NCBI RefSeq assembly: GCF_020103725.1
Contig: NZ_JAHXBG010000008.1
Location: 372,001 to 436,000, forward strand
Reading direction: 5' to 3'
Length of the DNA stretch: 64,000 nt
DNA from: Hyalangium gracile
Lineage (GTDB): Bacteria; Myxococcota; Myxococcia; Myxococcales; Myxococcaceae
In this document: positions 1 through 64,000 of the stretch, in pieces
Position numbering within the stretch: position 1 is the stretch's first letter
Layout: every line of letters starts with the position of its first letter
Translations under genes and position numbers: made by a program
Notes under the pieces: generated by a model
What the model was told of the DNA's origin: nothing
Database searches by the model: none
The model's input: the letters and a program-made list of their open reading frames with translations, nothing else

Positions 1-1
1 G

Positions 2-556
2 ACGGCCGCGCCGCTGCAGGACGCCGCCAGCGAGCAGAAGAACGTGCTGACGGCGGGAGGCCTGCGCCCGCTGCGCTACCAGGCGCGCTTCGTGGCGCCG
101 TCCACGCCGCTGTGGCGGCAGGCCTTCTTCCTGCCGGTGGTGCTGGCGCCGGTGGGGCTGCTGTTCGGGGCGATGCTGCTGGGGCAGGTGCGCGGGCGGC
201 TCTTCGCGCAGACGGAGGCGGGCCGCACCAGGCAGCAGGCGAAGGCGGCGCGCAAGCGGCTGGCCGCGGCGGAGAAGCTGGTGGGCGAGGGCAGCACCAG
301 CGCCTTCTACGCGGAGGTGGAGAAGGCGCTGATGGGCTTCCTGGAGGCGCGGCTGCGCATCCCCGTGGTGGGCCTCACCCGCGAGGCGCTGGGCGAGAAG
401 ATGACGGCGGCGGGAGTTGCGCCCGCCAGGCGCTCGCGAGTGCTCTTCGTGCTCGAGGCGTGTGACATGGGCCGCTTCGGCGGAGGCGCGGAATTGTCCG
501 AGCGCAACCGGGTCCTCGACGAGGCCGAGGCCGTGATGGAGGGCTGGGAGAAGTGA
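2..556 (+). CDS. BatD-like protein, C-terminal part (5' end outside window)
   Basis: The reading frame is open from base 2 to the stop at 556, so the gene begins upstream and only about 184 C-terminal residues are present. One strongly hydrophobic segment (FFLPVVLAPVGLLFGAMLL) is followed by a basic helical region and a small C-terminal cytoplasmic domain. This fits the end of BatD, the large membrane-anchored member of Bat (Bacteroides aerotolerance) operons. The assignment rests mainly on that architecture and on the next gene, which overlaps it by 4 bp (GTGA) and is BatE-like. In Bat operons these proteins act with a MoxR ATPase and von Willebrand factor A proteins, which would lie upstream. 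Function in this organism is inferred only. Confidence 0.7.
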   Translation, partial: TAAPLQDAASEQKNVLTAGGLRPLRYQARFVAPSTPLWRQAFFLPVVLAPVGLLFGAMLLGQVRGRLFAQTEAGRTRQQAKAARKRLAAAEKLVGEGSTSAFYAEVEKALMGFLEARLRIPVVGLTREALGEKMTAAGVAPARRSRVLFVLEACDMGRFGGGAELSERNRVLDEAEAVMEGWEK

Positions 557-1302
557 ACGCCATCACCGCGATACTCGTCACCACGCTGCTCGGGCAGGGC
601 TACTACACGCCCGAGGAGGCGCAGGCCCTCTTCACCCAGGCCAACGAGGCGTACGCCCGCGAGGACTACAAGGCCGCGCAGGAGGGCTACGAGAAGCTGC
701 TCTCCCACGGCCAGGGTGGCCCGGACGTGCTCTACAACCTGGGCACCACCTACATGGCCCAGGGAGACCTGGGCCGCGCGGTGCTCTCGCTGGAGCGGGC
801 GTGGAAGCAGGGCGGCCGAGCGCCGGACCTGGAGGCGAACCTCGCGCTCGCCCGCGCGCAGCAGAAGGACAAGGTGGAGGGCGTGGCGGTGGAGGAGGAC
901 TTCCTCACGCGCCTGGTGAAGGCCACCCCGGGCGAGCCCATCGGCTGGGCATTCCTGGGCTCGTGGGTGCTGGGCTTCGGGCTGCTGCTGCTGTTCCGGT
1001 TCCTCACACCCGGCAAGCGCACGTGGACGGCGGTGCTCGCGGTGCTGTCGTTGCTGGTGGCGCTGCCGACGGGCGGGCTGCTCGCGGCGCACGCCTGGGT
1101 GGAGCACACGGTGCATGACGCGGTGGTGCTCTCCCCGACGATGGTGGCGCGCGAGTTCCCCAAGAGCGATGCGAAGTCGCTCTTCGAGGTCCACGCCGGG
1201 CTGAAGGTGCGAGTGCTGGAGGAGACGGGCCGCTACGTGCGCATCCGCCTGCCCAACGGGCTGGAGGGCTGGACGGAGCGCGAAGGCGTGGCGGAGATAT
1301 GA
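553..1302 (+). CDS. BatE-like TPR/SH3 membrane protein
   Basis: A 249-residue protein starting at a GTG that overlaps the stop of the BatD-like gene. The N-terminus is a short hydrophobic stretch (AILVTTLLGQG). Next come two tetratricopeptide-like repeats at about residues 20-110 (EAQALFTQANEAYAREDYKAA; PDVLYNLGTTYMAQGDLGRAV), two membrane helices at about 130-185, and a C-terminal SH3-like domain ending in LPNGLEGWTEREGVAEI. TPR + TM + bacterial SH3 is the usual BatE layout. It probably forms a periplasm-facing complex with BatD. The next gene, an ABC ATPase, starts 4 bp before this stop, so the genes are translationally coupled. Confidence 0.8.
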   Translation: MNAITAILVTTLLGQGYYTPEEAQALFTQANEAYAREDYKAAQEGYEKLLSHGQGGPDVLYNLGTTYMAQGDLGRAVLSLERAWKQGGRAPDLEANLALARAQQKDKVEGVAVEEDFLTRLVKATPGEPIGWAFLGSWVLGFGLLLLFRFLTPGKRTWTAVLAVLSLLVALPTGGLLAAHAWVEHTVHDAVVLSPTMVAREFPKSDAKSLFEVHAGLKVRVLEETGRYVRIRLPNGLEGWTEREGVAEI

Positions 1303-1994
1303 TCGAGGTGCACGCGGCGACCAAGGTGTACCGCCGCGGCCGCACCGAGGTCCGGGCGCTGGCGGGAGTGTCGCTGACGGTGCCTCGGGGGCAGTTCCTC
1401 TCGGTGATGGGGCCCTCGGGCTCGGGGAAGAGCACGCTGCTCAACCTGCTGGGAGCGCTGGATGTGCCCTCGGGCGGGAGCATCCGCATCGACGGGCAGG
1501 AACTGGCGCGGATGGATGACACCGCGCTCTCCACCTTCCGGCGGGAGCGGCTGGGCTTCGTCTTCCAGTTCTTCAACCTGATGCCCACGCTGACGGCGGT
1601 GGAGAACGTGATGCTGCCGGGGCTGCTGGCGGGCCGGCCTCGGGTGGCGCTGCTGGCGAAGGCCGAGGCGCTGCTGGAGACGGTGGGGCTGCGTGGACGC
1701 TCCGAGCACCGCCCGGACGAGCTCTCGGGCGGGGAGATGCAGCGGGTGGCGGTGGCGCGGGCGCTGCTGACCGAGCCGGCCCTACTGCTGGCGGACGAGC
1801 CCACGGGCAACCTGGACTCGAAGACGGGCGCGGAGGTGCTCCGGCTGCTGCGCGAGGCCACTCGAGAGCGGCAGCTCACGGTGGTGATGGTGACCCATGA
1901 CCCGCGAGCCGCGGAGGTGGGAGACCGGATCGTCCGGCTGGCGGACGGCGCCATCGTGGGAGACGAGCAGGTAGGTCCGCCGCCCGCCCCCTGA
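1299..1994 (+). CDS. ABC transporter ATP-binding protein, LolD/MacB type
   Basis: A 231-residue ATPase subunit of the family that serves MacB/LolCDE/FtsX-like permeases. Visible motifs are Walker A GPSGSGKST, Q-loop FVFQFFNLMPTL, signature LSGGEMQRVAVARALL, Walker B LLLADEPTGNLDS and the switch His in MVTHDPRAAE. Length is normal for the family. It overlaps the BatE gene by 4 bp. No permease follows directly. The nearest is the 858-residue MacB/FtsX-type permease at 3888-6464, separated by two genes, which is a plausible partner. Likely role: energising lipoprotein release or export of a periplasmic substrate. Substrate unknown. Confidence 0.88.
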   Translation: MIEVHAATKVYRRGRTEVRALAGVSLTVPRGQFLSVMGPSGSGKSTLLNLLGALDVPSGGSIRIDGQELARMDDTALSTFRRERLGFVFQFFNLMPTLTAVENVMLPGLLAGRPRVALLAKAEALLETVGLRGRSEHRPDELSGGEMQRVAVARALLTEPALLLADEPTGNLDSKTGAEVLRLLREATRERQLTVVMVTHDPRAAEVGDRIVRLADGAIVGDEQVGPPPAP

Positions 1995-2009
1995 GTCGGA
2001 CCGGTAGCC

Positions 2010-2034
2010 AACTGGTATGACAAGCAGACCAGTT
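2010..2034. repeat. Dispersed 25-bp palindrome, copy 1
   Basis: Arms AACTGGT (2010-2016) and ACCAGTT (2028-2034) flank an 11-bp centre, ATGACAAGCAG. The same 25-bp unit recurs at 35790-35814 with one arm change. It recurs at 54315-54339 in inverted orientation as an uninterrupted 10-bp-arm palindrome. The inner TGGTATGACAA fits the TNGTNNNACNA pattern described for FadR-subgroup GntR operators. It lies in the 298-bp gap (1995-2292) between the ABC ATPase and the STAS-like gene. Repeat identity is seen directly. An operator or mobile-repeat role is inference. Confidence 0.75.
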
Positions 2035-2292
2035 CGGACAGGTTTCAGGCGGCGAGGCCTCTCCGGGAGCCGTGTTTGGACCTGCCTGGCCTGGGTTGGA
2101 CCGGGTTTCCGCGCCTGGCGGGGAGCATGGGAAGGGGTTGGTCGTACGGGCTGTCCGGAACGATGCGCTGGGACTGCACGGACGGGCTGGGTGGACCTCT
2201 GGCGCCTGCTTTGACCGCGTTCCCAAGCGGGTAGACTGCGGCCAGGGAAATCGGGGGGCCTACCATCCTCGCACCTTGGGAGGTCGCCGCAC

Positions 2293-2664
2293 GTGGTCGT
2301 CGACGTTCACGCCGATGTGGGAAAGAACCGGCTCTTCATCCGGATTGAGGGCCGGGTGGATGAGGCACAGGTGCGTGGCATCGCCGACGCCATCATCAAG
2401 GAGATGGATCGACTGCGGCCGGGGTTCGACGTCGTATCGGACCTGACGCAGGCGGAGCCGCTGGGGCCCGAGGGCTCGCTTCAGTTCAAGCGCGTCATCG
2501 AGGCGCAGCGCGAGCGGAAGTACGGCCGGGCGGTGCGGATCGTGGGCCGGTCGGCGCAGGTGGCGCTCCAGTTCGCGCGCGACAGCAAGGAGTACCAGCA
2601 CGAGCCATACCTGGCCTTCTCCCGCGAGGAGGCGGAGCGGCTGCTCGACGGGTTCCTACCCTGA
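2293..2664 (+). CDS. SpoIIAA/STAS-like protein
   Basis: A 123-residue soluble protein with a GTG start. Its pattern (short strand LFIRIEGRVDEAQ, a helix, then GFDVVSDLTQAEPLGPEG) resembles the SpoIIAA-like/STAS fold common in myxobacteria. In that family LxGrld-type strands are followed by a helix and a D-[LI] strand. No serine in a canonical phosphorylation loop is obvious. It is preceded by a 298-bp non-coding gap with palindrome copy 1 and ends 6 bp before the convergent zinc-ribbon protein. Function unknown; a regulatory or scaffold role is guesswork. Confidence 0.6.
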   Translation: MVVDVHADVGKNRLFIRIEGRVDEAQVRGIADAIIKEMDRLRPGFDVVSDLTQAEPLGPEGSLQFKRVIEAQRERKYGRAVRIVGRSAQVALQFARDSKEYQHEPYLAFSREEAERLLDGFLP

Positions 2665-2670
2665 GGCGGC

Positions 2671-3834
2671 TCAGGAGCTTCGGCCGGTGATGCGCTCGAG
2701 GATGCCGCGCGGCTTCTTTCCGTGGAGCCCGGGCGTGTTCGCCGCCAGGCCCACCACCTTGAGCAGGTTCTGCTGGAAGACGGGGTTGTGCGGCTCCAGC
2801 TCCACGGCGCGCTCGAGCAGCTCCGACGCCTGCAGGTAGTCCTTGCGCTGGTTGACGAGGATGAGCGCCAGCTTGTTGTAGAGCGGGGCGGGGGCGGCGG
2901 AGCGAGCCAGGCCCCGCTTGAGCAGCTCGATGGCGCGATCCACCTGCCCCTCGCGCTCGAGCCGCACCGCGCGCTGAAGGAAGTCCTCGTTGCGCTCCTG
3001 TGAGCGCGAGGGTGCGGGGGGCTCCTGGAGCGGGGTCACCGTGGGAGTCGAGCGGGAGGGAGGCCTCACCGGCGGAGGCGTAGGGACCGAAGTCCGAGCG
3101 GCGGTAGGTGGCGCGGCCGTCCTGGCGATGGGCGGAGGGGTTGCGGGCGAGGAGGGGCGCGGAGGGATGGGAGGGTTCGTCGCGGGGCGGGCCGGCGCGG
3201 GAGCCAGGGAGAACGGGTTGCGCGGGAGGGGAGGCTCGATGCGGGGCGGAGGCGGAGGCTCAACGGCCTCCGGAGGTGGAGGCGGGGGCATGGCGGCCTC
3301 CGGAGCGGGAGCGCTGGAGGCGCCCTCCTCGAGGAAGTCCGCGCCATTGAGGAGCGGCAGGGCGTCCTCGGGAGGGGCGGGCGCGGGCTGACGGTGCAGC
3401 TCCACGAGGTTCTGCTCGAAGAGGGACTTGAGCACCACCTTGATCTCGATCTCGGGCAGCCGGGCGGCGCGAGCCAGGGCAGCCACCGTCTGGGTCCCAT
3501 CGATGAAGGAGGCGACGTAGGCCACGAAGGGATGGAGCGGCTGGAGGGCGGTGTCGAGCCTCGCGACGAGGTAGGGCACCGTGTCCTCATCCAGGGGCAC
3601 GGAGAAGCGCGCGGTGACGGAGTCGTCCACACGGGTGCGTGGAGGGCTGGCGGGCATCTCCCGCGAGGAGGTGCGCTGGGGCGGAGACAGCAGCGCCCGG
3701 ACGATGGACGGATCCGTGATGACGTACTCGCCCGAGGCGACCTGCGGGTTGAGCAGCAGCTCGCACTGCTCACACTGGAAGTCGTCCGGCGCGATCGGCT
3801 CGTGACACTCGGGACATTCGAGGTTTTCGGCCAT
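2671..3834 (-). CDS. Zinc-ribbon, Pro-rich linker and TPR protein
   Basis: A 387-residue cytoplasmic protein. An N-terminal zinc ribbon (CPECHEP...CEQCELLL, four cysteines in residues 7-25) precedes a helical domain at about 65-155. Within it, FSVPLDEDTVPYLVARLDTA, FVAYVASFIDGTQTV and EIEIKVVLKSLFEQNLVEL look like a DNA-binding-like winged fold seen in myxobacterial regulatory proteins. A proline-rich linker follows at about 155-275, and then TPR-like repeats (AIELLKRGLARSAAPAPLYNKLA; ASELLERAVELEPHNP). It is divergent from the ABC permease, with only 53 bp between start codons. This architecture is frequent in myxobacteria but I know of no assigned role. It may be a protein-interaction adaptor. 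Confidence 0.65.
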   Translation of the reverse strand: MAENLECPECHEPIAPDDFQCEQCELLLNPQVASGEYVITDPSIVRALLSPPQRTSSREMPASPPRTRVDDSVTARFSVPLDEDTVPYLVARLDTALQPLHPFVAYVASFIDGTQTVAALARAARLPEIEIKVVLKSLFEQNLVELHRQPAPAPPEDALPLLNGADFLEEGASSAPAPEAAMPPPPPPEAVEPPPPPRIEPPLPRNPFSLAPAPARPATNPPIPPRPSSPATPPPIARTAAPPTAARTSVPTPPPVRPPSRSTPTVTPLQEPPAPSRSQERNEDFLQRAVRLEREGQVDRAIELLKRGLARSAAPAPLYNKLALILVNQRKDYLQASELLERAVELEPHNPVFQQNLLKVVGLAANTPGLHGKKPRGILERITGRSS

Positions 3835-3887
3835 TACGCGTTCATTCTAGACCACCGCTCGGACAGGGGCGAGAGGGCCCGGCTAAG

Positions 3888-6464
3888 GTGGGAGGGGTGT
3901 TGCTCTCCCTGCTGAGGCTCGTCTCCCTGCGGCATCTGGTGCAGGCGCCGCTGCGCACTGCGTTGACGCTGGTAGGCGTGGCCGTGGGAGTCGCAACGAT
4001 GGTGGGGGTGACGTCCATCAACCGCTCGGTGATGGAGGCGTTCCGTTCCACAGTGGACACCATCGCGGGCAAGGCGGAGCTCACGGTGACGGGCACGCAG
4101 GTGGGCTTCTCCGAGGAGGTGCTCGCCCGGGTGCGCGAAGTGCCGGGGGTGACGCACGCGTCGGGGAACCTGGTGGTGATCGCTCCGGTGCGGGGCTCGC
4201 CGGGACAGTCCCTCTACGTGATGGGGGTGGATCTGCTGGATGACGGGTACTTCCGCACGTACGAGGGTGTGGATCGAGACCTGGGCTCGCTGGCGGAGGA
4301 CCTGGAGTTCCTGAACTCGACGGATCGGATGCTTGTGTCGGAGCGCTTCGCCCGGGAGCACGGGCTGAAGGTGGGAGACACCTTCGGGCTGACGACGGCC
4401 AGCGGGGCGCAGGACTTCATCGTCCACGCGCTGGTGCGCGAGTCCGGGCCCATCAAGGCGTTCGGGGGCTCGGTGGCGGTGATGGACGTGGCGTCGGCGC
4501 AGGCGGCCTTCGGGAGAGACCGGGTGCTGGACCGCATCGACGTGGCGGTGGACCCGAAGGTGGGGCTGGAGGCGACGCGGGAGAGCCTGCGCCAGGCGCT
4601 GGGGCCGGCGTTCGAGGTGGAGCGTCCGTCCCAGCGGGGCGGCACGGTGGAGACGATGGTCCGCAGCTTCCAGATGGGACTCAACCTGGGCTCGGGCGTG
4701 GCGCTGCTGGTGGGGGTGTTCCTCGTCTACAACACCATCTCGATCAGCGTGGTGCAGCGGCGGAGGGAGATCGGCACGCTGCGGGCGCTGGGGGCCTCGC
4801 GCCTGGGCATCCGGACGCTGTTCACCCTGGAGGCCATGGTGCTGGGCGGGGCGGGGACGGCGCTCGGCCTGCCGCTGGGGGTGTTCGTGGGCCGCGGCGC
4901 GATTGGCCTCGTCTCCGAGTCCATCTCGAGCATCTACGTGAAGGTGAACGCGCGGGACGTGACGGTGACGGCGCTGGAGCTGGGGCTGGGGCTCGCGCTC
5001 GGAGTGCTGGGCAGTGCGTTCGCGGCGCTGCGGCCGGCGCTGCACGCCTCGAGCGTCCAGCCGGTGGAGGCGCTGCGCCGGGACGCGGCGGCGGGCATGC
5101 AGGTGGGAGGCGTGCGGGCGTGGACGGTGTGGGCGGGGCTCGGGTGCCTCGCGGTGGTGTACCCGCTGGTCCGGCTGCCTCCGCCGGTGGAGAACCTGCC
5201 GCTGGGGGGCTACCTGGCCGTCTTCCTGTGCCTGATGGGGACGACGCTGCTGGCGCCCACGGTGCTGGAGGTGCTGGGGCGCGTGTACCGGGGGCCGGGC
5301 GAGCGGCTGCTGGGGATCAGCGGGCGGCTCGCGGCGGACAACTTCTCCCGGGCACCCGGGAGGACGGCGGTGCCGGTGTCGGCGCTCGCCATCGGCGTGT
5401 CCATGGCGGTGTGCATCGCGGGCTTCGTGGGCTCCTTCCAGCGGTCCTCGGAGGAGTGGATCCACCAGTCGGTGCCCGCGGATCTCTTCATCACCTCCTC
5501 GGCGCGGACGGCGGGAGTGAGGAACCAGCCGATGCGCCCGGAGCTGGGCAAGGCCATCGACGCGCTGCCGGGAGTGGGACAGGTGGACCGGGTGCGCATC
5601 CTGCCGCACGACGTGCTGGGGCTGAGGGTCTACGTCATCTCGCTCATCCCGGAGATCTACGAGCAGCGCGCCAGGCCCATCCTCCTGGAGGGGCGCTTGC
5701 CGAGCCGAGAGGAGTGGCGCGCCGGGAAGGTGCTCATCTCCGAGAACTTCTCGCGTCGCCGCGATCTGCACGTGGGGGACACCCTCGAGATGAGCACTCC
5801 CACGGGCGTGCGCGCGTACACGGTGGCGGCCGTGGCGGTGGACTACACCTCGGACCAGGGCACGGTGGTGATGTCGCGCGACGTCTATATCGAGCACTTC
5901 CAGGACGATCAGGTGGACGTCTTCGAGGCGTACCTGGCGGACCGGAGCAGGTTGGAGGAGATCCGCCGGGCCATCACCGAGGCCCACGGGCGCCAGTACA
6001 ACCTGTTCGTGCTGTCCAACAGCGAGCTGCGCGAGGAGGTCACCTCGCTGGTGGACGACGCGTTCCGGGTCACCTACGCCATGGAGGCGGTGGCGGTGCT
6101 GCTGGCGCTGCTCGGTGTCATCAACACGCTGCTCGCGGCGGTGTTGGATCGCACGCGGGAGATCGGCCTGCTGCGAGCGGTGGGCGCGGCGCGCAGCCAC
6201 GTGCTGCGCCTCTTCGTGGGTGAGGCAGCCTTCATCGGCCTGTCAGGAGGGCTCATCGGAGTGCTGACGGGCACGGTGCTGGGCATCGTGGTGACGATGA
6301 CGGTGGGGGAGCAGGCCACGGGCTGGCGCTTCCCGTATCTCTTCCCCACGATGGTGGCCGTACAGATGTCGCTCACGGCCACATTGTGTGCCGCGGTCGC
6401 AGGTGTGTATCCGGCACGGAGGGCGGCGGGACTGGACGTCGTCGAGGCGCTCGCCTACGAGTAG
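3888..6464 (+). CDS. ABC transporter permease, MacB/FtsX family (fused double permease)
   Basis: An 858-residue integral membrane protein with two FtsX-type permease halves. Each half has one TM segment, a large periplasmic (MacB_PCD-like) domain and three TM segments. The first half has TM LRTALTLVGVAVGVATMVGV and a cytoplasm-facing QRRREIGTLRALGASR. The second half has TM TAVPVSALAIGVSMAVCIAG and DRTREIGLLRAVGAARSHV. The repeated REIG-LRA-GA signature is characteristic of the family. The start is a GTG at 3888; an in-frame GTG at 3897 is an alternative because GGAGG lies between the two. The likely ATPase partner is at 1299-1994. Role: probably lipoprotein trafficking or substrate extrusion. 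Confidence 0.85.
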   Translation: MGGVLLSLLRLVSLRHLVQAPLRTALTLVGVAVGVATMVGVTSINRSVMEAFRSTVDTIAGKAELTVTGTQVGFSEEVLARVREVPGVTHASGNLVVIAPVRGSPGQSLYVMGVDLLDDGYFRTYEGVDRDLGSLAEDLEFLNSTDRMLVSERFAREHGLKVGDTFGLTTASGAQDFIVHALVRESGPIKAFGGSVAVMDVASAQAAFGRDRVLDRIDVAVDPKVGLEATRESLRQALGPAFEVERPSQRGGTVETMVRSFQMGLNLGSGVALLVGVFLVYNTISISVVQRRREIGTLRALGASRLGIRTLFTLEAMVLGGAGTALGLPLGVFVGRGAIGLVSESISSIYVKVNARDVTVTALELGLGLALGVLGSAFAALRPALHASSVQPVEALRRDAAAGMQVGGVRAWTVWAGLGCLAVVYPLVRLPPPVENLPLGGYLAVFLCLMGTTLLAPTVLEVLGRVYRGPGERLLGISGRLAADNFSRAPGRTAVPVSALAIGVSMAVCIAGFVGSFQRSSEEWIHQSVPADLFITSSARTAGVRNQPMRPELGKAIDALPGVGQVDRVRILPHDVLGLRVYVISLIPEIYEQRARPILLEGRLPSREEWRAGKVLISENFSRRRDLHVGDTLEMSTPTGVRAYTVAAVAVDYTSDQGTVVMSRDVYIEHFQDDQVDVFEAYLADRSRLEEIRRAITEAHGRQYNLFVLSNSELREEVTSLVDDAFRVTYAMEAVAVLLALLGVINTLLAAVLDRTREIGLLRAVGAARSHVLRLFVGEAAFIGLSGGLIGVLTGTVLGIVVTMTVGEQATGWRFPYLFPTMVAVQMSLTATLCAAVAGVYPARRAAGLDVVEALAYE

Positions 6465-6502
6465 GGGCGCGATCTGTCATAGTGTCGAGTCAACCGAGAC
6501 CC

Positions 6503-6901
6503 ATGGCCGCTGAACCCGCCTCCACCTTCCACATCCTGCTCGTCGAGGACGAGCCGGTGATCCGCGAGCTGGTCAGCTCGATGCTGAGCGACGGCTCGGT
6601 GGACGTGGTGTGCGCGGCGGATGGCGTCGAGGGGCTGAAGCTGGCCAAGAGCCGCGCCTTCCACCTCATCTTGATGGACGTGGTGCTGCCGCAACTGGAT
6701 GGCGTGACGGTGTGCCGCATCCTGAAGAGCGATCCGGCGACGCAGCGGGTGCCGCTCTACATGCTGACGGCGAAGGCGAAGAAGGCGGATGTGGACAGCG
6801 CCACGGCGGCCGGAGCGGACGGCTACATCCAGAAGCCGTTCAAGGGCACGGAGCTGATGGCGCTGGTGGACCGGCTGCGCGCGGCGGCCTCGGCGCGCTG
6901 A
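6503..6901 (+). CDS. Single-domain response regulator (CheY-like)
   Basis: A 132-residue receiver-only protein. The acidic pair sits in LLVEDEPV, the phospho-accepting Asp in HLILMDVVLPQLDG, the Thr in YMLTAKAKKAD and the conserved Lys in GYIQKPFKGTEL. The ATG at 6503 was preferred over longer in-frame starts because it puts the receiver at the usual distance from the N-terminus. There is no output domain, so it should work by protein-protein contact with a kinase or effector, as in motility or chemosensory relays. It lies 38 bp after the permease gene and is convergent with a PilZ gene, which may or may not be functionally linked. Confidence 0.88.
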   Translation: MAAEPASTFHILLVEDEPVIRELVSSMLSDGSVDVVCAADGVEGLKLAKSRAFHLILMDVVLPQLDGVTVCRILKSDPATQRVPLYMLTAKAKKADVDSATAAGADGYIQKPFKGTELMALVDRLRAAASAR

Positions 6902-6913
6902 GCCCGCGCCCGC

Positions 6914-7240
6914 TCAGGGCAGGAGCGGGTGGACGAAGCGAGCCAGCGCGAGGAAGTCGTCCCAGTCGAGCGTGCCGAACTCGAGCGCCACGCCATTCAC
7001 TTCCCGGCGGACGATGGTGCAGGTGGCGACGATCTCCCGGTCATCCGGCAGGGGGATGGAGAGGGTGAGCTCGTTCAGGGAGCTTGCCGGGTGGGCGTGG
7101 AGGAAGAGCCCGGCCATGGACACGTCGCGGGCCTTGGCGAGGACGGCCGGGCGCCCCGCGAGGAGGACCTTGACCGTGAGTCGGGCATCGACGCGGGGGT
7201 GGTAGCGATCGGCCGTGCGGGCATTGGGCGTGGGCAGCAT
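6914..7240 (-). CDS. PilZ domain protein
   Basis: A 108-residue protein beginning with MLPTPNARTADRYHPRVD. The features RYHPR (RxxxR-like c-di-GMP motif), a downstream ARDVSMAGLFL (D/NxSxxG) and strands through VALEFGTLDWDDFLALARFV define a PilZ domain. It probably binds cyclic-di-GMP and passes the signal to a partner, since no other domain is present. The frame stays open a further 111 codons upstream, but the short form matches the family and leaves a 238-bp gap before the divergent type III secretion genes. Linkage to type III control is only positional. Confidence 0.85.
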   Translation of the reverse strand: MLPTPNARTADRYHPRVDARLTVKVLLAGRPAVLAKARDVSMAGLFLHAHPASSLNELTLSIPLPDDREIVATCTIVRREVNGVALEFGTLDWDDFLALARFVHPLLP

Positions 7241-7478
7241 GTCCAGGTCTCTCCTCCGTGCAACAGGTCGGGAGCAGTCTGGAGCAGGGATCCGAGGACG
7301 CAATTTTTCGGACGGTGCGAGCTCGGAGCTGGACACCGTCTCGCGGCGTGGACGCTCGCGCCTGCGGCTGGACGGTCCTCGAGGAGCCCGCGCGGATAAC
7401 CCCGCGAGCTTGCAGGAACTTCGCGCTGGCACGGCAACTGAAATGGGGTCTCCGCGCAGTCCAACCAGGGAGACCTTC
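7241..7478. promoter_or_regulatory. Divergent intergenic region upstream of type III secretion block
   Basis: This 238-bp region lies between the PilZ gene (minus) and the first type III gene (plus), and should hold promoters for both. A TGGCAC at about 7426 resembles the -24 half of a sigma-54 site, but the matching TTGC is not at the right distance. No convincing promoter can be named. A Shine-Dalgarno AGGGAG at 7468-7473 precedes the chosen GTG start at 7479. Confidence 0.4.
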
Positions 7479-7943
7479 GTGGAGAACAACAACCGCATCG
7501 CATCGCTGTCCATCACCCCCACCTTCGCGCGCCAGACGCCGCGCAACGAGTTCGGCGCGGTCCTCGCGCGCACCGCTCAAGAGGTCGTCAAGACGGGAGC
7601 CAGCATCGTCGGAGGCATGGTGCCCGGCGCCCCTGTGCTGAGCGCGGCGGTCTCGAGCGTCAGCTCGACCGTCTCATCGGTGGGCTCGACGAACGCCACC
7701 ATCACGCCCATTCCGGGGACCACCGGTGGCACGAGCGCCACGGGAGGCGCGACGGGGAAGGGGGACGCCTGGGACATGCTCGAGGCGCAGCGGCTGATGG
7801 CGGAGGACGGGCAGAAGTTCAACATGGCGTACCTGTCGCTCCAGAACGAGATGCAGCGCGAGAGCCGGGAGCACAACGCCGTCTCGAACATCATGAAGGT
7901 CCGCCACGACTCGGCGAAGGCCGCCATCAACAACATCCGGTAG
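7479..7943 (+). CDS. Putative type III secreted or extracellular component, unknown family
   Basis: A 154-residue protein with a GTG start chosen for the AGGGAG at 7468-7473 (longer in-frame starts lack one). Residues about 40-100 are a low-complexity Ser/Thr/Gly/Val stretch. The C-terminal 55 residues are strongly helical and polar (MLEAQRLMAEDGQKFNMAYL ... SNIMKVRHDSAKAAINNIR). First position in the type III block, small size, no signal peptide or TM, and a helical C-terminus suggest a secreted structural part (needle, filament or translocator-like) or substrate. I do not recognise the family. It sits 10 bp before the SctI-like gene, so the two are probably co-transcribed. Confidence 0.6.
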   Translation: MENNNRIASLSITPTFARQTPRNEFGAVLARTAQEVVKTGASIVGGMVPGAPVLSAAVSSVSSTVSSVGSTNATITPIPGTTGGTSATGGATGKGDAWDMLEAQRLMAEDGQKFNMAYLSLQNEMQRESREHNAVSNIMKVRHDSAKAAINNIR

Positions 7944-7953
7944 GGGCGGCGCC

Positions 7954-8439
7954 ATGGCCATCGACAAGGTGGGTTCGGTCGGAGGCGCGGGAGCCACTCC
8001 CGCGCTGGAGACCGGCAAGCAGCAGTTCGGCAAGGTGCTCGAGGGAGTGAAGGGCGGTGGGCGCGTAGCAGGCATCCCCGTCTCGACGGAGGGCCCGGCT
8101 CGTCCGGCGCCCTCGGAGGCGGTGCCAGGCAAGCAGCAGGCGCAGGGAGTGGAGCGGGCCTCGGCGGGCCGGATGGAGGTGAAGCCGGGGACGCGGGTGG
8201 ACTCGGTGCAGTCGGCGCGGGAGCAGCAGGCCGCGCAGATGCTGGATCGGGTGGGCCAGGCGCAGAAGCGGCTGGACCACATCCTGGCGCTGGCCGAGTC
8301 GGGCCGGACGTTCACTCCGGCGGAGCTGCTCGCGTTCCAGGCCCACGTGTACGCCGCGAGCCAGGAGCTCGATCTGGCCGGGAAGGTCGTCGAGAAGGCG
8401 ACGGGCGGCATCAAGCAGGTGCTTCAGACCCAGGTTTGA
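7954..8439 (+). CDS. sctI: Type III secretion inner rod protein, SctI (EscI/YscI/HrpB) family
   Basis: A 161-residue protein with a disordered Gly/Pro-rich N-terminal half. The helical C-terminus, containing LAFQAHVYAASQELDLAG and ending GIKQVLQTQV, closely follows the C-terminal pattern of YscI/EscI inner rod proteins. These polymerise beneath the needle inside the basal body and are secreted by the apparatus. The next gene, sctJ, begins 11 bp after this stop, an order (I-J) also seen in Ysc-type operons. The N-terminal half is longer than in many homologues. Confidence 0.78.
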   Translation: MAIDKVGSVGGAGATPALETGKQQFGKVLEGVKGGGRVAGIPVSTEGPARPAPSEAVPGKQQAQGVERASAGRMEVKPGTRVDSVQSAREQQAAQMLDRVGQAQKRLDHILALAESGRTFTPAELLAFQAHVYAASQELDLAGKVVEKATGGIKQVLQTQV

Positions 8440-8450
8440 GGAAGGTCATC

Positions 8451-9254
8451 ATGTCTCTCTGTCTTCGCCGCTGTGTTCCTCTCCTGCTGCTCCTGTGCGC
8501 CACCGCGTGCCGGGAGCGCATCCAGCATGGGCTCGACGAGCGCCAGGCCAACGAGCTGCAGACGGTCCTCGTGGAGCGAGGGCTGGACGCTCGCAAGGTG
8601 CCGGAGGCGGGCAAGAAGCCCACCTGGTCCATCGAGGTGGACGAGGCGCAGGCCTCGGACGCGGTGCGAATTCTAGCCGAGCTGGGGCTGCCGAGGCCGC
8701 TGGCCGAGGCGGGCTGTGACGTCTTCGGTGGGGGTGGGCTCATCCGCTCTCCGATAGAGGAGCAGCTCTGCCGGGTGCAGGTGCTCGAGCGAGGCCTGGA
8801 GAAGACGCTCCAGGGAGTGGAGGGCGTGCTCATCGCGCGGGTGCACCTGATGGTGCCACCGCCTCCCAGGCCGGGGCAGACGGCGATGCCGGCGAAGGCC
8901 TCGGCGATGCTGCGCACGGTGCCCGGGAAGGCGGCGCGGGTTCGCCAGTCGCAGGAGCAGCTCAAGGCGCTCATCGCGGGAGGAGTGGAGGGCCTGTCCC
9001 CTGACGCGGTGTCGCTGCTGGTGGACGAGGCCGTCACGCGGGTGGAGGTGACGGCGCCTGGGAGTTCTCCGCTCCTGAGGCTGCGGGTGCTGCTGGCGGT
9101 GATGGGGGTGGTGCTCACGGGGCTGGCGGTGGCGCTGGTGTTCGTGGCGATGCGCCTGCGGCACTACCAGGCCGAGGCCGCGGTGACGCCGGTGGCTCCT
9201 CCTGTGCCCGCTCGGCCCGTGGTGGCTGCGAGCGCCGCCCGCAAGGTGGCCTGA
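8451..9254 (+). CDS. sctJ: Type III secretion inner-membrane ring lipoprotein SctJ (FliF-like)
   Basis: A 267-residue lipoprotein. ATG 8451 was chosen over a TTG at 8436 because GAGGAAGG (8438-8445) precedes it. The signal peptide CVPLLLLLCATAC ends in a lipobox Cys at about residue 17. Two ring-building motifs follow (ELQTVLVERGLDARKVPEAG; VEGVLIARVHLMVPPPPRPG), then a C-terminal TM helix (LRVLLAVMGVVLTGLAVALVFVAM) and a short Pro/Ala tail. This is the standard SctJ/YscJ layout, homologous to FliF ring domains. It forms the inner-membrane ring together with SctD, which is not present in the window. Confidence 0.93.
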   Translation: MSLCLRRCVPLLLLLCATACRERIQHGLDERQANELQTVLVERGLDARKVPEAGKKPTWSIEVDEAQASDAVRILAELGLPRPLAEAGCDVFGGGGLIRSPIEEQLCRVQVLERGLEKTLQGVEGVLIARVHLMVPPPPRPGQTAMPAKASAMLRTVPGKAARVRQSQEQLKALIAGGVEGLSPDAVSLLVDEAVTRVEVTAPGSSPLLRLRVLLAVMGVVLTGLAVALVFVAMRLRHYQAEAAVTPVAPPVPARPVVAASAARKVA

Positions 9255-9274
9255 GTCTCTGGGAGGACGCGGGA

Positions 9275-9802
9275 ATGGACGCCACACGGATCATCCGAAG
9301 GCCGGTTGCGAAGGGGCGTCCCGAGGAGGCCACGCGCATCATCCGCAAGCCCGTACCTGGGGCGAAGGGCTCGCCAAGGCCTGGGCAGAGAGCAGCGGTC
9401 GCGAAGGCGGCACAGAAGACACCGCCCGCGCTGCTGCCGCTGGCTCGATTCGCGCTGGTGGCGCTGGTGTTCGGCCGGGAGCGGGCCTCGGAGCTGCTCG
9501 AGGGACTGGGAGAGCGTGAGGCGGAGCGGGCGAAGGAGCATCTGGCGGGCTTCGCGGCGCTCACCTCGGCTCAGCGGCAGGCCCGGGTGGCGTTGGAGTT
9601 CGGGATGCGGAGCGACCCTTCGGAGCAGCTCCGCACAGTGATGGAGGAGGCGCCGGAGGCACTGCGGCGGGAGATCTTCCGAAGGCTTCCTCCCTACCTG
9701 CGCACCTTGTTTCCAGAGCGGAGCCTGGAGCCCGCGGATGACTCGACACCCCCTGCGCTGGCCGCGCTGGCCGAGCGGTTGATCCGCGAAGCCACACGCT
9801 GA
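9275..9802 (+). CDS. FliG N-domain-like protein of the type III block (SctK position)
   Basis: A 175-residue soluble protein with a strong GGGAGGA site at 9261-9267. The first 50 residues are basic and contain a repeated pair (TRIIRRPVAKG / TRIIRKPVPGAKG). Residues about 55-110 (LARFALVALVFGRERASELL ... EREAERAKEHLAGFAALTSAQ) resemble FliG N-terminal modules, where a G-x-ERASE-I-L helix is followed by a second helix opposing it. FliG-N binds the C-terminus of FliF, and this gene directly follows SctJ, the FliF homologue. It could therefore be the adaptor between ring and cytoplasmic sorting platform, a job SctK does elsewhere. The family match is by eye only. Confidence 0.55.
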   Translation: MDATRIIRRPVAKGRPEEATRIIRKPVPGAKGSPRPGQRAAVAKAAQKTPPALLPLARFALVALVFGRERASELLEGLGEREAERAKEHLAGFAALTSAQRQARVALEFGMRSDPSEQLRTVMEEAPEALRREIFRRLPPYLRTLFPERSLEPADDSTPPALAALAERLIREATR

Positions 9803-9935
9803 CCCCGTCTCACATCTCGGACGGCTGTCTCTCCTCGGTGGACGACCCCGTGCGCCAAGCCCGCGATTTCACGAGCCCGGAGCCTTGGCAGCGGGCGTGC
9901 AGAGGGGAGGTGCGTCCGCGGCACAGGAGTTCCCC

Positions 9936-11087
9936 ATGAACACCGCACCTCGTAGCTCCCAGTCCTCACTCCCGAAGTTCGCCAGGCTGAGCCGGCTCGG
10001 CACGCGCCGGCTCGCCCGAGCACATGTGACGTTGGCAGAGCGTCCCCAGGTAGCGCAGTGGGGAAGGCAGGCGCTCCAGGTGGTCTGCGAGGCGCTGGGA
10101 CGCGAGCTGGGCAGCCCGGTGAGCGGTACGGGCCAGCTGGTCGATGCGGTGATGGTTCCCGGGAGCGGCCTGGCGCACACGGCGGCCTTCGTCCTGCTGG
10201 ACCTGTCGATGACGGGCGGCTGCGCGGTGCTGGAGCTGGAGCTACCGGTGCTCTTCGCCGCGCTGGAGCTCCTGGCTGGAAGCAGCCAGAAGCCAGGCCC
10301 GGTGACGCGCCTCACCCGCTTGGAGGAGGCGACCACCGCCTTCTTGATTCTGTCGGCGCTGTCGGCGCTCCGGGCCCGTTCGGAGCTCTACCCCCGACTG
10401 GGCTTCAAGCTGGCGGGGGTGACGATGAACCGGGCGGAGGCGCTGGCTCGGATAGAGGGCCGCAAGCCTCACCTCTCGGTGGAGCTCTCGCTCTCGGTGG
10501 GGGAGGTGTCCGCGGGTGGCCGGCTGGTGCTCCCGGCTGTGGTGTTCGAGGCCGCCTGCAAGGACCTGCCCGTGGAGAAGGGCACGGCCATCGCGCCGGA
10601 GCTGCTCGCGGCGTCCATCGGGGCGAGGTGCTTTCTCGGGTGCACCCGACTGGCTCCCTCCTCGCTGGAGACGCTCTCGCTGGGAGACGTGATCGTCTTC
10701 GAGCGAGTCCTCCACGGAGGCGAGCACCTCTTCGGCCGAGGGCGCCTGGTGACCCGTGGCTTCGAGCTGATGGGGGAGTTCACCCCCGAAGGATTTTCCC
10801 TGACCCGCGCGCTCCGGCGCGCACTTCCCCTGGAGTCGAACATGGCAACCATCATCGAGCAGGGCGGGGGAATGCCCCCGCTGCCCGTGGATGTGGAGAT
10901 CGAACTGACGCGGCTGATGCTGCCGCTCTCGGAGCTCGCCGCGCTGAAGCCTGGCTACCTGCTCCCGCTGCGCATCAACGCCAGCGAGCCGGTGCTGCTG
11001 CGTGTCGGTGACCGCGCGGTGGCCCGGGCCGAGCTGGTCGAGATCGATGGCGAGGTCGGCGCCCGCATCCTGAGCCTGCTGCCGTGA
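9936..11087 (+). CDS. sctQ: Type III secretion cytoplasmic ring protein SctQ (FliM/FliN-like)
   Basis: A 383-residue protein. ATG 9936 follows a CAGGAG at 9924-9929; a longer in-frame start (9885) lacks a site. The N-terminal two thirds are a weakly conserved SctQ domain. The last 80 residues (LPVDVEIELTRLMLPLSELA ... VLLRVGDRAVARAELVEIDG) are a clear SpoA/FliMN-C surface-presentation domain. SctQ forms the sorting platform pods beneath the export gate with SctK, SctL and SctN. Only one SpoA domain is obvious, so any second copy in the middle of the protein is degenerate. The stop overlaps the next gene's GTG by 4 bp. Confidence 0.88.
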   Translation: MNTAPRSSQSSLPKFARLSRLGTRRLARAHVTLAERPQVAQWGRQALQVVCEALGRELGSPVSGTGQLVDAVMVPGSGLAHTAAFVLLDLSMTGGCAVLELELPVLFAALELLAGSSQKPGPVTRLTRLEEATTAFLILSALSALRARSELYPRLGFKLAGVTMNRAEALARIEGRKPHLSVELSLSVGEVSAGGRLVLPAVVFEAACKDLPVEKGTAIAPELLAASIGARCFLGCTRLAPSSLETLSLGDVIVFERVLHGGEHLFGRGRLVTRGFELMGEFTPEGFSLTRALRRALPLESNMATIIEQGGGMPPLPVDVEIELTRLMLPLSELAALKPGYLLPLRINASEPVLLRVGDRAVARAELVEIDGEVGARILSLLP

Positions 11088-11509
11088 GCTCCCGGGGAAA
11101 CGTCATGCTTGCCTCTCTCTCTCCTCGGAAGCGCCTGCTGATCGCGAGCGGACTCATCCTCGGACTCGCGGCGCTGGCTCCCCTCGGTGCTCTGACGGCC
11201 TCGGGTGCGGCCCGGTGGCTGCTGGGTGCTGTGGCAGTCGCGGGACTCGGCTGGTGGCTGTGGCGTCGCGGCTCCGCGGGACCGCGGTTCGTGCTGCCCG
11301 AGCGCCTGAGAGTCGTCTCTCGCGCCGGCCTCTCCCAGCGCTGTGGCATTGCCCTGGTGGAGGTGGATGGCCGCAGCTTCCTCGTGGCCTTCGGCGACTC
11401 GTTCGCCGAGATCCAGCGGGCACCGGTCTCCAAGCGGATGCCTGTTCAGGCCCGTAGGCCTGCGCCGCGCCGCCGTGCCTCGTCGCAGCCGAAAGGAGTC
11501 GTGCGATGA
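11084..11509 (+). CDS. FliO-like protein in type III block
   Basis: A 141-residue protein with two closely spaced N-terminal hydrophobic segments (LLIASGLILGLAALAPLGAL and WLLGAVAVAGLGWWLW). A cytoplasmic beta-domain follows (LPERLRVVSRAGLSQRCGIA, VDGRSFLVAFGDSFAEI), then a basic tail. The pattern V-x-r-l-L-g-x-x-x-L-x-V-v-x-v-g-x-x-x-l-L-v-g is that of FliO, the flagellar chaperone for FliP (SctR) assembly. Here it sits immediately upstream of sctR, the same order as flagellar fliO-fliP. Classical non-flagellar type III systems lack FliO, so this is unusual. The start may be GTG 11084 (overlapping sctQ) or ATG 11105. Confidence 0.72.
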   Translation: MSSRGNVMLASLSPRKRLLIASGLILGLAALAPLGALTASGAARWLLGAVAVAGLGWWLWRRGSAGPRFVLPERLRVVSRAGLSQRCGIALVEVDGRSFLVAFGDSFAEIQRAPVSKRMPVQARRPAPRRRASSQPKGVVR

Positions 11510-12231
11510 AGCGGGGACTCTTCGTGGGCCTTCTGCTCGCTCCGGCGTGGGCGCTTGCTGGCGAGCAGACCCTGTCGCAAGCCTCATATGCCGGCAATCC
11601 GCTGGCGATGATGGCGATGCTGGCGGTGATGTCGCTGCTGCCGTTCGCGGTGCTGATGCTGACGAGCTTCTCGAAGATCGCCGTGGTGCTGTCGCTCGCG
11701 CGCACGGCGATGGGGACGCAGCAGGCGCCACCGACCATCGTGCTGACCGGACTGGCGGCGGTGCTCTCGGCTCACATCATGTCGCCCGTGATGGCTCGCA
11801 TGTACGACGCGGGGCAGCTTGCGTACCAGGAGGTGGAGTCCGGTGCGCAGATCCTCTCCGCGACGACCCGGGTGACGGAGCCTCTCCGCGCCTTCCTGGT
11901 CAAGCACGGCAGTGCCGAGGAGCGGGCGCTCTTCGTCGACCTCGCCCGCGAGCTGCGGCCTCCCGAGGAGATGGAGCAGGTCCAGGAGACGGATCTCTTC
12001 GTGGTCATCCCGGCCTTCGTCATCACCGAGCTGAAGGAGGCCTTCCAGATTGGCTTCCTCATCTTCCTGCCGTTCCTGGTGCTGGACATGGTCATCGCCA
12101 ATGTCCTGCTCGCCCTGGGCATGCAGACGCTGTCTCCGAGCCAGGTGAGTCTCCCCTTCAAGATCCTCCTCTTCGTCGCCGTGGATGGGTGGTCGCTGCT
12201 CGCTCGCGGCCTCATCCTCGGCTACCGGTGA
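11506..12231 (+). CDS. sctR: Type III export gate protein SctR (FliP family)
   Basis: A 241-residue membrane protein with an N-terminal cleavable-signal-like segment (LFVGLLLAPAWALA), as in flagellar FliP. The family block SFSKIAVVLSLARTAMGTQQ is followed by TIVLTGLAAVLSAHIM, and a C-terminal pair of TM helices contains the conserved FLPFLVLDMVIANVLLALGM. Five SctR, with SctS and SctT, build the export gate in the inner membrane. ATG at 11506 overlaps the FliO-like stop by 4 bp, so the two are translationally coupled. The periplasmic loop (QILSATTRVTEPLRAFLVKH) is of ordinary length. Confidence 0.95.
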   Translation: MKRGLFVGLLLAPAWALAGEQTLSQASYAGNPLAMMAMLAVMSLLPFAVLMLTSFSKIAVVLSLARTAMGTQQAPPTIVLTGLAAVLSAHIMSPVMARMYDAGQLAYQEVESGAQILSATTRVTEPLRAFLVKHGSAEERALFVDLARELRPPEEMEQVQETDLFVVIPAFVITELKEAFQIGFLIFLPFLVLDMVIANVLLALGMQTLSPSQVSLPFKILLFVAVDGWSLLARGLILGYR

Positions 12232-12235
12232 TGCC

Positions 12236-12505
12236 ATGACCCAGGATGTCCTGCTTGCCCTCGGCCGAGAGGCCCTGCTCCTGATGGTCCTCGCCTCGCT
12301 TCCACCGGTGGGCGCCAGCCTGGTGGTGGGCTTCCTCATCAGCCTCTTCCAGGCCACCACCCAGCTCCAGGAGAGCACGCTCTCGGTGGTGCCGAAGCTG
12401 TGCGCGGCGGTGCTGGCGCTCGTGCTCGCCGGGCCATGGATCGGCGGACAGCTCACGCGCTTCACGCACCAGCTGCTCATGGCCATTGCCGAGGTGTCGA
12501 TATGA
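12236..12505 (+). CDS. sctS: Type III export gate protein SctS (FliQ family)
   Basis: An 89-residue protein with two TM helices (ALLLMVLASLPPVGASLVVG and VVPKLCAAVLALVLAGPWIG). Between them lies the highly conserved family segment GFLISLFQATTQLQESTLS. Start ATG 12236 is 4 bp after the sctR stop. Longer in-frame starts lie inside sctR and are rejected. SctS subunits wrap the SctR5-SctT core. Its stop overlaps the next start (ATGA). Confidence 0.95.
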   Translation: MTQDVLLALGREALLLMVLASLPPVGASLVVGFLISLFQATTQLQESTLSVVPKLCAAVLALVLAGPWIGGQLTRFTHQLLMAIAEVSI

Positions 12506-13296
12506 ACCTCGAGTTCCTCCGGGCGCAGCTCGAGCTGATGGGGCCGTCCATCGTCGCGGTGGCGCTCTGTGCCTCGCGCCTCCTGCCCGTGGCGTTCCTC
12601 TGCCCGCTGCTGGGGGGACAGGCCGCGCCGACGACCGTGAAGCTCTCCCTGGTGCTGAGCCTCGCGCTCTTTCTTCACCTGGTCGCGGGGGTGGCACTGC
12701 CGACGCCGGTGGAGACACCCGTGACGCTGGTGGCGCTCGTGCTCAAGGAGCTGGTCTATGGCTCTTCGGTGGGACTCATCGCGGCGCTGCCATTCGATGC
12801 GGCGCGGATGGGCGGGCGGTTCGTGGACCTCTTCCGAGGTACCTCCGCCGAGGCGAGTCTCCCGCTGGCGGGAACCCAGGAGGCCGCCACGGGCGATGGC
12901 CTGTACCAGCTGCTCGTGGCGCTGGTGGTGACGGGAGGGCTGTTCCCCGTCGTCCTGTCCGGACTTCTGCGAGGCTTCGGGGTGGTGGGGCTGGGCGCGT
13001 TCGTTCCCTCGGAGGCGGCGGCGCTCTACGTCGTGACGCTCGCGGGCGGAGCCATGGCGACGGGGCTGGCGGTAGGGGCTCCCATCGCGGCGGCGGTGCT
13101 GACGGTGGACTGCTTCATGGGCATGGCATCCCGGGCAGCGCCTCAGGTGAATCTGCGTGAGCTGGGGGCGCCTCTGCGAATCATGGGGGGCGGCGCGCTC
13201 CTGTGGCTTGGGGTGGGCGTGCTCTGCGAGCGACTGCTCGGCGGAGTCGTGGGGCTGGAAGGTGCGCTCTCGCTGCTCGGAGGGCTGGCGCGATGA
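12502..13296 (+). CDS. sctT: Type III export gate protein SctT (FliR family)
   Basis: A 264-residue polytopic protein starting at ATG 12502, which overlaps the sctS stop. Visible family features are the N-terminal TM with ALCASRLLPVAFLCPLLGG, the central AALPFDAARMGGRFVDLFRG and the late segment VDCFMGMASRAAPQVNL (equivalent to the conserved A-P-Q-x-N in FliR/SctT). About six TM segments are predicted. SctT is the single lid subunit of the R-S-T export gate. It is coupled to sctU by ATGA at 13293-13296. Confidence 0.93.
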   Translation: MNLEFLRAQLELMGPSIVAVALCASRLLPVAFLCPLLGGQAAPTTVKLSLVLSLALFLHLVAGVALPTPVETPVTLVALVLKELVYGSSVGLIAALPFDAARMGGRFVDLFRGTSAEASLPLAGTQEAATGDGLYQLLVALVVTGGLFPVVLSGLLRGFGVVGLGAFVPSEAAALYVVTLAGGAMATGLAVGAPIAAAVLTVDCFMGMASRAAPQVNLRELGAPLRIMGGGALLWLGVGVLCERLLGGVVGLEGALSLLGGLAR

Positions 13297-14339
13297 GCGA
13301 GAAGACGGAGAAGCCTTCCGCGAAGCGCCTGAGGGATGCGCGCCGGAAGGGACAGATTCCGCGCAGCCGACTGCTGTCCTCCAGTGCGGTGACCCTGGGA
13401 GGGCTGCTCGGCTTCACGGCCTTCGCGCCCGAAGGCTTCGAGCGGCTGAGGGAGTGGACCACCCGGCTGCTGCTGGAGCCGGCGAGCTCCGGCGCATGGG
13501 AGGAAGGACTGTGGATGCTGGCGCGCCTGTCCGCGCCCGCACTCGGTGGAGCGTTGGTGGCGTCCCTGGGCGTCTCGGTGGCCATGGTGGGCTTCGAGCT
13601 GAACCCGGAGCACCTGTCTCCGAAGCTGGAGCGCATCGACCCCTTCGAGGGACTGAAGCGGCTCTTCAGCCTCCAGTCGCTGGTGGAGATGGCCAAGGCC
13701 CTGGTGGTGATGGGTGTCGTTGCCGTCCTCGTGTGGAACGAGGTGGAGGAGGTCGGCCCGGACGCGCTGCGCGCGGTGTGGCTCGACGGAGCTGATGGGC
13801 TCAGCCAGCTCGTGGGACGGCTCGTGCCGCTGACGACCCGCCTGGCGTGGGTGCTGCTGGCTCTGGGCGTGGGGGACTACGCCCTGGCGAGGAGGCGGCA
13901 CCTCAAGGAACTCATGATGACCCGCGAGGAGCTCAAGCAGGAGTACAAGGAGAGCGAGGGCGATCCGCACCACAAGGCGCAGCGCAAGGCGCTCCACCGG
14001 CAGTTCGCGCAGGGCGGGCCGGCACGCGGGCTGCAAAAGGCCACGGCCGTGGTCGTCAACCCAACGCACATCGCGGTCGCGCTCCGCTACGACAGCCAGG
14101 AATGCGAGGCGCCCTATCTCGTCGCCAAGGGGCGCGAGGAGGATGCGCTCGCGCTCCGGCGTGAGGCGCAACGCCGCGGAATCCCAGTGGTTCGGGACAT
14201 TCCGCTGGCGCGCAGCCTCATCCACTACGACGTCGGAGAGCAGATCCCCGAGGAGCTCTACCAGACAGCGGCCGTCGTGCTGCGGGTGGCGATGGAGTCT
14301 CGCGACACGGACGGCAGTCCACGGAGTCAGACGTCATGA
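13293..14339 (+). CDS. sctU: Type III export switch protein SctU (FlhB family)
   Basis: A 348-residue protein: N-terminal MSEKTEKPSAKRLRDARRKG (the FlhB/SctU start), four TM segments, then a cytoplasmic autoproteolytic domain. The domain contains NPTH (in VVVNPTHIAVALRYDS), cleaved between Asn and Pro to switch substrate class. DIPLAR later in the domain is also conserved. ATG 13293 overlaps the sctT stop. The short C-terminus after ESRDTDGS is normal. It works with SctP-type ruler proteins, none of which is encoded here. Confidence 0.95.
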   Translation: MSEKTEKPSAKRLRDARRKGQIPRSRLLSSSAVTLGGLLGFTAFAPEGFERLREWTTRLLLEPASSGAWEEGLWMLARLSAPALGGALVASLGVSVAMVGFELNPEHLSPKLERIDPFEGLKRLFSLQSLVEMAKALVVMGVVAVLVWNEVEEVGPDALRAVWLDGADGLSQLVGRLVPLTTRLAWVLLALGVGDYALARRRHLKELMMTREELKQEYKESEGDPHHKAQRKALHRQFAQGGPARGLQKATAVVVNPTHIAVALRYDSQECEAPYLVAKGREEDALALRREAQRRGIPVVRDIPLARSLIHYDVGEQIPEELYQTAAVVLRVAMESRDTDGSPRSQTS

Positions 14340-16423
14340 ACCTGCTTGTGAAGATCCTCTCGAGGGCTCGGAAGTCATCGGATGTGGTGCTCGCGGTGGC
14401 GATGGCCGCGGTGCTGGGCGCCATGATCATCCCCCTGCCACCCTGGCTGCTGGACCTGGGGCTGGCCATCAACCTGGCGGCGGCGGTGGCGCTGCTGGTC
14501 GCGGCGCTCTACGCCCAGGATGCGCTCAAGGTGACGGCCTTCCCGACGTTGCTGCTGTTCACCACGCTGTTCCGGCTCGCGCTCAACGTGTCGTCGACGC
14601 GGCTCGCGCTGGCCGAGGGGCATGCGGGCGAGGTCATCCAGGCCTTCGGCGAGTTCGTCGTCCGAGGTGACTACGTCGTCGGCGCCGTGCTCTTCGCCAT
14701 CCTCACGCTGGTCCAGTTCCTCGTGGTGGCCAAGGGCGCCGAGCGAGTGGCGGAGGTCTCCGCGCGCTTCACGCTGGATGCGATGCCCGGCAAGCAGATG
14801 TCCATCGACGCGGACCTGCGCGCCGGAGCCATCGATCAGGCACAGGCCCGCCAGCGTCGGCGGAACCTCGAGCGCGAGTCCCAGATGTTCGGCGCCATGG
14901 ACGGCGCGATGAAGTTCGTGAAGGGCGACGTCATCGCGGGCCTCGTCATCGTGGCGGTGAACCTGCTGGGCGGCATCACCATCGGCGTCCTGCAGCAGGG
15001 GATGACCCTGGCCGAGTCGGCCTCGACGTTCGCCCTCATCGCCATTGGTGACGGGCTCGTGTCGCAGATTCCTTCGCTGTGCATCGCGGTGGCGGCGGGG
15101 CTCGTCGTCACGCGCGTGGCATCGGAGAAGGAGGAGGACTCGCTCGGCTCGGAGATCGGGACTCAATTCTTCGGGCAGTCCCGAGCGCTCTGGATCGTCG
15201 CGGGGCTGTGTGGCGCCCTGGGCCTGATGCCGGGGATGCCGCTGCTGACCTTCCTCGGGCTGGGAGCGCTGCTCGGCGGCGTCGCGTATTCGCTCGGGCA
15301 GGCGAAGAAGGCCACGGAGGAGAAGGAGGCATCCGCTGATAGGTCCCAGGCTGCCGTGGAAGGGGCGGGCGCGAGCGGGGCGGGCACAGGAGCGGCGCCC
15401 GCGAGTGCCGCCGCCCCGGTCGGAGTGTCCCCGCTCACCGTGGACCTCGCGCCAGACCTGACCCCGATCGCCGAGGAGCAGGGGGGCGCCTTCGTCCACC
15501 AGCTGCTCAACCAGCTTCGGGACGAGATCTTCTACGAGCTCGGGGTTCGCGTCCCGGGCATCCGGGTGCGCACCCACGCGGCCTACCTTCCCGCCGGTGG
15601 CTACGCCATCCTCGTGGACGAGGTCCCCGCCGGAACGGGCCAGGTGGTGCCAGGAGCCCTCTATGTCCTGTCGCCGCCCGACGAGCTGTCGTTCCTCGAG
15701 CTCCGACTGGAGCCGGCGGTGGATCCGGTCACGGGCAGGCCGATCAGCCGGGTGACGGAGGCCGGGCGCGCGCGGCTTGAGATGGCGCAGCTCCCCGTGC
15801 GGAAGCCGGGGGAGCTCATCGTCGACCACTTCCGCGGCATCCTCCGGGCCCGAGCCTCGAACCTGCTGGGAGTCCAGGAGGTGCAGGCGCTGCTGGAGGG
15901 GCTCGAGGCCCAGGCGCCCATGCTGGTGAAGGAGGCGCTCCAGAAGGTGCCGCTGCCGCTGCTCACCGATGTGCTGCGCAAGCTCGTCCAGGAGCAGGTG
16001 AGCATCCGGAACATCCGCGTGCTCCTGGAGGCGCTCGTCTCACCGGCCACGGAGGGCGACGCCACCGCGCTCGCCGAGCGCTGCCGGCAGGCGCTGCACC
16101 GCTACCTGAGCCACAAGTTCGCTCCCTCGGGCCCCCTCTACGCCTACCTCGTGGACCCGGAGGTGGAGGAGGCCCTGCGCGGTGGGGGGCCTCGCGGGCC
16201 CGCTCCGTCTCCCGAGCGCGTCTCCGAGATTCTGGAAGGCGTCCGCCGCATTGCCTCGGGCGGAAAGGTGGTGCTCCTCACGGCGCCAGATGTGCGCAGG
16301 GCGCTCCGGCGCCTCATCGAGGGCGCGTTCCCCGACGTGGCCGTGCTGACCTACAGTGAGCTGGACGTGGACCTGCAGATCCGGCCGCTCGGGCGTCTGG
16401 CACCCGTGGCCTTCGCCGCATGA
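14336..16423 (+). CDS. sctV: Type III export gate/motor protein SctV (FlhA family)
   Basis: A 695-residue protein: seven to eight TM segments in residues 1-330, then an Ala/Gly linker at about 330-370, then the large nonameric cytoplasmic domain. The FHIPEP signature region is intact (FRLALNVSSTRLALAEGHAG; SARFTLDAMPGKQMSIDADL with QARQRRRNLERESQMFGAMD). The linker ASADRSQAAVEGAGASGAG is longer than usual and looks disordered. It starts at ATGA overlapping sctU and ends the type III block; only 15 bp separate it from the convergent HU gene. It drives proton-coupled export and docks chaperone-substrate complexes. Confidence 0.95.
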   Translation: MNLLVKILSRARKSSDVVLAVAMAAVLGAMIIPLPPWLLDLGLAINLAAAVALLVAALYAQDALKVTAFPTLLLFTTLFRLALNVSSTRLALAEGHAGEVIQAFGEFVVRGDYVVGAVLFAILTLVQFLVVAKGAERVAEVSARFTLDAMPGKQMSIDADLRAGAIDQAQARQRRRNLERESQMFGAMDGAMKFVKGDVIAGLVIVAVNLLGGITIGVLQQGMTLAESASTFALIAIGDGLVSQIPSLCIAVAAGLVVTRVASEKEEDSLGSEIGTQFFGQSRALWIVAGLCGALGLMPGMPLLTFLGLGALLGGVAYSLGQAKKATEEKEASADRSQAAVEGAGASGAGTGAAPASAAAPVGVSPLTVDLAPDLTPIAEEQGGAFVHQLLNQLRDEIFYELGVRVPGIRVRTHAAYLPAGGYAILVDEVPAGTGQVVPGALYVLSPPDELSFLELRLEPAVDPVTGRPISRVTEAGRARLEMAQLPVRKPGELIVDHFRGILRARASNLLGVQEVQALLEGLEAQAPMLVKEALQKVPLPLLTDVLRKLVQEQVSIRNIRVLLEALVSPATEGDATALAERCRQALHRYLSHKFAPSGPLYAYLVDPEVEEALRGGGPRGPAPSPERVSEILEGVRRIASGGKVVLLTAPDVRRALRRLIEGAFPDVAVLTYSELDVDLQIRPLGRLAPVAFAA

Positions 16424-16438
16424 GGAAAATCCAAGGCT

Positions 16439-16774
16439 TCAGGTGCCGGTGCTGCCCTTGGTCGGGTCGGCCAGGTCCGGCGAGGCCGTCTGGGGTGCCG
16501 GCCGGTTGACCCGGTCGCGCAGCTCCTTGCCCGTCCGGAACAGCAGGCCCCGCTTGGGCTTCACCGGGATGACCTGACCCGTCTTCGGGTTACGGCCTTG
16601 ATATCCCTGGTAGTTCTTGACGTGGAAGGCTCCGAGTCCGCGGATCTCGATGTTCTCGCCGCGGCAGAGGGCCTCTTTCATCGATTCGAAGATCGTCTCG
16701 ATGGTGGCCTCGGCCTGCTTCTGGGTCACGCCCCGCTTGGCGACGAGGATGTTGATCAAATCGGACTTGAGCAT
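16439..16774 (-). CDS. HU/IHF family nucleoid-associated protein (IHF-alpha/HimA-like)
   Basis: A 111-residue DNA-binding protein. ATG 16774 is chosen because GGGAGCG lies just upstream and it gives the family N-terminus (MLKSDLINILVAKRGVTQKQ). The DNA-binding arm motif GRNPKTGQ is intact and flanked by GLGAFHVK and RGLLFRTGKELRD. The tail NRPAPQTASPDLADPTKGST is a short low-complexity extension beyond the usual 90-95 residues. It bends DNA and compacts the nucleoid. A candidate sigma-70 promoter lies at 16842-16869. Confidence 0.93.
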   Translation of the reverse strand: MLKSDLINILVAKRGVTQKQAEATIETIFESMKEALCRGENIEIRGLGAFHVKNYQGYQGRNPKTGQVIPVKPKRGLLFRTGKELRDRVNRPAPQTASPDLADPTKGSTGT

Positions 16775-16841
16775 CGGACGCTCCCGCAAACCGCGTGACC
16801 CCTCGGAAGGAGGGCGCTTTGGCCCGTGATCGAATCCAGAA

Positions 16842-16869
16842 AACATAACAGAACGAGTAGCCGTTGCAA
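16842..16869 (-). promoter_or_regulatory. Candidate sigma-70 promoter of the HU/IHF-like gene
   Basis: On the minus strand TTGCAA (16869-16864), a 16-bp spacer and TATGTT (16847-16842) give a good housekeeping -35/-10 pair. It sits in an AT-richer patch about 70 bp upstream of the start codon at 16774. The match is by eye and not proven. Confidence 0.5.
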
Positions 16870-16908
16870 GCAGCCACGGGCTCGAACCTCTTGGAAACCT
16901 TACGGATT

Positions 16909-18297
16909 TCAGCCACCGGCCGCGGCAGCCGGGGGGGCAGGGGCCGCGGGAGCCGCTGCCGTCGCCAGTCCAGGGCGCAGGTGGGCGATCAGATCGGTCC
17001 ACTTGGTGCGGCGCAGCACATCGGCCGTGGCGCAGTCGGCCTTGTGGAAGAGGACCTCCACCTGCTCGAAGCCCGGTGCCCCCCGGGGGCCTGTCCACGT
17101 CTCCGGCCCTCCCAGGATGGTGACGCCATGGATGGCGCTGGAGATCTCCGCCAGGGAGAGGTCCGAGGGATCCCTGGCCGGCTGGGCGCCTCCCTTCCGA
17201 GAGAGCTCCAGCAGCTGCGCCTTCACCATGCGCTCGATGGCGTCATGCACGAAGGACTCGGGGACCCGCAGGTGCAGGGCCATTGCTCGGGGCATGGGCG
17301 GCGGCTGCCCGTCCACCCAGGCGAGCGTGGCCTCCATGGCGACCCGGGTCGCCACCAGCTCCAGGGCTCGCGGGTGGTTGCCGAAGGCCCACAGGGAGTC
17401 TCGGAACGCGGCGTGCTCCACCGCGTAGGACAAGCGCGCACCACTGAGGACCAGCAGCCAGCTGACGTGGATCCACGCCAGGAACAGCGGCACCACGCTC
17501 AGGGAGCCCCACAGCTTGTCGTACCGGAAGATCTGCTCGGCGAACTGCTGGTAGAGCTCCTTGGCGATCACCCACCCCAGCCCGGCGACGATGCCTCCCG
17601 CCAGCGCCGAGCGCACCTGCACCTTGGCGTAGGGCGTCCAGTAGTAGAGGAACGTCATGCTCGTCACCGCCAGCACGGTCGTGGTGACCAGGACGATCTG
17701 CGGCGCGACGGAGTAGCCCGCATTCACGATGAGGGCGCGCACCGCGCCCGTGCCCGAGAAGGAAGCGGCGAGGAACACGGGGCCCAGCAGCAGCAGCCCC
17801 AGGTAGATGAGCGCGCGGATGAGCATGGGCCGCTGGCGCCGGATGCCCCACACCTCGTTCACGGCCCCGTCGATGTTGCGCAGCAGCGAGGCCGCCGAGA
17901 ACAGCAGCGCCACGAAGCCCACGCTGCCGATGGCGATCGAGTTGGCCGGGGTGAGGAAGCGGTCGAGGAACTCGGAGGACTCCTCACGGATGCCCGGGGC
18001 GAGCGCCACGTAGATGGCGCTGCGCATCCGCCGCTGGAACTCGTCGTAGTGGAGGCTCCGGAGCAGGGCGAGCACCACGGTGATCAGCGGAATGAGCGAG
18101 AAGACGCTGATGTAGGTGAGCGCCGCGGCCCGGAGGCTGATGTTCTCCCCCTGGAAGTCTCGGACGAGGGCGCGAGCGGCCAGGTAGACGTCGGCCGCGA
18201 AGCGGCCCAGGGACGTGTCCGCCACAGGCGCCCACGTCTTCTGGGCCCAGCCGACCAGCTTCGTGCGCAGGTTCCACAGGGGTTCGAGTCCGGTCAT
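16909..18297 (-). CDS. YihY/virulence factor BrkB family membrane protein
   Basis: A 462-residue integral membrane protein. About six TM segments lie in residues 50-300, including the family features NISLRAAALTYISVFSLIPL near the first TM and WGSLSVVPLFLAWIHVSWLL in the last. The C-terminal 150 residues are a soluble winged-helix-like extension (PPPMPRAMALHLRVPESFVH ... MVKAQLLELSRKGG) ending in an Ala/Pro tail. Family members are often called ribonuclease BN-like by old annotation, but this is a membrane protein, probably a transporter. It lies 128 bp downstream of the RNase E/G gene on the same strand. Confidence 0.88.
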   Translation of the reverse strand: MTGLEPLWNLRTKLVGWAQKTWAPVADTSLGRFAADVYLAARALVRDFQGENISLRAAALTYISVFSLIPLITVVLALLRSLHYDEFQRRMRSAIYVALAPGIREESSEFLDRFLTPANSIAIGSVGFVALLFSAASLLRNIDGAVNEVWGIRRQRPMLIRALIYLGLLLLGPVFLAASFSGTGAVRALIVNAGYSVAPQIVLVTTTVLAVTSMTFLYYWTPYAKVQVRSALAGGIVAGLGWVIAKELYQQFAEQIFRYDKLWGSLSVVPLFLAWIHVSWLLVLSGARLSYAVEHAAFRDSLWAFGNHPRALELVATRVAMEATLAWVDGQPPPMPRAMALHLRVPESFVHDAIERMVKAQLLELSRKGGAQPARDPSDLSLAEISSAIHGVTILGGPETWTGPRGAPGFEQVEVLFHKADCATADVLRRTKWTDLIAHLRPGLATAAAPAAPAPPAAAAGG

Positions 18298-18424
18298 GCG
18301 AGGCGGGGAGCAAGGCTAGTCAATCCCACGCCCTCGGGGCCAGTCTCCCCAGGGGGAACTCGCCTGGAAGGCCGCCTGCCGGACAGCTGGCCCGGCAGAC
18401 GGAGCTCCTTCCCGGCGGACAGGG

Positions 18425-21259
18425 TCAGGACTCGCTGCCCCCGCCCGACGTGCCGCCCCCGCCGTTGCCTCCACCCGAGGAGGAGGGAGGCGTGCTTCCG
18501 CCCGAGGGGGACTCGGTGCTGGCGGGCGCCTGCTGCGGCTGCTGCCGCTGGGACTGCTCGCCACCCTGGCGCTCCTCGCCTCGGCGCTCGCTCCCGCCTC
18601 CGCGACGGTCCTCGCCTCGGCGGTCGTCTCCGCCGCGGCGATGCTCTCCGCCACGCTCGCCACCCCGGTTGCGGTCACCCCGGTTCTGGTCTCGATCCGA
18701 GCGCCGCCCTTCACGCCGGTCGCCGCCGCGGTCGCGATCCCGGTCCCCGCGCTCGCCATGGCCGCGGTCACGGTCTCCCCGTTCCCCGCGCTCGCCATGG
18801 CCACGGTCACGGTCACGCTCCCCGCGCTCGCCGCGGTCACCGCGGTCGCGATCCCGGCCGCCGCCCCTGCGCCCCTGGTCCTGGCGGTAGCGATCGCCTT
18901 GGCCCGGACTCTCGGGCCGACGCTGCAGGGAGAGCTCTCCATCGCCCGAGCCCGGCGACGAGGCCACCTTGTGCTCGGGGCCCTGCGCGGAGCGGCCGTA
19001 GATGTCGTACTGCTCGCGGTGGTAGTTCTGCTGCGCCTTGACCTGGATGGACTTGTTGTAGCGGTCCATCAGGTGGCGCAGCTCCTGGCGCTCCTCGCCC
19101 TGGAGCAGCCGGGCCACCTCCGCGCTGCAGTTGATGACGAGCGTGGAGTCCTTGTAGCCGGGGGCCTCGCGGCGAATCTCGCGGAAGATCTCGTAGCAGA
19201 CGGTGGTGGCCGTCTTCACGAAGCCCTTGCCGTCGCAGTACGGGCAGTCCTCGTGGAGCACGCGGCCGATGGACTCGCGCACGCGCTTGCGCGTCATCTC
19301 CACCAGGCCCAGCTCGGAGATCTTCAGCACGTTGGTCTTCGCCTTGTCGCGGCCCAGCGCCTCCTGGAGCGCCTTGAAGACCTTGTCGCGGTTCTGCGCC
19401 TTCTCCATGTCGATGAAGTCGCAGATGATGATGCCGCCGATGTTGCGCAGCCGCAGCTGGTAGACGATCTCCTTGGCCGCCTCGACGTTGATCTTGGTGA
19501 TCGTCTCCTCGAGGCTCTTCTTGCCGACGTAGCGGCCCGAGTTGACGTCGATCGCGGTGAGCGCCTCGGCCTGGTCGATGATCAGGTAGCCGCCGCTCTT
19601 GAGCCACACCTTGCGCTGGGTGGCGCGGTGCATCTCCTGTTCAATCCCGTAGGCGTCGAACACGGGCTCGTCGCCATCGTGGAGCACCACGCGGTCCTTG
19701 AGCAGCGGGTCCTGCGCGGTGACGAAGGCGAGGATGCGCTCGTACTCCTCGCGGTCGTCCACGACGAGCTTCTCCACGTCGTGCGCGAACAGGTCACGCG
19801 TGGCGCGAAGGATGAGGTCCAGGTCGGGGTGGAGCAGACCCGGGCCGCCGCGCTTCTCGTTGCGGCGCACCACCTGGTTCCACACCTCGATGAGGAAGCG
19901 GATGTCGCTCTCGAGCTTCTCCACCGGGACGTTCTCCGCCACGGTGCGGACGATGAAGCCCGTCCCGGGCGGGCGCAGCCGGTCGACGATCTCGCGCAGC
20001 CGCTTGCGCTCCTTCTCGTTGGAGATGCGGCGGCTGATGCCCACGTGGTCCACCGTGGGCATGAACACCAGGTGACGGCCGGGGATGGAGATGTGCGAGG
20101 TGAGGCGCGCGCCCTTGGTGCCGATGGGATCCTTGGAGATCTGGACCACCACCTCCTGGCCCACCTTCAGCAGGTCCTCGATGCGCGAGCTCTTGCGCGA
20201 CTTGGACTTCTCCTCCTTGTCGCGGCGCTGCTCGTCGCGCTGACGGCGGCCCTTGTCCTTGTCCCGCGAGTCGCGATCCTTCTCCCGGTCCCCACGCTGC
20301 CGGGCATCCCGGCCCTCACGACCCTCGCGAGGCGCGCGGCGCTCCCCCGTCGCCACCTCGGCGCGAGGCGCCGCGGCAAGGGCCTCGGCCGGCGGAGGCG
20401 GAGGGATGATCTCTCCCAGCGCGGTGGCCGCGTGCGGCGGAGGCGCGGGCTGCGATTCGGCGGCCTGCACACCCTCGGCAGCCGCAGTCGCGGCGGCCTG
20501 CTCGGGAGCGGACGCCGAAGCGGTGGCCTCGGCAGCGGCCGCCACGGAGGAGGCAGGAGTCTCGGTGGTGGCAGGCGCGGAGGCCGGAGCCTCGGGGGCC
20601 GCGGCTACGGGAGCGCTCTCGACCGGCGCCGCCACGGGGGCAGGAGCCGCGGGAGGCTCGGCTGGAGCAGCGGCCGGAGCCGCCTCCAGGCTCTCCGCGG
20701 GAGGCGGAGGAGGCATGGTCATCACCGCGGCCGCGGCGATGACACCCGACTCCATGGGAGGAAGACCACTCGCGCTCGAAGCGCTCTCGGGGGCAGGGGC
20801 CGCGGCGGCCGGAGCGGACGGCTCGGCGGGGGCGGCGGTGACGGGCTCACCCTGGGGAGGAGCCAGCTCGCCGGGCGCCAGCTCCTGCACCTCCAGCTCC
20901 ACCTCCGCGGTGGTGGGCTCATCGTGGCCCGCGGCGGCCTCGGCGGCCTCGGCCTCCACCTCGGAGGGCACATCCGGGAAGTCCTCGTGCTCGCCCTCGG
21001 TCAGCTCGAACTGGGAGCGGGCGAAGTCCGGGTCGTAGACGACGTCACTGACGTAGAGGAAGGCGGCCTTCTCGAGCCCGATGTCCACGAAGGCCGCCTG
21101 CATGCCCGGGAGCACCCGGACGACGCGGCCCTTGTAGATGTTTCCGACGACGCCCTTGTCCTTCTTACGCTCGAGATAGAACTCCGCGATGTGGCCGCCC
21201 TCGACGAGGGCGACCCGGGTCTCCCGACCCGAGGCGTTGATAACGAGGATGCTGCCCAT
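18425..21259 (-). CDS. rng: Ribonuclease E/G with large insert in S1 domain and RGD/E-rich tail
   Basis: A 944-residue endoribonuclease. Residues 1-85 begin the catalytic fold and S1 domain (VGNIYKGRVVRVLPGMQAAF). The S1 domain is interrupted by a Pro/Ala-rich then highly charged insert (about 85-360) and resumes at EDLLKVGQEVVVQI. The catalytic core follows (IDFNSG-equivalent AIDVNSGRYVGKKS, GGIIICDFIDME), then the Zn-link CPYCDGKGF. Residues from about 790 are a repetitive Arg/Gly/Asp/Glu tail (GERGDRDRGHGERG units). RNase E/G initiates mRNA decay and rRNA processing; a disordered tail usually scaffolds a degradosome. A 537-bp leader region precedes it. Confidence 0.9.
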   Translation of the reverse strand: MGSILVINASGRETRVALVEGGHIAEFYLERKKDKGVVGNIYKGRVVRVLPGMQAAFVDIGLEKAAFLYVSDVVYDPDFARSQFELTEGEHEDFPDVPSEVEAEAAEAAAGHDEPTTAEVELEVQELAPGELAPPQGEPVTAAPAEPSAPAAAAPAPESASSASGLPPMESGVIAAAAVMTMPPPPPAESLEAAPAAAPAEPPAAPAPVAAPVESAPVAAAPEAPASAPATTETPASSVAAAAEATASASAPEQAAATAAAEGVQAAESQPAPPPHAATALGEIIPPPPPAEALAAAPRAEVATGERRAPREGREGRDARQRGDREKDRDSRDKDKGRRQRDEQRRDKEEKSKSRKSSRIEDLLKVGQEVVVQISKDPIGTKGARLTSHISIPGRHLVFMPTVDHVGISRRISNEKERKRLREIVDRLRPPGTGFIVRTVAENVPVEKLESDIRFLIEVWNQVVRRNEKRGGPGLLHPDLDLILRATRDLFAHDVEKLVVDDREEYERILAFVTAQDPLLKDRVVLHDGDEPVFDAYGIEQEMHRATQRKVWLKSGGYLIIDQAEALTAIDVNSGRYVGKKSLEETITKINVEAAKEIVYQLRLRNIGGIIICDFIDMEKAQNRDKVFKALQEALGRDKAKTNVLKISELGLVEMTRKRVRESIGRVLHEDCPYCDGKGFVKTATTVCYEIFREIRREAPGYKDSTLVINCSAEVARLLQGEERQELRHLMDRYNKSIQVKAQQNYHREQYDIYGRSAQGPEHKVASSPGSGDGELSLQRRPESPGQGDRYRQDQGRRGGGRDRDRGDRGERGERDRDRGHGERGERGDRDRGHGERGDRDRDRGGDRREGRRSDRDQNRGDRNRGGERGGEHRRGGDDRRGEDRRGGGSERRGEERQGGEQSQRQQPQQAPASTESPSGGSTPPSSSGGGNGGGGTSGGGSES
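18600..18880. repeat. Low-complexity repeats encoding the RGD/E-rich RNase tail
   Basis: Near-repeated units of about 6-15 bp built on cggtcacgg / cgctcgcc / cgatcccgg (as read on the plus strand) encode the alternating Arg-Gly-Glu/Asp tail of the RNase E/G. Slippage here would change tail length in frame in some cases. Boundaries are approximate. Confidence 0.6.
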
Positions 21260-21796
21260 GGGCGAATCCTGGACGCGCGCGCGGACGGGCGTGCCCCACC
21301 GGACGGGAGGCGACGAGGCCTCGCGCTTCCACGCGCGCTGCGAGAGGGCAGGGGGCTGCCCTGCACCCGTCCGCCTCGGCTGAGCCTGCTGCTGCTCTCG
21401 TCTCGGGGGTGGGGGTGGAGGGGAACACCGTCTGCTCCTCTGAGTTCATTGCGCCTCGCGACCACCGGCACCGTACCGGGCGAGGCCTTCTTCATGAGCG
21501 TTCCGGGCCTCCTGCTCGCGCGGGCTGTCCGCTCCTGCCCTCCACACCCGGTCGGAGCCCATCCGCGGGCGCCTTGGGGGGGCGACAGGAGTTTTCGGTG
21601 CAGCCGGCGCGCCCAGTGAAGTCCGGGAACGCAACCCGTCTCAAAAAGTCACCTGGACCGAAACGTCCCGCCGACGCGGGGCGTCACACAACCATCCAGA
21701 AACACATGGAGTTTTTCACGCCTTTGACGGCCGTGTAAAGCCGAGAAGTGGAGAATGTCCACCCGATGTCACAGGTCGTTCCGGGCTTCCTGGGTT
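21260..21796. other. 537-bp non-coding leader upstream of the RNase E/G gene
   Basis: No supportable gene lies between the RNase E/G start and the end of the DUF3052 gene; the open frames here lack ribosome-binding sites and family features. The region is locally AT-richer around 21640-21730, where a promoter could sit, leaving a leader of several hundred nucleotides. RNase E genes are often autoregulated through long 5' leaders, so an untranslated regulatory leader is plausible. No defined structure was identified. Confidence 0.4.
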
Positions 21797-22243
21797 TCAG
21801 GCCTGGGCAGTAGGCGCTTGCTTGCGCCCTTCCGGCTTGTCGATGCGGCCGCGCGGCCGGCGCACCAGCCGCAGGCCGGTCCACGTCTCGTCGATGAGGC
21901 AGATCTTGTTGTCCACCAGGCCGATGTCGAGCGCGGCATGGCGGACGAACTCCTCGGACAGCGAGCTCTTGATGCCCTCGCCGCTGGGCCAGCAGATCCA
22001 GATGCCGCCGGTGAGCGCCATGGCCCTCGAGAGGGCAGGCAGGCGCTGGACGAGCTCGTGCGCATCCGAGGTGAAGAAGAGGATGACGTCCAGGCCGGAC
22101 TGGGCGGTGATGAGGAACTCGACGCCGTCGGGCAGGGGGTTGAGGCGCTGGACGAAGCCGCGCGGGGGGTTGATGACGGAGACCTTGGAGCCGGCGCGGA
22201 TGCCGAGCATCACAGGCAGCGAGCCCATTCCATACGACGTCAT
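21797..22243 (-). CDS. DUF3052 family protein
   Basis: A 148-residue soluble protein with the pattern of DUF3052: an N-terminal [20 protein letters not shown], a middle [20 protein letters not shown], then [20 protein letters not shown] and [20 protein letters not shown]. The fold resembles a methyltransferase-like Rossmann domain without catalytic motifs. Function is unknown. It overlaps the acylphosphatase gene upstream by 4 bp, so the two are translationally coupled. A Lys/Arg/Ala-rich tail ends the protein. Confidence 0.78.
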
Positions 22244-22524
22244 GACGAGCGCTCCACGATGAAGGTACGGAACTCACCGGTGGGCTCCTCGTCCGAGCGC
22301 TCGACGTCCGTCACGCGCGCGGCCTGAGGGCCCCGGTGGCACCAGCGGATGAATTCTTCGAGCGCGGCGGGCTCGCCCTCGGCGACGGCCTCCACGGAGC
22401 CGTCGTCTCGGTTGCGCACCCAGCCGGTGAGGCCCAGGCGGGTGGCCTCGACGCGGGAGCTCTCCCGGAAGAAGACGCCCTGCACCTTGCCGCGGATGCG
22501 CAGCGTGGCTCGCCGCATGCCCAT
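22240..22524 (-). CDS. acyP: Acylphosphatase
   Basis: A 94-residue protein with the acylphosphatase signature: [20 protein letters not shown] (catalytic Arg in FFRES, phosphate-binding loop GKVQGVFFR) and [20 protein letters not shown] with the catalytic Asn in VRN. It hydrolyses acyl phosphates such as acetyl phosphate or 1,3-bisphosphoglycerate. Length matches the family (about 90-95). It lies 13 bp downstream of ligA and overlaps the DUF3052 gene. Confidence 0.93.
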
Positions 22525-22537
22525 GGTACCGGCCTCC

Positions 22538-25943
<3,406 letters not shown>

Positions 25944-26128
25944 ATCTGCACGGTTTGCCAATCGGCTGGCGAGCCTCTGCTTGTTCTCGACTCCCGATAG
26001 ATGACTGGAGCGCGTGTACTCCAAACGGAATCTCGAATTCGGGAAGGAATGGGCGGGTTGCCCTGTTCCAACCCTGGGAACCACCTGCTTGCTGGAGGAC
26101 TTCAGGAAGCAGGCGAGGTAACGACGCC

Positions 26129-26157
26129 TTGACAGCCCCAGGGGGCGTCAATAACCT
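26129..26157 (+). promoter_or_regulatory. Candidate sigma-70 promoter of rho
   Basis: TTGACA at 26129-26134, a 17-bp spacer and TAACCT at 26152-26157. The -35 is a perfect match and the -10 partial. It would give a leader of about 190 nt before the rho start at 26353. Long leaders allow Rho to terminate its own transcription in other bacteria. The promoter call is by eye. Confidence 0.45.
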
Positions 26158-26352
26158 GCCCAGCGGTTTCAAGGCGTCAGGGTTCCCCTGGTGCCCTTTC
26201 TCCCAACACCCTTCGACTTCCCACGGTCCTCTGAAGGACTCAGGCAGTCGCTCAGTGTCGCCAGGACGGTGCCTTCTCGCACCCCGCGAAATCTCCCGCA
26301 AACAGCCAGGCGCTCGAATCCTCGGACGCCCCCCAGCACCGCTTCCCCCATC

Positions 26353-27972
26353 ATGCGCAAAGCACGTTCCACCAAAGAGAAGGTTGACTCCGATCTGCCC
26401 GCCGAAGAGGAGCGCCCCAAGCGCGCCCGCAAGACGGCCAAGTCCACCGATCGAGAGGAGCCCGAGCGCCCCGCGCGTCGCCGCACCTCCTCCCGCCGCA
26501 CCGAGGAGGAAGAGGCTCCCGAGGCCGAGGCCACCGAGGAGGCCGCCGAGGCTCCCCGTCCCGTGCTGACTCCCATGCCGCGCCCCGTGCGCGATGAGGA
26601 GTTCCAGGAGGCTCGCGCCGTCGCCGCCGCCGAGCCCGCCGCCGCTCCCGCCGCTCCCGAGGCCTCGGAGATGCCCGCCGTCACCGAGGTGACTCGCGAT
26701 GGCGCCCCGATGCAGGTCATCAAGCTCAATGACCTGAAGCGGATGAAGATCACCGAGCTGGCGAAGATGGCCCACGACTTCAACATCGAGGGCTACCAGG
26801 GCCTGAAGAAGCAGGACCTCATCTTCGCGCTGCTCTCCGGCATCGCCGACAAGCGCTTCGAGGTCCACGCCGAGGGCGTGCTCGAGCTGCTCAGCGACGG
26901 CTTCGGCTTCCTGCGCAGCGCCGACAGCGACTACCAGCCCAGCCCGGACGACATCTACGTCTCTCCGTCGCAGGTGCGCCGCTTCAACCTGCGGCCCGGC
27001 GACACCGTCACCGGCCCCATCCGCCAGCCCCGCGAGGGCGAGCGCTTCTTCGCGCTGCAGAAGGTGGACCGCGTCAACTTCGTGGACCCGCTGTCCGAGG
27101 CGGCCCGCGAGCGCATCCTCTTCGACAACCTCACGCCGCTCTACCCCACGCGCAAGCTGAAGCTGGAGCACGAGGGGTCGGAGATGACGACGCGCATCAT
27201 CGACCTGTTCTGCCCCATCGGCCTGGGCCAGCGCTGCCTCATCGTCGCGCCGCCGAAGGCCGGTAAGACGGTGCTCCTGCAGAACATCGCGCACGCCATC
27301 GCCAAGAACCACCCGGACGTCTACCTCATGGTGCTGCTGGTGGACGAGCGCCCGGAGGAAGTCACCGACATGGAGCGCAGCGTGCGCGGCGAGGTGGTCT
27401 CCTCCACCTTCGACGAGCCCGCCACGCGCCACGTGCAGGTGGCCGAGATGGTCATCGACAAGGCCAAGCGCCTGGTCGAGCAGAAGTACGACGTGTGCAT
27501 CCTGCTGGACTCCATCACCCGCCTGGCGCGCGCCTACAACACGGTGGTGCCCGCCTCCGGGAAGATCCTCTCCGGTGGTGTGGACGCCAACGCGCTTCAC
27601 AAGCCCAAGCGCTTCTTCGGCGCCGCGCGCAACATCGAGGAGGGTGGCAGCCTCACCATCATCGGCACCGCGCTCATCGACACCGGCAGCCGCATGGACG
27701 AGGTCATCTTCGAGGAGTTCAAGGGCACCGGTAACTCGGAAATCGTCCTGGACCGCAAGCTCTTCGAGAAGCGCATCTTCCCGTGCCTCGACATCAACAA
27801 GTCCGGCACGCGCAAGGAGGAGCTGCTGCTCACCCAGGCCGACCTCATCCGCATAACGGCCCTGCGGCAGGTGCTCCACCCGTTCACGCCGATCGACGCG
27901 ATGGAGTTCGTGCTCAAGCACATGCGCCCCACGCCGTCGAACACCGACTTCCTCGGCTCGATGAACCGCTGA
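26353..27972 (+). CDS. rho: Transcription termination factor Rho with charged N-terminal extension
   Basis: A 539-residue Rho. ATG 26353 ([10 protein letters not shown]) was chosen because the open upstream frame to 26191 has no family features. Residues 1-115 are an acidic/basic, Ala/Pro-rich extension absent from E. coli Rho. Then come the RhoN helices ([20 protein letters not shown]), the cold-shock RNA-binding domain ([26 protein letters not shown]) and the hexameric ATPase with P-loop [12 protein letters not shown], Walker [16 protein letters not shown] and the Q/R loops. It unwinds RNA-DNA hybrids to end transcription. The extension may change RNA affinity or drive condensation, as reported for other actinobacterial and Bacteroidetes insertions. 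Confidence 0.95.
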
Positions 27973-27986
27973 TCAGGAGGCTCCGC

Positions 27987-28298
27987 ATGCCCCGCCCTCG
28001 CTTTGGACGACTGGCTGCTCTCGTGTTGGGAGTCTCGGTTGGCTTCGCGGGGGCAGGGTGCGAGCCCATCGATCCCATCGAGGAGATCCCCCTCGGGCTC
28101 TCCGACAAGGTCTGCTACCGCGACAGCGACTGCGCGCCCAACGGCTGCTGTGGCGAGGGCACCAACCCCACGCACGTCTCCGAGGCGCCCAACTGCGCCA
28201 ACGTCCGGTGCGATGGGACGTGCACGCCCACCAGCATCGACTGCGGGCGCTGCATCGCCGTGTGTCGGGACTCGCGCTGCTCCGCGGCCTGCCAGTAG
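27987..28298 (+). CDS. Small Cys-rich lipoprotein
   Basis: A 103-residue protein with a strong AGGAGG site (27975-27980) just after the rho stop. The signal peptide LAALVLGVSVGFAGAGC ends in a lipobox Cys. The mature part is short and has about 14 cysteines arranged in clusters (CYRDSDCAPNGCCGEG; CANVRCDGTCTP; CGRCIAVCRDSRCSAACQ), suggesting a disulfide-knotted outer-surface protein. Such small Cys-rich lipoproteins are abundant in myxobacteria. Function unknown. It is probably transcribed with rho only by read-through and converges on the AI-2E gene 15 bp away. Confidence 0.75.
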   Translation: MPRPRFGRLAALVLGVSVGFAGAGCEPIDPIEEIPLGLSDKVCYRDSDCAPNGCCGEGTNPTHVSEAPNCANVRCDGTCTPTSIDCGRCIAVCRDSRCSAACQ

Positions 28299-28312
28299 CG
28301 CGGTGAGGCGCC

Positions 28313-29542
28313 TCAGGGCGCCGGCGGCGGGGCGGGCAGCACGGCGGGCGCGGGGCTCTCCGCCGGCACGGCGCTCTCTGCCAGCGACGGCTGGGCCTTG
28401 AGGCGCGCGAAGTCGAAGCACGCCACGAAGAGGGCCGCGATGGGCACCGCGAACAGGGCGCCCACCAGCCCGTAGAGGCGCTCCCCGGCGATCAGGCTGA
28501 AGGCCACGATGACCGGGTGGATGCGCGCCGCCTGCCCCATGATCTTCGGGTTGAGGAAGTACGCCTCCAGCGCGTGGATGCCGATGATCCACGCCAGGAT
28601 GAGCACGCCCTTCTGGAAGCCGTCCGCCAGCGCGATGAGCACGATGGGCACCGAGCTGATGATGGTGCCGAAGATGGGGATGAGGCTGAAGAAGGTGGCG
28701 ATGGTGGCCAGCAGGAAGGCGAACTTCACCCCGAACAGCAGCAGGCCGATGGCCGTGAGCGTCCCGTTCACCAGGCAGATCGTCACCTGGCCGCGCACCA
28801 CGCCGGACAGCGAGCGATCGATGCGCTCCAGCAGCACGCGCGCGTCGGTGGAGTACTCGGGCGGGATGAGGGTGCCGAAGTAGTGCCGGATGGCCTGCGC
28901 GTCGATGGAGAAGAACGCGGCCACCATGAGGATGAAGAACAGGCTGAAGATGCCGGCCAGCACCCCACCGATGATGGCGCGCGACACGCCGACGATGTTG
29001 CCCAGGTTCTCCTGCACCAGCACCGCCAGCCGCGCCGCGCTGTCCTTGAGCAGCTGCGCCATGTCCACCCCGAAGCTGAGCGAGGCCCCGGCCCCCTCGC
29101 CCGCTCCCTCTACCCCCCGGTTCGAGAGCTCGATGGGGATGCCGTAGCTGCTCAGCCACTCCTCGGCCCGGTGCGCCAGCGACTGCAGGTACTCCGGGGT
29201 GAGCGAGTTGACGAAGGCCAGCCCGTCCCGGCTGATGCGCGCCAGCTCGCGGTAGAGCTGCGGCACCAGCGCGATGAAGAAGAGGTACACGCCCACGAAG
29301 AACAGGGCGTAGATGAGCAGGATGGCCACCCAGCGAGGGATCTGCCGCCCCGCCACCCGCACGCGGGTGATGCGCCCCACGAACGGCTGGACGAGATAGG
29401 CGATGAGCGCCGCGCCGGCAAAGGGCATCACCACCGAGCGGAAGGCGATGAGCACCAGCGCGATGGCTCCCCACAGGCAGGCGAGGATGATGAGCCGCTT
29501 CCGGCGCTCGGTGGGGGCGGTGGCATCAAGAGGCGGCAGCAT
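28313..29542 (-). CDS. AI-2E family transporter (PerM/YdiK type)
   Basis: A 409-residue polytopic protein. About eight TM segments, with N-terminal IILACLWGAIALVLIAFRSV and the typical late block FAFLLATIATFFSLIPIFGT IISSVPIVLIALADG near residue 300, followed by AYFLNPKIMGQAARIHPVIV, place it in the AI-2E transporter superfamily. A large periplasmic loop lies at about 95-200. Substrates of the family are mostly unknown: autoinducer-2 export in E. coli TqsA, Na+/H+ antiport in others. The Ala/Pro C-terminal tail is presumably disordered. Confidence 0.9.
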   Translation of the reverse strand: MLPPLDATAPTERRKRLIILACLWGAIALVLIAFRSVVMPFAGAALIAYLVQPFVGRITRVRVAGRQIPRWVAILLIYALFFVGVYLFFIALVPQLYRELARISRDGLAFVNSLTPEYLQSLAHRAEEWLSSYGIPIELSNRGVEGAGEGAGASLSFGVDMAQLLKDSAARLAVLVQENLGNIVGVSRAIIGGVLAGIFSLFFILMVAAFFSIDAQAIRHYFGTLIPPEYSTDARVLLERIDRSLSGVVRGQVTICLVNGTLTAIGLLLFGVKFAFLLATIATFFSLIPIFGTIISSVPIVLIALADGFQKGVLILAWIIGIHALEAYFLNPKIMGQAARIHPVIVAFSLIAGERLYGLVGALFAVPIAALFVACFDFARLKAQPSLAESAVPAESPAPAVLPAPPPAP

Positions 29543-29637
29543 GAGGGCGGCTTATGGCAGAGGTCTCCCCCCGCCTACAAGGCTCGAACACCCGGCCTCG
29601 CGCCCTCGGCCGCCCTGTCCTCGTATCGTTGGCGCTC

Positions 29638-30087
29638 CTACAGCTGCACCCGGCGCAGCCGTGCCTCCAGCTTGTCGAGGATCTGCCGCATCATCGGGCG
29701 CTTCACGCGGCCCTCGGTGGCCTCGCCCAGCCCTAGCATCTGCTCCACCAGCCAGCGGTTGAGGAAGAGCAGGGTGAGGCGATCGGTGGGCGCCAGGCCC
29801 CGCTCGAGGTAGCGCTTGTTGCGCATGTAGTCGTCGTAGGCGTCGAACTCGCGCGCCAGCTCCCAGCGCGACAGCCGCAGCGCCTCGTCATAGACGGCTG
29901 GCGAGGGCTGGGGCGTGGGCTCCAGGAAGAGGGGCGCGAACGTGCCGCCGACGTCCAGATCGAGCTCCTGCACGGGAGGCGGCCACTTGGACAGATCCTT
30001 GGCCAGCAGCTTCGCCACCTCCTCCAGCAGGTGGTCCATCACGGGGATGGGCTTCGCCTCGAATAGATAGTCCCAGCGTGAGGGCAT
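29638..30087 (-). CDS. Conserved hypothetical soluble protein
   Basis: A 149-residue protein with a good upstream GGTGGGAAG ribosome-binding site. It is mainly helical with no signal peptide or TM. Noticeable stretches are MPSRWDYLFEAKPIPVMDHL at the N-terminus, the acidic-aromatic AREFDAYDDYMRNKRYLERG and LTLLFLNRWLVEQMLG. No catalytic motif or known domain recognised. It lies 95 bp upstream of the AI-2E gene and 14 bp downstream of the Cys-rich lipoprotein gene, all on the minus strand. Confidence 0.6.
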   Translation of the reverse strand: MPSRWDYLFEAKPIPVMDHLLEEVAKLLAKDLSKWPPPVQELDLDVGGTFAPLFLEPTPQPSPAVYDEALRLSRWELAREFDAYDDYMRNKRYLERGLAPTDRLTLLFLNRWLVEQMLGLGEATEGRVKRPMMRQILDKLEARLRRVQL

Positions 30088-30101
30088 CTTCCCACCCTAG
30101 C

Positions 30102-30554
30102 TCAGGGCCCGGCGTCCGGGGAGCCGCCGTCCGGCACGCCGCCGTCGCCCGGGTTGCCCGTGCGGCAGCAGTCGGAGTTCGTGAAGTAGAGGCCCGCCTG
30201 CGAGCACGAGGCGCGGATGACGCGCTTGTAGCCGCTGCAGCCGATGATGAGCCCCTGCCCCTCGCACACCGGAGCGCCCGCGGTGTCCGGATCGCAGGAG
30301 GCGGAGCCCTCCTCCACGCACAGCGCCCGGGAGCGGAAGAAGCGCGGCGAGCTGGTCTCTCCGACGACGAGCTCGCAGGTGGCCGCCGCGCCGCACTCCA
30401 CGGTGTTCAAGCCGGTGGAGCAGGGGCCTACCGAGCAGGAGCGCTCGCAGTTGAGGGCCTTGTCCTCCTCGCAGAGCGGCGTCTTGGCGCAGTCGTCATC
30501 ATCGGAGCAGGAGAGCAGCAGGAGGAGGGGAACGAGGAGCAGGGCTTTGGACAC
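30102..30554 (-). CDS. Cys-rich lipoprotein with Gly/Pro/Asp tail
   Basis: A 150-residue protein starting at GTG 30554 with GAGG six bases upstream. The longer open frame to 31088 overlaps the amidotransferase gene out of frame and is a shadow. The signal LLLVPLLLLLSC gives a lipobox Cys at about residue 16, followed by acidic SDDDD, a +2 region typical of surface-retained lipoproteins. Twelve cysteines occur in the mature part (CERSCSVGPCSTG; CELVVG; CEGQGLIIGCSGYKR; CCRTGNPG). It ends in a GDGGVPDGGSPDAG tail typical of myxobacterial surface proteins. Function unknown. Confidence 0.75.
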   Translation of the reverse strand: MSKALLLVPLLLLLSCSDDDDCAKTPLCEEDKALNCERSCSVGPCSTGLNTVECGAAATCELVVGETSSPRFFRSRALCVEEGSASCDPDTAGAPVCEGQGLIIGCSGYKRVIRASCSQAGLYFTNSDCCRTGNPGDGGVPDGGSPDAGP

Positions 30555-30568
30555 GGGGAACCTCGTCG

Positions 30569-31306
30569 TCAGGTGAAGTACTCGAGGAAGTTGACCAGGA
30601 TCTGCCGACCGTAGGGCGTCGGAGTGATGCCCGCGAGCAGCCGGGGCACCCGCTCTCCGGGAGGCACGCCGCGCGCGGTGGCCTCCGCCTCCAGCCGCTC
30701 GGCCCGGGCCTGGATGAGCGCTCGCATCGCGTCCGGCTGGACTTCCGGATGGAACTGCACACCGCGAGAGCACGGCCGGAAGGCCAGCGCCTGGACGGCC
30801 GTGTTGGCGTTGCCCGCGAGCACCACCGTGCCCTCGGGCGGTTCGGGGACGATGTCCTCGTGGGTGGCCTGCACGGCGACGCTGGAGGGCATCCCCTGGA
30901 AGAGCGGATCCGCCTGGCCCGAGGGCGTCAGCTCCACCTGGACGGTGCCGATCTCCCGGCCCAGGGGGTTGCGCACCACGCACCCTCCGTAGGCGTGCGC
31001 CAGCAGCTGGTGGCCGAAGCACACCCCGAGCACCGGGATGTTCCGCTCCGCCGCATCCACCATGAGTGCCGCCGCGCGCTCCATCCATGGCTCCAGTCGC
31101 GTCACCGACAGCGGTGAGCCCGTCATCATCACCGCGTCATAGCCCGTCGCGTCCCCTGGCAGCTTCGCGCCTTGATGCGCATGGAGGATGTCGAATCGAT
31201 AACCGGACAGTCCCAGGGTCTGTAGAAACCACCGGTCATAGTCGCCCACCGAGAGGCGCACCGAGGCCGCGGCCTCCCCTGCTTTCAGCAACAGAACGTT
31301 CTTCAT
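30569..31306 (-). CDS. Class I glutamine amidotransferase (GMP synthase-like)
   Basis: A 245-residue free-standing GATase-1 domain. The nucleophile Cys lies in PVLGVCFGHQLLAHAYGG and the His-Glu pair in SRGVQFHPEVQPDAM. A hydrophobic N-terminal strand is consistent with the alpha/beta fold. Members in this neighbourhood often cleave gamma-glutamyl amines or supply ammonia. It is divergent from the aldehyde dehydrogenase/GS-like/alcohol dehydrogenase genes. That suggests a role in gamma-glutamyl-amine catabolism, analogous to PuuD, which is itself a class-I amidotransferase fold. The substrate is not known. Confidence 0.85.
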   Translation of the reverse strand: MKNVLLLKAGEAAASVRLSVGDYDRWFLQTLGLSGYRFDILHAHQGAKLPGDATGYDAVMMTGSPLSVTRLEPWMERAAALMVDAAERNIPVLGVCFGHQLLAHAYGGCVVRNPLGREIGTVQVELTPSGQADPLFQGMPSSVAVQATHEDIVPEPPEGTVVLAGNANTAVQALAFRPCSRGVQFHPEVQPDAMRALIQARAERLEAEATARGVPPGERVPRLLAGITPTPYGRQILVNFLEYFT

Positions 31307-31425
31307 CTCACCTGTCTCCGCCCTGGGTTGCCGCCCCTGTGGGCCGTCCCTACCGTTCTTCGCCGATCCTGAGTCGGTGCCCGCTGCTTCGGCGCTCTGT
31401 CGCCCGGGCCTTTCAAGGAGTCTCC

Positions 31426-32916
31426 ATGACCGACGCTCGCTCGCTCGCTCCTCAACTTCCCGCCCTGAAGCTGCTCATCGATGGGCAGCCTGTGGACCCC
31501 GTGGAAGGGGGAGCCCTTCCGGTGATGAACCCTGCCACCGGGCAGAAGATCTGCGACGTGCCGTCCGCCACTGGCGCGGATGTGGACAAGGCGGTGAAGG
31601 CCGCGCGCCGGGCTTTCGAGTCCGGGCCCTGGAGCAAGATGAACCCCAGCGAGCGCGGCAAGCTCATCCGCAAGCTCTCGGAGCTCTTGTGGCAGCGCCG
31701 AGAGGAGTTCGCGCTCGTCGAGTCGATGAACAACGGCAAGACGTTCCGTGAGGCCATCCGCGGGGATGTGTCTCCGGGCGCCGCCACGCTGGCCTACTTC
31801 TCCGACTGGACGAACAAGATCACCGGCGAGGTGCTTCCGGTGGACGGGCCCTTCCTCACCTACTGCCTCAAGGAGCCAGTGGGCGTGGTGGGCGCCATCG
31901 TCCCGTGGAACTACCCCACGTGCCTGCTGTGCTGGAAGCTGGGGCCGGCGCTGGCGGCGGGGTGCACCGTGGTGGTGAAGCCCTCGGAGCTCACGCCGCT
32001 CACCGCGCTCAAGCTGGGCGCGCTCGCCCTGGAGGCCGGCTTTCCGCCCGGCGTGCTCAACGTGGTGACGGGCTATGGCGATCCGACGGGCGAGGCGCTC
32101 GCGCGGCACCCGGACGTGGACAAGATCTCCTTCACGGGCTCCGGGCGCACCGCGCGCCGGCTGCTGCAGGCCTCGGCGGGCAGCAACCTCAAGAAGCTGA
32201 CGCTGGAGCTGGGCGGAAAGAGCCCGCAGATCGTCCTCCCGGATGCGGACTTCGACACGGCCATCGAGGCGTGCTTCTGGGGCATCTTCGGCAACAAGGG
32301 GGAGATCTGCAACGCGGGCAGCCGCGTGCTCGTCCACGAGAAGGCCTATGACGCGTTCGTGGGCCGGCTGGCCGAGCGCGCGCAGAAGATGCGCGTGGGC
32401 GATCCGCTGGATCCCGAGACGGAGATGGGCTCGCAGATCAGCCCGAAGCAGCTGGAGACGATCCTCAGCTACATCGACAGCGGCAAGAAGCAGGGCGCGA
32501 AGCTGCTGGCGGGCGGCGAGCGGGACACACAGGGCGCCAAGGCGAAGGGCCACTTCGTCAAGCCGACCATCTTCGGCGACGTGCAGCCGGAGATGAAGAT
32601 CGCCCAGGAAGAGATCTTCGGCCCGGTGCTCAGCTGCATCCGGTTCCGCGACGAGGCGCACGCGCTCGATATCGCCAACGGCACCAGCTACGGCCTGGCG
32701 GCATCGATCTGGACGCGCGACGTGGCGAAGGCGCACGCGATGGCGCGCAAGGTGAAGAGTGGCGTGGTGTGGATCAACTGCTTCAACGAGTTCGATGATG
32801 CGGCGCCGTTCGGTGGCTACAAGGAGTCCGGCTGGGGCCGGGACCTGTCCCATCACGCCCTGGAGGGTTACCTCCAGTACAAGGCGGTGTGGACGAAGCT
32901 GCCGACGGGCCTCTGA
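31426..32916 (+). CDS. NAD(P)-dependent aldehyde dehydrogenase
   Basis: A 496-residue ALDH with AAGGAG at 31415-31420 before ATG 31426. NAD-binding features are IVPWNYPTCLLCWKLGPALA and FTGSGRTARRLLQASAG, general base Glu in TLELGGKSPQIV and catalytic Cys in NKGEICNAGSRVLVHE. It is close to betaine/aminoaldehyde dehydrogenases such as PuuC. It probably oxidises an aldehyde from polyamine or amino alcohol breakdown to the acid. The GS-like gene follows after 29 bp. Confidence 0.92.
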   Translation: MTDARSLAPQLPALKLLIDGQPVDPVEGGALPVMNPATGQKICDVPSATGADVDKAVKAARRAFESGPWSKMNPSERGKLIRKLSELLWQRREEFALVESMNNGKTFREAIRGDVSPGAATLAYFSDWTNKITGEVLPVDGPFLTYCLKEPVGVVGAIVPWNYPTCLLCWKLGPALAAGCTVVVKPSELTPLTALKLGALALEAGFPPGVLNVVTGYGDPTGEALARHPDVDKISFTGSGRTARRLLQASAGSNLKKLTLELGGKSPQIVLPDADFDTAIEACFWGIFGNKGEICNAGSRVLVHEKAYDAFVGRLAERAQKMRVGDPLDPETEMGSQISPKQLETILSYIDSGKKQGAKLLAGGERDTQGAKAKGHFVKPTIFGDVQPEMKIAQEEIFGPVLSCIRFRDEAHALDIANGTSYGLAASIWTRDVAKAHAMARKVKSGVVWINCFNEFDDAAPFGGYKESGWGRDLSHHALEGYLQYKAVWTKLPTGL

Positions 32917-32945
32917 TTCCTCTCGAGAGACAAGGACGCGTAACC

Positions 32946-34403
32946 ATGGCAATCCGTCCCAAGGCGAAGGTCATCTCCCATCCCGCGATGGCGCGGCGCG
33001 CCCGCTCGAAGGAGAAGAGCGACAACGTGCGCCAGCTCCACCGCGAGCCCGGCGGCGTGGACTTCCTGCGCAAGTGGTTCGAGGAGAAGGGCGTCCGCAA
33101 GGTGAAGGTGGGCGCGGTGGACATCGACGGGGTGTGGCGCGGCAAGTACATCTCCACGGAGAAGTTCTTCTCTGCGGCCAAGGGCGGACTGGGCTTCTGT
33201 GACGTCGTCTTCGGGTGGGACCTGGCCGACGAGCTGCTCGACAACACCCAGGTGACGGGTTGGCACACGGGCTATCCGGACGCGCAGGCGCGGGTGGACA
33301 TCTCCTCCGGGCGCATCATCCCTTGGGAGCCGGATACGGCGGCCTTCCTGCTGGACTTCGTGAACCCGGACGGCACTCCCTTTGGCCCCAGCCCGCGGCA
33401 GCTGCTGCAGAAGATCGGCCGGCGCGCGAGGGACCTGGGATACCTGCCGAAGTTCGGCGCCGAGTATGAGTTCTTCATCTTCAAGGAGACGCCGCACTCG
33501 CTGAAGGAGAAGGGGTTCCAGGAGCTGACGCCGCTGACGCCGGGGATGTTCGGCTACTCGTGGCTGCGCACGTCGATGAACTCGGCGCTGGTGCACTCGC
33601 TCATCGACGGGTGCAACGCCTTCGGGGTGGACATCGAGGGCTTCCACACGGAGACGGGGCCGGGCGTCTTCGAGGCGGCCATCCGCTACGACGAGCTGGA
33701 GAAGTCCGCGGACAAGGCGGTGCTCTTCAAGACGGTGGTGAAGGAGATCTGCGCGCGGCACGGGCTGACGGCGTGCTTCATGGCGAAGGTGAACGCGAAG
33801 CTGCCGGGGTGCTCGGGGCATGTGCACCAGTCGCTGTGGAACCTGAAGGGCGACCGAAACACCTTCCATGACGAGTCCTCGCCGGACGGCATGAGCCAGA
33901 CGATGCGGCACTACATCGGCGGGCAGGTGGAGCTGATGCCGGAGCTGACGGCGCTCTACTGGCCCACGGTGAACAGCTACAAGCGCAGCGTGGAGAACAC
34001 GTGGGCGCCCACCACGGCGACGTGGGGCCGGGAGAACCGCACCACGGCCATCCGCGTCATCGGCGACAGCCCCAAGTCCATGCGCCTGGAGTACCGGCAG
34101 CTGGCCGCGGACATGAACGCGTACATCGGCATGGCGGTGAGCCTGGCCGCGGGCCTGTGGGGCATCGAGAACGAGGTGGAGCCGCCGCCCGTGTGCGCGG
34201 GCAACGGCTACGAGGCCAACGCCCGGCCGCTGCCTCGCAACCTCAAGGAGGCGGTGGAGCTGCTCGAGCGCTCCGAGCGCGCCCGGGCGCTGCTCGGGGA
34301 GGACTTCGTGGACCACTACGTGCGTACGCGCAAGTGGGAGGTCCGCCAGTACGAGCGTGCCGTCACCAACTGGGAGCTCGAGCGGTACATGGAGCTCATC
34401 TGA
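32946..34403 (+). CDS. Glutamine synthetase-like (gamma-glutamyl-amine ligase type)
   Basis: A 485-residue protein with the beta-grasp start VDIDGVWRGKYIS seen in PuuA/FluG-type ligases rather than in GlnA. The catalytic GS motifs are FGAEYEFFIF (metal-binding Glu pair), CSGHVHQSLW (HxH) and TWGRENRTTAIRV. No adenylylation loop Tyr of GlnA type is evident. The N-terminal 45 residues are basic. It likely ligates glutamate to a polyamine or amino alcohol. Flanked by ALDH (29 bp upstream) and an iron alcohol dehydrogenase, it fits a gamma-glutamylation pathway. The exact amine is unknown. Confidence 0.85.
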   Translation: MAIRPKAKVISHPAMARRARSKEKSDNVRQLHREPGGVDFLRKWFEEKGVRKVKVGAVDIDGVWRGKYISTEKFFSAAKGGLGFCDVVFGWDLADELLDNTQVTGWHTGYPDAQARVDISSGRIIPWEPDTAAFLLDFVNPDGTPFGPSPRQLLQKIGRRARDLGYLPKFGAEYEFFIFKETPHSLKEKGFQELTPLTPGMFGYSWLRTSMNSALVHSLIDGCNAFGVDIEGFHTETGPGVFEAAIRYDELEKSADKAVLFKTVVKEICARHGLTACFMAKVNAKLPGCSGHVHQSLWNLKGDRNTFHDESSPDGMSQTMRHYIGGQVELMPELTALYWPTVNSYKRSVENTWAPTTATWGRENRTTAIRVIGDSPKSMRLEYRQLAADMNAYIGMAVSLAAGLWGIENEVEPPPVCAGNGYEANARPLPRNLKEAVELLERSERARALLGEDFVDHYVRTRKWEVRQYERAVTNWELERYMELI

Positions 34404-34435
34404 GCCACTACACGGAAGGACCGGGGCCCAATACG

Positions 34436-35620
34436 ATGCATCCGTTCGATATGCCGACTGAAGCGCGCGTCACCGAGATGGCCTGGCCCACGAAGATCGT
34501 CTTCGGCGTGGGTGCCCTGAAGCGTCTGCCCGCCCAGGTGGCGCGGCTGAAGATGAAGCGTCCGCTGGTGGTGACCGACGCGGGCGTGGTGAAGGTGGGG
34601 CTGGCCCAGCGCGTGTTCGACGTGCTGAAGGACGCCGGCGTGGACTACGCGGTGTTCGACCGCGTGGAGCCCAACCCCACCGAGAAGGATGTCTTCGCCG
34701 GCCTGGAGGCGTATCGCAGCCACGGTTGCGACGGCATCATCGCGCTGGGCGGTGGCAGCCCGCTGGACGCGGCCAAGCTGGTGCAGTTGCTCACCACTCA
34801 CGAGCCGCCTCTGTCGCGCTACGACGATGCCAAGGGTGGCGACCAGTACGTGCGGGATGATCTGCCGCCGCTGATCGCGATTCCGACCACGGCGGGTACC
34901 GGCTCGGAGGTGAGCCGCTCAGGCGTGGCGACGCTGGAGGACACGGGCCGCAAGACGGTCATCTTCAGCCCGTTCCTGCTGCCCAAGGCGGCCATCTGCG
35001 ATCCAGAGCTGACGGTGGGGCTGCCGCCCGGGGTGACGGCTGCCACCGGCATGGATGCCTTCACGCACTGCCTGGAGGCGTACCTGGCCAACGGGTTCCA
35101 CCCGCTGGCGGACGCGGTGGCCATCGACGGCATCATCCGCGTGGGGCGCTCGCTGGTGACGGCGGTGAAGGAGGGCAGCAACCTCTCGGCGCGCTCGGAC
35201 ATGATGGTGGCCGCGATGGAGGGCGCCATGGCCTTCCAGAAGGGCCTGGGCGCCTGCCACGCGCTGGCGCATGCGCTGACGCCCATCTCCGGCGTCCACC
35301 ACGGCCTGGCCAACGCCATCGTCCTGCCAGTGGTGATGGAGTTCAACCGGCCGATGACGACGGCGCGGCTGGCGCGCGTGGCGGTGTCTCTGGGCGAGTT
35401 CGCCAACATGCGCGAGGACGTGCTGGCTGGCCACGCCATCGATCGGGTGCGCAAGCTGAACGCGGCCATAGGCATCCCCGCGCGGCTGCGGGACGTAGGC
35501 GTACAGGAGAAGGACCTGGAGCGCATCGCCGCCAAGGCCTTCGAGGACGCCTCGCACCTGTCCAACCCGCGCAAGTGCTCGGAGTCGGACCTGCTCATGA
35601 TGGTCCGCGAGGCGTTCTGA
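34436..35620 (+). CDS. Iron-containing alcohol dehydrogenase
   Basis: A 394-residue group III alcohol dehydrogenase. The NAD-binding turn is ALGGGSPLDAAKLV, the TTAGTGSEVSRSGV motif follows, and the metal ligands occur in GMDAFTHCLEAYLA and HALAHALTPISGVHHGLANA. It would interconvert an alcohol and an aldehyde with NAD(P). Placed after the GS-like ligase and downstream of an ALDH, it would feed aldehydes from an alcohol (for example an amino alcohol) to the ALDH. The gap from the ligase gene is 32 bp, so the genes are probably one operon. The ribosome-binding site is weak. Confidence 0.92.
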   Translation: MHPFDMPTEARVTEMAWPTKIVFGVGALKRLPAQVARLKMKRPLVVTDAGVVKVGLAQRVFDVLKDAGVDYAVFDRVEPNPTEKDVFAGLEAYRSHGCDGIIALGGGSPLDAAKLVQLLTTHEPPLSRYDDAKGGDQYVRDDLPPLIAIPTTAGTGSEVSRSGVATLEDTGRKTVIFSPFLLPKAAICDPELTVGLPPGVTAATGMDAFTHCLEAYLANGFHPLADAVAIDGIIRVGRSLVTAVKEGSNLSARSDMMVAAMEGAMAFQKGLGACHALAHALTPISGVHHGLANAIVLPVVMEFNRPMTTARLARVAVSLGEFANMREDVLAGHAIDRVRKLNAAIGIPARLRDVGVQEKDLERIAAKAFEDASHLSNPRKCSESDLLMMVREAF

Positions 35621-36170
35621 GCTCCGTCGGGTAGGTCCTCGAAGGTACCGCTTGGGCTCAGAGAGCCACAGCCCAGGGACACAGGTCGCGGGTCCCTCGC
35701 TGCGGGGCGGGTCCCCCCGTCACCGACGGGTCCGCCCGCCCCGGCGTCCCGCTCTCTCGAGGGGGCACACTGGTCGCCGACTGGTTGCGAACTGGTATGA
35801 CAAGCAGACCGGTTCGCAGCGGGTTCGCCCGGCAGGAGGGCGGACCGGTCGCGGGTGCGGACTCGGGCCCTCGGTCGGGTTCAGGTGGCGAAGTCTCTTA
35901 CGCTGGGCGTGAAGGAGTTCTTTGGACCTCCTTGGACTAGTGTGGGAGGGCCTTGAGCGACGACTCCCAGCTCGAAGAGAACTCCATTGGCGCCAGCGTG
36001 ACTCGCTCTTTCAGCGCAAGGTGCCACCGCCGCTCGGAGCGGCCGCCGTCACCGCGTTCGCTCTCGTCTACTCGCTGCTTCTGCGTGGACTTCTCACCCT
36101 GACAGGCCCAGGGCGAGCTGGGCCGACCGATGGGTAGCCGCGCGACGCGTGCGTGAGCTGCCCGAGCGGC
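35621..36170. other. 550-bp intergenic region with dispersed palindrome and homology block
   Basis: No gene is supported here. It holds palindrome copy 2 (35790-35814). A block at about 35880-35950 (TTCAGGTGGCGAAGTCTCT ... TTTGGACCTCCTTGGACT) is recognisably similar to 2044-2100 downstream of copy 1. The rest shows no terminator-like hairpin with a T-run and no promoter pattern I would defend. Confidence 0.5.
35790..35814. repeat. Dispersed 25-bp palindrome, copy 2
   Basis: Arms AACTGGT (35790-35796) and ACCGGTT (35808-35814) flank the same 11-bp centre, ATGACAAGCAG, as copy 1. The only difference is one base in the right arm. The sequence just beyond (CGCAGCGGGTTCG) is similar to that beyond copy 3 (CGCAGCAAGTCCGG). 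Confidence 0.75.
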
Positions 36171-39100
36171 TCACGTCTGGGCCTGGGTGAGCGGAAGCGC
36201 CAGCGTCGCCACGGCGCCCTTTCCCTGGCCCTCGCTCTCCAGCGAGAGCCGCCCGCCCAGCATCTGCGCCGCCAGCGCGCTGGAGTGCAAGCCAAAGCCA
36301 TGGCCGTCCTTGCGCGTGGTGAAGCCGTGCGAGAAGAGCCGCTCGCGCACATCCGGAGCAATCCCCGACCCGTTGTCCTCCACCTGGAGGCTCACCCACG
36401 GGCCCTCCACCCTCAGCCTCACCGTGAGGTGGCGCTCTCCCTCGGGCAGGGAGTCCAGGGCGTACTTCGCGTTGCTGATGAGGTTGATCAGGATCTGCAG
36501 CACCTTGTGCTTGTCCACCTTCATCCGAGGCACCGGTGCCAGCTCGCGCCGCACCGTCACCCCGTGGCGCTGCAGCGCCGCCATCTGGATTCTCAGCGCG
36601 TCCTGGATGAGCTGCGACAGGTCGCACTCCTCCTCCATCAGCGATGTCCGCGCATACGCCTGCTGCACCTGGACGATGGCGCGGATGTGCTCGATGTGCC
36701 GCCCCATGGCGTCCACGTCCTCGATGAGCCGCGTCTGCTCGTTCATCAGCTCATCGGCCAGGGCCGACAGGTAGTCGGGCAGGGTGCCTCCTCTCGCTCC
36801 CGGCGCCAGGAAGCTCGGCAGGTCCTGCCGGTGCTCCAGCAGCAGGCTCGTCGCCTGCTTCAGCTTCCCCACCCGCGAGGAGCCGACCGCCTTGTGCATC
36901 ATCTCCAGGTTGATGACGGCGCTGGTCAGCACGTTGCCCACGTTGTGCAGCACATTCGAGGCCACCTCCGCCATTCCCACCGAACGCGCCGTGTCCACCA
37001 GCCTCGCCTGCGCCTGCTTCAGCTCCCGCGTGCGCTCCTCCACCCGCTGCTCCAGCTCGTCATTGGCCTGCCTCAGCTCCTGCCGCGCCCGCTGCACGTC
37101 CGCGTACAGCCTCGCGTTCTCGATGGAGATGGCCGCCTGCGAGGCGATGTGCCCCAGCAGCGCCAGCCGCGCCGGGCTGAACGCGTTGGTCGCCAGGTTG
37201 TTCTCCAGGTACAGCGCCCCGGTGAACTGCTCCTGCCTCATCAGCGGCAGGCACAGCACCGACCTGACTCCGCTCCGCCCCAGGTACTCGTCCGTCGAGA
37301 AAGGGTGTGGCTTGGAGGCATCCCCGATGAGCACGTGCTCCCGCGTGCGCCTCACGTAGGAGAGCAGCGTCCACGGCAGCTCATGCGTCGCCGCCTCGTC
37401 CGGCGGCACCGCCACGCTGTCCGGTGAGCATCCCGAGATGGCCACCACCTGGAGCGTGTCCTCGCTCGGCAGCAGCAGGGCGGCTCGCTGGGCTCCCGCA
37501 TTCTCGATGGCCGCATGCAGTAGCGTCGTCACCAGCCGCTCCAGGACGATCTCCCCGGAGATGGCCTGCTGTGTCTTCACCACCGTGAGCGCGTCGATCC
37601 GCGTCGAGTCCGTGCTGCTCGTCTCATTACCCACGGTGACGGGGGTGGGCGCCAGGTTCGGCCACTGCGCCTCCAGCTGGTGGACCTTCGCCGTGGCGCC
37701 CCACTGCTGGTACGCCGCCGAGGCCTCCCGGGCGAAGGCATGGGCGACGATGGGCGCCTGCCGCGTGCGCCAGAAGTTCGCCGCCAGCTCGCTGGCCATG
37801 CCCACCAGTTGCGCGGCGCCGCTCTCGCGCGCGCAGCGGATGGCCTCCTCGTACGCTTGCGTCGCCTCCTCCGACCGACCCGTCAGGCGCGCCAGCTCCG
37901 CGGTCACCATCAGCTCGGACGCACGGAATGTCTCCGCGCAGTGCCCGGCCCACTCCGCCAGCTGCTGCTGGTGGCGCTGGAGGTCCGCCAGACGCTGCTC
38001 CCGCTCCTCCGGCGAGGCCCCTTCGAGGCTCTCGGCCAGGGCGAGGGCACGGTACAGGTGGAACTCCCGAACGAGGATGCTGCCGTGCACGGCCCAGAGC
38101 AGCTCGGCCGCCTTGTCCGCCGCCTCCAGGGCCTCTCCCCAGGCGCCGCACAGGAAGCGCGACTGCAGCTTGGTGACCCAATACCGGAACCGCGTGGTGC
38201 TCATGCGCCGCGCCGTCAGCCGGGCCTCGAAGTCCTTCTCGTCGAAGTCGTCTCCGCTGAGCGTGTCGAAGGAGCGCGTCTGGCCGCGCAGCTGCAGGAT
38301 CAGCCGCCGGCTGCACAGGACCATGTCATGCGCCTCCATGGCCGCGGCCTTGCGCAGGAACTCGGTGTGCGCGAGCGCGTCCTGATACACGTCCTCCAGG
38401 TTGTTCCCCATGGCGAGCCGGTTGGCGATGATCGCGGTGGAGGCGTAGCTCGAGGAGATGAAGTCCCCGGACTGGAGCCCGTGCTGGAAGGCGCCGACGG
38501 CGATGTCGTTCGAGACGAAGAGCGGCCGGGTCCAGCAGGTGGCCGCGTGCAGGCTCAAGAGCATCGCCGGCCGGTAGGCGGTCAGATCATGACGCTCGAC
38601 GAGCGCGCGGGAGAGCATGCCCCACGCCTCACCCTCCGCGTACTGCTTGAAGTAGGAGCCGGTGACCACCGCGAACCAGCTCAGGCCCCGCACCGCAATC
38701 GGGGTGAAGCCGTGCCGGAGGCTGAGGGAGACCATCCGGGCCAGCACGACGACGAGCAGGTGGTTGTCGGTGACGTAGGCCGAGCTGAAGAGCGCGGACA
38801 GCGCCTCCACCTGGGCCTTCACATGCGGGTCGGTCATGAACGGCAGGTCGACCAGGCTCTCGATGGAGCGCCCGCCCAGCAGCGTCCAGACCTCCTGGTT
38901 GGCGGCGGCCACTTCCTCCGAGGAGGGGTGCAGTGACAGGGGCATGCCCAGCCGCCCCAGGCACTCTAGCATGCACTCTGCGGCCGCCTGGATCTGCCCC
39001 TGCGCCATGCAGAGGTTGCTCTTCAGGCTGTAGGCGGCGGTCGAGTCCCCAGGGGTTCGCGCCCGGCAGAGGAGCTCCTCCGCCAGGGCGCGCACCTCGG

Positions 39101-41474
39101 CGAAGTTGCCGGTGAGCAGCTCGCAGCGCGCGCGCGCCAGCCTCACCTCGAAGGCCAGCGATGGATCCGTCTCCCAGGGGTCCCCGGGAATGAGGGAGAA
39201 GGCCGCCGTCAGGTAGGAGATGGCGGGCCGGAGCGCCACCGCGGCCTTGGCCTTCCCTCCCGCCTCGGCGTTCAGCCGGGCGAGGTGGTGGCGCTCGGCG
39301 GAGTCCTCGATCAGGTCCATGCCCGCGTTGAGCTGGCTCACCACGTCGAAGAGCGAGTCGCGGAGCTGCTCCGGGCTGAGGCTCCGCAGCATCAGCCGGC
39401 CGATGCGCAGGTGGATGGCCTTGCCCTCCTCCGCGGAGAAGAGGGAGAGCGCCGCCTGCTGGATGCGGTCATGCAGGAAGCGGTGCTGCTCCGGGCCCAC
39501 CCGCATCAGCATGCCTTCCTGCAGCGCGGGCTCCAGGCCGTGCTCCGCCTCCACCGCCGAGCCCAGCCCGGCGACGCTGCCCAGCAGCGCCAGCGAGAAG
39601 ACGTTGCCCACGCACGCCGCCAGCCGCAGCAGGTTCTGCGTCTCGGAGGGGAGCTGGCGCAGCTTGCCCACCATGAAGTCGACGACGTTGTCCGAGTAGC
39701 CTCGGGCGCGAACGCCGGCCTCGTCCCACCGCCAGCCCGTCCCCGGCGCGCGCACCAGCAGCCCGTCCTGGTTCAGCGTCAGCATGAACTGCAGCAGGAA
39801 GAAGGGGTTGCCGCCCGTCTTCTCGTGCACCAGCGCGGACAGGGGGAGCACCACCTCCTCGGACGCGCCCGGGAGCGTGTCGGCCACGAGCTGCTCTACC
39901 TGCTTCAGGCTCAGCGGCTCCAGCCGGATGTCGGTGATGCGCGCGCCGGCCTTGCGCACCGCTTCCAGCACGGGCACCAGCGGGTGCGCGGGGCTCACCT
40001 CGTTGTCGCGGTAGGCGCCGATCCACAGCACCGGCGGCGTCTCCGACTGCGAGAGCAGGTGCTGGATGAGCTGCAGGCTGCTCAGGTCCGCCCACTGCAG
40101 GTCATCCAGGAACATCACCAGCGGATGCTCGGGGCTGGCGAACACCTGCAGGAACTGGCGGAACACCCGCTGGAGCCGGTACTGGGCCTCGTTGTGTGGC
40201 AGCACCGCGAGCGCGGGCTGCTTGCCCACCACCACCTCGAGCTGCGGCACCAGGTCCACCAGCACCTGGCCCTGGCCGTCCCAGGCCCGGTTCAGCCGCT
40301 CACGCCACCGGGCCAGCTCCTCGTCGCTTCCCGCCAGCAGCTGCTGCACCAGGCCCCGCAGGGCCTGCGCCAGCGTGTTGTAGGGAGCGTTGCGCTGGAG
40401 CTGATCGAACTTGGCGCTCAGGAAGAAGCTGCGCCGCTGCACCACCGGCTTGTACAGCTCGTGCGCCACCGACGACTTGCCGATGCCCGAGTAGCCGCTC
40501 ACCAGGAACAGCTCCGGCCTTCCCGTCTGGCTCACCCGCTCGAAACCCTGGAGCAGGGAGGCGACCTGGGCCTCACGCCCGTAGAGGCGCTGGGGGAGCT
40601 GGAACCGGCTGGGGGTGTCATGCTCCCCCAGGGGGAACGGCTCCTGGGGGCCAGGGCTCGGCTTCTCCAGGCACCGCTCCAGGTCCGCCTTCAGCCCCTC
40701 GGCGCTCTGGTAGCGCTCCTCGGCCACCTTGGCCAGCAGCTTCATCACGATGGCCGACACCGCCAGCGGCACCTGCGGGTTGAGCTCGTGCGGCGGCCGG
40801 GGCGTCTGCGCCATGTGCGCGTGGAACCACTCCAGCGCGTCCCGGCCATGGAAGGGCCGCTTGCCCGTGAGCAGTTCGTACAGCGTGACGCCCAGCGAGT
40901 AGAAGTCGGTGCGGTAGTCCACCGCCCGGTTCATCCGCCCCGTCTGCTCCGGCGACATGTACGCCAGCGTGCCTTCCACCAGGTGCGTGGGGGCCGCCTC
41001 CAGGTGCTCCACCTTCTGCAGCGTGGCGACGCCGAAGTCGATGAGGCGCGCGTCTCCCGAGGGCTCGAGGATGATGTTGGAGGGCTTGATGTCCTTGTGG
41101 ATGACGTTGCGGCTGTGGACCTCCGCCAGCGTGGAGGCCAGCGAGATGGCCAGGCGAAGGAAGCGGGAGAGCTCGAACGGCTGGCTCACGGACTCGGAGA
41201 GCGACTCGCCCTGCACCTTCTCCAGCAGCAGCACGGGCCGATCGTGGATGCGCTCGCAGGAGTAGGGACGGGCCACGCCGCGCACGTCGCGGAGCCGCTG
41301 GAGGATGCCGAACTCCCGGCGGTAGCGCTCGATCTCGTTGGGCCCCGGCGCCGCCGCGATGGGCGTCTTGATGATGACAGGCAGGCTGTCGGCCTCGCGG
41401 ACTGCCTGGAACAACACGTTCGAGCCCGTGCCTCGAATCGTACCGAGGACCCGATAACCTGGAATGTTCAACAT
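36171..41474 (-). CDS. Ser/Thr kinase-ATPase-GAF-histidine kinase hybrid protein
   Basis: A 1767-residue cytoplasmic signalling protein. Residues 1-275 are a eukaryotic-type kinase (VIHKDIKPSNIIL catalytic loop, LIDFGVA, GTLAYMSPEQTGR). An AAA/STAND-like ATPase follows from about 290, with P-loop VSGYSGIGKSSVAHELYK and DLQWADLSSLQLI, then a long helical repeat region. A GAF domain at about 1330-1480 is next (SGVRSVLCLPLMRQEQFTGA). A histidine kinase ends the protein (H-box EVASNVLHNVGNVLTS, N-box LQILINLISNAKYALD, G-boxes VEDNGSGIAPD and GHGFGLHSSALAAQ). This matches the trifunctional kinase family of myxobacteria and cyanobacteria. No response regulator is adjacent; ligand unknown. Confidence 0.9.
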   Translation of the reverse strand: MLNIPGYRVLGTIRGTGSNVLFQAVREADSLPVIIKTPIAAAPGPNEIERYRREFGILQRLRDVRGVARPYSCERIHDRPVLLLEKVQGESLSESVSQPFELSRFLRLAISLASTLAEVHSRNVIHKDIKPSNIILEPSGDARLIDFGVATLQKVEHLEAAPTHLVEGTLAYMSPEQTGRMNRAVDYRTDFYSLGVTLYELLTGKRPFHGRDALEWFHAHMAQTPRPPHELNPQVPLAVSAIVMKLLAKVAEERYQSAEGLKADLERCLEKPSPGPQEPFPLGEHDTPSRFQLPQRLYGREAQVASLLQGFERVSQTGRPELFLVSGYSGIGKSSVAHELYKPVVQRRSFFLSAKFDQLQRNAPYNTLAQALRGLVQQLLAGSDEELARWRERLNRAWDGQGQVLVDLVPQLEVVVGKQPALAVLPHNEAQYRLQRVFRQFLQVFASPEHPLVMFLDDLQWADLSSLQLIQHLLSQSETPPVLWIGAYRDNEVSPAHPLVPVLEAVRKAGARITDIRLEPLSLKQVEQLVADTLPGASEEVVLPLSALVHEKTGGNPFFLLQFMLTLNQDGLLVRAPGTGWRWDEAGVRARGYSDNVVDFMVGKLRQLPSETQNLLRLAACVGNVFSLALLGSVAGLGSAVEAEHGLEPALQEGMLMRVGPEQHRFLHDRIQQAALSLFSAEEGKAIHLRIGRLMLRSLSPEQLRDSLFDVVSQLNAGMDLIEDSAERHHLARLNAEAGGKAKAAVALRPAISYLTAAFSLIPGDPWETDPSLAFEVRLARARCELLTGNFAEVRALAEELLCRARTPGDSTAAYSLKSNLCMAQGQIQAAAECMLECLGRLGMPLSLHPSSEEVAAANQEVWTLLGGRSIESLVDLPFMTDPHVKAQVEALSALFSSAYVTDNHLLVVVLARMVSLSLRHGFTPIAVRGLSWFAVVTGSYFKQYAEGEAWGMLSRALVERHDLTAYRPAMLLSLHAATCWTRPLFVSNDIAVGAFQHGLQSGDFISSSYASTAIIANRLAMGNNLEDVYQDALAHTEFLRKAAAMEAHDMVLCSRRLILQLRGQTRSFDTLSGDDFDEKDFEARLTARRMSTTRFRYWVTKLQSRFLCGAWGEALEAADKAAELLWAVHGSILVREFHLYRALALAESLEGASPEEREQRLADLQRHQQQLAEWAGHCAETFRASELMVTAELARLTGRSEEATQAYEEAIRCARESGAAQLVGMASELAANFWRTRQAPIVAHAFAREASAAYQQWGATAKVHQLEAQWPNLAPTPVTVGNETSSTDSTRIDALTVVKTQQAISGEIVLERLVTTLLHAAIENAGAQRAALLLPSEDTLQVVAISGCSPDSVAVPPDEAATHELPWTLLSYVRRTREHVLIGDASKPHPFSTDEYLGRSGVRSVLCLPLMRQEQFTGALYLENNLATNAFSPARLALLGHIASQAAISIENARLYADVQRARQELRQANDELEQRVEERTRELKQAQARLVDTARSVGMAEVASNVLHNVGNVLTSAVINLEMMHKAVGSSRVGKLKQATSLLLEHRQDLPSFLAPGARGGTLPDYLSALADELMNEQTRLIEDVDAMGRHIEHIRAIVQVQQAYARTSLMEEECDLSQLIQDALRIQMAALQRHGVTVRRELAPVPRMKVDKHKVLQILINLISNAKYALDSLPEGERHLTVRLRVEGPWVSLQVEDNGSGIAPDVRERLFSHGFTTRKDGHGFGLHSSALAAQMLGGRLSLESEGQGKGAVATLALPLTQAQT

Positions 41475-41649
41475 GGTGGAGGGGGGCCTGTGGAAGAGCG
41501 GGTGTCGTCACCGTTTCGATACATCCGAGTCTACACGGTCGGCAGGACCCACGCTCCGCCCCGGCCGACAGCCTTCCTACCCCCTGAATCCGGTGCGTCG
41601 CCGCCTCCCGAACGAGGCGGGTGACAGAAACGGCGCGCCCCGGTGTTTT

Positions 41650-41664
41650 CTATACAGTGTATAG
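41650..41664. promoter_or_regulatory. Palindromic operator upstream of tetR-type gene
   Basis: CTATACAGTGTATAG is a perfect 15-bp palindrome (7-bp arms around a central G). It lies about 75 bp upstream of the chosen TetR start (41738), in an AT-rich patch. TATACA-N-TGTATA is a common TetR-family operator shape and would overlap a -10 element, giving autorepression. Symmetry is seen directly; TetR binding is inferred. Confidence 0.7.
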
Positions 41665-41737
41665 GATACGGCACATCTCCGGGCCTCCTCACGAGCGCGG
41701 GACCTTCCGTCCAGCGCCAGGCCCATTCCCCACGCCC

Positions 41738-42400
41738 ATGCCACGTCCTGCTCTGTCCGAAGAAGTCGTCCAGGAGCAGCGCGAGCGCGCCCTCCGGGCC
41801 GCGTCAGCGCTCTTCTCCCGTCACGGTGTCGAGTCCGTCAGCGTTCGCGCCATCGCCCAGGCGCTGAAGGTTTCCCCCATGGGGCTCTACCGCTACTTCC
41901 CCGGCGGCAAGGCGGAGCTCCTGGCCACCATCCGCGGGCGCGGCTTCGAGCAGCTGGCGGTGGAGCTGGAGCAGGCCCGCGCCGAGACGGAGGATCCCCT
42001 CGACCGCATCCTTCGCCTCCTGCGCGCGATGCTCCGCTTCGCCACGCGCCAGCCGGAGCTGTACCGGATGATGTTCGACGTCACGCAGCCGGAGGAGCGT
42101 GACGAGTATCTCGCCACTCGCCGGGCGCGGGCCTGGCAGCCGGCCTTCACCAGCTTCGAGGCGGCCATCCGCGCCGGCGTGCTGCGTGGCGATCCGCGGA
42201 CGGTTCCCCATCTCTTCTTCGCCGGTGTCCACGGCGTCATCGCCTTCGAGCACTCCACGCAGCCCTACGCGAACCGCCGGCTCGACCGGCTCATCGGGCC
42301 CATGCTCGAGACGCTCTTCCGAGGCTCCGGCGGCAGCCTCGCGACACTTCGCAGAGTCCGCCAGACGTTCCGTACCCCGAAGCACCCACCTGACACCTGA
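41738..42400 (+). CDS. TetR/AcrR family transcriptional regulator
   Basis: A 220-residue repressor (ATG 41738; the frame is open to 41621 but that would overlap the operator). The HTH is RAASALFSRHGVESVSVRAI with recognition helix SPMGLYRYFPGGKAELLATI. The ligand-binding C-terminal domain is helical and ends in a basic tail. It probably represses itself and the downstream M20 amidohydrolase, whose gene starts 10 bp after this stop. The ligand is unknown but is presumably related to the amidohydrolase or to the large solenoid protein. Confidence 0.88.
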   Translation: MPRPALSEEVVQEQRERALRAASALFSRHGVESVSVRAIAQALKVSPMGLYRYFPGGKAELLATIRGRGFEQLAVELEQARAETEDPLDRILRLLRAMLRFATRQPELYRMMFDVTQPEERDEYLATRRARAWQPAFTSFEAAIRAGVLRGDPRTVPHLFFAGVHGVIAFEHSTQPYANRRLDRLIGPMLETLFRGSGGSLATLRRVRQTFRTPKHPPDT

Positions 42401-42410
42401 AGAGGACCCC

Positions 42411-43667
42411 ATGAAACGACTCGTGCTCGCTGTGATTCTGCTGGCCTCCTGCGGAAAGACGACGCCCCCTCCCGAGGAATCGCCCCTGGTCGCCCTGGCC
42501 GCGAAGGCCACCGCGCTGCAACCGGAGCTCGTCGCCATCCGCAGGGACATCCACCGTCACCCCGAGCTGTCTGGCGCCGAGAGCCGCACCGCTGGCGTGG
42601 TTGCCGAGCGCCTGCGGGCACTGGGCCTCGAGGTGCGCCCCGGCGTCGGAGGGCATGGAGTCGTCGCCATCCTCCGGGGAGGCCGCCCGGGCCCCGTGGT
42701 CGCCTACCGCGCGGACATGGACGCCGTCCGAGGCGATGAGCCGCCCGGGCGCGAGTACGGCTCCACCGTTCCAGGCGTTCAGCACGTGTGCGGGCATGAC
42801 GTGCACACCGCCATCGGCATCGGCGTGGCCGGCGTCCTGGCCTCCGTGCGCGAGCGGATGCCCGGCACCGCGGTGTTCCTCTTCCAGCCCGCGGAGGAGA
42901 ACATCCAGGGCGCGGAGGCGATGATCCGCGACGGAGCCATCAGCGACCCGCGTCCGGACGTCATCTATGCCCTGCACTCCTTCCCGTTCCCCGTGGGCAC
43001 CGTCGCGCAGGGAGCCGTCTTCGCGGGGCTCGACCAGTTCACGCTCGAGCTTACCGGCGAGCACTCCACGCAGGAGGTGGGGCAGCGTGTCCTGACGAGC
43101 CTCTCGCGCCTCGGCACGGTCGCGCCCCTCAAGTCGGCCGAGCAGGTGGCCCCGCATCTGGCCGACCTCCAGCGCCCCGACAGCGCGTACGCCACGGCCG
43201 TCTACATGAACGTGAAGCTCGGGGCCGCGGGGAACGGGAATGTCCTCGTGCGCGGATCGGTGAAGGCCGGGGCCGATGCCATGTATCCGCGGCTGCGTCA
43301 GGCCGTGAAGGAGCTCGTGGAGCGCGAGCTGGGCGCCACGGGCTACCAGCTGTCGTTCCGGGACTCGGTGTTCCCGAGCATGGCGAGCGACCCTCGGGTG
43401 ACCGCCGAGGCTGCCCCCGCGCTCGTGGAGGCGATCGGCGAGGAGAACGTGCTCTCCATCCACCGGACTCACATCTACTCGGGCGAGGACTTCGCGCTCT
43501 TCCTTCAGCGCGTCCCCGGGACCATGTTCCTCCTCGGGGTGGCGAACCTCGAGCGCGGCATCCTCGGCGCTCCCCACTTCCCGGACTTCGATGTGGACGA
43601 GGAGTCGATCCTCGTCGGCACCAAGGCCATGAGCGCCGTGGTGTGGCAGCGGCTGTCACAGGGCTGA
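42411..43667 (+). CDS. M20 family amidohydrolase/peptidase, lipoprotein
   Basis: A 418-residue metal-dependent amidohydrolase of the hippuricase/N-acyl-amino-acid hydrolase type. Signal peptide LVLAVILLASC gives a lipid-anchored N-terminus, which is unusual for this mostly cytosolic family. Metal ligands are visible in ADMDAVRGDEPPG, CGHDVHTAIGIG (Cys and His ligands), PAEENIQGAEAMI and the final YSGEDFALFLQRVPG. It likely hydrolyses N-acyl amino acids or peptides in the periplasm. It lies 10 bp after tetR and 25 bp before the 1422-residue gene, probably one operon. Confidence 0.85.
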   Translation: MKRLVLAVILLASCGKTTPPPEESPLVALAAKATALQPELVAIRRDIHRHPELSGAESRTAGVVAERLRALGLEVRPGVGGHGVVAILRGGRPGPVVAYRADMDAVRGDEPPGREYGSTVPGVQHVCGHDVHTAIGIGVAGVLASVRERMPGTAVFLFQPAEENIQGAEAMIRDGAISDPRPDVIYALHSFPFPVGTVAQGAVFAGLDQFTLELTGEHSTQEVGQRVLTSLSRLGTVAPLKSAEQVAPHLADLQRPDSAYATAVYMNVKLGAAGNGNVLVRGSVKAGADAMYPRLRQAVKELVERELGATGYQLSFRDSVFPSMASDPRVTAEAAPALVEAIGEENVLSIHRTHIYSGEDFALFLQRVPGTMFLLGVANLERGILGAPHFPDFDVDEESILVGTKAMSAVVWQRLSQG

Positions 43668-43692
43668 CGCACCCGTCTAGGATGCGCGCGAC

Positions 43693-46600
43693 ATGGACGC
43701 TGCGCTCCAGGCCCTGACCTCCCGCCTCCAGCAGGCCGGCATCGACCCCGAGACGCCCCTGAAGTACGGGGCAGCTCCCCTGACCGACCATGCGAACCGG
43801 CTGGGGCAGCCCGTGGAGCCCTGGCTCGCCCCGCTCGCCGAGTTCGTGGAGGTGCTGCACGCTCGGGGGCTGCACCTGTGGTCGCCGCTGTACTTCTCCG
43901 TCTCCTATCTGGCGGACGTCGCGGGCGAGCGGCCGGAGCGGCTGGAGCCCCTCCTCCGCGCGCTGTCACGGCTGCTCCTCACCCTGGAGGAGCGGGGGGT
44001 CGATCGCACCCGGGCCGAGCAGTACGGCGTCCGGGCCTCCGCCCAGGCACTGAAGAAGTCCGCGGACGCCTTGCTCGCCGTGCTGGCCTTCGCCACTCGC
44101 TTCGCGGAGAAGGGCATCGAGCCCGGGTGGATGCTCGACCGTGTCGTCCCCGCGCTGTGGGGCGTGGCCGAGGAGGAGGCCCCGGTGTTCCAGGGCCTCC
44201 TCGGCACGCTCGAGCAGGCCGCGATGCGGCTGGCGGAGCTCGAGGTGTCGCCCGGATACCCGTTCTCCGCGGGGGCCGCGGCCCTGTGCGCGTACGGTCC
44301 GGCGGCCCGGGACCATTGGGAGGCCTGGCTCGAGCGCGCGGTGCGGATGGCTCGCTCGCTGCGAGGCACGGAGCTCCACCCCTACGCCCTCTTCGAGTAC
44401 GGCCTCACCGGCGTCGCTCAGCCGACCGTGCTCGAGCCGGCGCAGGTCACCGCCGCGCTGGACATCGCCGTGGCGCTCTGTGACCGGCGCATGGCCGCCG
44501 CTCCCACCCTGCAGTCGGGCTTCACCTCCTTTGGCGTGCCCCCGCGCATCGCCCTCGAGGTGGCCGATGAGCTGGCGCGCTCCGGCATCGATCCCCTCTT
44601 CGTCCTCACCGCCGGCATCCCGGCCCTGCTGCGCGTGGAGCGGGAAGGGGAGCGCGCCGTGGAGCGTGTCCCGCGCCTGGTGGAGCTCGCGAAGGCGATC
44701 CAGGCCAGAGGCCACTCGCTGCGGCTCACCTTCGAGGATGGACTCCCCGCCGCGGCGACGCTGGAGGAGCTCTACCCAGGCCTGTTCGGACGCGCGCTCG
44801 CCCTGGCCGAGGAGATGGTGGCTCGGGGGATGAACCCCGGTGTCTTTCTCGCGTTCGGGCTTCCCCGTGCCCTGAGCCGGGCCCACGGGCAGCCCTGGGC
44901 GGCAGACGAGTGCCTGGAGCTGAGCCGGGAACTCATTGCCCTGGGGGTGGATCCCGAGGCCGCGCTGGCCTACGCCGTCCCCTCGCTGCTCAACCTGTGC
45001 GGCACCGACGCCGGCCGGTTCCCACCGCTGCGCCGGGCGCTGAGGGACCTCATCGCCACCCTGCGGAGCCAGGGGCTCGATCCGAAGGAGATCCTCTTCT
45101 ACGACGTGCAGTCGCTGGCGAGCGCCGGGGGCCAGCCCCTGGCCCTGGGAGATCTCCTCGCGCGACTCCAGGCGCTGCTCGAGCAGATGGAGGCCCGGGG
45201 CGTGGATCCGCGGCCCTTCCTGATGAAGGGACTGCCCGTGGCGGCGCGCGAGGCCGTCGGGAAGCCCTGGGTCCTCGTCGCCAGCCTCGAGGCGGCCGGC
45301 CGGCGGGTCGCGGCGGGCCGGGGGGACGAGGTGGCCACGCTGTTCGCGCAGGGCTCCGCGCCACTCGCCCAGGTCTCCGGGGAGGACGCCAGCACCTTCG
45401 AGCAGCTGCTCCTGTCGCTCGAGGGACGCTTCCCGGTCCTGCCCGGCGAGCTCGTGGGCCCGGCTGTCAGTGCCGCCTGTCTGCTCGCGGGCTCGCAGCC
45501 GGCGCTGCTCGAGCGCGCGCTCGATGTCATCCGTCGCCGGTTGGAGCGCCCGACGCTGGATGCGGCGGAGCGCGCCGTCGTCAGTGAGCTCCCCGGGCTC
45601 GTTGCCCTGGCGGAGGAGCCGGAGGCGCTCGCGCCGCTGATGGATGCCGCCATTGACGCGGTTCGCCGGTTACCGACGGAGGATTCTCTCCATGAGCGGT
45701 TCCTGCGGCATGGGCTCGGCGCCATCTCGGTGGTGGCCGGGAGGGACTCTCGGAGTGCCGTGGCGCTCCTCTCCCAGCTCGCGGACGGCCTGCTCCGCTG
45801 GCCGCTGCTCGCGCCGAGCATCCTGAAATACGGGGCCTATCCAGTGGCTCGGCGCTCCCGCCAGGGCTCGGACGATCTGCTGAGAGGCATCAAGGCCCTG
45901 GCGGACTGGGCCCGCGCGCTGGATCCCCAGGACGGCGATTTCGAGTACGCCCTCGAGCGCGCGGTGGGGCTCTGCGGAGCCGTGTCCCGGGAGGCGCTCC
46001 CGGCGTTCATCGAGGCCCTCGCCGTGCTGCGCGAGGCCATCCCCGAGCCAGGGCCGGCACGGCGGGTGTTCTTCCAGGAGCTGGAGACAGCGCACGGACT
46101 GGTCGGCCAGTGGCCGGAGGCGTGGAGCCGACTCGTGGCGCCCATCCTGCGCACGCACCGCCACCGCTCCGGCGCCGTGCTGTCCGCGCTCTCCTGGCTC
46201 GGGGAGCGGCACATCCAGGCGCCCACGGATCTGGACGTGCTCCGGGAGATCGTCACCCAGACGGGCGTTCGCGCCGCGGACATCCTGCTCCACCTCATCC
46301 GCCCCGCGATGAACGAGGGCATCCTCAAGGACCTCAGCGCCGACCGGGAGCTGCTGCAGCGCTACCTGCGGGAGATCTCCTTCCCGGACGCCCGGCTGTA
46401 CGCCCGCTACCGGGAGATCCAGCAGGATCCCGCCGCCACCGAGGCGGAGAAGCGCGCTCGCGGCGGAGCGCTGCGCGAGGAGATCGACGCGCTCCAGCAG
46501 GCGCTGCGGCAGGGCACGCTCTCCCCCGAGCAGGAGGCCAGCCCCCTGCTGGGCGTGGCGCTCTCCCACCTCTTCCCGCCGGCGCTCGGGGCCACTCGCA

Positions 46601-47961
46601 GAGACTACGTACGCCTGTACCAGCGCATGCCGGACCGCCCCGAGGATGTCTCGCGCCTGGGCCTGGAGCCGGAGCTGCGCGTGCGTCGGTATGCGCTGGC
46701 TCGCGGGAGCTGGCAGCTGCGGGAGGACGCCGCCCTGGACCGGGGGCCCTGGGAGCTCGTGCTGGACACGCTGCGCGAGCCACTCCCGACGGAGGAGGAA
46801 GCCGCCGCGGCGCTCGGCTGGGAGCTCCTGCTGACGTGGACGGAGGGCCGGCTGGGACGCGAGGCCACCCAGCGCGCGCTCCTGCCGCGCCTGTTCTCGA
46901 GGATGAAGCGAGGAGGAGTCCTGCTCCCCACGGAGGCGCGCACGGCGGCGCAGCTGCTCGCCGTGCAGGAACTGCTCGCGGATCAGCTCCGGGACCTGGT
47001 GGAGGAGCTCCTCCTGGCCGCGCGGGCGGAGGACCTCGGGCGCTTCACCCGGCTGGTGGAGGACAAGCTGGCACCGCCCCCTCGGGTGGGACCGGGGCTG
47101 CTCAAGGCCGTGCAAGGGACGGTGGAGGCGTTCCGCGCGGGCACGCTGGGGCGGGAGGAGGCGGGCTCACGTCTGGTCCGGCAGCTGAGTGCCTTCGAGG
47201 TGGAGGCGTCCTCCCTGCTCGCGGCGCTGATGGGGGCTCGTACTCTCGAGGACACCAAGCAGGTGCTGGCGTCCCTTCCTCCTCGGAAGGTGGAGCTGGA
47301 GCCGGGAAAGGAGGTCCACCGGATCCACGCGGACTTCGTGGGGCAGCTCGTCCAGGCCATGCAGCAGGCGCTGCACGGGAGTGCCGAGCAGCCCGGTGCG
47401 CTCGAGTACCGGGCGTCATCCGACTCGCTCACGCTGGAGTTCGAGCTGACCAAGCGCAAGGCCCACTCCGCCGTGGGCTTCTGCGAGGGCGTCTGCACGG
47501 CGGTGGACCTGGCGCTCTGGGAGCGGCCGGAGTTCCTCCAGTGCGTCTTCTGGGACGAGGAGGGGACCGCGCAGGGCGGCATGCACCTGCTGCTCGTGGA
47601 GGAGGGTGGCAAGCGCTACCTCTCGCTGCCGGGCATCAACCCTTCGGTGAAGCTGCTGGCCCGGGTGGAGGCCTCGGTGTTCCTGGATGCGGTGGTGGAC
47701 TTCGGCTGGCGGCTGGCGCGACGGCTGGGACTCCAGGGCGTGTGGGTGCCCACCTCGCCAGCCATCCACTCGAACCGGCGGGCCATCCATGAGGAGCTCG
47801 CGCGCCGCGACTGGACGTTCCGGGGCGGGCAGCTGCACGAGTTCAGCACGGAGCCCTACCGCTACTCCTTCGATCAGGTGCTGGAGGTCCCGGAGAGCTA
47901 CCTCCCGATGAGTTCTTCCAGCGCGGGGATGTCCAGCCCCGGCAACTCGCGGATAGAGTGA
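43693..47961 (+). CDS. 1422-residue alpha-solenoid protein of unknown function
   Basis: A very large soluble protein, unrecognised. Residues 1-560 are about 13 degenerate repeats of 39-45 residues built on [AERSQ]-x-G-[IVLM]-[DENH]-P-x-x-x-L-x-[YF]-G-[LVI]-P-x-L. Examples are AGIDPETPLKYGAAPL (16), RGVDRTRAEQYGVRA (102), SGIDPLFVLTAGIPAL (298), RGMNPGVFLAFGLPRA (379) and LGVDPEAALAYAVPSL (418). The length and all-helical character suggest a HEAT-like solenoid. Similar pieces continue to about residue 800. Residues about 1190-1400 look globular (HRIHADFVGQLVQAMQQALH; FCEGVCTAVDLALWERPEFL). No signal peptide or TM. It overlaps the SRPBCC gene by 4 bp. Confidence 0.7.
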   Translation: MDAALQALTSRLQQAGIDPETPLKYGAAPLTDHANRLGQPVEPWLAPLAEFVEVLHARGLHLWSPLYFSVSYLADVAGERPERLEPLLRALSRLLLTLEERGVDRTRAEQYGVRASAQALKKSADALLAVLAFATRFAEKGIEPGWMLDRVVPALWGVAEEEAPVFQGLLGTLEQAAMRLAELEVSPGYPFSAGAAALCAYGPAARDHWEAWLERAVRMARSLRGTELHPYALFEYGLTGVAQPTVLEPAQVTAALDIAVALCDRRMAAAPTLQSGFTSFGVPPRIALEVADELARSGIDPLFVLTAGIPALLRVEREGERAVERVPRLVELAKAIQARGHSLRLTFEDGLPAAATLEELYPGLFGRALALAEEMVARGMNPGVFLAFGLPRALSRAHGQPWAADECLELSRELIALGVDPEAALAYAVPSLLNLCGTDAGRFPPLRRALRDLIATLRSQGLDPKEILFYDVQSLASAGGQPLALGDLLARLQALLEQMEARGVDPRPFLMKGLPVAAREAVGKPWVLVASLEAAGRRVAAGRGDEVATLFAQGSAPLAQVSGEDASTFEQLLLSLEGRFPVLPGELVGPAVSAACLLAGSQPALLERALDVIRRRLERPTLDAAERAVVSELPGLVALAEEPEALAPLMDAAIDAVRRLPTEDSLHERFLRHGLGAISVVAGRDSRSAVALLSQLADGLLRWPLLAPSILKYGAYPVARRSRQGSDDLLRGIKALADWARALDPQDGDFEYALERAVGLCGAVSREALPAFIEALAVLREAIPEPGPARRVFFQELETAHGLVGQWPEAWSRLVAPILRTHRHRSGAVLSALSWLGERHIQAPTDLDVLREIVTQTGVRAADILLHLIRPAMNEGILKDLSADRELLQRYLREISFPDARLYARYREIQQDPAATEAEKRARGGALREEIDALQQALRQGTLSPEQEASPLLGVALSHLFPPALGATRRDYVRLYQRMPDRPEDVSRLGLEPELRVRRYALARGSWQLREDAALDRGPWELVLDTLREPLPTEEEAAAALGWELLLTWTEGRLGREATQRALLPRLFSRMKRGGVLLPTEARTAAQLLAVQELLADQLRDLVEELLLAARAEDLGRFTRLVEDKLAPPPRVGPGLLKAVQGTVEAFRAGTLGREEAGSRLVRQLSAFEVEASSLLAALMGARTLEDTKQVLASLPPRKVELEPGKEVHRIHADFVGQLVQAMQQALHGSAEQPGALEYRASSDSLTLEFELTKRKAHSAVGFCEGVCTAVDLALWERPEFLQCVFWDEEGTAQGGMHLLLVEEGGKRYLSLPGINPSVKLLARVEASVFLDAVVDFGWRLARRLGLQGVWVPTSPAIHSNRRAIHEELARRDWTFRGGQLHEFSTEPYRYSFDQVLEVPESYLPMSSSSAGMSSPGNSRIE

Positions 47962-48473
47962 CGGGCTCCATGCCAGAGACCGCCATCGAGCCCTCCACGT
48001 TGCCGCTGCAGAGTGCCGCTCCCGACGCCAGCGTCCGGCGCTTCACAGAGACCATCGCCACGACGCTGGCTCCCGAGGTCGTCTGGGCGGAGTTCACGCG
48101 CGCGCTGACAAACTCGCAGGAGGCCGTGCTCTGGCCCAACGAGGTGTCCACCGTGCGCGCGCTCCAGCCTCCGCTCGCCACGGGGGCGGTGCTGGCCGAA
48201 CGGATCCAGTACAACGGTGCGGTGGTGCACTACCGCCTGTTGCGCTTCGAGCCCTCGCGCCTGCTGGTGGAGTACGGCTCCCTGCAGGGGCACCCCCTCT
48301 CGGGCGGCGCCGTCGTGTCCGTCGAGGGCTCCGAAGGGGCCGCCACCCTGCGGTGGCAGGGCGAGTACCGCGGCTCGGAGGCGCAGCTCGGTCTGCTGGA
48401 TCGCTTCCGCGCCGCCTTCTTCGGGAAGCTCGCGCTCCAGTTCAAGCAGCTGGAGTCCGCTCAGCGGCGCTGA
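47958..48473 (+). CDS. SRPBCC (START/Bet v1-like) family protein
   Basis: A 171-residue soluble protein with a GTG at 47958 overlapping the solenoid gene's stop; an ATG at 47970 is an alternative. The pattern RRFTETIATTLAPEVVWAEF, a middle LLRFEPSRLLVEYGSLQ and C-terminal helix LGLLDRFRAAFFGKLALQFK match the polyketide-cyclase/START helix-grip fold. Such proteins bind small hydrophobic ligands; catalysis is not evident. Being coupled to the solenoid gene suggests they act together. Its last 13 bp overlap the convergent gene. Confidence 0.7.
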   Translation: MTGSMPETAIEPSTLPLQSAAPDASVRRFTETIATTLAPEVVWAEFTRALTNSQEAVLWPNEVSTVRALQPPLATGAVLAERIQYNGAVVHYRLLRFEPSRLLVEYGSLQGHPLSGGAVVSVEGSEGAATLRWQGEYRGSEAQLGLLDRFRAAFFGKLALQFKQLESAQRR

Positions 48474-48907
48474 GCGCCCTTCACGTAGCGCTGGCCTCGG
48501 GGCATGCTGTACGGGGTGAGCGGCAGGAGCGCCTGGGGGTTGATGTGCGGCGGATAGGCCGTCGCCTCCGGGTAGGCCCTGCCGTACAGCGGAACCGAGT
48601 CCAGCCCCGCCCTGGGCGTCACGACCAGGCCGCGGCTGCGCCGGGTGTTGGCGCCGCGCGGGTTGTGGAACCAGGCCTTCTGTCCGCTGAAGTAGATGGC
48701 GGTCCAGTCGCGCTGGCGATCGGCCAGGTAGAACTGCTGGCCCGTGGCGGCCTTGTCCGCCCAGTTGTTCGCGCGCGTGGGGTTGTCGTTGATGAAGGGG
48801 TTGGAGATGAGCGGCGCGCTGAAGCTGGGAGCCGTGTACAGGTACACGAAGCTGGAGCCCTGGAGCGGCACGTCCCGGCAGTCCGTGGCGGTGTAGCAGT
48901 ACGTCAT
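48461..48907 (-). CDS. Stand-alone domain like the C-terminus of N-acetylmuramoyl-L-alanine amidases
   Basis: A protein of about 148 residues (ATG 48907, GGAGG 12 nt upstream; a GTG at 48988 would add 27 residues). The pattern FVYLYTAPSFSAPLISNPFI, ANNWADKAATGQQFYLADRQ, DWTAIYFSGQKAWFHNPRG and LYGRAYPEATAYPPHI resembles, from memory, the non-catalytic C-terminal domain of actinomycete secreted amidases. Here no amidase domain and no signal peptide precede it. It may be a truncated remnant or a free-standing wall/inhibitor-like domain. It converges on the SRPBCC gene with a 13-bp overlap. An AT-rich candidate promoter lies at about 49021-49060. Confidence 0.6.
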   Translation of the reverse strand: MTYCYTATDCRDVPLQGSSFVYLYTAPSFSAPLISNPFINDNPTRANNWADKAATGQQFYLADRQRDWTAIYFSGQKAWFHNPRGANTRRSRGLVVTPRAGLDSVPLYGRAYPEATAYPPHINPQALLPLTPYSMPRGQRYVKGAQRR

Positions 48908-49020
48908 CGGCGGCTGGTTCCTCCGGAAGTTCGGAGAAATCGTCACGACGTTCCGGTTCGCGGTTGCCAGGCTCCTTCGGGATGGCACGCGACGCAGGGT
49001 CGCGGCGCTTGGATTTCCGG

Positions 49021-49060
49021 TTATTCGTCAAATCAAGAATATGCGGAAATCAAGACAGGG
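49021..49060 (-). promoter_or_regulatory. AT-rich patch with direct repeats upstream of the amidase-like domain gene
   Basis: This roughly 40-bp stretch is far richer in A/T than its surroundings. It contains two copies of AAATCAAGA (49030-49038 and 49047-49055), spaced 17 bp start to start. On the minus strand TTGATT-like and TATTCT-like elements could serve as -35/-10. It is the most promoter-like place between the two minus-strand genes here. No exact promoter is claimed. Confidence 0.35.
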
Positions 49061-49081
49061 CGGCCTGGGGTGAGGCCTTGC

Positions 49082-49468
49082 TCAGGAGCGTTGCTCGATG
49101 AGCTCCACCCGGTAGCCATCCGGGTCCTCGACGAAGGCGATGACCGTGGTGCCGTGCTTCATGGGCCCCGGCTCGCGGACGATCTTCCCGCCGGCCTGGC
49201 GGATGGAGTCGCAGGTGGCGCGGATGTCCTGCACGCCCAGGGCGATGTGGCCGTAGGCGTTGCCGAGCTCGTACTTGGAGGTGTCCCAGTTGTGGGTGAG
49301 CTCGATGGCGGGGTGGGTGTCCTCGGGGCCGTAGCCCACGAAGGCCAGGGTGAACTTCCCGTCGGGGTAGTCCTTGCGCCGCAGCAGCTTCATTCCGAGC
49401 ACGCGGGTGTAGAAGTCCAGGGAGCGCTCGAGGTCTCCCACTCGCAGCATGGTGTGCAGGATTCTCAT
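49082..49468 (-). CDS. gloA: Glyoxalase I (lactoylglutathione lyase)
   Basis: A 128-residue protein with ATG 49468 preceded by GAGGCG (a GTG two codons earlier is possible). VOC-fold motifs: [54 protein letters not shown] (His metal ligand), and [17 protein letters not shown] (Glu ligand). It isomerises the hemithioacetal of methylglyoxal. It is close to E. coli GloA in length and motif placement. The gene lies divergent to the TonB receptor, 101 bp or more away. Confidence 0.92.
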
Positions 49469-49569
49469 GCCCACGCCTCATAGCCCGGCTGGTGGGCGAG
49501 GGGCTGTTGATTCAGCGGGGGAGGGGGGCTCGGCCCGGCCGCTTCGCTAGACAGTCATCTCGTGGCTTG

Positions 49570-51819
49570 ATGAGGTGTCGGGCACCCATCATGTCCTGTC
49601 GCTCTCGCTCGCTCGTGCTCCTCTCGCTGGGCGCCCTCCTGGGTGCGCTCCTGGGCTCGGGTCCGGCGTGGGGGCAGGCGGATGCAGGCACGGTCGCTCC
49701 GGAGGAGCCGGCCCCGGATGCGGGCACCGGGCGCCAGGAGACGCTCATCACCGACACCACGCGCCACACCGAGGCGCCGCTGGGGCGTGCGTCGAGCACG
49801 GTGGATCGCGCGGACCTCGAGCGCCGCCTGCCGCGCTCCGCCCCCGACGCGCTCCGCTGGGAGCCGGGCGTCTTCGTGCAGCAGACGGCTCACGCCCAGG
49901 GCTCGGCCTACGTGCGCGGCCTCACGGGGCAGCAGACCCTGGCCCTCTTCGATGGGGTACGGCTCAACACCAGCACCTGGCGCCAGGGGCCCAACCAGTA
50001 CTTCTTCACCCTCGACTCGCGCTCCCTGGACTCGGTGGAGGTGCTGCGCGGTGGAGCCTCCACGCCCTATGGCTCGGACGCGCTGGGTGGCGTGCTGCTC
50101 GCCCATCCCATCGAGCCTCCCACCACGCGCACGCCCTTGCGGCCCACGCTGCAGCTGCGCGGCGCCACCGCGGATCAGGAGCGCGGCGGACGGCTCCAGG
50201 TGCAGGGGGCCACCGAGCGGCTCGGCTTCATCGGCGGCGTCGGCGGACGGCGCGTGGGCCTGCTCGAGAGCGGCGGCCTCGTGCTCAACCCCAGCGACGG
50301 CAAGCTCCCCGAGGTTCCTCGCTTCGCGCCGGATGAGCGCACCCAGCTGGGCACCGGCTTCGATGAGCTCACCGCCGATGGCCGCCTCGTGTGGCGCTTC
50401 TCGGAGCAGGACACGCTCACGGCCGCCGCCTACCTCTATCGCCAGTACGACGCGCCCCGCACGGACCAGTGCGCTCCGCCCTTCTCGCGCTTCGACGAGT
50501 GCATGCGGTACGACGAGCAGTTCCGCACGCTCGCGTACGTGGCCTGGGAGCGCACCGGGCCCGAGGGCGTGTCCTCCCGAGCCACCCTCTCGTGGCAGCG
50601 CCAGCACGAGCAGCGCATCTTCGACCGGCCTGCCTTCGCGGTGATCGATCGAGGCACGGACGACGTGGACACCTTCGGCACCACCGTGCGCATCACGCCT
50701 GCCATCCGCACGCTGGCCGGGCGCCGGCTGCTCCTCACCTTCGGCGGCGACGGCGCGCTGGACCTGGTGAGCTCCTCCGCGCTCACCCGCTTCCTCTCGC
50801 TGGGGGCCGAGCTTCAGCGCAGCCGGGGCCAGTACCTGGACGGCTCGCGCTACTTCACCGGCGGCGCCTTCGTGGATGGGGCCTGGCAGGTACACCCCCG
50901 CCTCACCGTACGAGCCGGTACGCGGCTGGGCCTGGCGCTGGCCCGTGCCTCCGCGGATCCCGAGTCCGGAACGCAGGCCGTGAACGGCCTGTGGGTGCCC
51001 TGGGTGGGCCATGCGGGCGCGGAGTGGCGGGTGACACCTGCACTCACGTTGCTGGCGCACCTGGATCACTCGTTCCGCGCGCCCAACCTGGATGATCTCA
51101 CCTCGCGGCAGCAGACCGGCCCCGGCTTCCAGTTCGAGAACGCGGAGCTGGGCCCCGAGCGCGCCACCACCCTGGACCTGGGCGCCCGCATGCGCTCCGG
51201 GCCGCTGTCCCTGGAGGGCTGGGGCTTCGCCACCCGCATTCACGGCGCCATCATCCGTCGCCCTCGCGACGTGGGGGACTGTCCCCCCTCCACACCCCAG
51301 TGCGGCTCGTCGTGGTCGCGCTTCCAGCTCGTCAACGCCGCCTCCGACAGCGTCCTCTACGGGCTGGAGGGCAGCGCGCGCTTGAGGCTCCCGGCCTCGC
51401 TCGCGCTCCAGACGGGCGTGGCCTGGGCCTGGGGAGAGAGCCCCAACCCCGCGGAGCCTCCCAGCAATCCGGCCATCCCGTATGCATCGCGCGTCCCCCT
51501 GTCCCGCGTGCCGCCGCTCAATGGCACGGCGGAGCTGCTCTGGTCCCACCCGTGGGGCTTCTCCGCGAGCGCGGGCCTGCGCTGGGCGCTCATGCAGGAG
51601 CGGCTCGCGGTGGCTGATCGCTCCGATGCGCGCATCCCCATTGGGGGAACCCCTGGGTACGCGGTGGTGGATCTGCGTGCCTCCTGGCGCCTGGGGACTC
51701 GGCTGGTGCTGGCGGCCGTCCTGGAAAATGTCACCGACGCGGCGTACCGCTCGCATGGCTCGAGTGTGAATGGACCTGGGCGCGGAGTGATTGTATCCCT
51801 GGAGACCACCCCTTTCTGA
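49570..51819 (+). CDS. TonB-dependent outer-membrane receptor
   Basis: About 749 residues; start ATG 49570 or 49591 (the latter gives a signal peptide starting right after it). The signal peptide is LVLLSLGALLGALLGSGPAW. A plug domain follows (SAPDALRWEPGVFVQQTAHA ... YVRGLTGQQTLALFDGVRLN; RGGASTPYGSDALGGVLLA), then a beta-barrel ending in the outer-membrane Phe (RGVIVSLETTPF). A C-terminal TonB-type receptor of this length imports iron complexes, cobalamin or sugars. The next gene, a lipoprotein, begins 54 bp downstream with a good GGAG site, so the pair is likely an uptake operon. Substrate unknown. Confidence 0.9.
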   Translation: MRCRAPIMSCRSRSLVLLSLGALLGALLGSGPAWGQADAGTVAPEEPAPDAGTGRQETLITDTTRHTEAPLGRASSTVDRADLERRLPRSAPDALRWEPGVFVQQTAHAQGSAYVRGLTGQQTLALFDGVRLNTSTWRQGPNQYFFTLDSRSLDSVEVLRGGASTPYGSDALGGVLLAHPIEPPTTRTPLRPTLQLRGATADQERGGRLQVQGATERLGFIGGVGGRRVGLLESGGLVLNPSDGKLPEVPRFAPDERTQLGTGFDELTADGRLVWRFSEQDTLTAAAYLYRQYDAPRTDQCAPPFSRFDECMRYDEQFRTLAYVAWERTGPEGVSSRATLSWQRQHEQRIFDRPAFAVIDRGTDDVDTFGTTVRITPAIRTLAGRRLLLTFGGDGALDLVSSSALTRFLSLGAELQRSRGQYLDGSRYFTGGAFVDGAWQVHPRLTVRAGTRLGLALARASADPESGTQAVNGLWVPWVGHAGAEWRVTPALTLLAHLDHSFRAPNLDDLTSRQQTGPGFQFENAELGPERATTLDLGARMRSGPLSLEGWGFATRIHGAIIRRPRDVGDCPPSTPQCGSSWSRFQLVNAASDSVLYGLEGSARLRLPASLALQTGVAWAWGESPNPAEPPSNPAIPYASRVPLSRVPPLNGTAELLWSHPWGFSASAGLRWALMQERLAVADRSDARIPIGGTPGYAVVDLRASWRLGTRLVLAAVLENVTDAAYRSHGSSVNGPGRGVIVSLETTPF

Positions 51820-51873
51820 GCGGGTGGTCCGGCCTCCCTTGGCCCGGACGCTTCCACACAGGAGAAACTCCCC

Positions 51874-52983
51874 ATGAAGCGCATCTTGTGGATGGCTGCG
51901 GCGGCCTTGCTCGTCTCCGCGTGCGACGATGATCCGAAGCCCGACGAGACCCCGGATGAAGAAGTTCCCTTCGAGTGCACGCCGGCTCCCGTGCAGACGG
52001 AGAACCTGGGCAGCTGCCAGCCCGCGGCCACGGACTACCGGCCGCGCGAGCCGCAGGTGAACAACTCCGCCTCGGATGCGTGGGCCGCGTGCATCTCGGA
52101 TGACAACGTGTACCACCCCGTCAACCCGAACATCTCCACGGTGGCCCGCGTGGCGGCATTCGAGGACATCGCCCGGCTGCTGTGGCGGGACTGCGAGGCT
52201 CCCACGGCGGAGGACTTCGTCACCGCGTATGACAAGTTCACCCAGCCCGAGGGCCTGGGCTCCCGCGTGCAGCGGCGCGAGGACTACCACTACCCGCCGG
52301 CTCCCGGGGGCAAGCGCTGCCGGGACGAGGGCGTGCCCGAGACGGCGCCGGATCGCTGCGTGGGCCCGTCCAAGCTGCTGCCCATCATCACCGACGCCTT
52401 CACCCGGGGAGGGCAGGGTGAGGCTCCGCGCGTGCAGGCCGCGCGCATCGAGGCGGCGCTGCTGTGGTTCCTCTACATCTCGCCCATCTCCGAGGTGAAC
52501 ACCTGCACCACCACGCCGAACGACTGTGACAGCTCGTGGGCCTACTACACGGGCGGCACCGAGCGCGGGGCGCCGGTGGGGCTGGCCTCGTACGTGCGCA
52601 ACGTGGGGCCGCAGACGCATGACCGGGCCTATGACGCCGCGCTGGCGGTGCGGTGCTGGCGCAACCTGGACAACGAGACGGGCGCCGCGACGAACACCGC
52701 GCTGCGCGACCGGGCGCTCGCCCAGTATGACAAGGCCCTGCTGCGCGGCGTGGCGCTCATCCTGCGCCAGCGCCTCACCCAGCTCCCGCAGGGCTCCGAG
52801 GAGGACCAGCGGGTGCGGCTGACCTTCATCAACACCCTGGGGCCCTTCCTGGACCGGGAGGCCCGCACCCGCAACCCGGCGCTGGCCGACACCCTGAAGG
52901 CCGAGGTGTCCAAGACGAGCGCCGCGGACGTGGATGTCGACGCCGCCACCGCCGCGCTCGACTCCCTGTTCTCCTGCCCGTAG
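51874..52983 (+). CDS. Predicted lipoprotein downstream of TonB receptor
   Basis: A 369-residue protein. Signal MKRILWMAAAALLVSAC gives a lipobox Cys at residue 17 followed by DDDPKPDET, an acidic stretch. The mature domain has many Cys (CQPAATD, CISDDN, CEAPTAE, CRDEGVP, CVGPSK, CTTTPNDCDS, CWRN, CP at the end), suggesting disulfides. No family recognised; the segment VARVAAFEDIARLLWRDCEA is helical. Pairing with the TonB receptor suggests surface binding of the receptor's ligand. It is followed by a strong hairpin (52993-53026). Confidence 0.65.
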   Translation: MKRILWMAAAALLVSACDDDPKPDETPDEEVPFECTPAPVQTENLGSCQPAATDYRPREPQVNNSASDAWAACISDDNVYHPVNPNISTVARVAAFEDIARLLWRDCEAPTAEDFVTAYDKFTQPEGLGSRVQRREDYHYPPAPGGKRCRDEGVPETAPDRCVGPSKLLPIITDAFTRGGQGEAPRVQAARIEAALLWFLYISPISEVNTCTTTPNDCDSSWAYYTGGTERGAPVGLASYVRNVGPQTHDRAYDAALAVRCWRNLDNETGAATNTALRDRALAQYDKALLRGVALILRQRLTQLPQGSEEDQRVRLTFINTLGPFLDREARTRNPALADTLKAEVSKTSAADVDVDAATAALDSLFSCP

Positions 52984-52992
52984 TCGCGGCTT

Positions 52993-53026
52993 CCGGAGGG
53001 GCCGGGCGTTGGCCTGGGCCCTCCGG
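52993..53026 (+). terminator. Hairpin downstream of the lipoprotein gene
   Basis: Arms CCGGAGGG (52993-53000) and CCCTCCGG (53019-53026) are perfectly complementary. Further GC pairing inward makes a strong stem. No T-tract follows. It is 10 bp after the stop of the lipoprotein gene and before the ATP-grasp gene, consistent with a transcript end or stability element. Confidence 0.5.
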
Positions 53027-53075
53027 CGTGCGAGCAAGTTGATCTCGGGCCAAAGTCGGGGTGAGGTGGAGGGGA

Positions 53076-54281
53076 ATGAGCCCCTCCCCTCGACAGACCG
53101 TGCTGTGTCTTGCCAGCTTCTTCAAGGGCAACCGCTTCTTCCAGCGGCTCCATGAAGAGGGCTGCTACGTCATCCTCATCACCTCGGACCGCTTCAAGGA
53201 CGAGGACTGGGCCCGGCAGTACATCCACGAGTTCCACTCCGTGGCCTCGTTCGAGGACCGCACCGCGCTCCTGAACGGTGTGGCCTGGCTGTTCCGCAAC
53301 CGGCGCATCGACCGCATCGTGGCCCTGGACGACTTCGACGTGGAGGTCGCCGCCGCCCTGCGCGAGCACTTCCGGATGCCCGGCATGGGAGACTCGGCCT
53401 CGCGCTTCTTCCGCGACAAGCTGGCCATGCGCGTGAAGGCGAAGGAGCTGGGCATCAACGTCCCGCGCTTCACGCCCGTGTTCCATCACCCGGACGTGGC
53501 CAGGTTCCTGGAGGAGGTGCCGGCTCCCTGGCTCATCAAGCCGCGCTCCGAGGCCTCCGCCGTGGGCATCAAGAAGCTGAAGAACGCGGACGAGGCGTGG
53601 GCCACCATCCACGAGCTCGGCGACCGCCAGTCGTTCCACGTCCTGGAGCAGATGATCCCCGGAGACCTGTACCACGTGGACTCGCTCATGCAGGACGGCA
53701 AGATCGCGTTCGTCGAGGTGGGGCGCTACGGCCGCCCGCTGCTGGAGGTCGCCCACGAGGGCGGCATCTACGTCACGCGCACCCAGCCGCGGGACTCGAA
53801 GGAGGCCAAGGAGCTCATCAAGAGCAACGCCGCGGTGCTCGAGGGCTTCGGGCTGCGGCGGGGCGCCTCGCACACCGAGTTCATCATCGGCCGCGATGAC
53901 GGCAAGCCCTACTTCATCGAGACCTCCGCTCGCGTGGGCGGGGCGAACATCTCGGAGATGGTGGAGGCCGCGACCGGGGTGAACCTCTGGAGCGAGTGGG
54001 CCAGGCTCGAGCTGGAGGGCGAGGGCTTCGCCTACAAGGCCCCGAGGACGCGCGAGGAGTTCGGCGGCGTCATCATCTCGCTGGCGAGGGACGAGTACCC
54101 GGACACCTCGTCGTTCAACGATCCGGAGATCGTCGACCGGCTGAAGAAGAAGAACCACATCGGGTTCGTCGTGCGCTCCCCGAAGCAGGAGCGCGTCGAG
54201 GAGCTGCTCAAGAAGTACCTGGAGCGCATCTCGCGGGAGTTCCACGCCTCGCTCCCCGCGCCTCCGAAGTCGACCTCCTGA
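53076..54281 (+). CDS. ATP-grasp family ligase
   Basis: A 401-residue protein with GGAGGGGA directly before ATG 53076. The ATP-grasp core is visible: FRDKLAMRVKAKELGINVPR (presenting the substrate), PWLIKPRSEASAVGIKKLKN (ATP lysine), LEQMIPGDLYHVDSLMQDG, and the metal-binding end PYFIETSARVGGANISEMVE. The N-terminus (TVLCLASFFKGNRFFQRLHE) is a pre-grasp Rossmann domain like those in carboxylate-amine ligases. It likely joins a carboxylate to an amine, thiol or similar. The next gene in the region, a convergent M17 peptidase, may be functionally linked. Substrate unknown. Confidence 0.85.
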   Translation: MSPSPRQTVLCLASFFKGNRFFQRLHEEGCYVILITSDRFKDEDWARQYIHEFHSVASFEDRTALLNGVAWLFRNRRIDRIVALDDFDVEVAAALREHFRMPGMGDSASRFFRDKLAMRVKAKELGINVPRFTPVFHHPDVARFLEEVPAPWLIKPRSEASAVGIKKLKNADEAWATIHELGDRQSFHVLEQMIPGDLYHVDSLMQDGKIAFVEVGRYGRPLLEVAHEGGIYVTRTQPRDSKEAKELIKSNAAVLEGFGLRRGASHTEFIIGRDDGKPYFIETSARVGGANISEMVEAATGVNLWSEWARLELEGEGFAYKAPRTREEFGGVIISLARDEYPDTSSFNDPEIVDRLKKKNHIGFVVRSPKQERVEELLKKYLERISREFHASLPAPPKSTS

Positions 54282-54314
54282 GTCGAGGGGCCCGTGCCGG
54301 ACCAGAGCGCCGCC

Positions 54315-54339
54315 AACTGGTATGCTTGTCATACCAGTT
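54315..54339. repeat. Dispersed 25-bp palindrome, copy 3 (perfect)
   Basis: Arms AACTGGTATG (54315-54324) and CATACCAGTT (54330-54339) are exact inverse complements around CTTGT. Read on the minus strand it differs from copy 1 by a single base, so it is the same element inverted. It lies between the convergent ATP-grasp and aminopeptidase genes, where it could also act as a bidirectional hairpin. No T-run flanks it. Confidence 0.8.
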
Positions 54340-54414
54340 CGCAGCAAGTCCGGCCGACAGGCAGGGGCCCGGACCACGGGCAGGGGAGACTGTCCCTGCC
54401 GAGAGCCAGGCCGC

Positions 54415-55977
54415 TCAGCCGCGCTGCCGGAGCTCGAGCGCCTCAGCCAGCGCCGCGATGGGCGAGGCGGTGGGTCTGCCGGCCTGCCAGTCCGGGGGCG
54501 TCACCACCACGCCCGAGATGTCCAGGTGCACGAACGGCAGCTTCGTGCCGCGCAGCCCCGACGCCACGTCCAGGAAGGCGAAGGGCCCCTGGTGGCCGCG
54601 CGGCGTGTCCACGCTGGCGAGCCGGTTGCTCGACAGCACGTCCTCCGTCGGCGCCTTGGGCGCGACGAACAGGTAGTCCTCGCGCCGCGGCACCGTGGAC
54701 TCGAGCGGCTCGCCCAGCAGCTCGCCGACCTCGCTCAGCGTCCGGATGAAGCCCTGCGCCCGCGCCGCCCCGTTCTCGATGGCTCCCACGTACGGCCCGA
54801 AGGCCCGGTAGACGTGGCCCGTCAGCGTCGCCACCGACACGAGCACGGAGGACGCCGGATCCGCGCCCTCCTTGAGCGCCGCCAGCAGATCCGCCAGCAC
54901 CAGGCGCCCCTCCGCGTCGGTGTTCCCGATGCGCACGCGCACGCCCGAGCGCGCCGTGATGATCTCGTCGGAGACGAACGACTCCTCGCCGATGCTGTTG
55001 CGCACCATGCCCAGCAGCGCCACCACGCGCAGCCCGGGGAGCTTCCGCTCGGCGAGCGTCCGCACCAGCCCCGCCACCGTCGCCGCGCCGCCCTTGTCGC
55101 GGGACATGCCCGCCATGCCGCCGCCCGTCTTCACGTCCGCGCCGCCGGTGTCGTACGTGACGCCCTTGCCCGCGAAGAACACGGTGCGCGTGACGGGGCC
55201 CTCCGGAACCAGCTCCAGCGAGACCACGCACGGCTTGTGGTGCTCCACCGCCATCGACGCCCGAGCCACCGCCGCGAGCAGCGGATAGCCGGACACATCC
55301 CGCTGCACCGACACCTTCACTCCCGTGCCCGCGAACGCCTCCTCGCAGTACGCGGCGAAGCGCAGCGGGGTGAGGCGCTCGGGGCCTCCCGTCACCAGAT
55401 CCCGGCAGAGCGCCCGGCCCGCCTCCAGCGCGGAGGCCCACGTCGCCGCCTGGCCCGGCAGGTTCAGCACCGAGAGCTTGCGCAGCTGCGTGGGCGGGGC
55501 CCGGCGCGCGGGAGACTCCCGCGCCTCCAGCGGCTCCCACGCCGTGGCCGCCGACGCCAGGGTGCAGACCTCCAGGGCGCGAGCGAAGCGCGGCTCCTTC
55601 GGCACGGCGACGGCCAGCAGCGGATGCGACGCCCCGGCCTGCACGGCCCGTGAGATGGCCACGGCGCTCGCCTCCGACAGCACGCGGCAGTCATCCGTGT
55701 CGTGGACGATGGGCGCCGTCGGCATGACGATGATCCGTCCTCCCGGCGCGGAGGGCACGGCCACGACGGTGGGCCCCGGGCTGCCCTCGGCCAGGGCTCG
55801 ATCCACGGAGAGTGCGGCCTCCACCGCCCGCTTCCACTCCTGCGGCAGCCCCAGCCCCTCCAGCGCGGCCCTCAGGGGCGCCGGAGCGATCACCACGAGT
55901 GCGTCCGTGTCCTTCGCCGCGGAAGAAATCTCCGCGGCACCAGCGATGCTGATTGGCGTGTTCACGGCCGGCACCAT
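54415..55977 (-). CDS. pepA: M17 leucyl aminopeptidase
   Basis: A 520-residue peptidase (ATG 55977 with GAAAGGA about 8 nt upstream; the frame is open further but not family-like). The catalytic domain has the M17 signature NTDAEGRLVLADLLAA, with the two-metal site in FAGKGVTYDTGGADVKTGGG and DKGGAAT. The N-terminal half is the less conserved macro-like domain. It removes N-terminal amino acids from peptides. The adjacent convergent ATP-grasp gene and the amidoligase cluster downstream on the plus strand (divergent, 78 bp apart) suggest a shared peptide substrate. Confidence 0.92.
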   Translation of the reverse strand: MVPAVNTPISIAGAAEISSAAKDTDALVVIAPAPLRAALEGLGLPQEWKRAVEAALSVDRALAEGSPGPTVVAVPSAPGGRIIVMPTAPIVHDTDDCRVLSEASAVAISRAVQAGASHPLLAVAVPKEPRFARALEVCTLASAATAWEPLEARESPARRAPPTQLRKLSVLNLPGQAATWASALEAGRALCRDLVTGGPERLTPLRFAAYCEEAFAGTGVKVSVQRDVSGYPLLAAVARASMAVEHHKPCVVSLELVPEGPVTRTVFFAGKGVTYDTGGADVKTGGGMAGMSRDKGGAATVAGLVRTLAERKLPGLRVVALLGMVRNSIGEESFVSDEIITARSGVRVRIGNTDAEGRLVLADLLAALKEGADPASSVLVSVATLTGHVYRAFGPYVGAIENGAARAQGFIRTLSEVGELLGEPLESTVPRREDYLFVAPKAPTEDVLSSNRLASVDTPRGHQGPFAFLDVASGLRGTKLPFVHLDISGVVVTPPDWQAGRPTASPIAALAEALELRQRG

Positions 55978-56055
55978 CCCACAGGTCCTTTCGGGAAGAG
56001 GCCTGGAAAACCACTGGGCAGCACCGGAAGACGACCGGTATCTTGCTCGCCCCCC

Positions 56056-57273
56056 ATGTCCGACACCTCGACCAAGCCCAAACCCGCTGGTGACGTCGTC
56101 TACGGCGAGCGTCCGCTCCTCGAGCAGGAACCCCACACCGTCTGGCCGCAGGGTGAGCCCTCGCTGGAGGAGATCCTCCCCATCGCCAGCCGCCTCGCGG
56201 TCAACCCGCACTACCAGGGCAGGGGAGTCACCGCCGCGTTCCTCGACTCGGGCTTCTTCGCCCACCCGGACCTGATGGAGCCGCGCTGCCGCATCCGCCG
56301 CTACTACGACATCATCAACGACAAGGAGGGCCTGGAGCTCATCCGCAAGCCGGACAACTCCATGTGGCACGGGATGATGACGTCCACCGTGGCCGCCGGA
56401 AACGGCTTCCTCTCCGACGGGAAGTACAAGTCCCTGGCGCCGGAGATGGACGTCGTCCTGGTGAAGGTGGGTCACCTGTCGCGCGTGAAACATGACGACA
56501 TCGCCCGGGGCATCCGCTGGGTCATCGCGCGCAAGGACGAGCTCAACATCCGCGTGCTCAACATCTCGGCCGGCGGCGACTACGAGGCCAGCTACCTGGT
56601 GGACCCCATCTGCCAGGCCGCCGAGGACGCCGTCCGCGCCGGCATCACCGTCGTCTGCGCCGTCGGCAACGCCGCCCACGGCAACAACCGCGTCATCTCC
56701 CCGGCCAGCACCCCCGCCGTCATCACCGTGGGCGGCCTGGACGACCGCGGCGACCCCCGCCTGGGCCGCATGGGCACCTATTGGTCCTGCTTCGGCCCCA
56801 CCATCGATGGTCTGCAAAAGCCGGAAGTCATGGCGCCGGCCATCTGGGTCGTCGCCCCCATCCTCCCGGACACCCCCACCGCCCAGGAGGCGGAGCTGCT
56901 CACCCTGCTGGACGGCACCCCGGACTCAGAGCTGCTCAAGGTCCTCAACGAGCGCCCCGGCGTCATCCGCGAGCTGGACTCGGTGAAGAACGATGCGCCC
57001 TACCTCATCCGACAGCTGATTGGCTCCAAGCTGAGAGACCAGAAAGTCGTTTCAGGGGCCTACAAGCACGTGGATGGCACCTCGTTCGCCGCCCCCATCG
57101 TCACCAGCATCGTCGGGCAGATGCTCGAGGCCAATCCCAGGCTGGCACCGTGGGAGGTCAAACGAATTCTCATCGCTACGGCGCGGCGGCTCCCGAGCGT
57201 CGCCGTGGAGCGCCAGGGGTGGGGCGTCGTCCAGCCGGCGGCGGCCATCACCGAGGCGGAGCGGCGCCGCTAG
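56056..57273 (+). CDS. Intracellular S8 family peptidase (subtilase)
   Basis: A 405-residue serine protease with the triad Asp64 (AAFLDSGFFAHPDL), His105 (MWHGMMTSTVAAG), Ser343 (VDGTSFAAP) and oxyanion Asn205 (CAVGNAAHG). It lacks a signal peptide or prodomain, so it should act in the cytoplasm. Between KPEVMAPA and GTSFAAP there is a helical, Glu/Leu-rich insert of about 75 residues (about 267-340); ordinary subtilases have a short loop. The insert may gate the active site or bind a partner. It begins a plus-strand run with a class I amidotransferase, ATP-grasp and GCS2 ligases. Confidence 0.9.
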   Translation: MSDTSTKPKPAGDVVYGERPLLEQEPHTVWPQGEPSLEEILPIASRLAVNPHYQGRGVTAAFLDSGFFAHPDLMEPRCRIRRYYDIINDKEGLELIRKPDNSMWHGMMTSTVAAGNGFLSDGKYKSLAPEMDVVLVKVGHLSRVKHDDIARGIRWVIARKDELNIRVLNISAGGDYEASYLVDPICQAAEDAVRAGITVVCAVGNAAHGNNRVISPASTPAVITVGGLDDRGDPRLGRMGTYWSCFGPTIDGLQKPEVMAPAIWVVAPILPDTPTAQEAELLTLLDGTPDSELLKVLNERPGVIRELDSVKNDAPYLIRQLIGSKLRDQKVVSGAYKHVDGTSFAAPIVTSIVGQMLEANPRLAPWEVKRILIATARRLPSVAVERQGWGVVQPAAAITEAERRR

Positions 57274-57333
57274 CAGGTTTGGGGCCACCCCCCCTTTTCA
57301 GCGCGGAGAGAAACCGGGTAGACGGGGGAGCAC

Positions 57334-58290
57334 ATGACTCCCGCTGGCCGTTCCCGGAACCTCCGCATTGGCCTGATCGACATGAACAACGGTGTGCCCA
57401 ACCAGGCCATCCGTTCGTTCAAGTTCATCATCGCCACGTTCGCCGAGCGCGTACGTGCCCGTAACCCAGGGCTCACCGTCACCACCACGCACGTGCAGCC
57501 GCGCAACCTCGGCGAGGCTCCGCCCGCCGACTGCGATCTCTACCTGAGCTCCGGCGGCCCCGACGCCCCCGTGGACGGCTTCAAGGAGAGCTGGGCCACC
57601 GGCTTCCGCTCCTTCATCGACCGCATTGTCGACGGGCAGCTCCAGCACGGCAGCTCCGCGGCGTCCCTCTTCGCCGTCTGCTACTCGTTCGAGATCGCCG
57701 TGATGCACTTCGGCATCGCCGGGATGATCCCCCGCGAGCGCAAGTTCGGCATCATGCCCGTCTACCCGACGGACGAGGGCCTGGCCTCGCCCATGTTCGC
57801 GCCCTTCGGGGACCGGCTCTTCGTCTGGGAGCACCGCAGCTGGCAGGCGGTGGACCTGGACGAGAAGAAGCTGCGCGAGCTGGGCGGCACGCTCCTGGCC
57901 CGCGAGAGCCGCGACGGCCACAGCAAGGGCCGCGGGCTGATGGCCTTCCGCTTCGCCTCCGGCGTCGAGGGCACCATCTTCCACCCCGAGGCCGACCGCC
58001 CCGGCGTGCTCAACTGGCTCGAGCGCCCCGAGCAGGCCAAGGCCGTCATCGAGACGTACGGCGAGCTCATCTACCGCCGCATGTGCAAGACCATTGATGA
58101 CCCCACCCGCCTGGCGCGCACCTACGCGCTGCTGCTGCCCGGCTGGATGGCGCGCTCGTTCAACGCGCTGGCGCTGGATCGTGACTGGGCGCCGGTGGAC
58201 ATGCCGACCTATGACGCGGCCGTGGGCCTGGATGCCTTCGGCCGTCCTTCAGCGGCCGCGGCCAACGTCGCGGCGGAGACCAACTCGTGA
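57334..58290 (+). CDS. Class I glutamine amidotransferase-like protein of amidoligase cluster
   Basis: A 318-residue protein with a GATase-1 fold: an N-terminal strand RIGLIDMNNGVPNQAIRSFK, GGPDAPVDGFKESW, nucleophile Cys116 in SLFAVCYSFEIAVMHFG and His in GTIFHPEADRPGVL. It differs from classic GATases by FAVCYSFEIAV instead of GICLGHQ. Some such proteins are peptidase-like rather than ammonia donors. A C-terminal 90-residue helical extension (RLARTYALLLPGWMARSFNA) is unusual. Its stop overlaps the ATP-grasp start (GTGA). It may supply ammonia or hydrolyse the ligase product. Confidence 0.8.
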   Translation: MTPAGRSRNLRIGLIDMNNGVPNQAIRSFKFIIATFAERVRARNPGLTVTTTHVQPRNLGEAPPADCDLYLSSGGPDAPVDGFKESWATGFRSFIDRIVDGQLQHGSSAASLFAVCYSFEIAVMHFGIAGMIPRERKFGIMPVYPTDEGLASPMFAPFGDRLFVWEHRSWQAVDLDEKKLRELGGTLLARESRDGHSKGRGLMAFRFASGVEGTIFHPEADRPGVLNWLERPEQAKAVIETYGELIYRRMCKTIDDPTRLARTYALLLPGWMARSFNALALDRDWAPVDMPTYDAAVGLDAFGRPSAAAANVAAETNS

Positions 58291-59288
58291 ACAAGAAGAT
58301 TGGCATTCTGGCGGGGATGGAGTGGGACCACTTCCCCATGGCGCTCATCGAGCGCATCAACAAGGTTCCGGGCTTCGAGGCGGAGCTGGCGAAGATCGAC
58401 GCGACGCCGGAGAACTTCACCGCGAAGTACGACGTGCTCGTCGACCGCATCAGCCACGAGGTGCCGTTCTACCGCTTCCACCTCAAGGCGGCGATGCTGG
58501 CCGGCACCTACGTCATCAATGATCCGTTCTGGTTCTCGGCGGACGACAAGTTCTTCGGCTTCTCGCTGGCCACCCGCATTGGCGTCACCGTCCCCCGGAC
58601 GATGATGCTGCCGCAGCGCGAGTACATCCCCGCCATCGATCCGCGCCGCTCGCTCAACAACCTCGTCTACCCGCTGGACTGGGAGGGCATCGCCCGGTAC
58701 GTGGGCTTCCCGGCCATCTGCAAGCCGGCGGATGGCGGCGGCTGGCGCAACGTCAACCGCGTCAACGACATGGACGAGCTGATGCGCGTCTACAACGAGT
58801 CCGGCCAGCTCGTGCTGACGATGCAGCAGTTCATCGAGTTCGATGACTACGTGCGCTGCCTCGTCATCGGCCGCGAGCACGTGCGGATGATCCGCTACGA
58901 CGTGAAGGCGCGCGGCTACCTGCCGGACAAGAACTTCCTGCCCGCGTCGCTGGAGGCCCGCATCATCGACAGCGCGCGCGAGCTCAACCGGGCGCTCGGC
59001 TACGACATGAACTCGGTGGAGTTCGCCATCAAGGATGGCGTCCCCTATGCCATCGACTTCACCAACCCGGCCCCGGACATGTATCCGCACCACATCCTCC
59101 CGGACAACTACGAGTGGTGCCTGGAGAAGATGTCGGAGCTGTGTATCAGCGCCGCGCGCGAGGGCCGCAAGAACGACATGAACCACGCGTGGCAGCGCTA
59201 CCTGGAGAAGAAGACGGCTCGGCCGGCGGCCTCCACCGCCGCTCCCCGCGCCGCCGCTGCTGTGTCCGCCGTCGCGAAGGCGAGGTAA
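58287..59288 (+). CDS. ATP-grasp family ligase of amidoligase cluster
   Basis: A 333-residue protein starting at GTG 58287, coupled to the amidotransferase. Elements: an N-terminal Rossmann-like part (KIGILAGMEWDHFPMALIER), GFPAICKPADGGGWRNVNRV (ATP-binding Lys), MQQFIEFDDYVRCLVIGREH, and the metal end DMNSVEFAIKDGVPYAIDFT with NPAPDM. This is a standard ATP-grasp catalytic set and predicts ligation through an acyl-phosphate. It ends in a poly-Ala tail. The next gene starts at TAATG overlapping this stop, so both are coupled. Substrate unknown. Confidence 0.87.
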   Translation: MNKKIGILAGMEWDHFPMALIERINKVPGFEAELAKIDATPENFTAKYDVLVDRISHEVPFYRFHLKAAMLAGTYVINDPFWFSADDKFFGFSLATRIGVTVPRTMMLPQREYIPAIDPRRSLNNLVYPLDWEGIARYVGFPAICKPADGGGWRNVNRVNDMDELMRVYNESGQLVLTMQQFIEFDDYVRCLVIGREHVRMIRYDVKARGYLPDKNFLPASLEARIIDSARELNRALGYDMNSVEFAIKDGVPYAIDFTNPAPDMYPHHILPDNYEWCLEKMSELCISAAREGRKNDMNHAWQRYLEKKTARPAASTAAPRAAAAVSAVAKAR

Positions 59289-60448
59289 TGCACATGGGAG
59301 CATCGTCTCTGCTGGATGGGCAGTTCACGCTGGGTGTCGAGGAAGAGTTCCAGATCGTCGACGGGCAGTCGCACGAGCTGCGCTCGTACATCTCCAAGAT
59401 GATGGACGACGGCAAGACGGTGCTCCGCGAGCGCGTCCGCGCGGAGATGCACCAGTCCGTCGTCGAGGTCGGCACCGGCATCTGCAAGAACATCAGTGAG
59501 GTCCGCTCGGAGCTGACCGAGATGCGGCTCGAGCTGGACCGGCTGGCGCGCAAGGGCGGGATGAACATCGTCGCCGCGGGCACCCACCCGTTCAGCGACT
59601 GGAAGAACCAGGAGATCACCCCCAACCCGCGCTACCACCTCATCGTGGAGGACCTGCAGGACATCGCCCGAGGCAACCTCATCTTCGGGCTCCACGTCCA
59701 CGTGGGCATCAAGGACCGCGAGACGGCCATCGCGCTGGCCAACCAGATCCGCTACTTCCTGCCGCACCTGCTGGCGCTCTCCACGTCCTCGCCGTTCTGG
59801 CTGGGCCGCGCGACGGGCCAGCAGTCCCAGCGCACGCTCATCTTCAAGCGCTTCCCGCGCACCGGCATTCCTCCCACGTTCGAGAGCTACTCCCAGTTCA
59901 TGGAGTACGTGGACCTGCTCATCCGGACCAACTGCATCGACAACGGGAAGAAGATCTGGTGGGACGTGCGCGTCCACCACGTCTTCGACACGGTGGAGGT
60001 CCGCATCTGCGACATGCCCACCAACCTGCACCAGGAGATCGCCATCGTCTCGCTGATCCAGGCGCTGGTGGCCAAGCTCTACCTGCTGCAGCGCCGCAAC
60101 ATGTCCTGGCGCCACTACATGTCCCCGCTCGTCGAGGAGAACAAGTGGCGGGCCAGCCGCTACGGCATCCGCGGCAAGCTCATCGACTTCGGCCAGCAGA
60201 AGGAGCGCCCGTACGCGGAGCTGCTCGAGGAGATGATCGAGTTCGTCTCCGAGGCCTCGGACTTGCTGGGCACCTCGCATGAGGTCGCCAACGTGCGCAA
60301 CATCCTCAAGGAGGGCACGTCCGCGGAGCGGCAGCTCGAGGTGTACAAGAACAGCAACAACGACACCCGCGCGGTGGCGCGCTGGCTGGTGGAGGAGACG
60401 ATGCGAGGGGTGAGCTCGTCGCCCGCGTCCGCCAGCCAGACCGGGTAG
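59288..60448 (+). CDS. Carboxylate-amine ligase, YbdK/GCS2 family
   Basis: A 386-residue protein coupled by TAATG to the ATP-grasp gene, with GGCGAGG before it. GCS2 features: LGVEEEFQIVDGQSHELRSY (Glu-rich metal site), EVGTGICKNISEVRSELTEM, a GTHPFSDW block, LIFGLHVHVGIKDRETAIAL and VRICDMPTNLHQEIAIVSLI. The family ligates glutamate or a related amino acid to an amine, with ATP. Classical YbdK shows weak gamma-glutamyl-cysteine activity. Here, with two ATP-grasps, a GATase and a subtilase, it likely makes a peptide-like metabolite. The gene is convergent with the next one. Confidence 0.9.
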   Translation: MHMGASSLLDGQFTLGVEEEFQIVDGQSHELRSYISKMMDDGKTVLRERVRAEMHQSVVEVGTGICKNISEVRSELTEMRLELDRLARKGGMNIVAAGTHPFSDWKNQEITPNPRYHLIVEDLQDIARGNLIFGLHVHVGIKDRETAIALANQIRYFLPHLLALSTSSPFWLGRATGQQSQRTLIFKRFPRTGIPPTFESYSQFMEYVDLLIRTNCIDNGKKIWWDVRVHHVFDTVEVRICDMPTNLHQEIAIVSLIQALVAKLYLLQRRNMSWRHYMSPLVEENKWRASRYGIRGKLIDFGQQKERPYAELLEEMIEFVSEASDLLGTSHEVANVRNILKEGTSAERQLEVYKNSNNDTRAVARWLVEETMRGVSSSPASASQTG

Positions 60449-60457
60449 GCCTGGCGG
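60429..60457. terminator. Hairpin between convergent GCS2 and ATP-grasp-like genes
   Basis: Arms CCGCCAG (60429-60435) and CTGGCGG (60451-60457) form a perfect 7-bp stem around a 15-nt loop spanning the stop of the GCS2 gene. The position between convergent genes suggests a bidirectional transcript end. There is no T-run, so it would not be a classical intrinsic terminator. Confidence 0.4.
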
Positions 60458-60479
60458 CTTTCCAGGGCCGAGGGCGGGG

Positions 60480-61697
60480 CTACTCCGCCTTCGGCCAGAG
60501 CGCCACGGAGGAGCCGACCCAGTCCAGCCCCTTGTTGAAGTCCACCCCGAGCATCTTGCCTCGGGACAGGCGGACGAGGTTCAGCAGGGGCTGGGGCAGC
60601 GCCTGGCCCTGGTCCTTCAGGCACAGCACGCGAATCTCCGCGGCCACGCCCGCGCCGTCCGGCGTCCACATCTCGCGCGCGTAGGTGATCTTCCGCTGGA
60701 GGATCCACCCGTCGCGCTGCTCCGCCGGCACGCCGGCCACGTCCTCGGGCGTCGGGTCCACCTTCACGCCCGCGCCCGCGTAGGAGAACAGCGGCTTGAG
60801 CACGTAGTTCTCGAGGTCCGCCGGCACCTGCTTGAGCTGCGACAGGGGCGTGGCCCTGGGCACGGCCGGGTGGTCCAGCAGGGGCAGCGAGAACTTGGAC
60901 CACATCCAGTACCAGTTGGGATGCGGGAACCAGCTCACGTCCAGCTCGTCCGTGAACTTGAATGCCATGGGCGGCTTCTTCTGCTGGAGCTCGTCGAAGA
61001 CCACCCGGTTGTAGATGCGCCGGATGGGCAGGCGCCGGCCGTCCTTCATGCGGAAGAGCTGACGGCCCTCGCGGATGACCTCCGTCACGCAGACCGGATC
61101 AATGCCCGTGAGCAGCTGCGTGGCCACGAAGTCCGGGAGCGTCTTCTGCCGGTGCGGCTCGATCTCCAGCAGGATGACCTCTTCCGTCGGGTGGCCGGCC
61201 AGCAGCGCGCGGCGGAAGAAGGCCAGCGCGCTGTCGAAGTCGTAGCCGGGAGCGAAGCAGTGGAAGCCTCCCGAGGAGACGCCCGGGATCTGCTGCTGCA
61301 GCAGCTCGTTGAAGATGCGCGCCTGGATCATCGTGAAGGCGAACAGCGAGGGGAACGCCTGGAGCTCCACCACGCGCCCGTCGAGCTCTCCGTCCTCGCC
61401 GCGCACCACGGCGAAGTCCACGGTCATGATGTCCGGGGACGCGTCCTGTCCCGGCACGTCGAACTCGGGCGGGACGGCGCGGCGGGCGCGGGCCAGCTTC
61501 TCCGGCTCCGCCAGCTGGGCGATGATCTCGCTCGTGTAGCGGAAGATGCGATCGCGCGTGGCCGGCGGGATGAAGAGCGGCGACTCCGCGAGGCGGTACG
61601 GCACCGGGCCAACCTCGGACTGCAGCCGGTTGAGGTACCGCTCGTAGAACTCGGGGGAGAAGCGCTGGTTGTAGACGCGACGGAGGTCGGGGTGCAT
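60480..61697 (-). CDS. ATP-grasp-like protein of amidoligase cluster
   Basis: About 405 residues (start ATG 61697; the frame extends 7 codons more). The N-terminal half (YNQRFSPEFYERYLNRLQSE, IFRYTSEIIAQLAEPEKLAR, VELQAFPSLFAFTMIQARIF) is unfamiliar. The C-terminal part has ATP-grasp traits: YVLKPLFSYAGAGVKVDPTP (ATP lysine and Gly-rich loop), WILQRKITYAREMWTPDG and EIRVLCLKDQG (metal-binding acid). It resembles circularly permuted or glutathione-synthetase-like ligases. It converges on the GCS2 gene with 31 bp between stops. Presumably a second ligase or amine-adding enzyme of the pathway. Confidence 0.68.
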   Translation of the reverse strand: MHPDLRRVYNQRFSPEFYERYLNRLQSEVGPVPYRLAESPLFIPPATRDRIFRYTSEIIAQLAEPEKLARARRAVPPEFDVPGQDASPDIMTVDFAVVRGEDGELDGRVVELQAFPSLFAFTMIQARIFNELLQQQIPGVSSGGFHCFAPGYDFDSALAFFRRALLAGHPTEEVILLEIEPHRQKTLPDFVATQLLTGIDPVCVTEVIREGRQLFRMKDGRRLPIRRIYNRVVFDELQQKKPPMAFKFTDELDVSWFPHPNWYWMWSKFSLPLLDHPAVPRATPLSQLKQVPADLENYVLKPLFSYAGAGVKVDPTPEDVAGVPAEQRDGWILQRKITYAREMWTPDGAGVAAEIRVLCLKDQGQALPQPLLNLVRLSRGKMLGVDFNKGLDWVGSSVALWPKAE

Positions 61698-61856
61698 GGG
61701 CGGCGGGGAAATTACCACGCACGCCAGGGCGCACGCGCAGGCCCCGGGCTCCTCGGCCGCCCCCCTGCCGGCCGCTCCAGGGGAGCGCGCGTCGGCAGGG
61801 GGTAAGATGCTGATTCTATTGAGGAAATGAGGCTCGGGCCGAGCGAATACGGGCCG

Positions 61857-63272
61857 TCACTCGTGGGACAGGTAGCGCACCACGCTGGAGCCGAAGAGCT
61901 GCTCCGCCGTCTGCCGCGGGCCTCGCGGCTCGTGCGCGCTGGCCAGGCGCGGCCTGCCATCCGGCCCCGGAGGGCCTGGCTCCACCACGGCGAGCCGGGG
62001 ACCCAAGGGGGTGTCGGCCATGGCGATGATGGGCAGTCCTCTCGCCGCCGCCTCCAGCAGGGCGGCCTTGCCTTCCACCAGGCGCCAGCCTCGCGAGAGC
62101 GCGTCCTCGCTCAGCCACTTCCAGAGCTCCCCGAGGGTCCCTGGCCGGAAGGTGACGGGGTAGCCCGTGGCGAACGCGCGCCCCAGCGTGGTGTGCAGGG
62201 AGTTCATCACGTCGAAGACGAAGAGGTGCCCCGCCTCGAGCGGCTCCTTGGGGGTCGGCTTGTAGCGAGGGTTGGTCGCCACGGCGTACTGGTCGATGAC
62301 GGCCTGGGTGAGCGCCACCGTGCGCTTGCCGGGGAGGCTCTCCACGGGGGCCTGGACGGACTGCGTGCGCGGCGTGGAGGCACCCGCCGCGGGGGCATCG
62401 GGCCGAACCGAGGGGAAGGGGGCACGGCTGGAGCGCGACGAGCCCTTGCGCAGGGACACGCTCTTCTTGTCTCGCTGGGCCTGCTCGAGCAGCTGGTGGA
62501 GCTTGTTGGCCTTGACCGCCACCGACGTGGAGAGCCCCACCTTGCGAGGTGCCTCGAGGTCCGGTGGCTTCGCCTGGCGAGGGGTGGGCTCCTCCACGCG
62601 GAGGGTGAGCTGGCGCGGAGCCTCCGCGGGACGCTGGGCCGGTCCCGGCCGTGGCGCCGGAGAGAGGGGCCCGGTCCCGACGGCGCTGCGCTCTCCCGTT
62701 CGCACCGCTGCGCGCTCGCCCGTCTTCACCGCGCCTGGCGAGGTGCGAGAGGGCTCGCTCGAGGGGGCCACCACCACCACGGGGGCGGCGGGTGGCGCGG
62801 CTGCCGGTGCGGCGGGGGCGGGTGGCTGCCGGGAGGGGCTCGGCGGTGGTGCCATGGGGCGCGGAGCCGGTGGCGGCTGGACGCGTGGCGCCTGCACAGG
62901 GGCTCTGACTGGCGTGGGCGCCGCACCCTTTTTTTCGGAGTCGGGTGTGAGCGGGGCGTGGATGGGCACGGCCGGGGAGGGGATGGGCACGGCCTTCATC
63001 GGCACCGTCGGAGCGCTCGAGGCATCTCGCTCCTTCGGCACGGCGATGGGGCGCATGGGCACCGTGGGCGCGCTGGAGGAGCGATCCGAGCCCGGCACCG
63101 GAATCGGCCGCATGGGCACGGTGGGCGCGCTGGAGGAGCGGTCCGCCTCCGGCACGGGAATGGCCTTCATGGGAACCGTCGGAGCCGTGGAGCCTCGATC
63201 CTCCGCTGCATCCTTGGGGGATGGGCGGGAGCGGGGCGGTCCCCCACCGGGAGTCGAGTTGTCCTTTCCCAT
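61857..63272 (-). CDS. Repeat-containing protein with degenerate amidase-like C-terminus, unknown
   Basis: A 471-residue protein (start ATG 63272, GAGG about 10 nt upstream). Residues 28-100 contain four 19-residue repeats (APTVPM-[KR]-x-I-x-VP). Residues about 100-280 are Pro/Ala-rich and disordered. Residues about 365-455 fold as a domain (AGHLFVFDVMNSLHTTLGRA; GKAALLEAAARGLPIIAMAD; LGPRLAVVEPG). By eye this resembles a CHAP/NlpC-type amidase, in which xxCNxFVxDV and GHxAVV are usual, but the catalytic Cys and His positions are not Cys/His here. Function unknown; it might bind peptidoglycan or regulate an enzyme. Confidence 0.55.
   Translation of the reverse strand: MGKDNSTPGGGPPRSRPSPKDAAEDRGSTAPTVPMKAIPVPEADRSSSAPTVPMRPIPVPGSDRSSSAPTVPMRPIAVPKERDASSAPTVPMKAVPIPSPAVPIHAPLTPDSEKKGAAPTPVRAPVQAPRVQPPPAPRPMAPPPSPSRQPPAPAAPAAAPPAAPVVVVAPSSEPSRTSPGAVKTGERAAVRTGERSAVGTGPLSPAPRPGPAQRPAEAPRQLTLRVEEPTPRQAKPPDLEAPRKVGLSTSVAVKANKLHQLLEQAQRDKKSVSLRKGSSRSSRAPFPSVRPDAPAAGASTPRTQSVQAPVESLPGKRTVALTQAVIDQYAVATNPRYKPTPKEPLEAGHLFVFDVMNSLHTTLGRAFATGYPVTFRPGTLGELWKWLSEDALSRGWRLVEGKAALLEAAARGLPIIAMADTPLGPRLAVVEPGPPGPDGRPRLASAHEPRGPRQTAEQLFGSSVVRYLSHE
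62988..63185. repeat. Tandem 57-bp repeats (four units) within the 61857-63272 gene
   Basis: Codons for APTVPM recur at residues 30, 49, 68 and 87, an exact 19-codon (57-bp) spacing. Conserved neighbours are IPVP and DRSS. Length change by whole units would keep the frame. The units differ by several substitutions, so the array is not recent. Confidence 0.75.
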
Positions 63273-63405
63273 GGAGCGTCTACCTCGGAGGCCACGGTGG
63301 GGTGCGACGTCGGCCATCGTAGCGCGCCGGCTGCTCCAGGTCAGGAGCCAGGCTGCCGGCCTCGTTCATGGCTCGGCTACCGCAGCAGGCAAGGCCCGCG
63401 AGCCG

Positions 63406-63810
63406 TCAGCGCTGCTTGTTCTTCTCGTCCCACGCCATCGGCTGCCACAGCTCGACCTTGTTGCCGTCGAGATCGAGGATCCAGGCAAAGCGGCCGTTCT
63501 CGTGGGACTCCGGTCCCTTGACGATCTGCACGCCGTCGCGGCGCAGCTGCGTCAGGAGCTCGTCGAGGTCATCCACGCGATAGTTGATCATGAAGCTGGA
63601 GTCGCTGGGGCTGAACCACTGGCTGTTCTTCTCCGCGACGTGCCAGACGGTGAGGCCGCGGTCATCGGCCTTGTCCTCTGGCCACTTCAAGATCGCGCCG
63701 CCCCACTCCTCGAGCCGCAAGCCCAGGTGCCGCTCGTACCAGGCCGCGAGCTGCTTGTGATCTGACTTCGACTTGAAGAAGACGCCCCCGATTCCGGTAA
63801 CTCTCGCCAT
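63406..63810 (-). CDS. Glyoxalase/bleomycin-resistance (VOC) family protein
   Basis: A 134-residue protein. ATG 63810 is chosen because the longer open frame covers the adjacent plus-strand gene start. VOC-fold features are GIGGVFFKSKSDHKQLAAWY, HLGLRLEEWGGAILKWPEDK, SFMINYRVDDLDELLTQLRR and FAWILDLDGNKVELWQPM (Glu ligand). The N-terminal metal-ligand His is not obvious, so it may be a binding protein or a dioxygenase-like enzyme rather than a glyoxalase. It lies 133 bp upstream of the repeat-protein gene, both on the minus strand. Confidence 0.82.
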   Translation of the reverse strand: MARVTGIGGVFFKSKSDHKQLAAWYERHLGLRLEEWGGAILKWPEDKADDRGLTVWHVAEKNSQWFSPSDSSFMINYRVDDLDELLTQLRRDGVQIVKGPESHENGRFAWILDLDGNKVELWQPMAWDEKNKQR

Positions 63811-63891
63811 GGGCGGCACCATGCCAGAAGCTGGAGGAGCCGAGAAGGGAAGGACACCCGCGTCGAGCGGGCCTCGACGGAGCAGCGTGCC

Positions 63892-64000
63892 ATGTCGACT
63901 CCAGGAGCGATCGCTGTGTACACCTCGGGCTCGGGTGTCCCCGAGCAAGTGTCCGAGCGACCCTGGCGGGGTGTCTACCATCACTGGGATGGGAACCCCG
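63892..64000 (+). CDS. Start of a gene truncated by the window end, unknown
   Basis: An open frame of 36 codons runs from ATG 63892 to the window end without a stop, with CGGAGCA about 9 nt upstream. The translation begins MSTPGAIAVYTSGSGVPEQV and continues RPWRGVYHHWDGNP. The R-G-x-Y-x-H-W-D-G-x-P stretch is reminiscent of conserved bacterial hypothetical proteins with a start of the form RGRYVHWDGYP. It is divergent from the VOC gene (81 bp apart). Only the N-terminus is visible, so function cannot be stated. Confidence 0.5.
   Translation, partial: MSTPGAIAVYTSGSGVPEQVSERPWRGVYHHWDGNP

Follow-up and report, generated by a model that had tools for sequence, protein, structure and literature searches.

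Iyer et al. (2009) reportedly predicted a peptide system composed of CP_ATPgrasp_2 (PF14403), a GCS2 ligase and an alpha/beta hydrolase. Ligases that are linked often carry out successive ligations (PMC4431377). Moreover, YgiC and YjfC have been termed peptidylpolyamine synthetases, and the fungal ATP-grasp Cp1B couples epoxysuccinate to an amino acid in the synthesis of E-64 (PMC12568646). The gene cluster described here is located within a window of 64,000 nucleotides, i.e., the whole stretch of Hyalangium gracile DNA analyzed, and is a real, uncharacterized variant of a predicted kind of system. Judged by titles and abstract openings, this gene combination is not the subject of any of the papers listed by the literature searches.

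Organization of the gene cluster

The positions of the open reading frames confirmed the layout of the original prediction, namely four plus-strand genes and a convergent fifth gene. Together with two further genes, the cluster comprises:

53076..54281, plus strand: ATPg0, predicted L-amino-acid-ligase-type ATP-grasp (ATP-grasp_4 and ATP-grasp_3 over cut-off)
54415..55992, minus strand: M17, leucyl-aminopeptidase-type peptidase (Peptidase_M17, E=2.5e-57; start codon uncertain)
56056..57273, plus strand: S8, cytosolic subtilase (Peptidase_S8, E=3e-35; catalytic motifs intact)
57334..58290, plus strand: GAT, class I amidotransferase-fold protein (AlphaFold model and conserved Cys116, His217 and Glu219)
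58287..59288, plus strand: ATPg, RimK-like ATP-grasp (rimK_fam, E=3.5e-10)
59288..60448, plus strand: GCS2, predicted YbdK-type carboxylate-amine ligase (PRK13515, 523 bits vs. a cut-off of 371)
60480..61697, minus strand: G7, predicted divergent circularly permuted ATP-grasp (model fold of YgiC, glutathione synthetase and glutathionylspermidine synthetase)

GAT, ATPg and GCS2 represent a coupled trio. A 4-base overlap (GTGA) joins GAT to ATPg, and a 1-base overlap (TAATG), inside which GCS2 starts, joins ATPg to GCS2. S8 precedes the trio at a spacing of 60 bases from GAT, and G7 is convergent with GCS2. The G+C content amounts to 0.65–0.69 in six of the seven genes and to 0.74 in M17, with a window background of 0.67–0.73 (4-kb bins). 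This comparison was not informative, and horizontal acquisition was therefore not deduced from composition.

Ligases encoded in the cluster

GCS2 matches PF04107 (E=1e-62), exceeds the family cut-offs of both PRK13515 and TIGR02050, and matches solved structures of the YbdK type (1tt4, E=3e-49; 1r8g, E=5.5e-49). By sequence above the family cut-off, it is predicted to be a YbdK-type ligase. ATPg has no Pfam match and scores below the cut-off of the RimK family; among 18 aligned relatives, residues K146, G150–152, E245, D257 and N260 are invariant. ATPg0 resembles the L-amino acid ligases 4wd3 (E=1.2e-20) and 3vot (E=2.8e-16).

For G7, neither a Pfam match nor any hit in a profile search of solved structures was obtained, and its sequence profile could not be aligned with that of ATPg. 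Its AlphaFold model (pLDDT 83) matched YgiC best (Z 23.0 over 342 residues). Z values range from 23.0 to 18.3 among the first 25 structural matches, including the fungal Cp1B (Z 19.6), and fall to 10.0 and below thereafter. Since YgiC and glutathione synthetases align with the model along its whole length, G7 is taken to be a divergent, circularly permuted ATP-grasp of the YgiC/glutathione-synthetase type, which refines the earlier designation as a second ATP-grasp-like protein.

The Mg-binding E-x-N motif is a mark of the YgiC/glutathione synthetase/GspS fold. It is missing from the ten aligned G7 sequences, all of which carry E111-x-Q113, whereas all ten sequences of X450, the counterpart of G7 in other phyla, feature E138-x-N140 (columns paired by profile alignment). 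Consequently, catalysis by G7 may be altered. The G7 profile aligned with X450 nearly over its full length (E=3e-4, at a probability of only 38.6). Furthermore, the X450 profile finds the glutathionylspermidine-synthase-like structure 3n6x (E=1e-11), and the one X450 protein scored against PF14403 reached 30.4 bits (cut-off 32).

Amidotransferase-fold protein, peptidases and esterase

GAT likewise has no Pfam match, and a profile search of solved structures returned E values of 0.13 or worse. In an hhalign comparison with peptidase C26, only ten columns around the HPE motif aligned, too few for sequence homology to be accepted. The AlphaFold model (pLDDT 87) adopts a class I amidotransferase fold with Z values of about 21, matching 1o1y (21.2), DnfC (20.7), the MetA-type structure 2ghr (20.5) and gamma-glutamyl peptidase 1 (20.4). 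GAT and G7 were thus assigned by their predicted folds. The putative Cys-His-Glu triad of GAT (C116, H217, E219) is invariant in all 14 aligned sequences. The nucleophile signature of class I glutamine amidotransferases is C-x-G-x-Q; in these 14 sequences, C-[YH]-S-[FY]-E takes its place.

The Asp, His and Ser motifs of S8 (DSG, HG and GTSFAAP) do not vary among the 14 aligned sequences, that of the window included, and no signal peptide is apparent at its N-terminus as judged by eye. A PADLOC search with seven proteins left six without a match and reported subtilase (69 bits) and IetS (27 bits) for S8. With matches restricted to S8, known phage defence was rejected.

M17 was detected (E≤1e-60) in five of the 14 genomes harboring the system, as well as in two others, which rules it out as a core member; it is an optional associate of the set. 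An alpha/beta hydrolase esterase (PF00756) is not encoded in the window cluster. The host genome carries two esterase homologues, both unlinked, and the family occurs in 102 of 195 Myxococcota genomes; for these reasons, the esterase was rejected as a set member in this host.

Distribution within the Myxococcota and among compared loci

Presence of the genes was surveyed in 195 Myxococcota genomes, the host counted, with ATPg0 and M17 matches accepted at E≤1e-60. Strong GAT and strong G7 matches mark the identical 14 genomes, including the host. The chance of such an agreement is about 1e-21 under the assumption of independent genomes, which they are not. ATPg0 was found in 13 of these 14 genomes and in none of the other 181. 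The joint pattern of GAT, G7 and ATPg0 also holds in genome G158, where roughly 350 kb of a single contig separate the two halves of the set. Weak GAT matches occur in nine further genomes, and G191 possesses weaker G7 homologues with GAT absent.

Among 100 compared loci (L042–L141, nine of them marked as duplicates of others), six distinct loci besides the window contain all five originally predicted genes within 21 kb or less, and the block S8-GAT-ATPg-GCS2 is present in 11. The five-gene grouping is therefore more than chance, and the expectation that it recurs in other genomes was borne out. The membership of these five genes stands; their number does not, since locus comparison and presence pattern place ATPg0, absent from the original list, in the set as its sixth member. 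The six proteins show correlated pairwise distances (rho 0.51–0.90); as these values include species relatedness, the correlation is given little weight.

Related loci in other phyla

Using ATPg alone, 80 loci were retrieved; the 46 loci considered from other phyla were likewise all chosen for ATPg. GCS2 was present in 48 of the 80 loci, X450 or G7 in 48, the esterase in 36, GAT or C26 in 31 and S8 in 22 (one of them, L121, being weak at 44 bits). Within the 46 loci of other phyla, a circularly permuted ATP-grasp was encoded in 37, the same GCS2 in 29, the esterase in 29 and a C26 protein (PF07722, E=4e-60) in 14; S8 was detected in six (L098, L104, L108, L111, L128 and L132) with 478–538 bits. 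Within the 80 loci, X450 was never found together with G7, and GAT never with C26, an exclusivity weakened by being largely confounded with phylum. Of 47 loci with ample flanks, 32 contain GCS2 and 15 do not, and in four (L077, L079, L080 and L101) ATPg is unaccompanied by any other set profile. The loci in which relatives of the set reside carry the labels Chloroflexota, Gemmatimonadota, Acidobacteriota, Planctomycetota and Myxococcota. In the Chloroflexota cluster L098, GCS2 reaches 531 bits (PRK13515 cut-off 371) and adjoins a RimK-like ATP-grasp, as it does in the window. A Chloroflexota operon shows esterase, ATPg, X450 and GCS2 in a compact arrangement.

Proposed pathway and alternative explanations

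The originally predicted amide or peptide pathway is supported by family membership, predicted folds and co-inheritance. A pathway independent of both the ribosome and NRPS is the best reading of the cluster, and we consider it moderately probable that the set represents a dedicated cytosolic route in which consecutive ATP-dependent amide ligations yield a small non-ribosomal peptide or peptide-amine. Four ligase types are available, namely GCS2/YbdK, RimK-like ATP-grasp, L-amino-acid-ligase-type ATP-grasp and YgiC/glutathione-synthetase-type ATP-grasp. GCS2 would begin by forming an amide, the carboxylate probably being glutamate-like, and ATPg and ATPg0 would each add one residue. G7 may cap the product with an amino acid or amine, comparable to YgiC and YjfC with spermidine. 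GAT could remove a gamma-glutamyl unit or supply ammonia, and S8 together with variable aminopeptidases (M17, M61) may trim or turn over the product. A subtilase is unusual for small-peptide synthesis, which counts against such a pathway.

An alternative is protein tagging, in which the ligases would build a short tag, either a peptide or an amino acid, and attach it to proteins, and S8 and GAT would remove it. RimK acts in this way on ribosomal protein S6, ATPg is RimK-like, and the clusters retain S8 with all its catalytic motifs intact, S8 also recurring in the six loci from other phyla. No conserved tag or target gene was found among the compared clusters, and the nearest structural relatives of G7 as well as the YbdK and L-amino-acid-ligase families act, as far as known, on small molecules; tagging is accordingly regarded as unlikely. 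Its extended form, a multi-phylum cycle in which the four ligases assemble the tag on proteins and the subtilase and the amidotransferase-like hydrolase strip it, appears doubtful; if true, it would constitute a bacterial tag/untag system needing no ribosomal tag. Similarly doubtful is the salvage of amines or peptides, with GCS2 gamma-glutamylating an amine, other enzymes modifying it and GAT or C26 releasing the glutamyl moiety, which is the role of PuuD in putrescine utilization. The C26 proteins in 14 of the 46 loci and the proximity of the GAT model to gamma-glutamyl peptidase 1 speak for salvage, as does an aldehyde dehydrogenase ORF recognized by eye in L074, L076, L099 and L138, a hint only, given that the underlying all-ORF clustering was swamped by antisense frames. 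Such an ORF is absent from the other 76 of the 80 loci, short contigs included, no oxidase was recognized among the shared ORFs (read by eye, with partial annotation), and four ligases exceed what salvage requires.

Maturation of a graspetide-like RiPP, with the ATP-grasps crosslinking a ribosomal precursor and the subtilase cutting it, is very unlikely. Some RiPPs are matured by subtilases, and S8 weakly matches PatA and QhpE; gaps between 53061 and 61697 measure about 140 bases or less and so leave no space for a precursor gene in the cluster. Moreover, when the larger gaps were compared across 11 loci, no small ORF was common to different genomes: all 210 cross-locus matches pair L045 with L064, two loci of one genome. 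It is highly improbable that the set makes glutathione or a similar housekeeping thiol, although GCS2 and the glutathione-synthetase fold of G7 are reminiscent of the two reactions of glutathione synthesis. Another glutamate-cysteine ligase is encoded in the host genome (TIGR01436-like, 377 bits, below the cut-off of 463), as is a probable GshB (PF02955, 223 bits), PF02955 alone being a loose marker because a control search matched it in nine of 14 genomes, some not expected to make glutathione. Most relatives lack the set, which is patchily distributed (three of the seven genomes from the host's genus and 14 of the 195 from the phylum, with the host counted); the objection that the ligases serve housekeeping functions thus found no support.

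Four amide ligases of different type that are inherited in the same pattern speak for a peptide-like product not described before. With relatives across phyla, reconstituting the set once in vitro could account for numerous unannotated operons and provide matched ligases for biocatalysis.

Comparison with known systems

The alpha-E/transglutaminase/CP_ATPgrasp_1 system (DUF403/404/407) contains a circularly permuted ATP-grasp (PMC3597751), as the cluster is predicted to do with G7; neither alpha-E nor transglutaminase was matched among the nine window proteins scanned. The E-64 pathway, consisting of Cp1B and an amide bond synthetase, likewise forms amides stepwise and independently of NRPS by means of a glutathione-synthetase-fold ATP-grasp, but is fungal and is not known to include GCS2, GAT or a subtilase (PMC12568646). 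ATPg0 is similar in sequence to the bacterial L-amino acid ligases 4wd3 and 3vot/BL00235 and is a putative ligase of this kind; unlike these, it is one of four ligases in a co-inherited set. G7 shares the whole-length fold of the peptide-spermidine ligases YgiC/YjfC and of glutathionylspermidine synthetase (Z 23–20), but differs in its low identity (14% or less), in E-x-Q replacing E-x-N and in its multi-gene context. With the predicted CP_ATPgrasp_2/GCS2 system, the window shares a RimK-like ATP-grasp, a PRK13515-type GCS2, peptidases and, judging by the predicted fold of G7, probably a circularly permuted ATP-grasp, whereas it is distinguished by the lack of a clustered esterase, by GAT in place of C26 and by the Pfam-unrecognized G7 in place of X450.

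Gene Arrangement and Protein Families

The window corresponds to G000:C8:372001-436000 of the host genome (11.7 Mb in 81 contigs) and carries the five-gene set of the original prediction, namely four plus-strand genes and a convergent second ATP-grasp-like gene, as borne out by ORFs and sequence. A sixth member, ATPg0, is situated upstream of the five, past an M17 peptidase gene, and is similar to solved L-amino acid ligases.

53076-54281, ATPg0, L-amino-acid-ligase-type ATP-grasp
56056-57273, plus strand, S8, cytosolic subtilase
57334-58290, plus strand, GAT, class I amidotransferase-fold protein
58287-59288, plus strand, ATPg, RimK-like ATP-grasp
59288-60448, plus strand, GCS2, YbdK-type carboxylate-amine ligase
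60480-61697, minus strand (convergent), G7, divergent ATP-grasp

GAT, ATPg and GCS2 are coupled via the overlaps GTGA and TAATG. Pfam matches were obtained for S8 and GCS2, and the same scan of the window proteins gave none for GAT, ATPg and G7. In NCBIfam, GCS2 was assigned to PRK13515 over the cut-off and ATPg fell near RimK, under the cut-off. G7 is adjoined by a proline-rich protein of 486 aa (61860-63317, minus strand) without Pfam or NCBIfam match, a homologue of which was observed only in L042 among loci L042-L061.

Co-Inheritance within the Myxococcota

Presence of the genes was surveyed in 195 Myxococcota genomes including the host. GAT was detected in 23 of these (E<=0.001), 14 matches being strong (E<1e-90; next best 2.4e-30). 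G7 was found in 15 genomes (E<=1e-20), comprising the same 14 (E<1e-175) and G191 (1e-81), and all 13 genomes encoding ATPg0 (E<=1e-60) belong to the 14; the sole one lacking it, G141, is 82% complete. ATPg matched in 43 genomes (E<=0.001), and its 15 strong matches (E<1e-80) correspond to the 14 plus G157, where S8 is present as fragments. The 14 carriers represent ten genera of five families, including three of the seven genomes of the host genus. The chance figure for identical presence in 14/195 genomes (~1e-21, assuming independent genomes) takes no account of phylogeny. Since the esterase family (EST) occurs in 102 and M17 in 7 of the 195 genomes, neighbouring genes do not in general follow the pattern shared by GAT, G7 and ATPg0. 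The host encodes two homologues of the cluster esterase at unlinked sites (G000:C10:248279-248989 and C2:525304-526035).

Regarding the possibility that the five genes co-occur in no other genome, they were found together, ATPg0 included, in L042, L043, L045, L046 and L048. G158 has the S8-GAT-ATPg-GCS2 block near 14 kb and ATPg0-G7 near 366 kb, widely separated on the same contig. The two parts reside on separate contigs in G155, G156, G159 and G160, and the genes are spread over three contigs in G011; these are draft assemblies, in which separation may not reflect true linkage. In G158-G160, ATPg0-G7 is adjoined by a type I methionyl aminopeptidase gene (L156 10048-11085, minus strand, from a scan of the L156 proteins; L158 and L159 similar by eye) and, on the opposite side, a sensor kinase gene. 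In G191, without GAT match, three divergent homologues of G7 occur, each on a contig of its own (L162, L163, L164).

ATPg Loci in Other Phyla

When the ATPg alignment was run against the genome_contigs collection, at least 575 stretches encoding a relative were retrieved. The best 80 loci were grouped by record titles into 34 of Myxococcota-type/delta-proteobacteria and 46 others; the only Pleurocapsa-labelled record (L132) is similar to Chloroflexi loci, and its label may be wrong. Among these best 80, our profiles detected GCS2 in 48, X450 (a circularly permuted ATP-grasp of other phyla) in 40, EST in 36, S8 in 22, GAT in 17, the peptidase C26 in 14, and G7 and ATPg0 in 8 each. ATPg, X450 and GCS2 occurred jointly in 29 of the 80, 17 with EST and 12 with C26. 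The 46 other-phyla loci of this best-80 set comprised X450 (37), GCS2 (29), EST (29), C26 (14), S8 (7), ATPg0 (5), G7 (1) and GAT (0). Many contigs are short; within the 47 of the best 80 with ample flank (>3 kb upstream and >4 kb downstream), GCS2 was present in 32, X450 or G7 in 30, GAT or C26 in 22, EST in 21, S8 in 15 and none in 4. As judged from one member apiece, X450 is PF14403-like (E=2.5e-7; 30.4 bits versus a cut-off of 32), EST is PF00756 and C26 is PF07722.

L071 (Polyangiaceae) unites GAT, EST, ATPg and X450 and links the window-type and other-phyla forms of the gene set. In L116 (labelled Ignavibacteriae), ATPg accompanies G7. L046, L050, L054, L069 and L074 have a second paralogue of ATPg beside the esterase (43-45% identity in the cases measured), and in L046 and L050 it also adjoins an M61 peptidase; this suggests an additional ligase in some genomes. 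An aldehyde-dehydrogenase-like ORF, recognized by eye in L074, L076, L099 and L138, may be a chance neighbour or a tie to amine metabolism.

Predicted Folds of G7 and GAT

Both proteins were modelled with AlphaFold from within-family alignments. The sequence-only search of solved structures gave no match for G7. Its model (405 aa, pLDDT 83, pTM 0.85) is most similar to YgiC (Z 23.0, 3.8 A, 342 residues). Since Z values of 18-23 were obtained against YgiC, the glutathione, glutathionylspermidine and trypanothione synthetases and Cp1B, falling to 10 and then about 6 after this group, and Foldseek likewise supported the fold, G7 is predicted by fold to be a circularly permuted ATP-grasp, in line with its anticipated ATP-grasp nature. 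Invariant residues in the family alignment include E111, Q113, K268, K301, G308, G310 and R376; the X450 counterpart of the E111/Q113 motif is E-x-N.

Against the GAT model (318 aa, pLDDT 87), glutamine amidotransferase TM1158, DnfC, gamma-glutamyl peptidase 1 and MetA-type homoserine acyltransferases score alike (Z 20-21), so that GAT may be an amidotransferase, a gamma-glutamyl hydrolase or an acyltransferase. Its Cys-His-Glu triad is invariant in 14/14 aligned sequences. A homologue of 33% identity was observed at position 9243 of L060 (G091:C20:28001-47900), amid proteins named by eye as radical-SAM-like, ATP-grasp (74 bits against the ATPg0 profile) and MATE-like exporter. L060 looks like a natural-product cluster, a hint that GAT-family proteins may act in biosynthesis.

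Proposed Function

A housekeeping role of the ligases, raised as an objection to the original prediction, found no support and was rejected, as the host possesses another GCS2-family glutamate-cysteine ligase and a probable GshB. Control searches in 14 named genomes retrieved these families in 5/14 and 9/14, respectively; both are therefore widespread. Production of a RiPP was likewise rejected, the cluster being too tight to hold a precursor gene, as was a known defence system, PADLOC having given hits to S8 alone. The ligases may, as an alternative, tag proteins.

Successive amide formation, as in the predicted amide/peptide pathway, is consistent with a gene content of four ligases, each of another type, together with an amidotransferase fold and peptidases; any order of steps, substrates and product would be putative. 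The general class of such amidoligase systems was reportedly predicted in a 2009 study; no account of the six-gene form was found in the literature searched.

Linked ligases often work in succession on peptide-derived metabolites, as stated in PMC4431377. Regarding known enzymes, ATPg0 resembles solved L-amino acid ligases in sequence, and precedents by the fold of G7 are Cp1B in E-64 synthesis and YgiC/YjfC, which, according to PMC12568646, link carboxylates to amino acids or amines.
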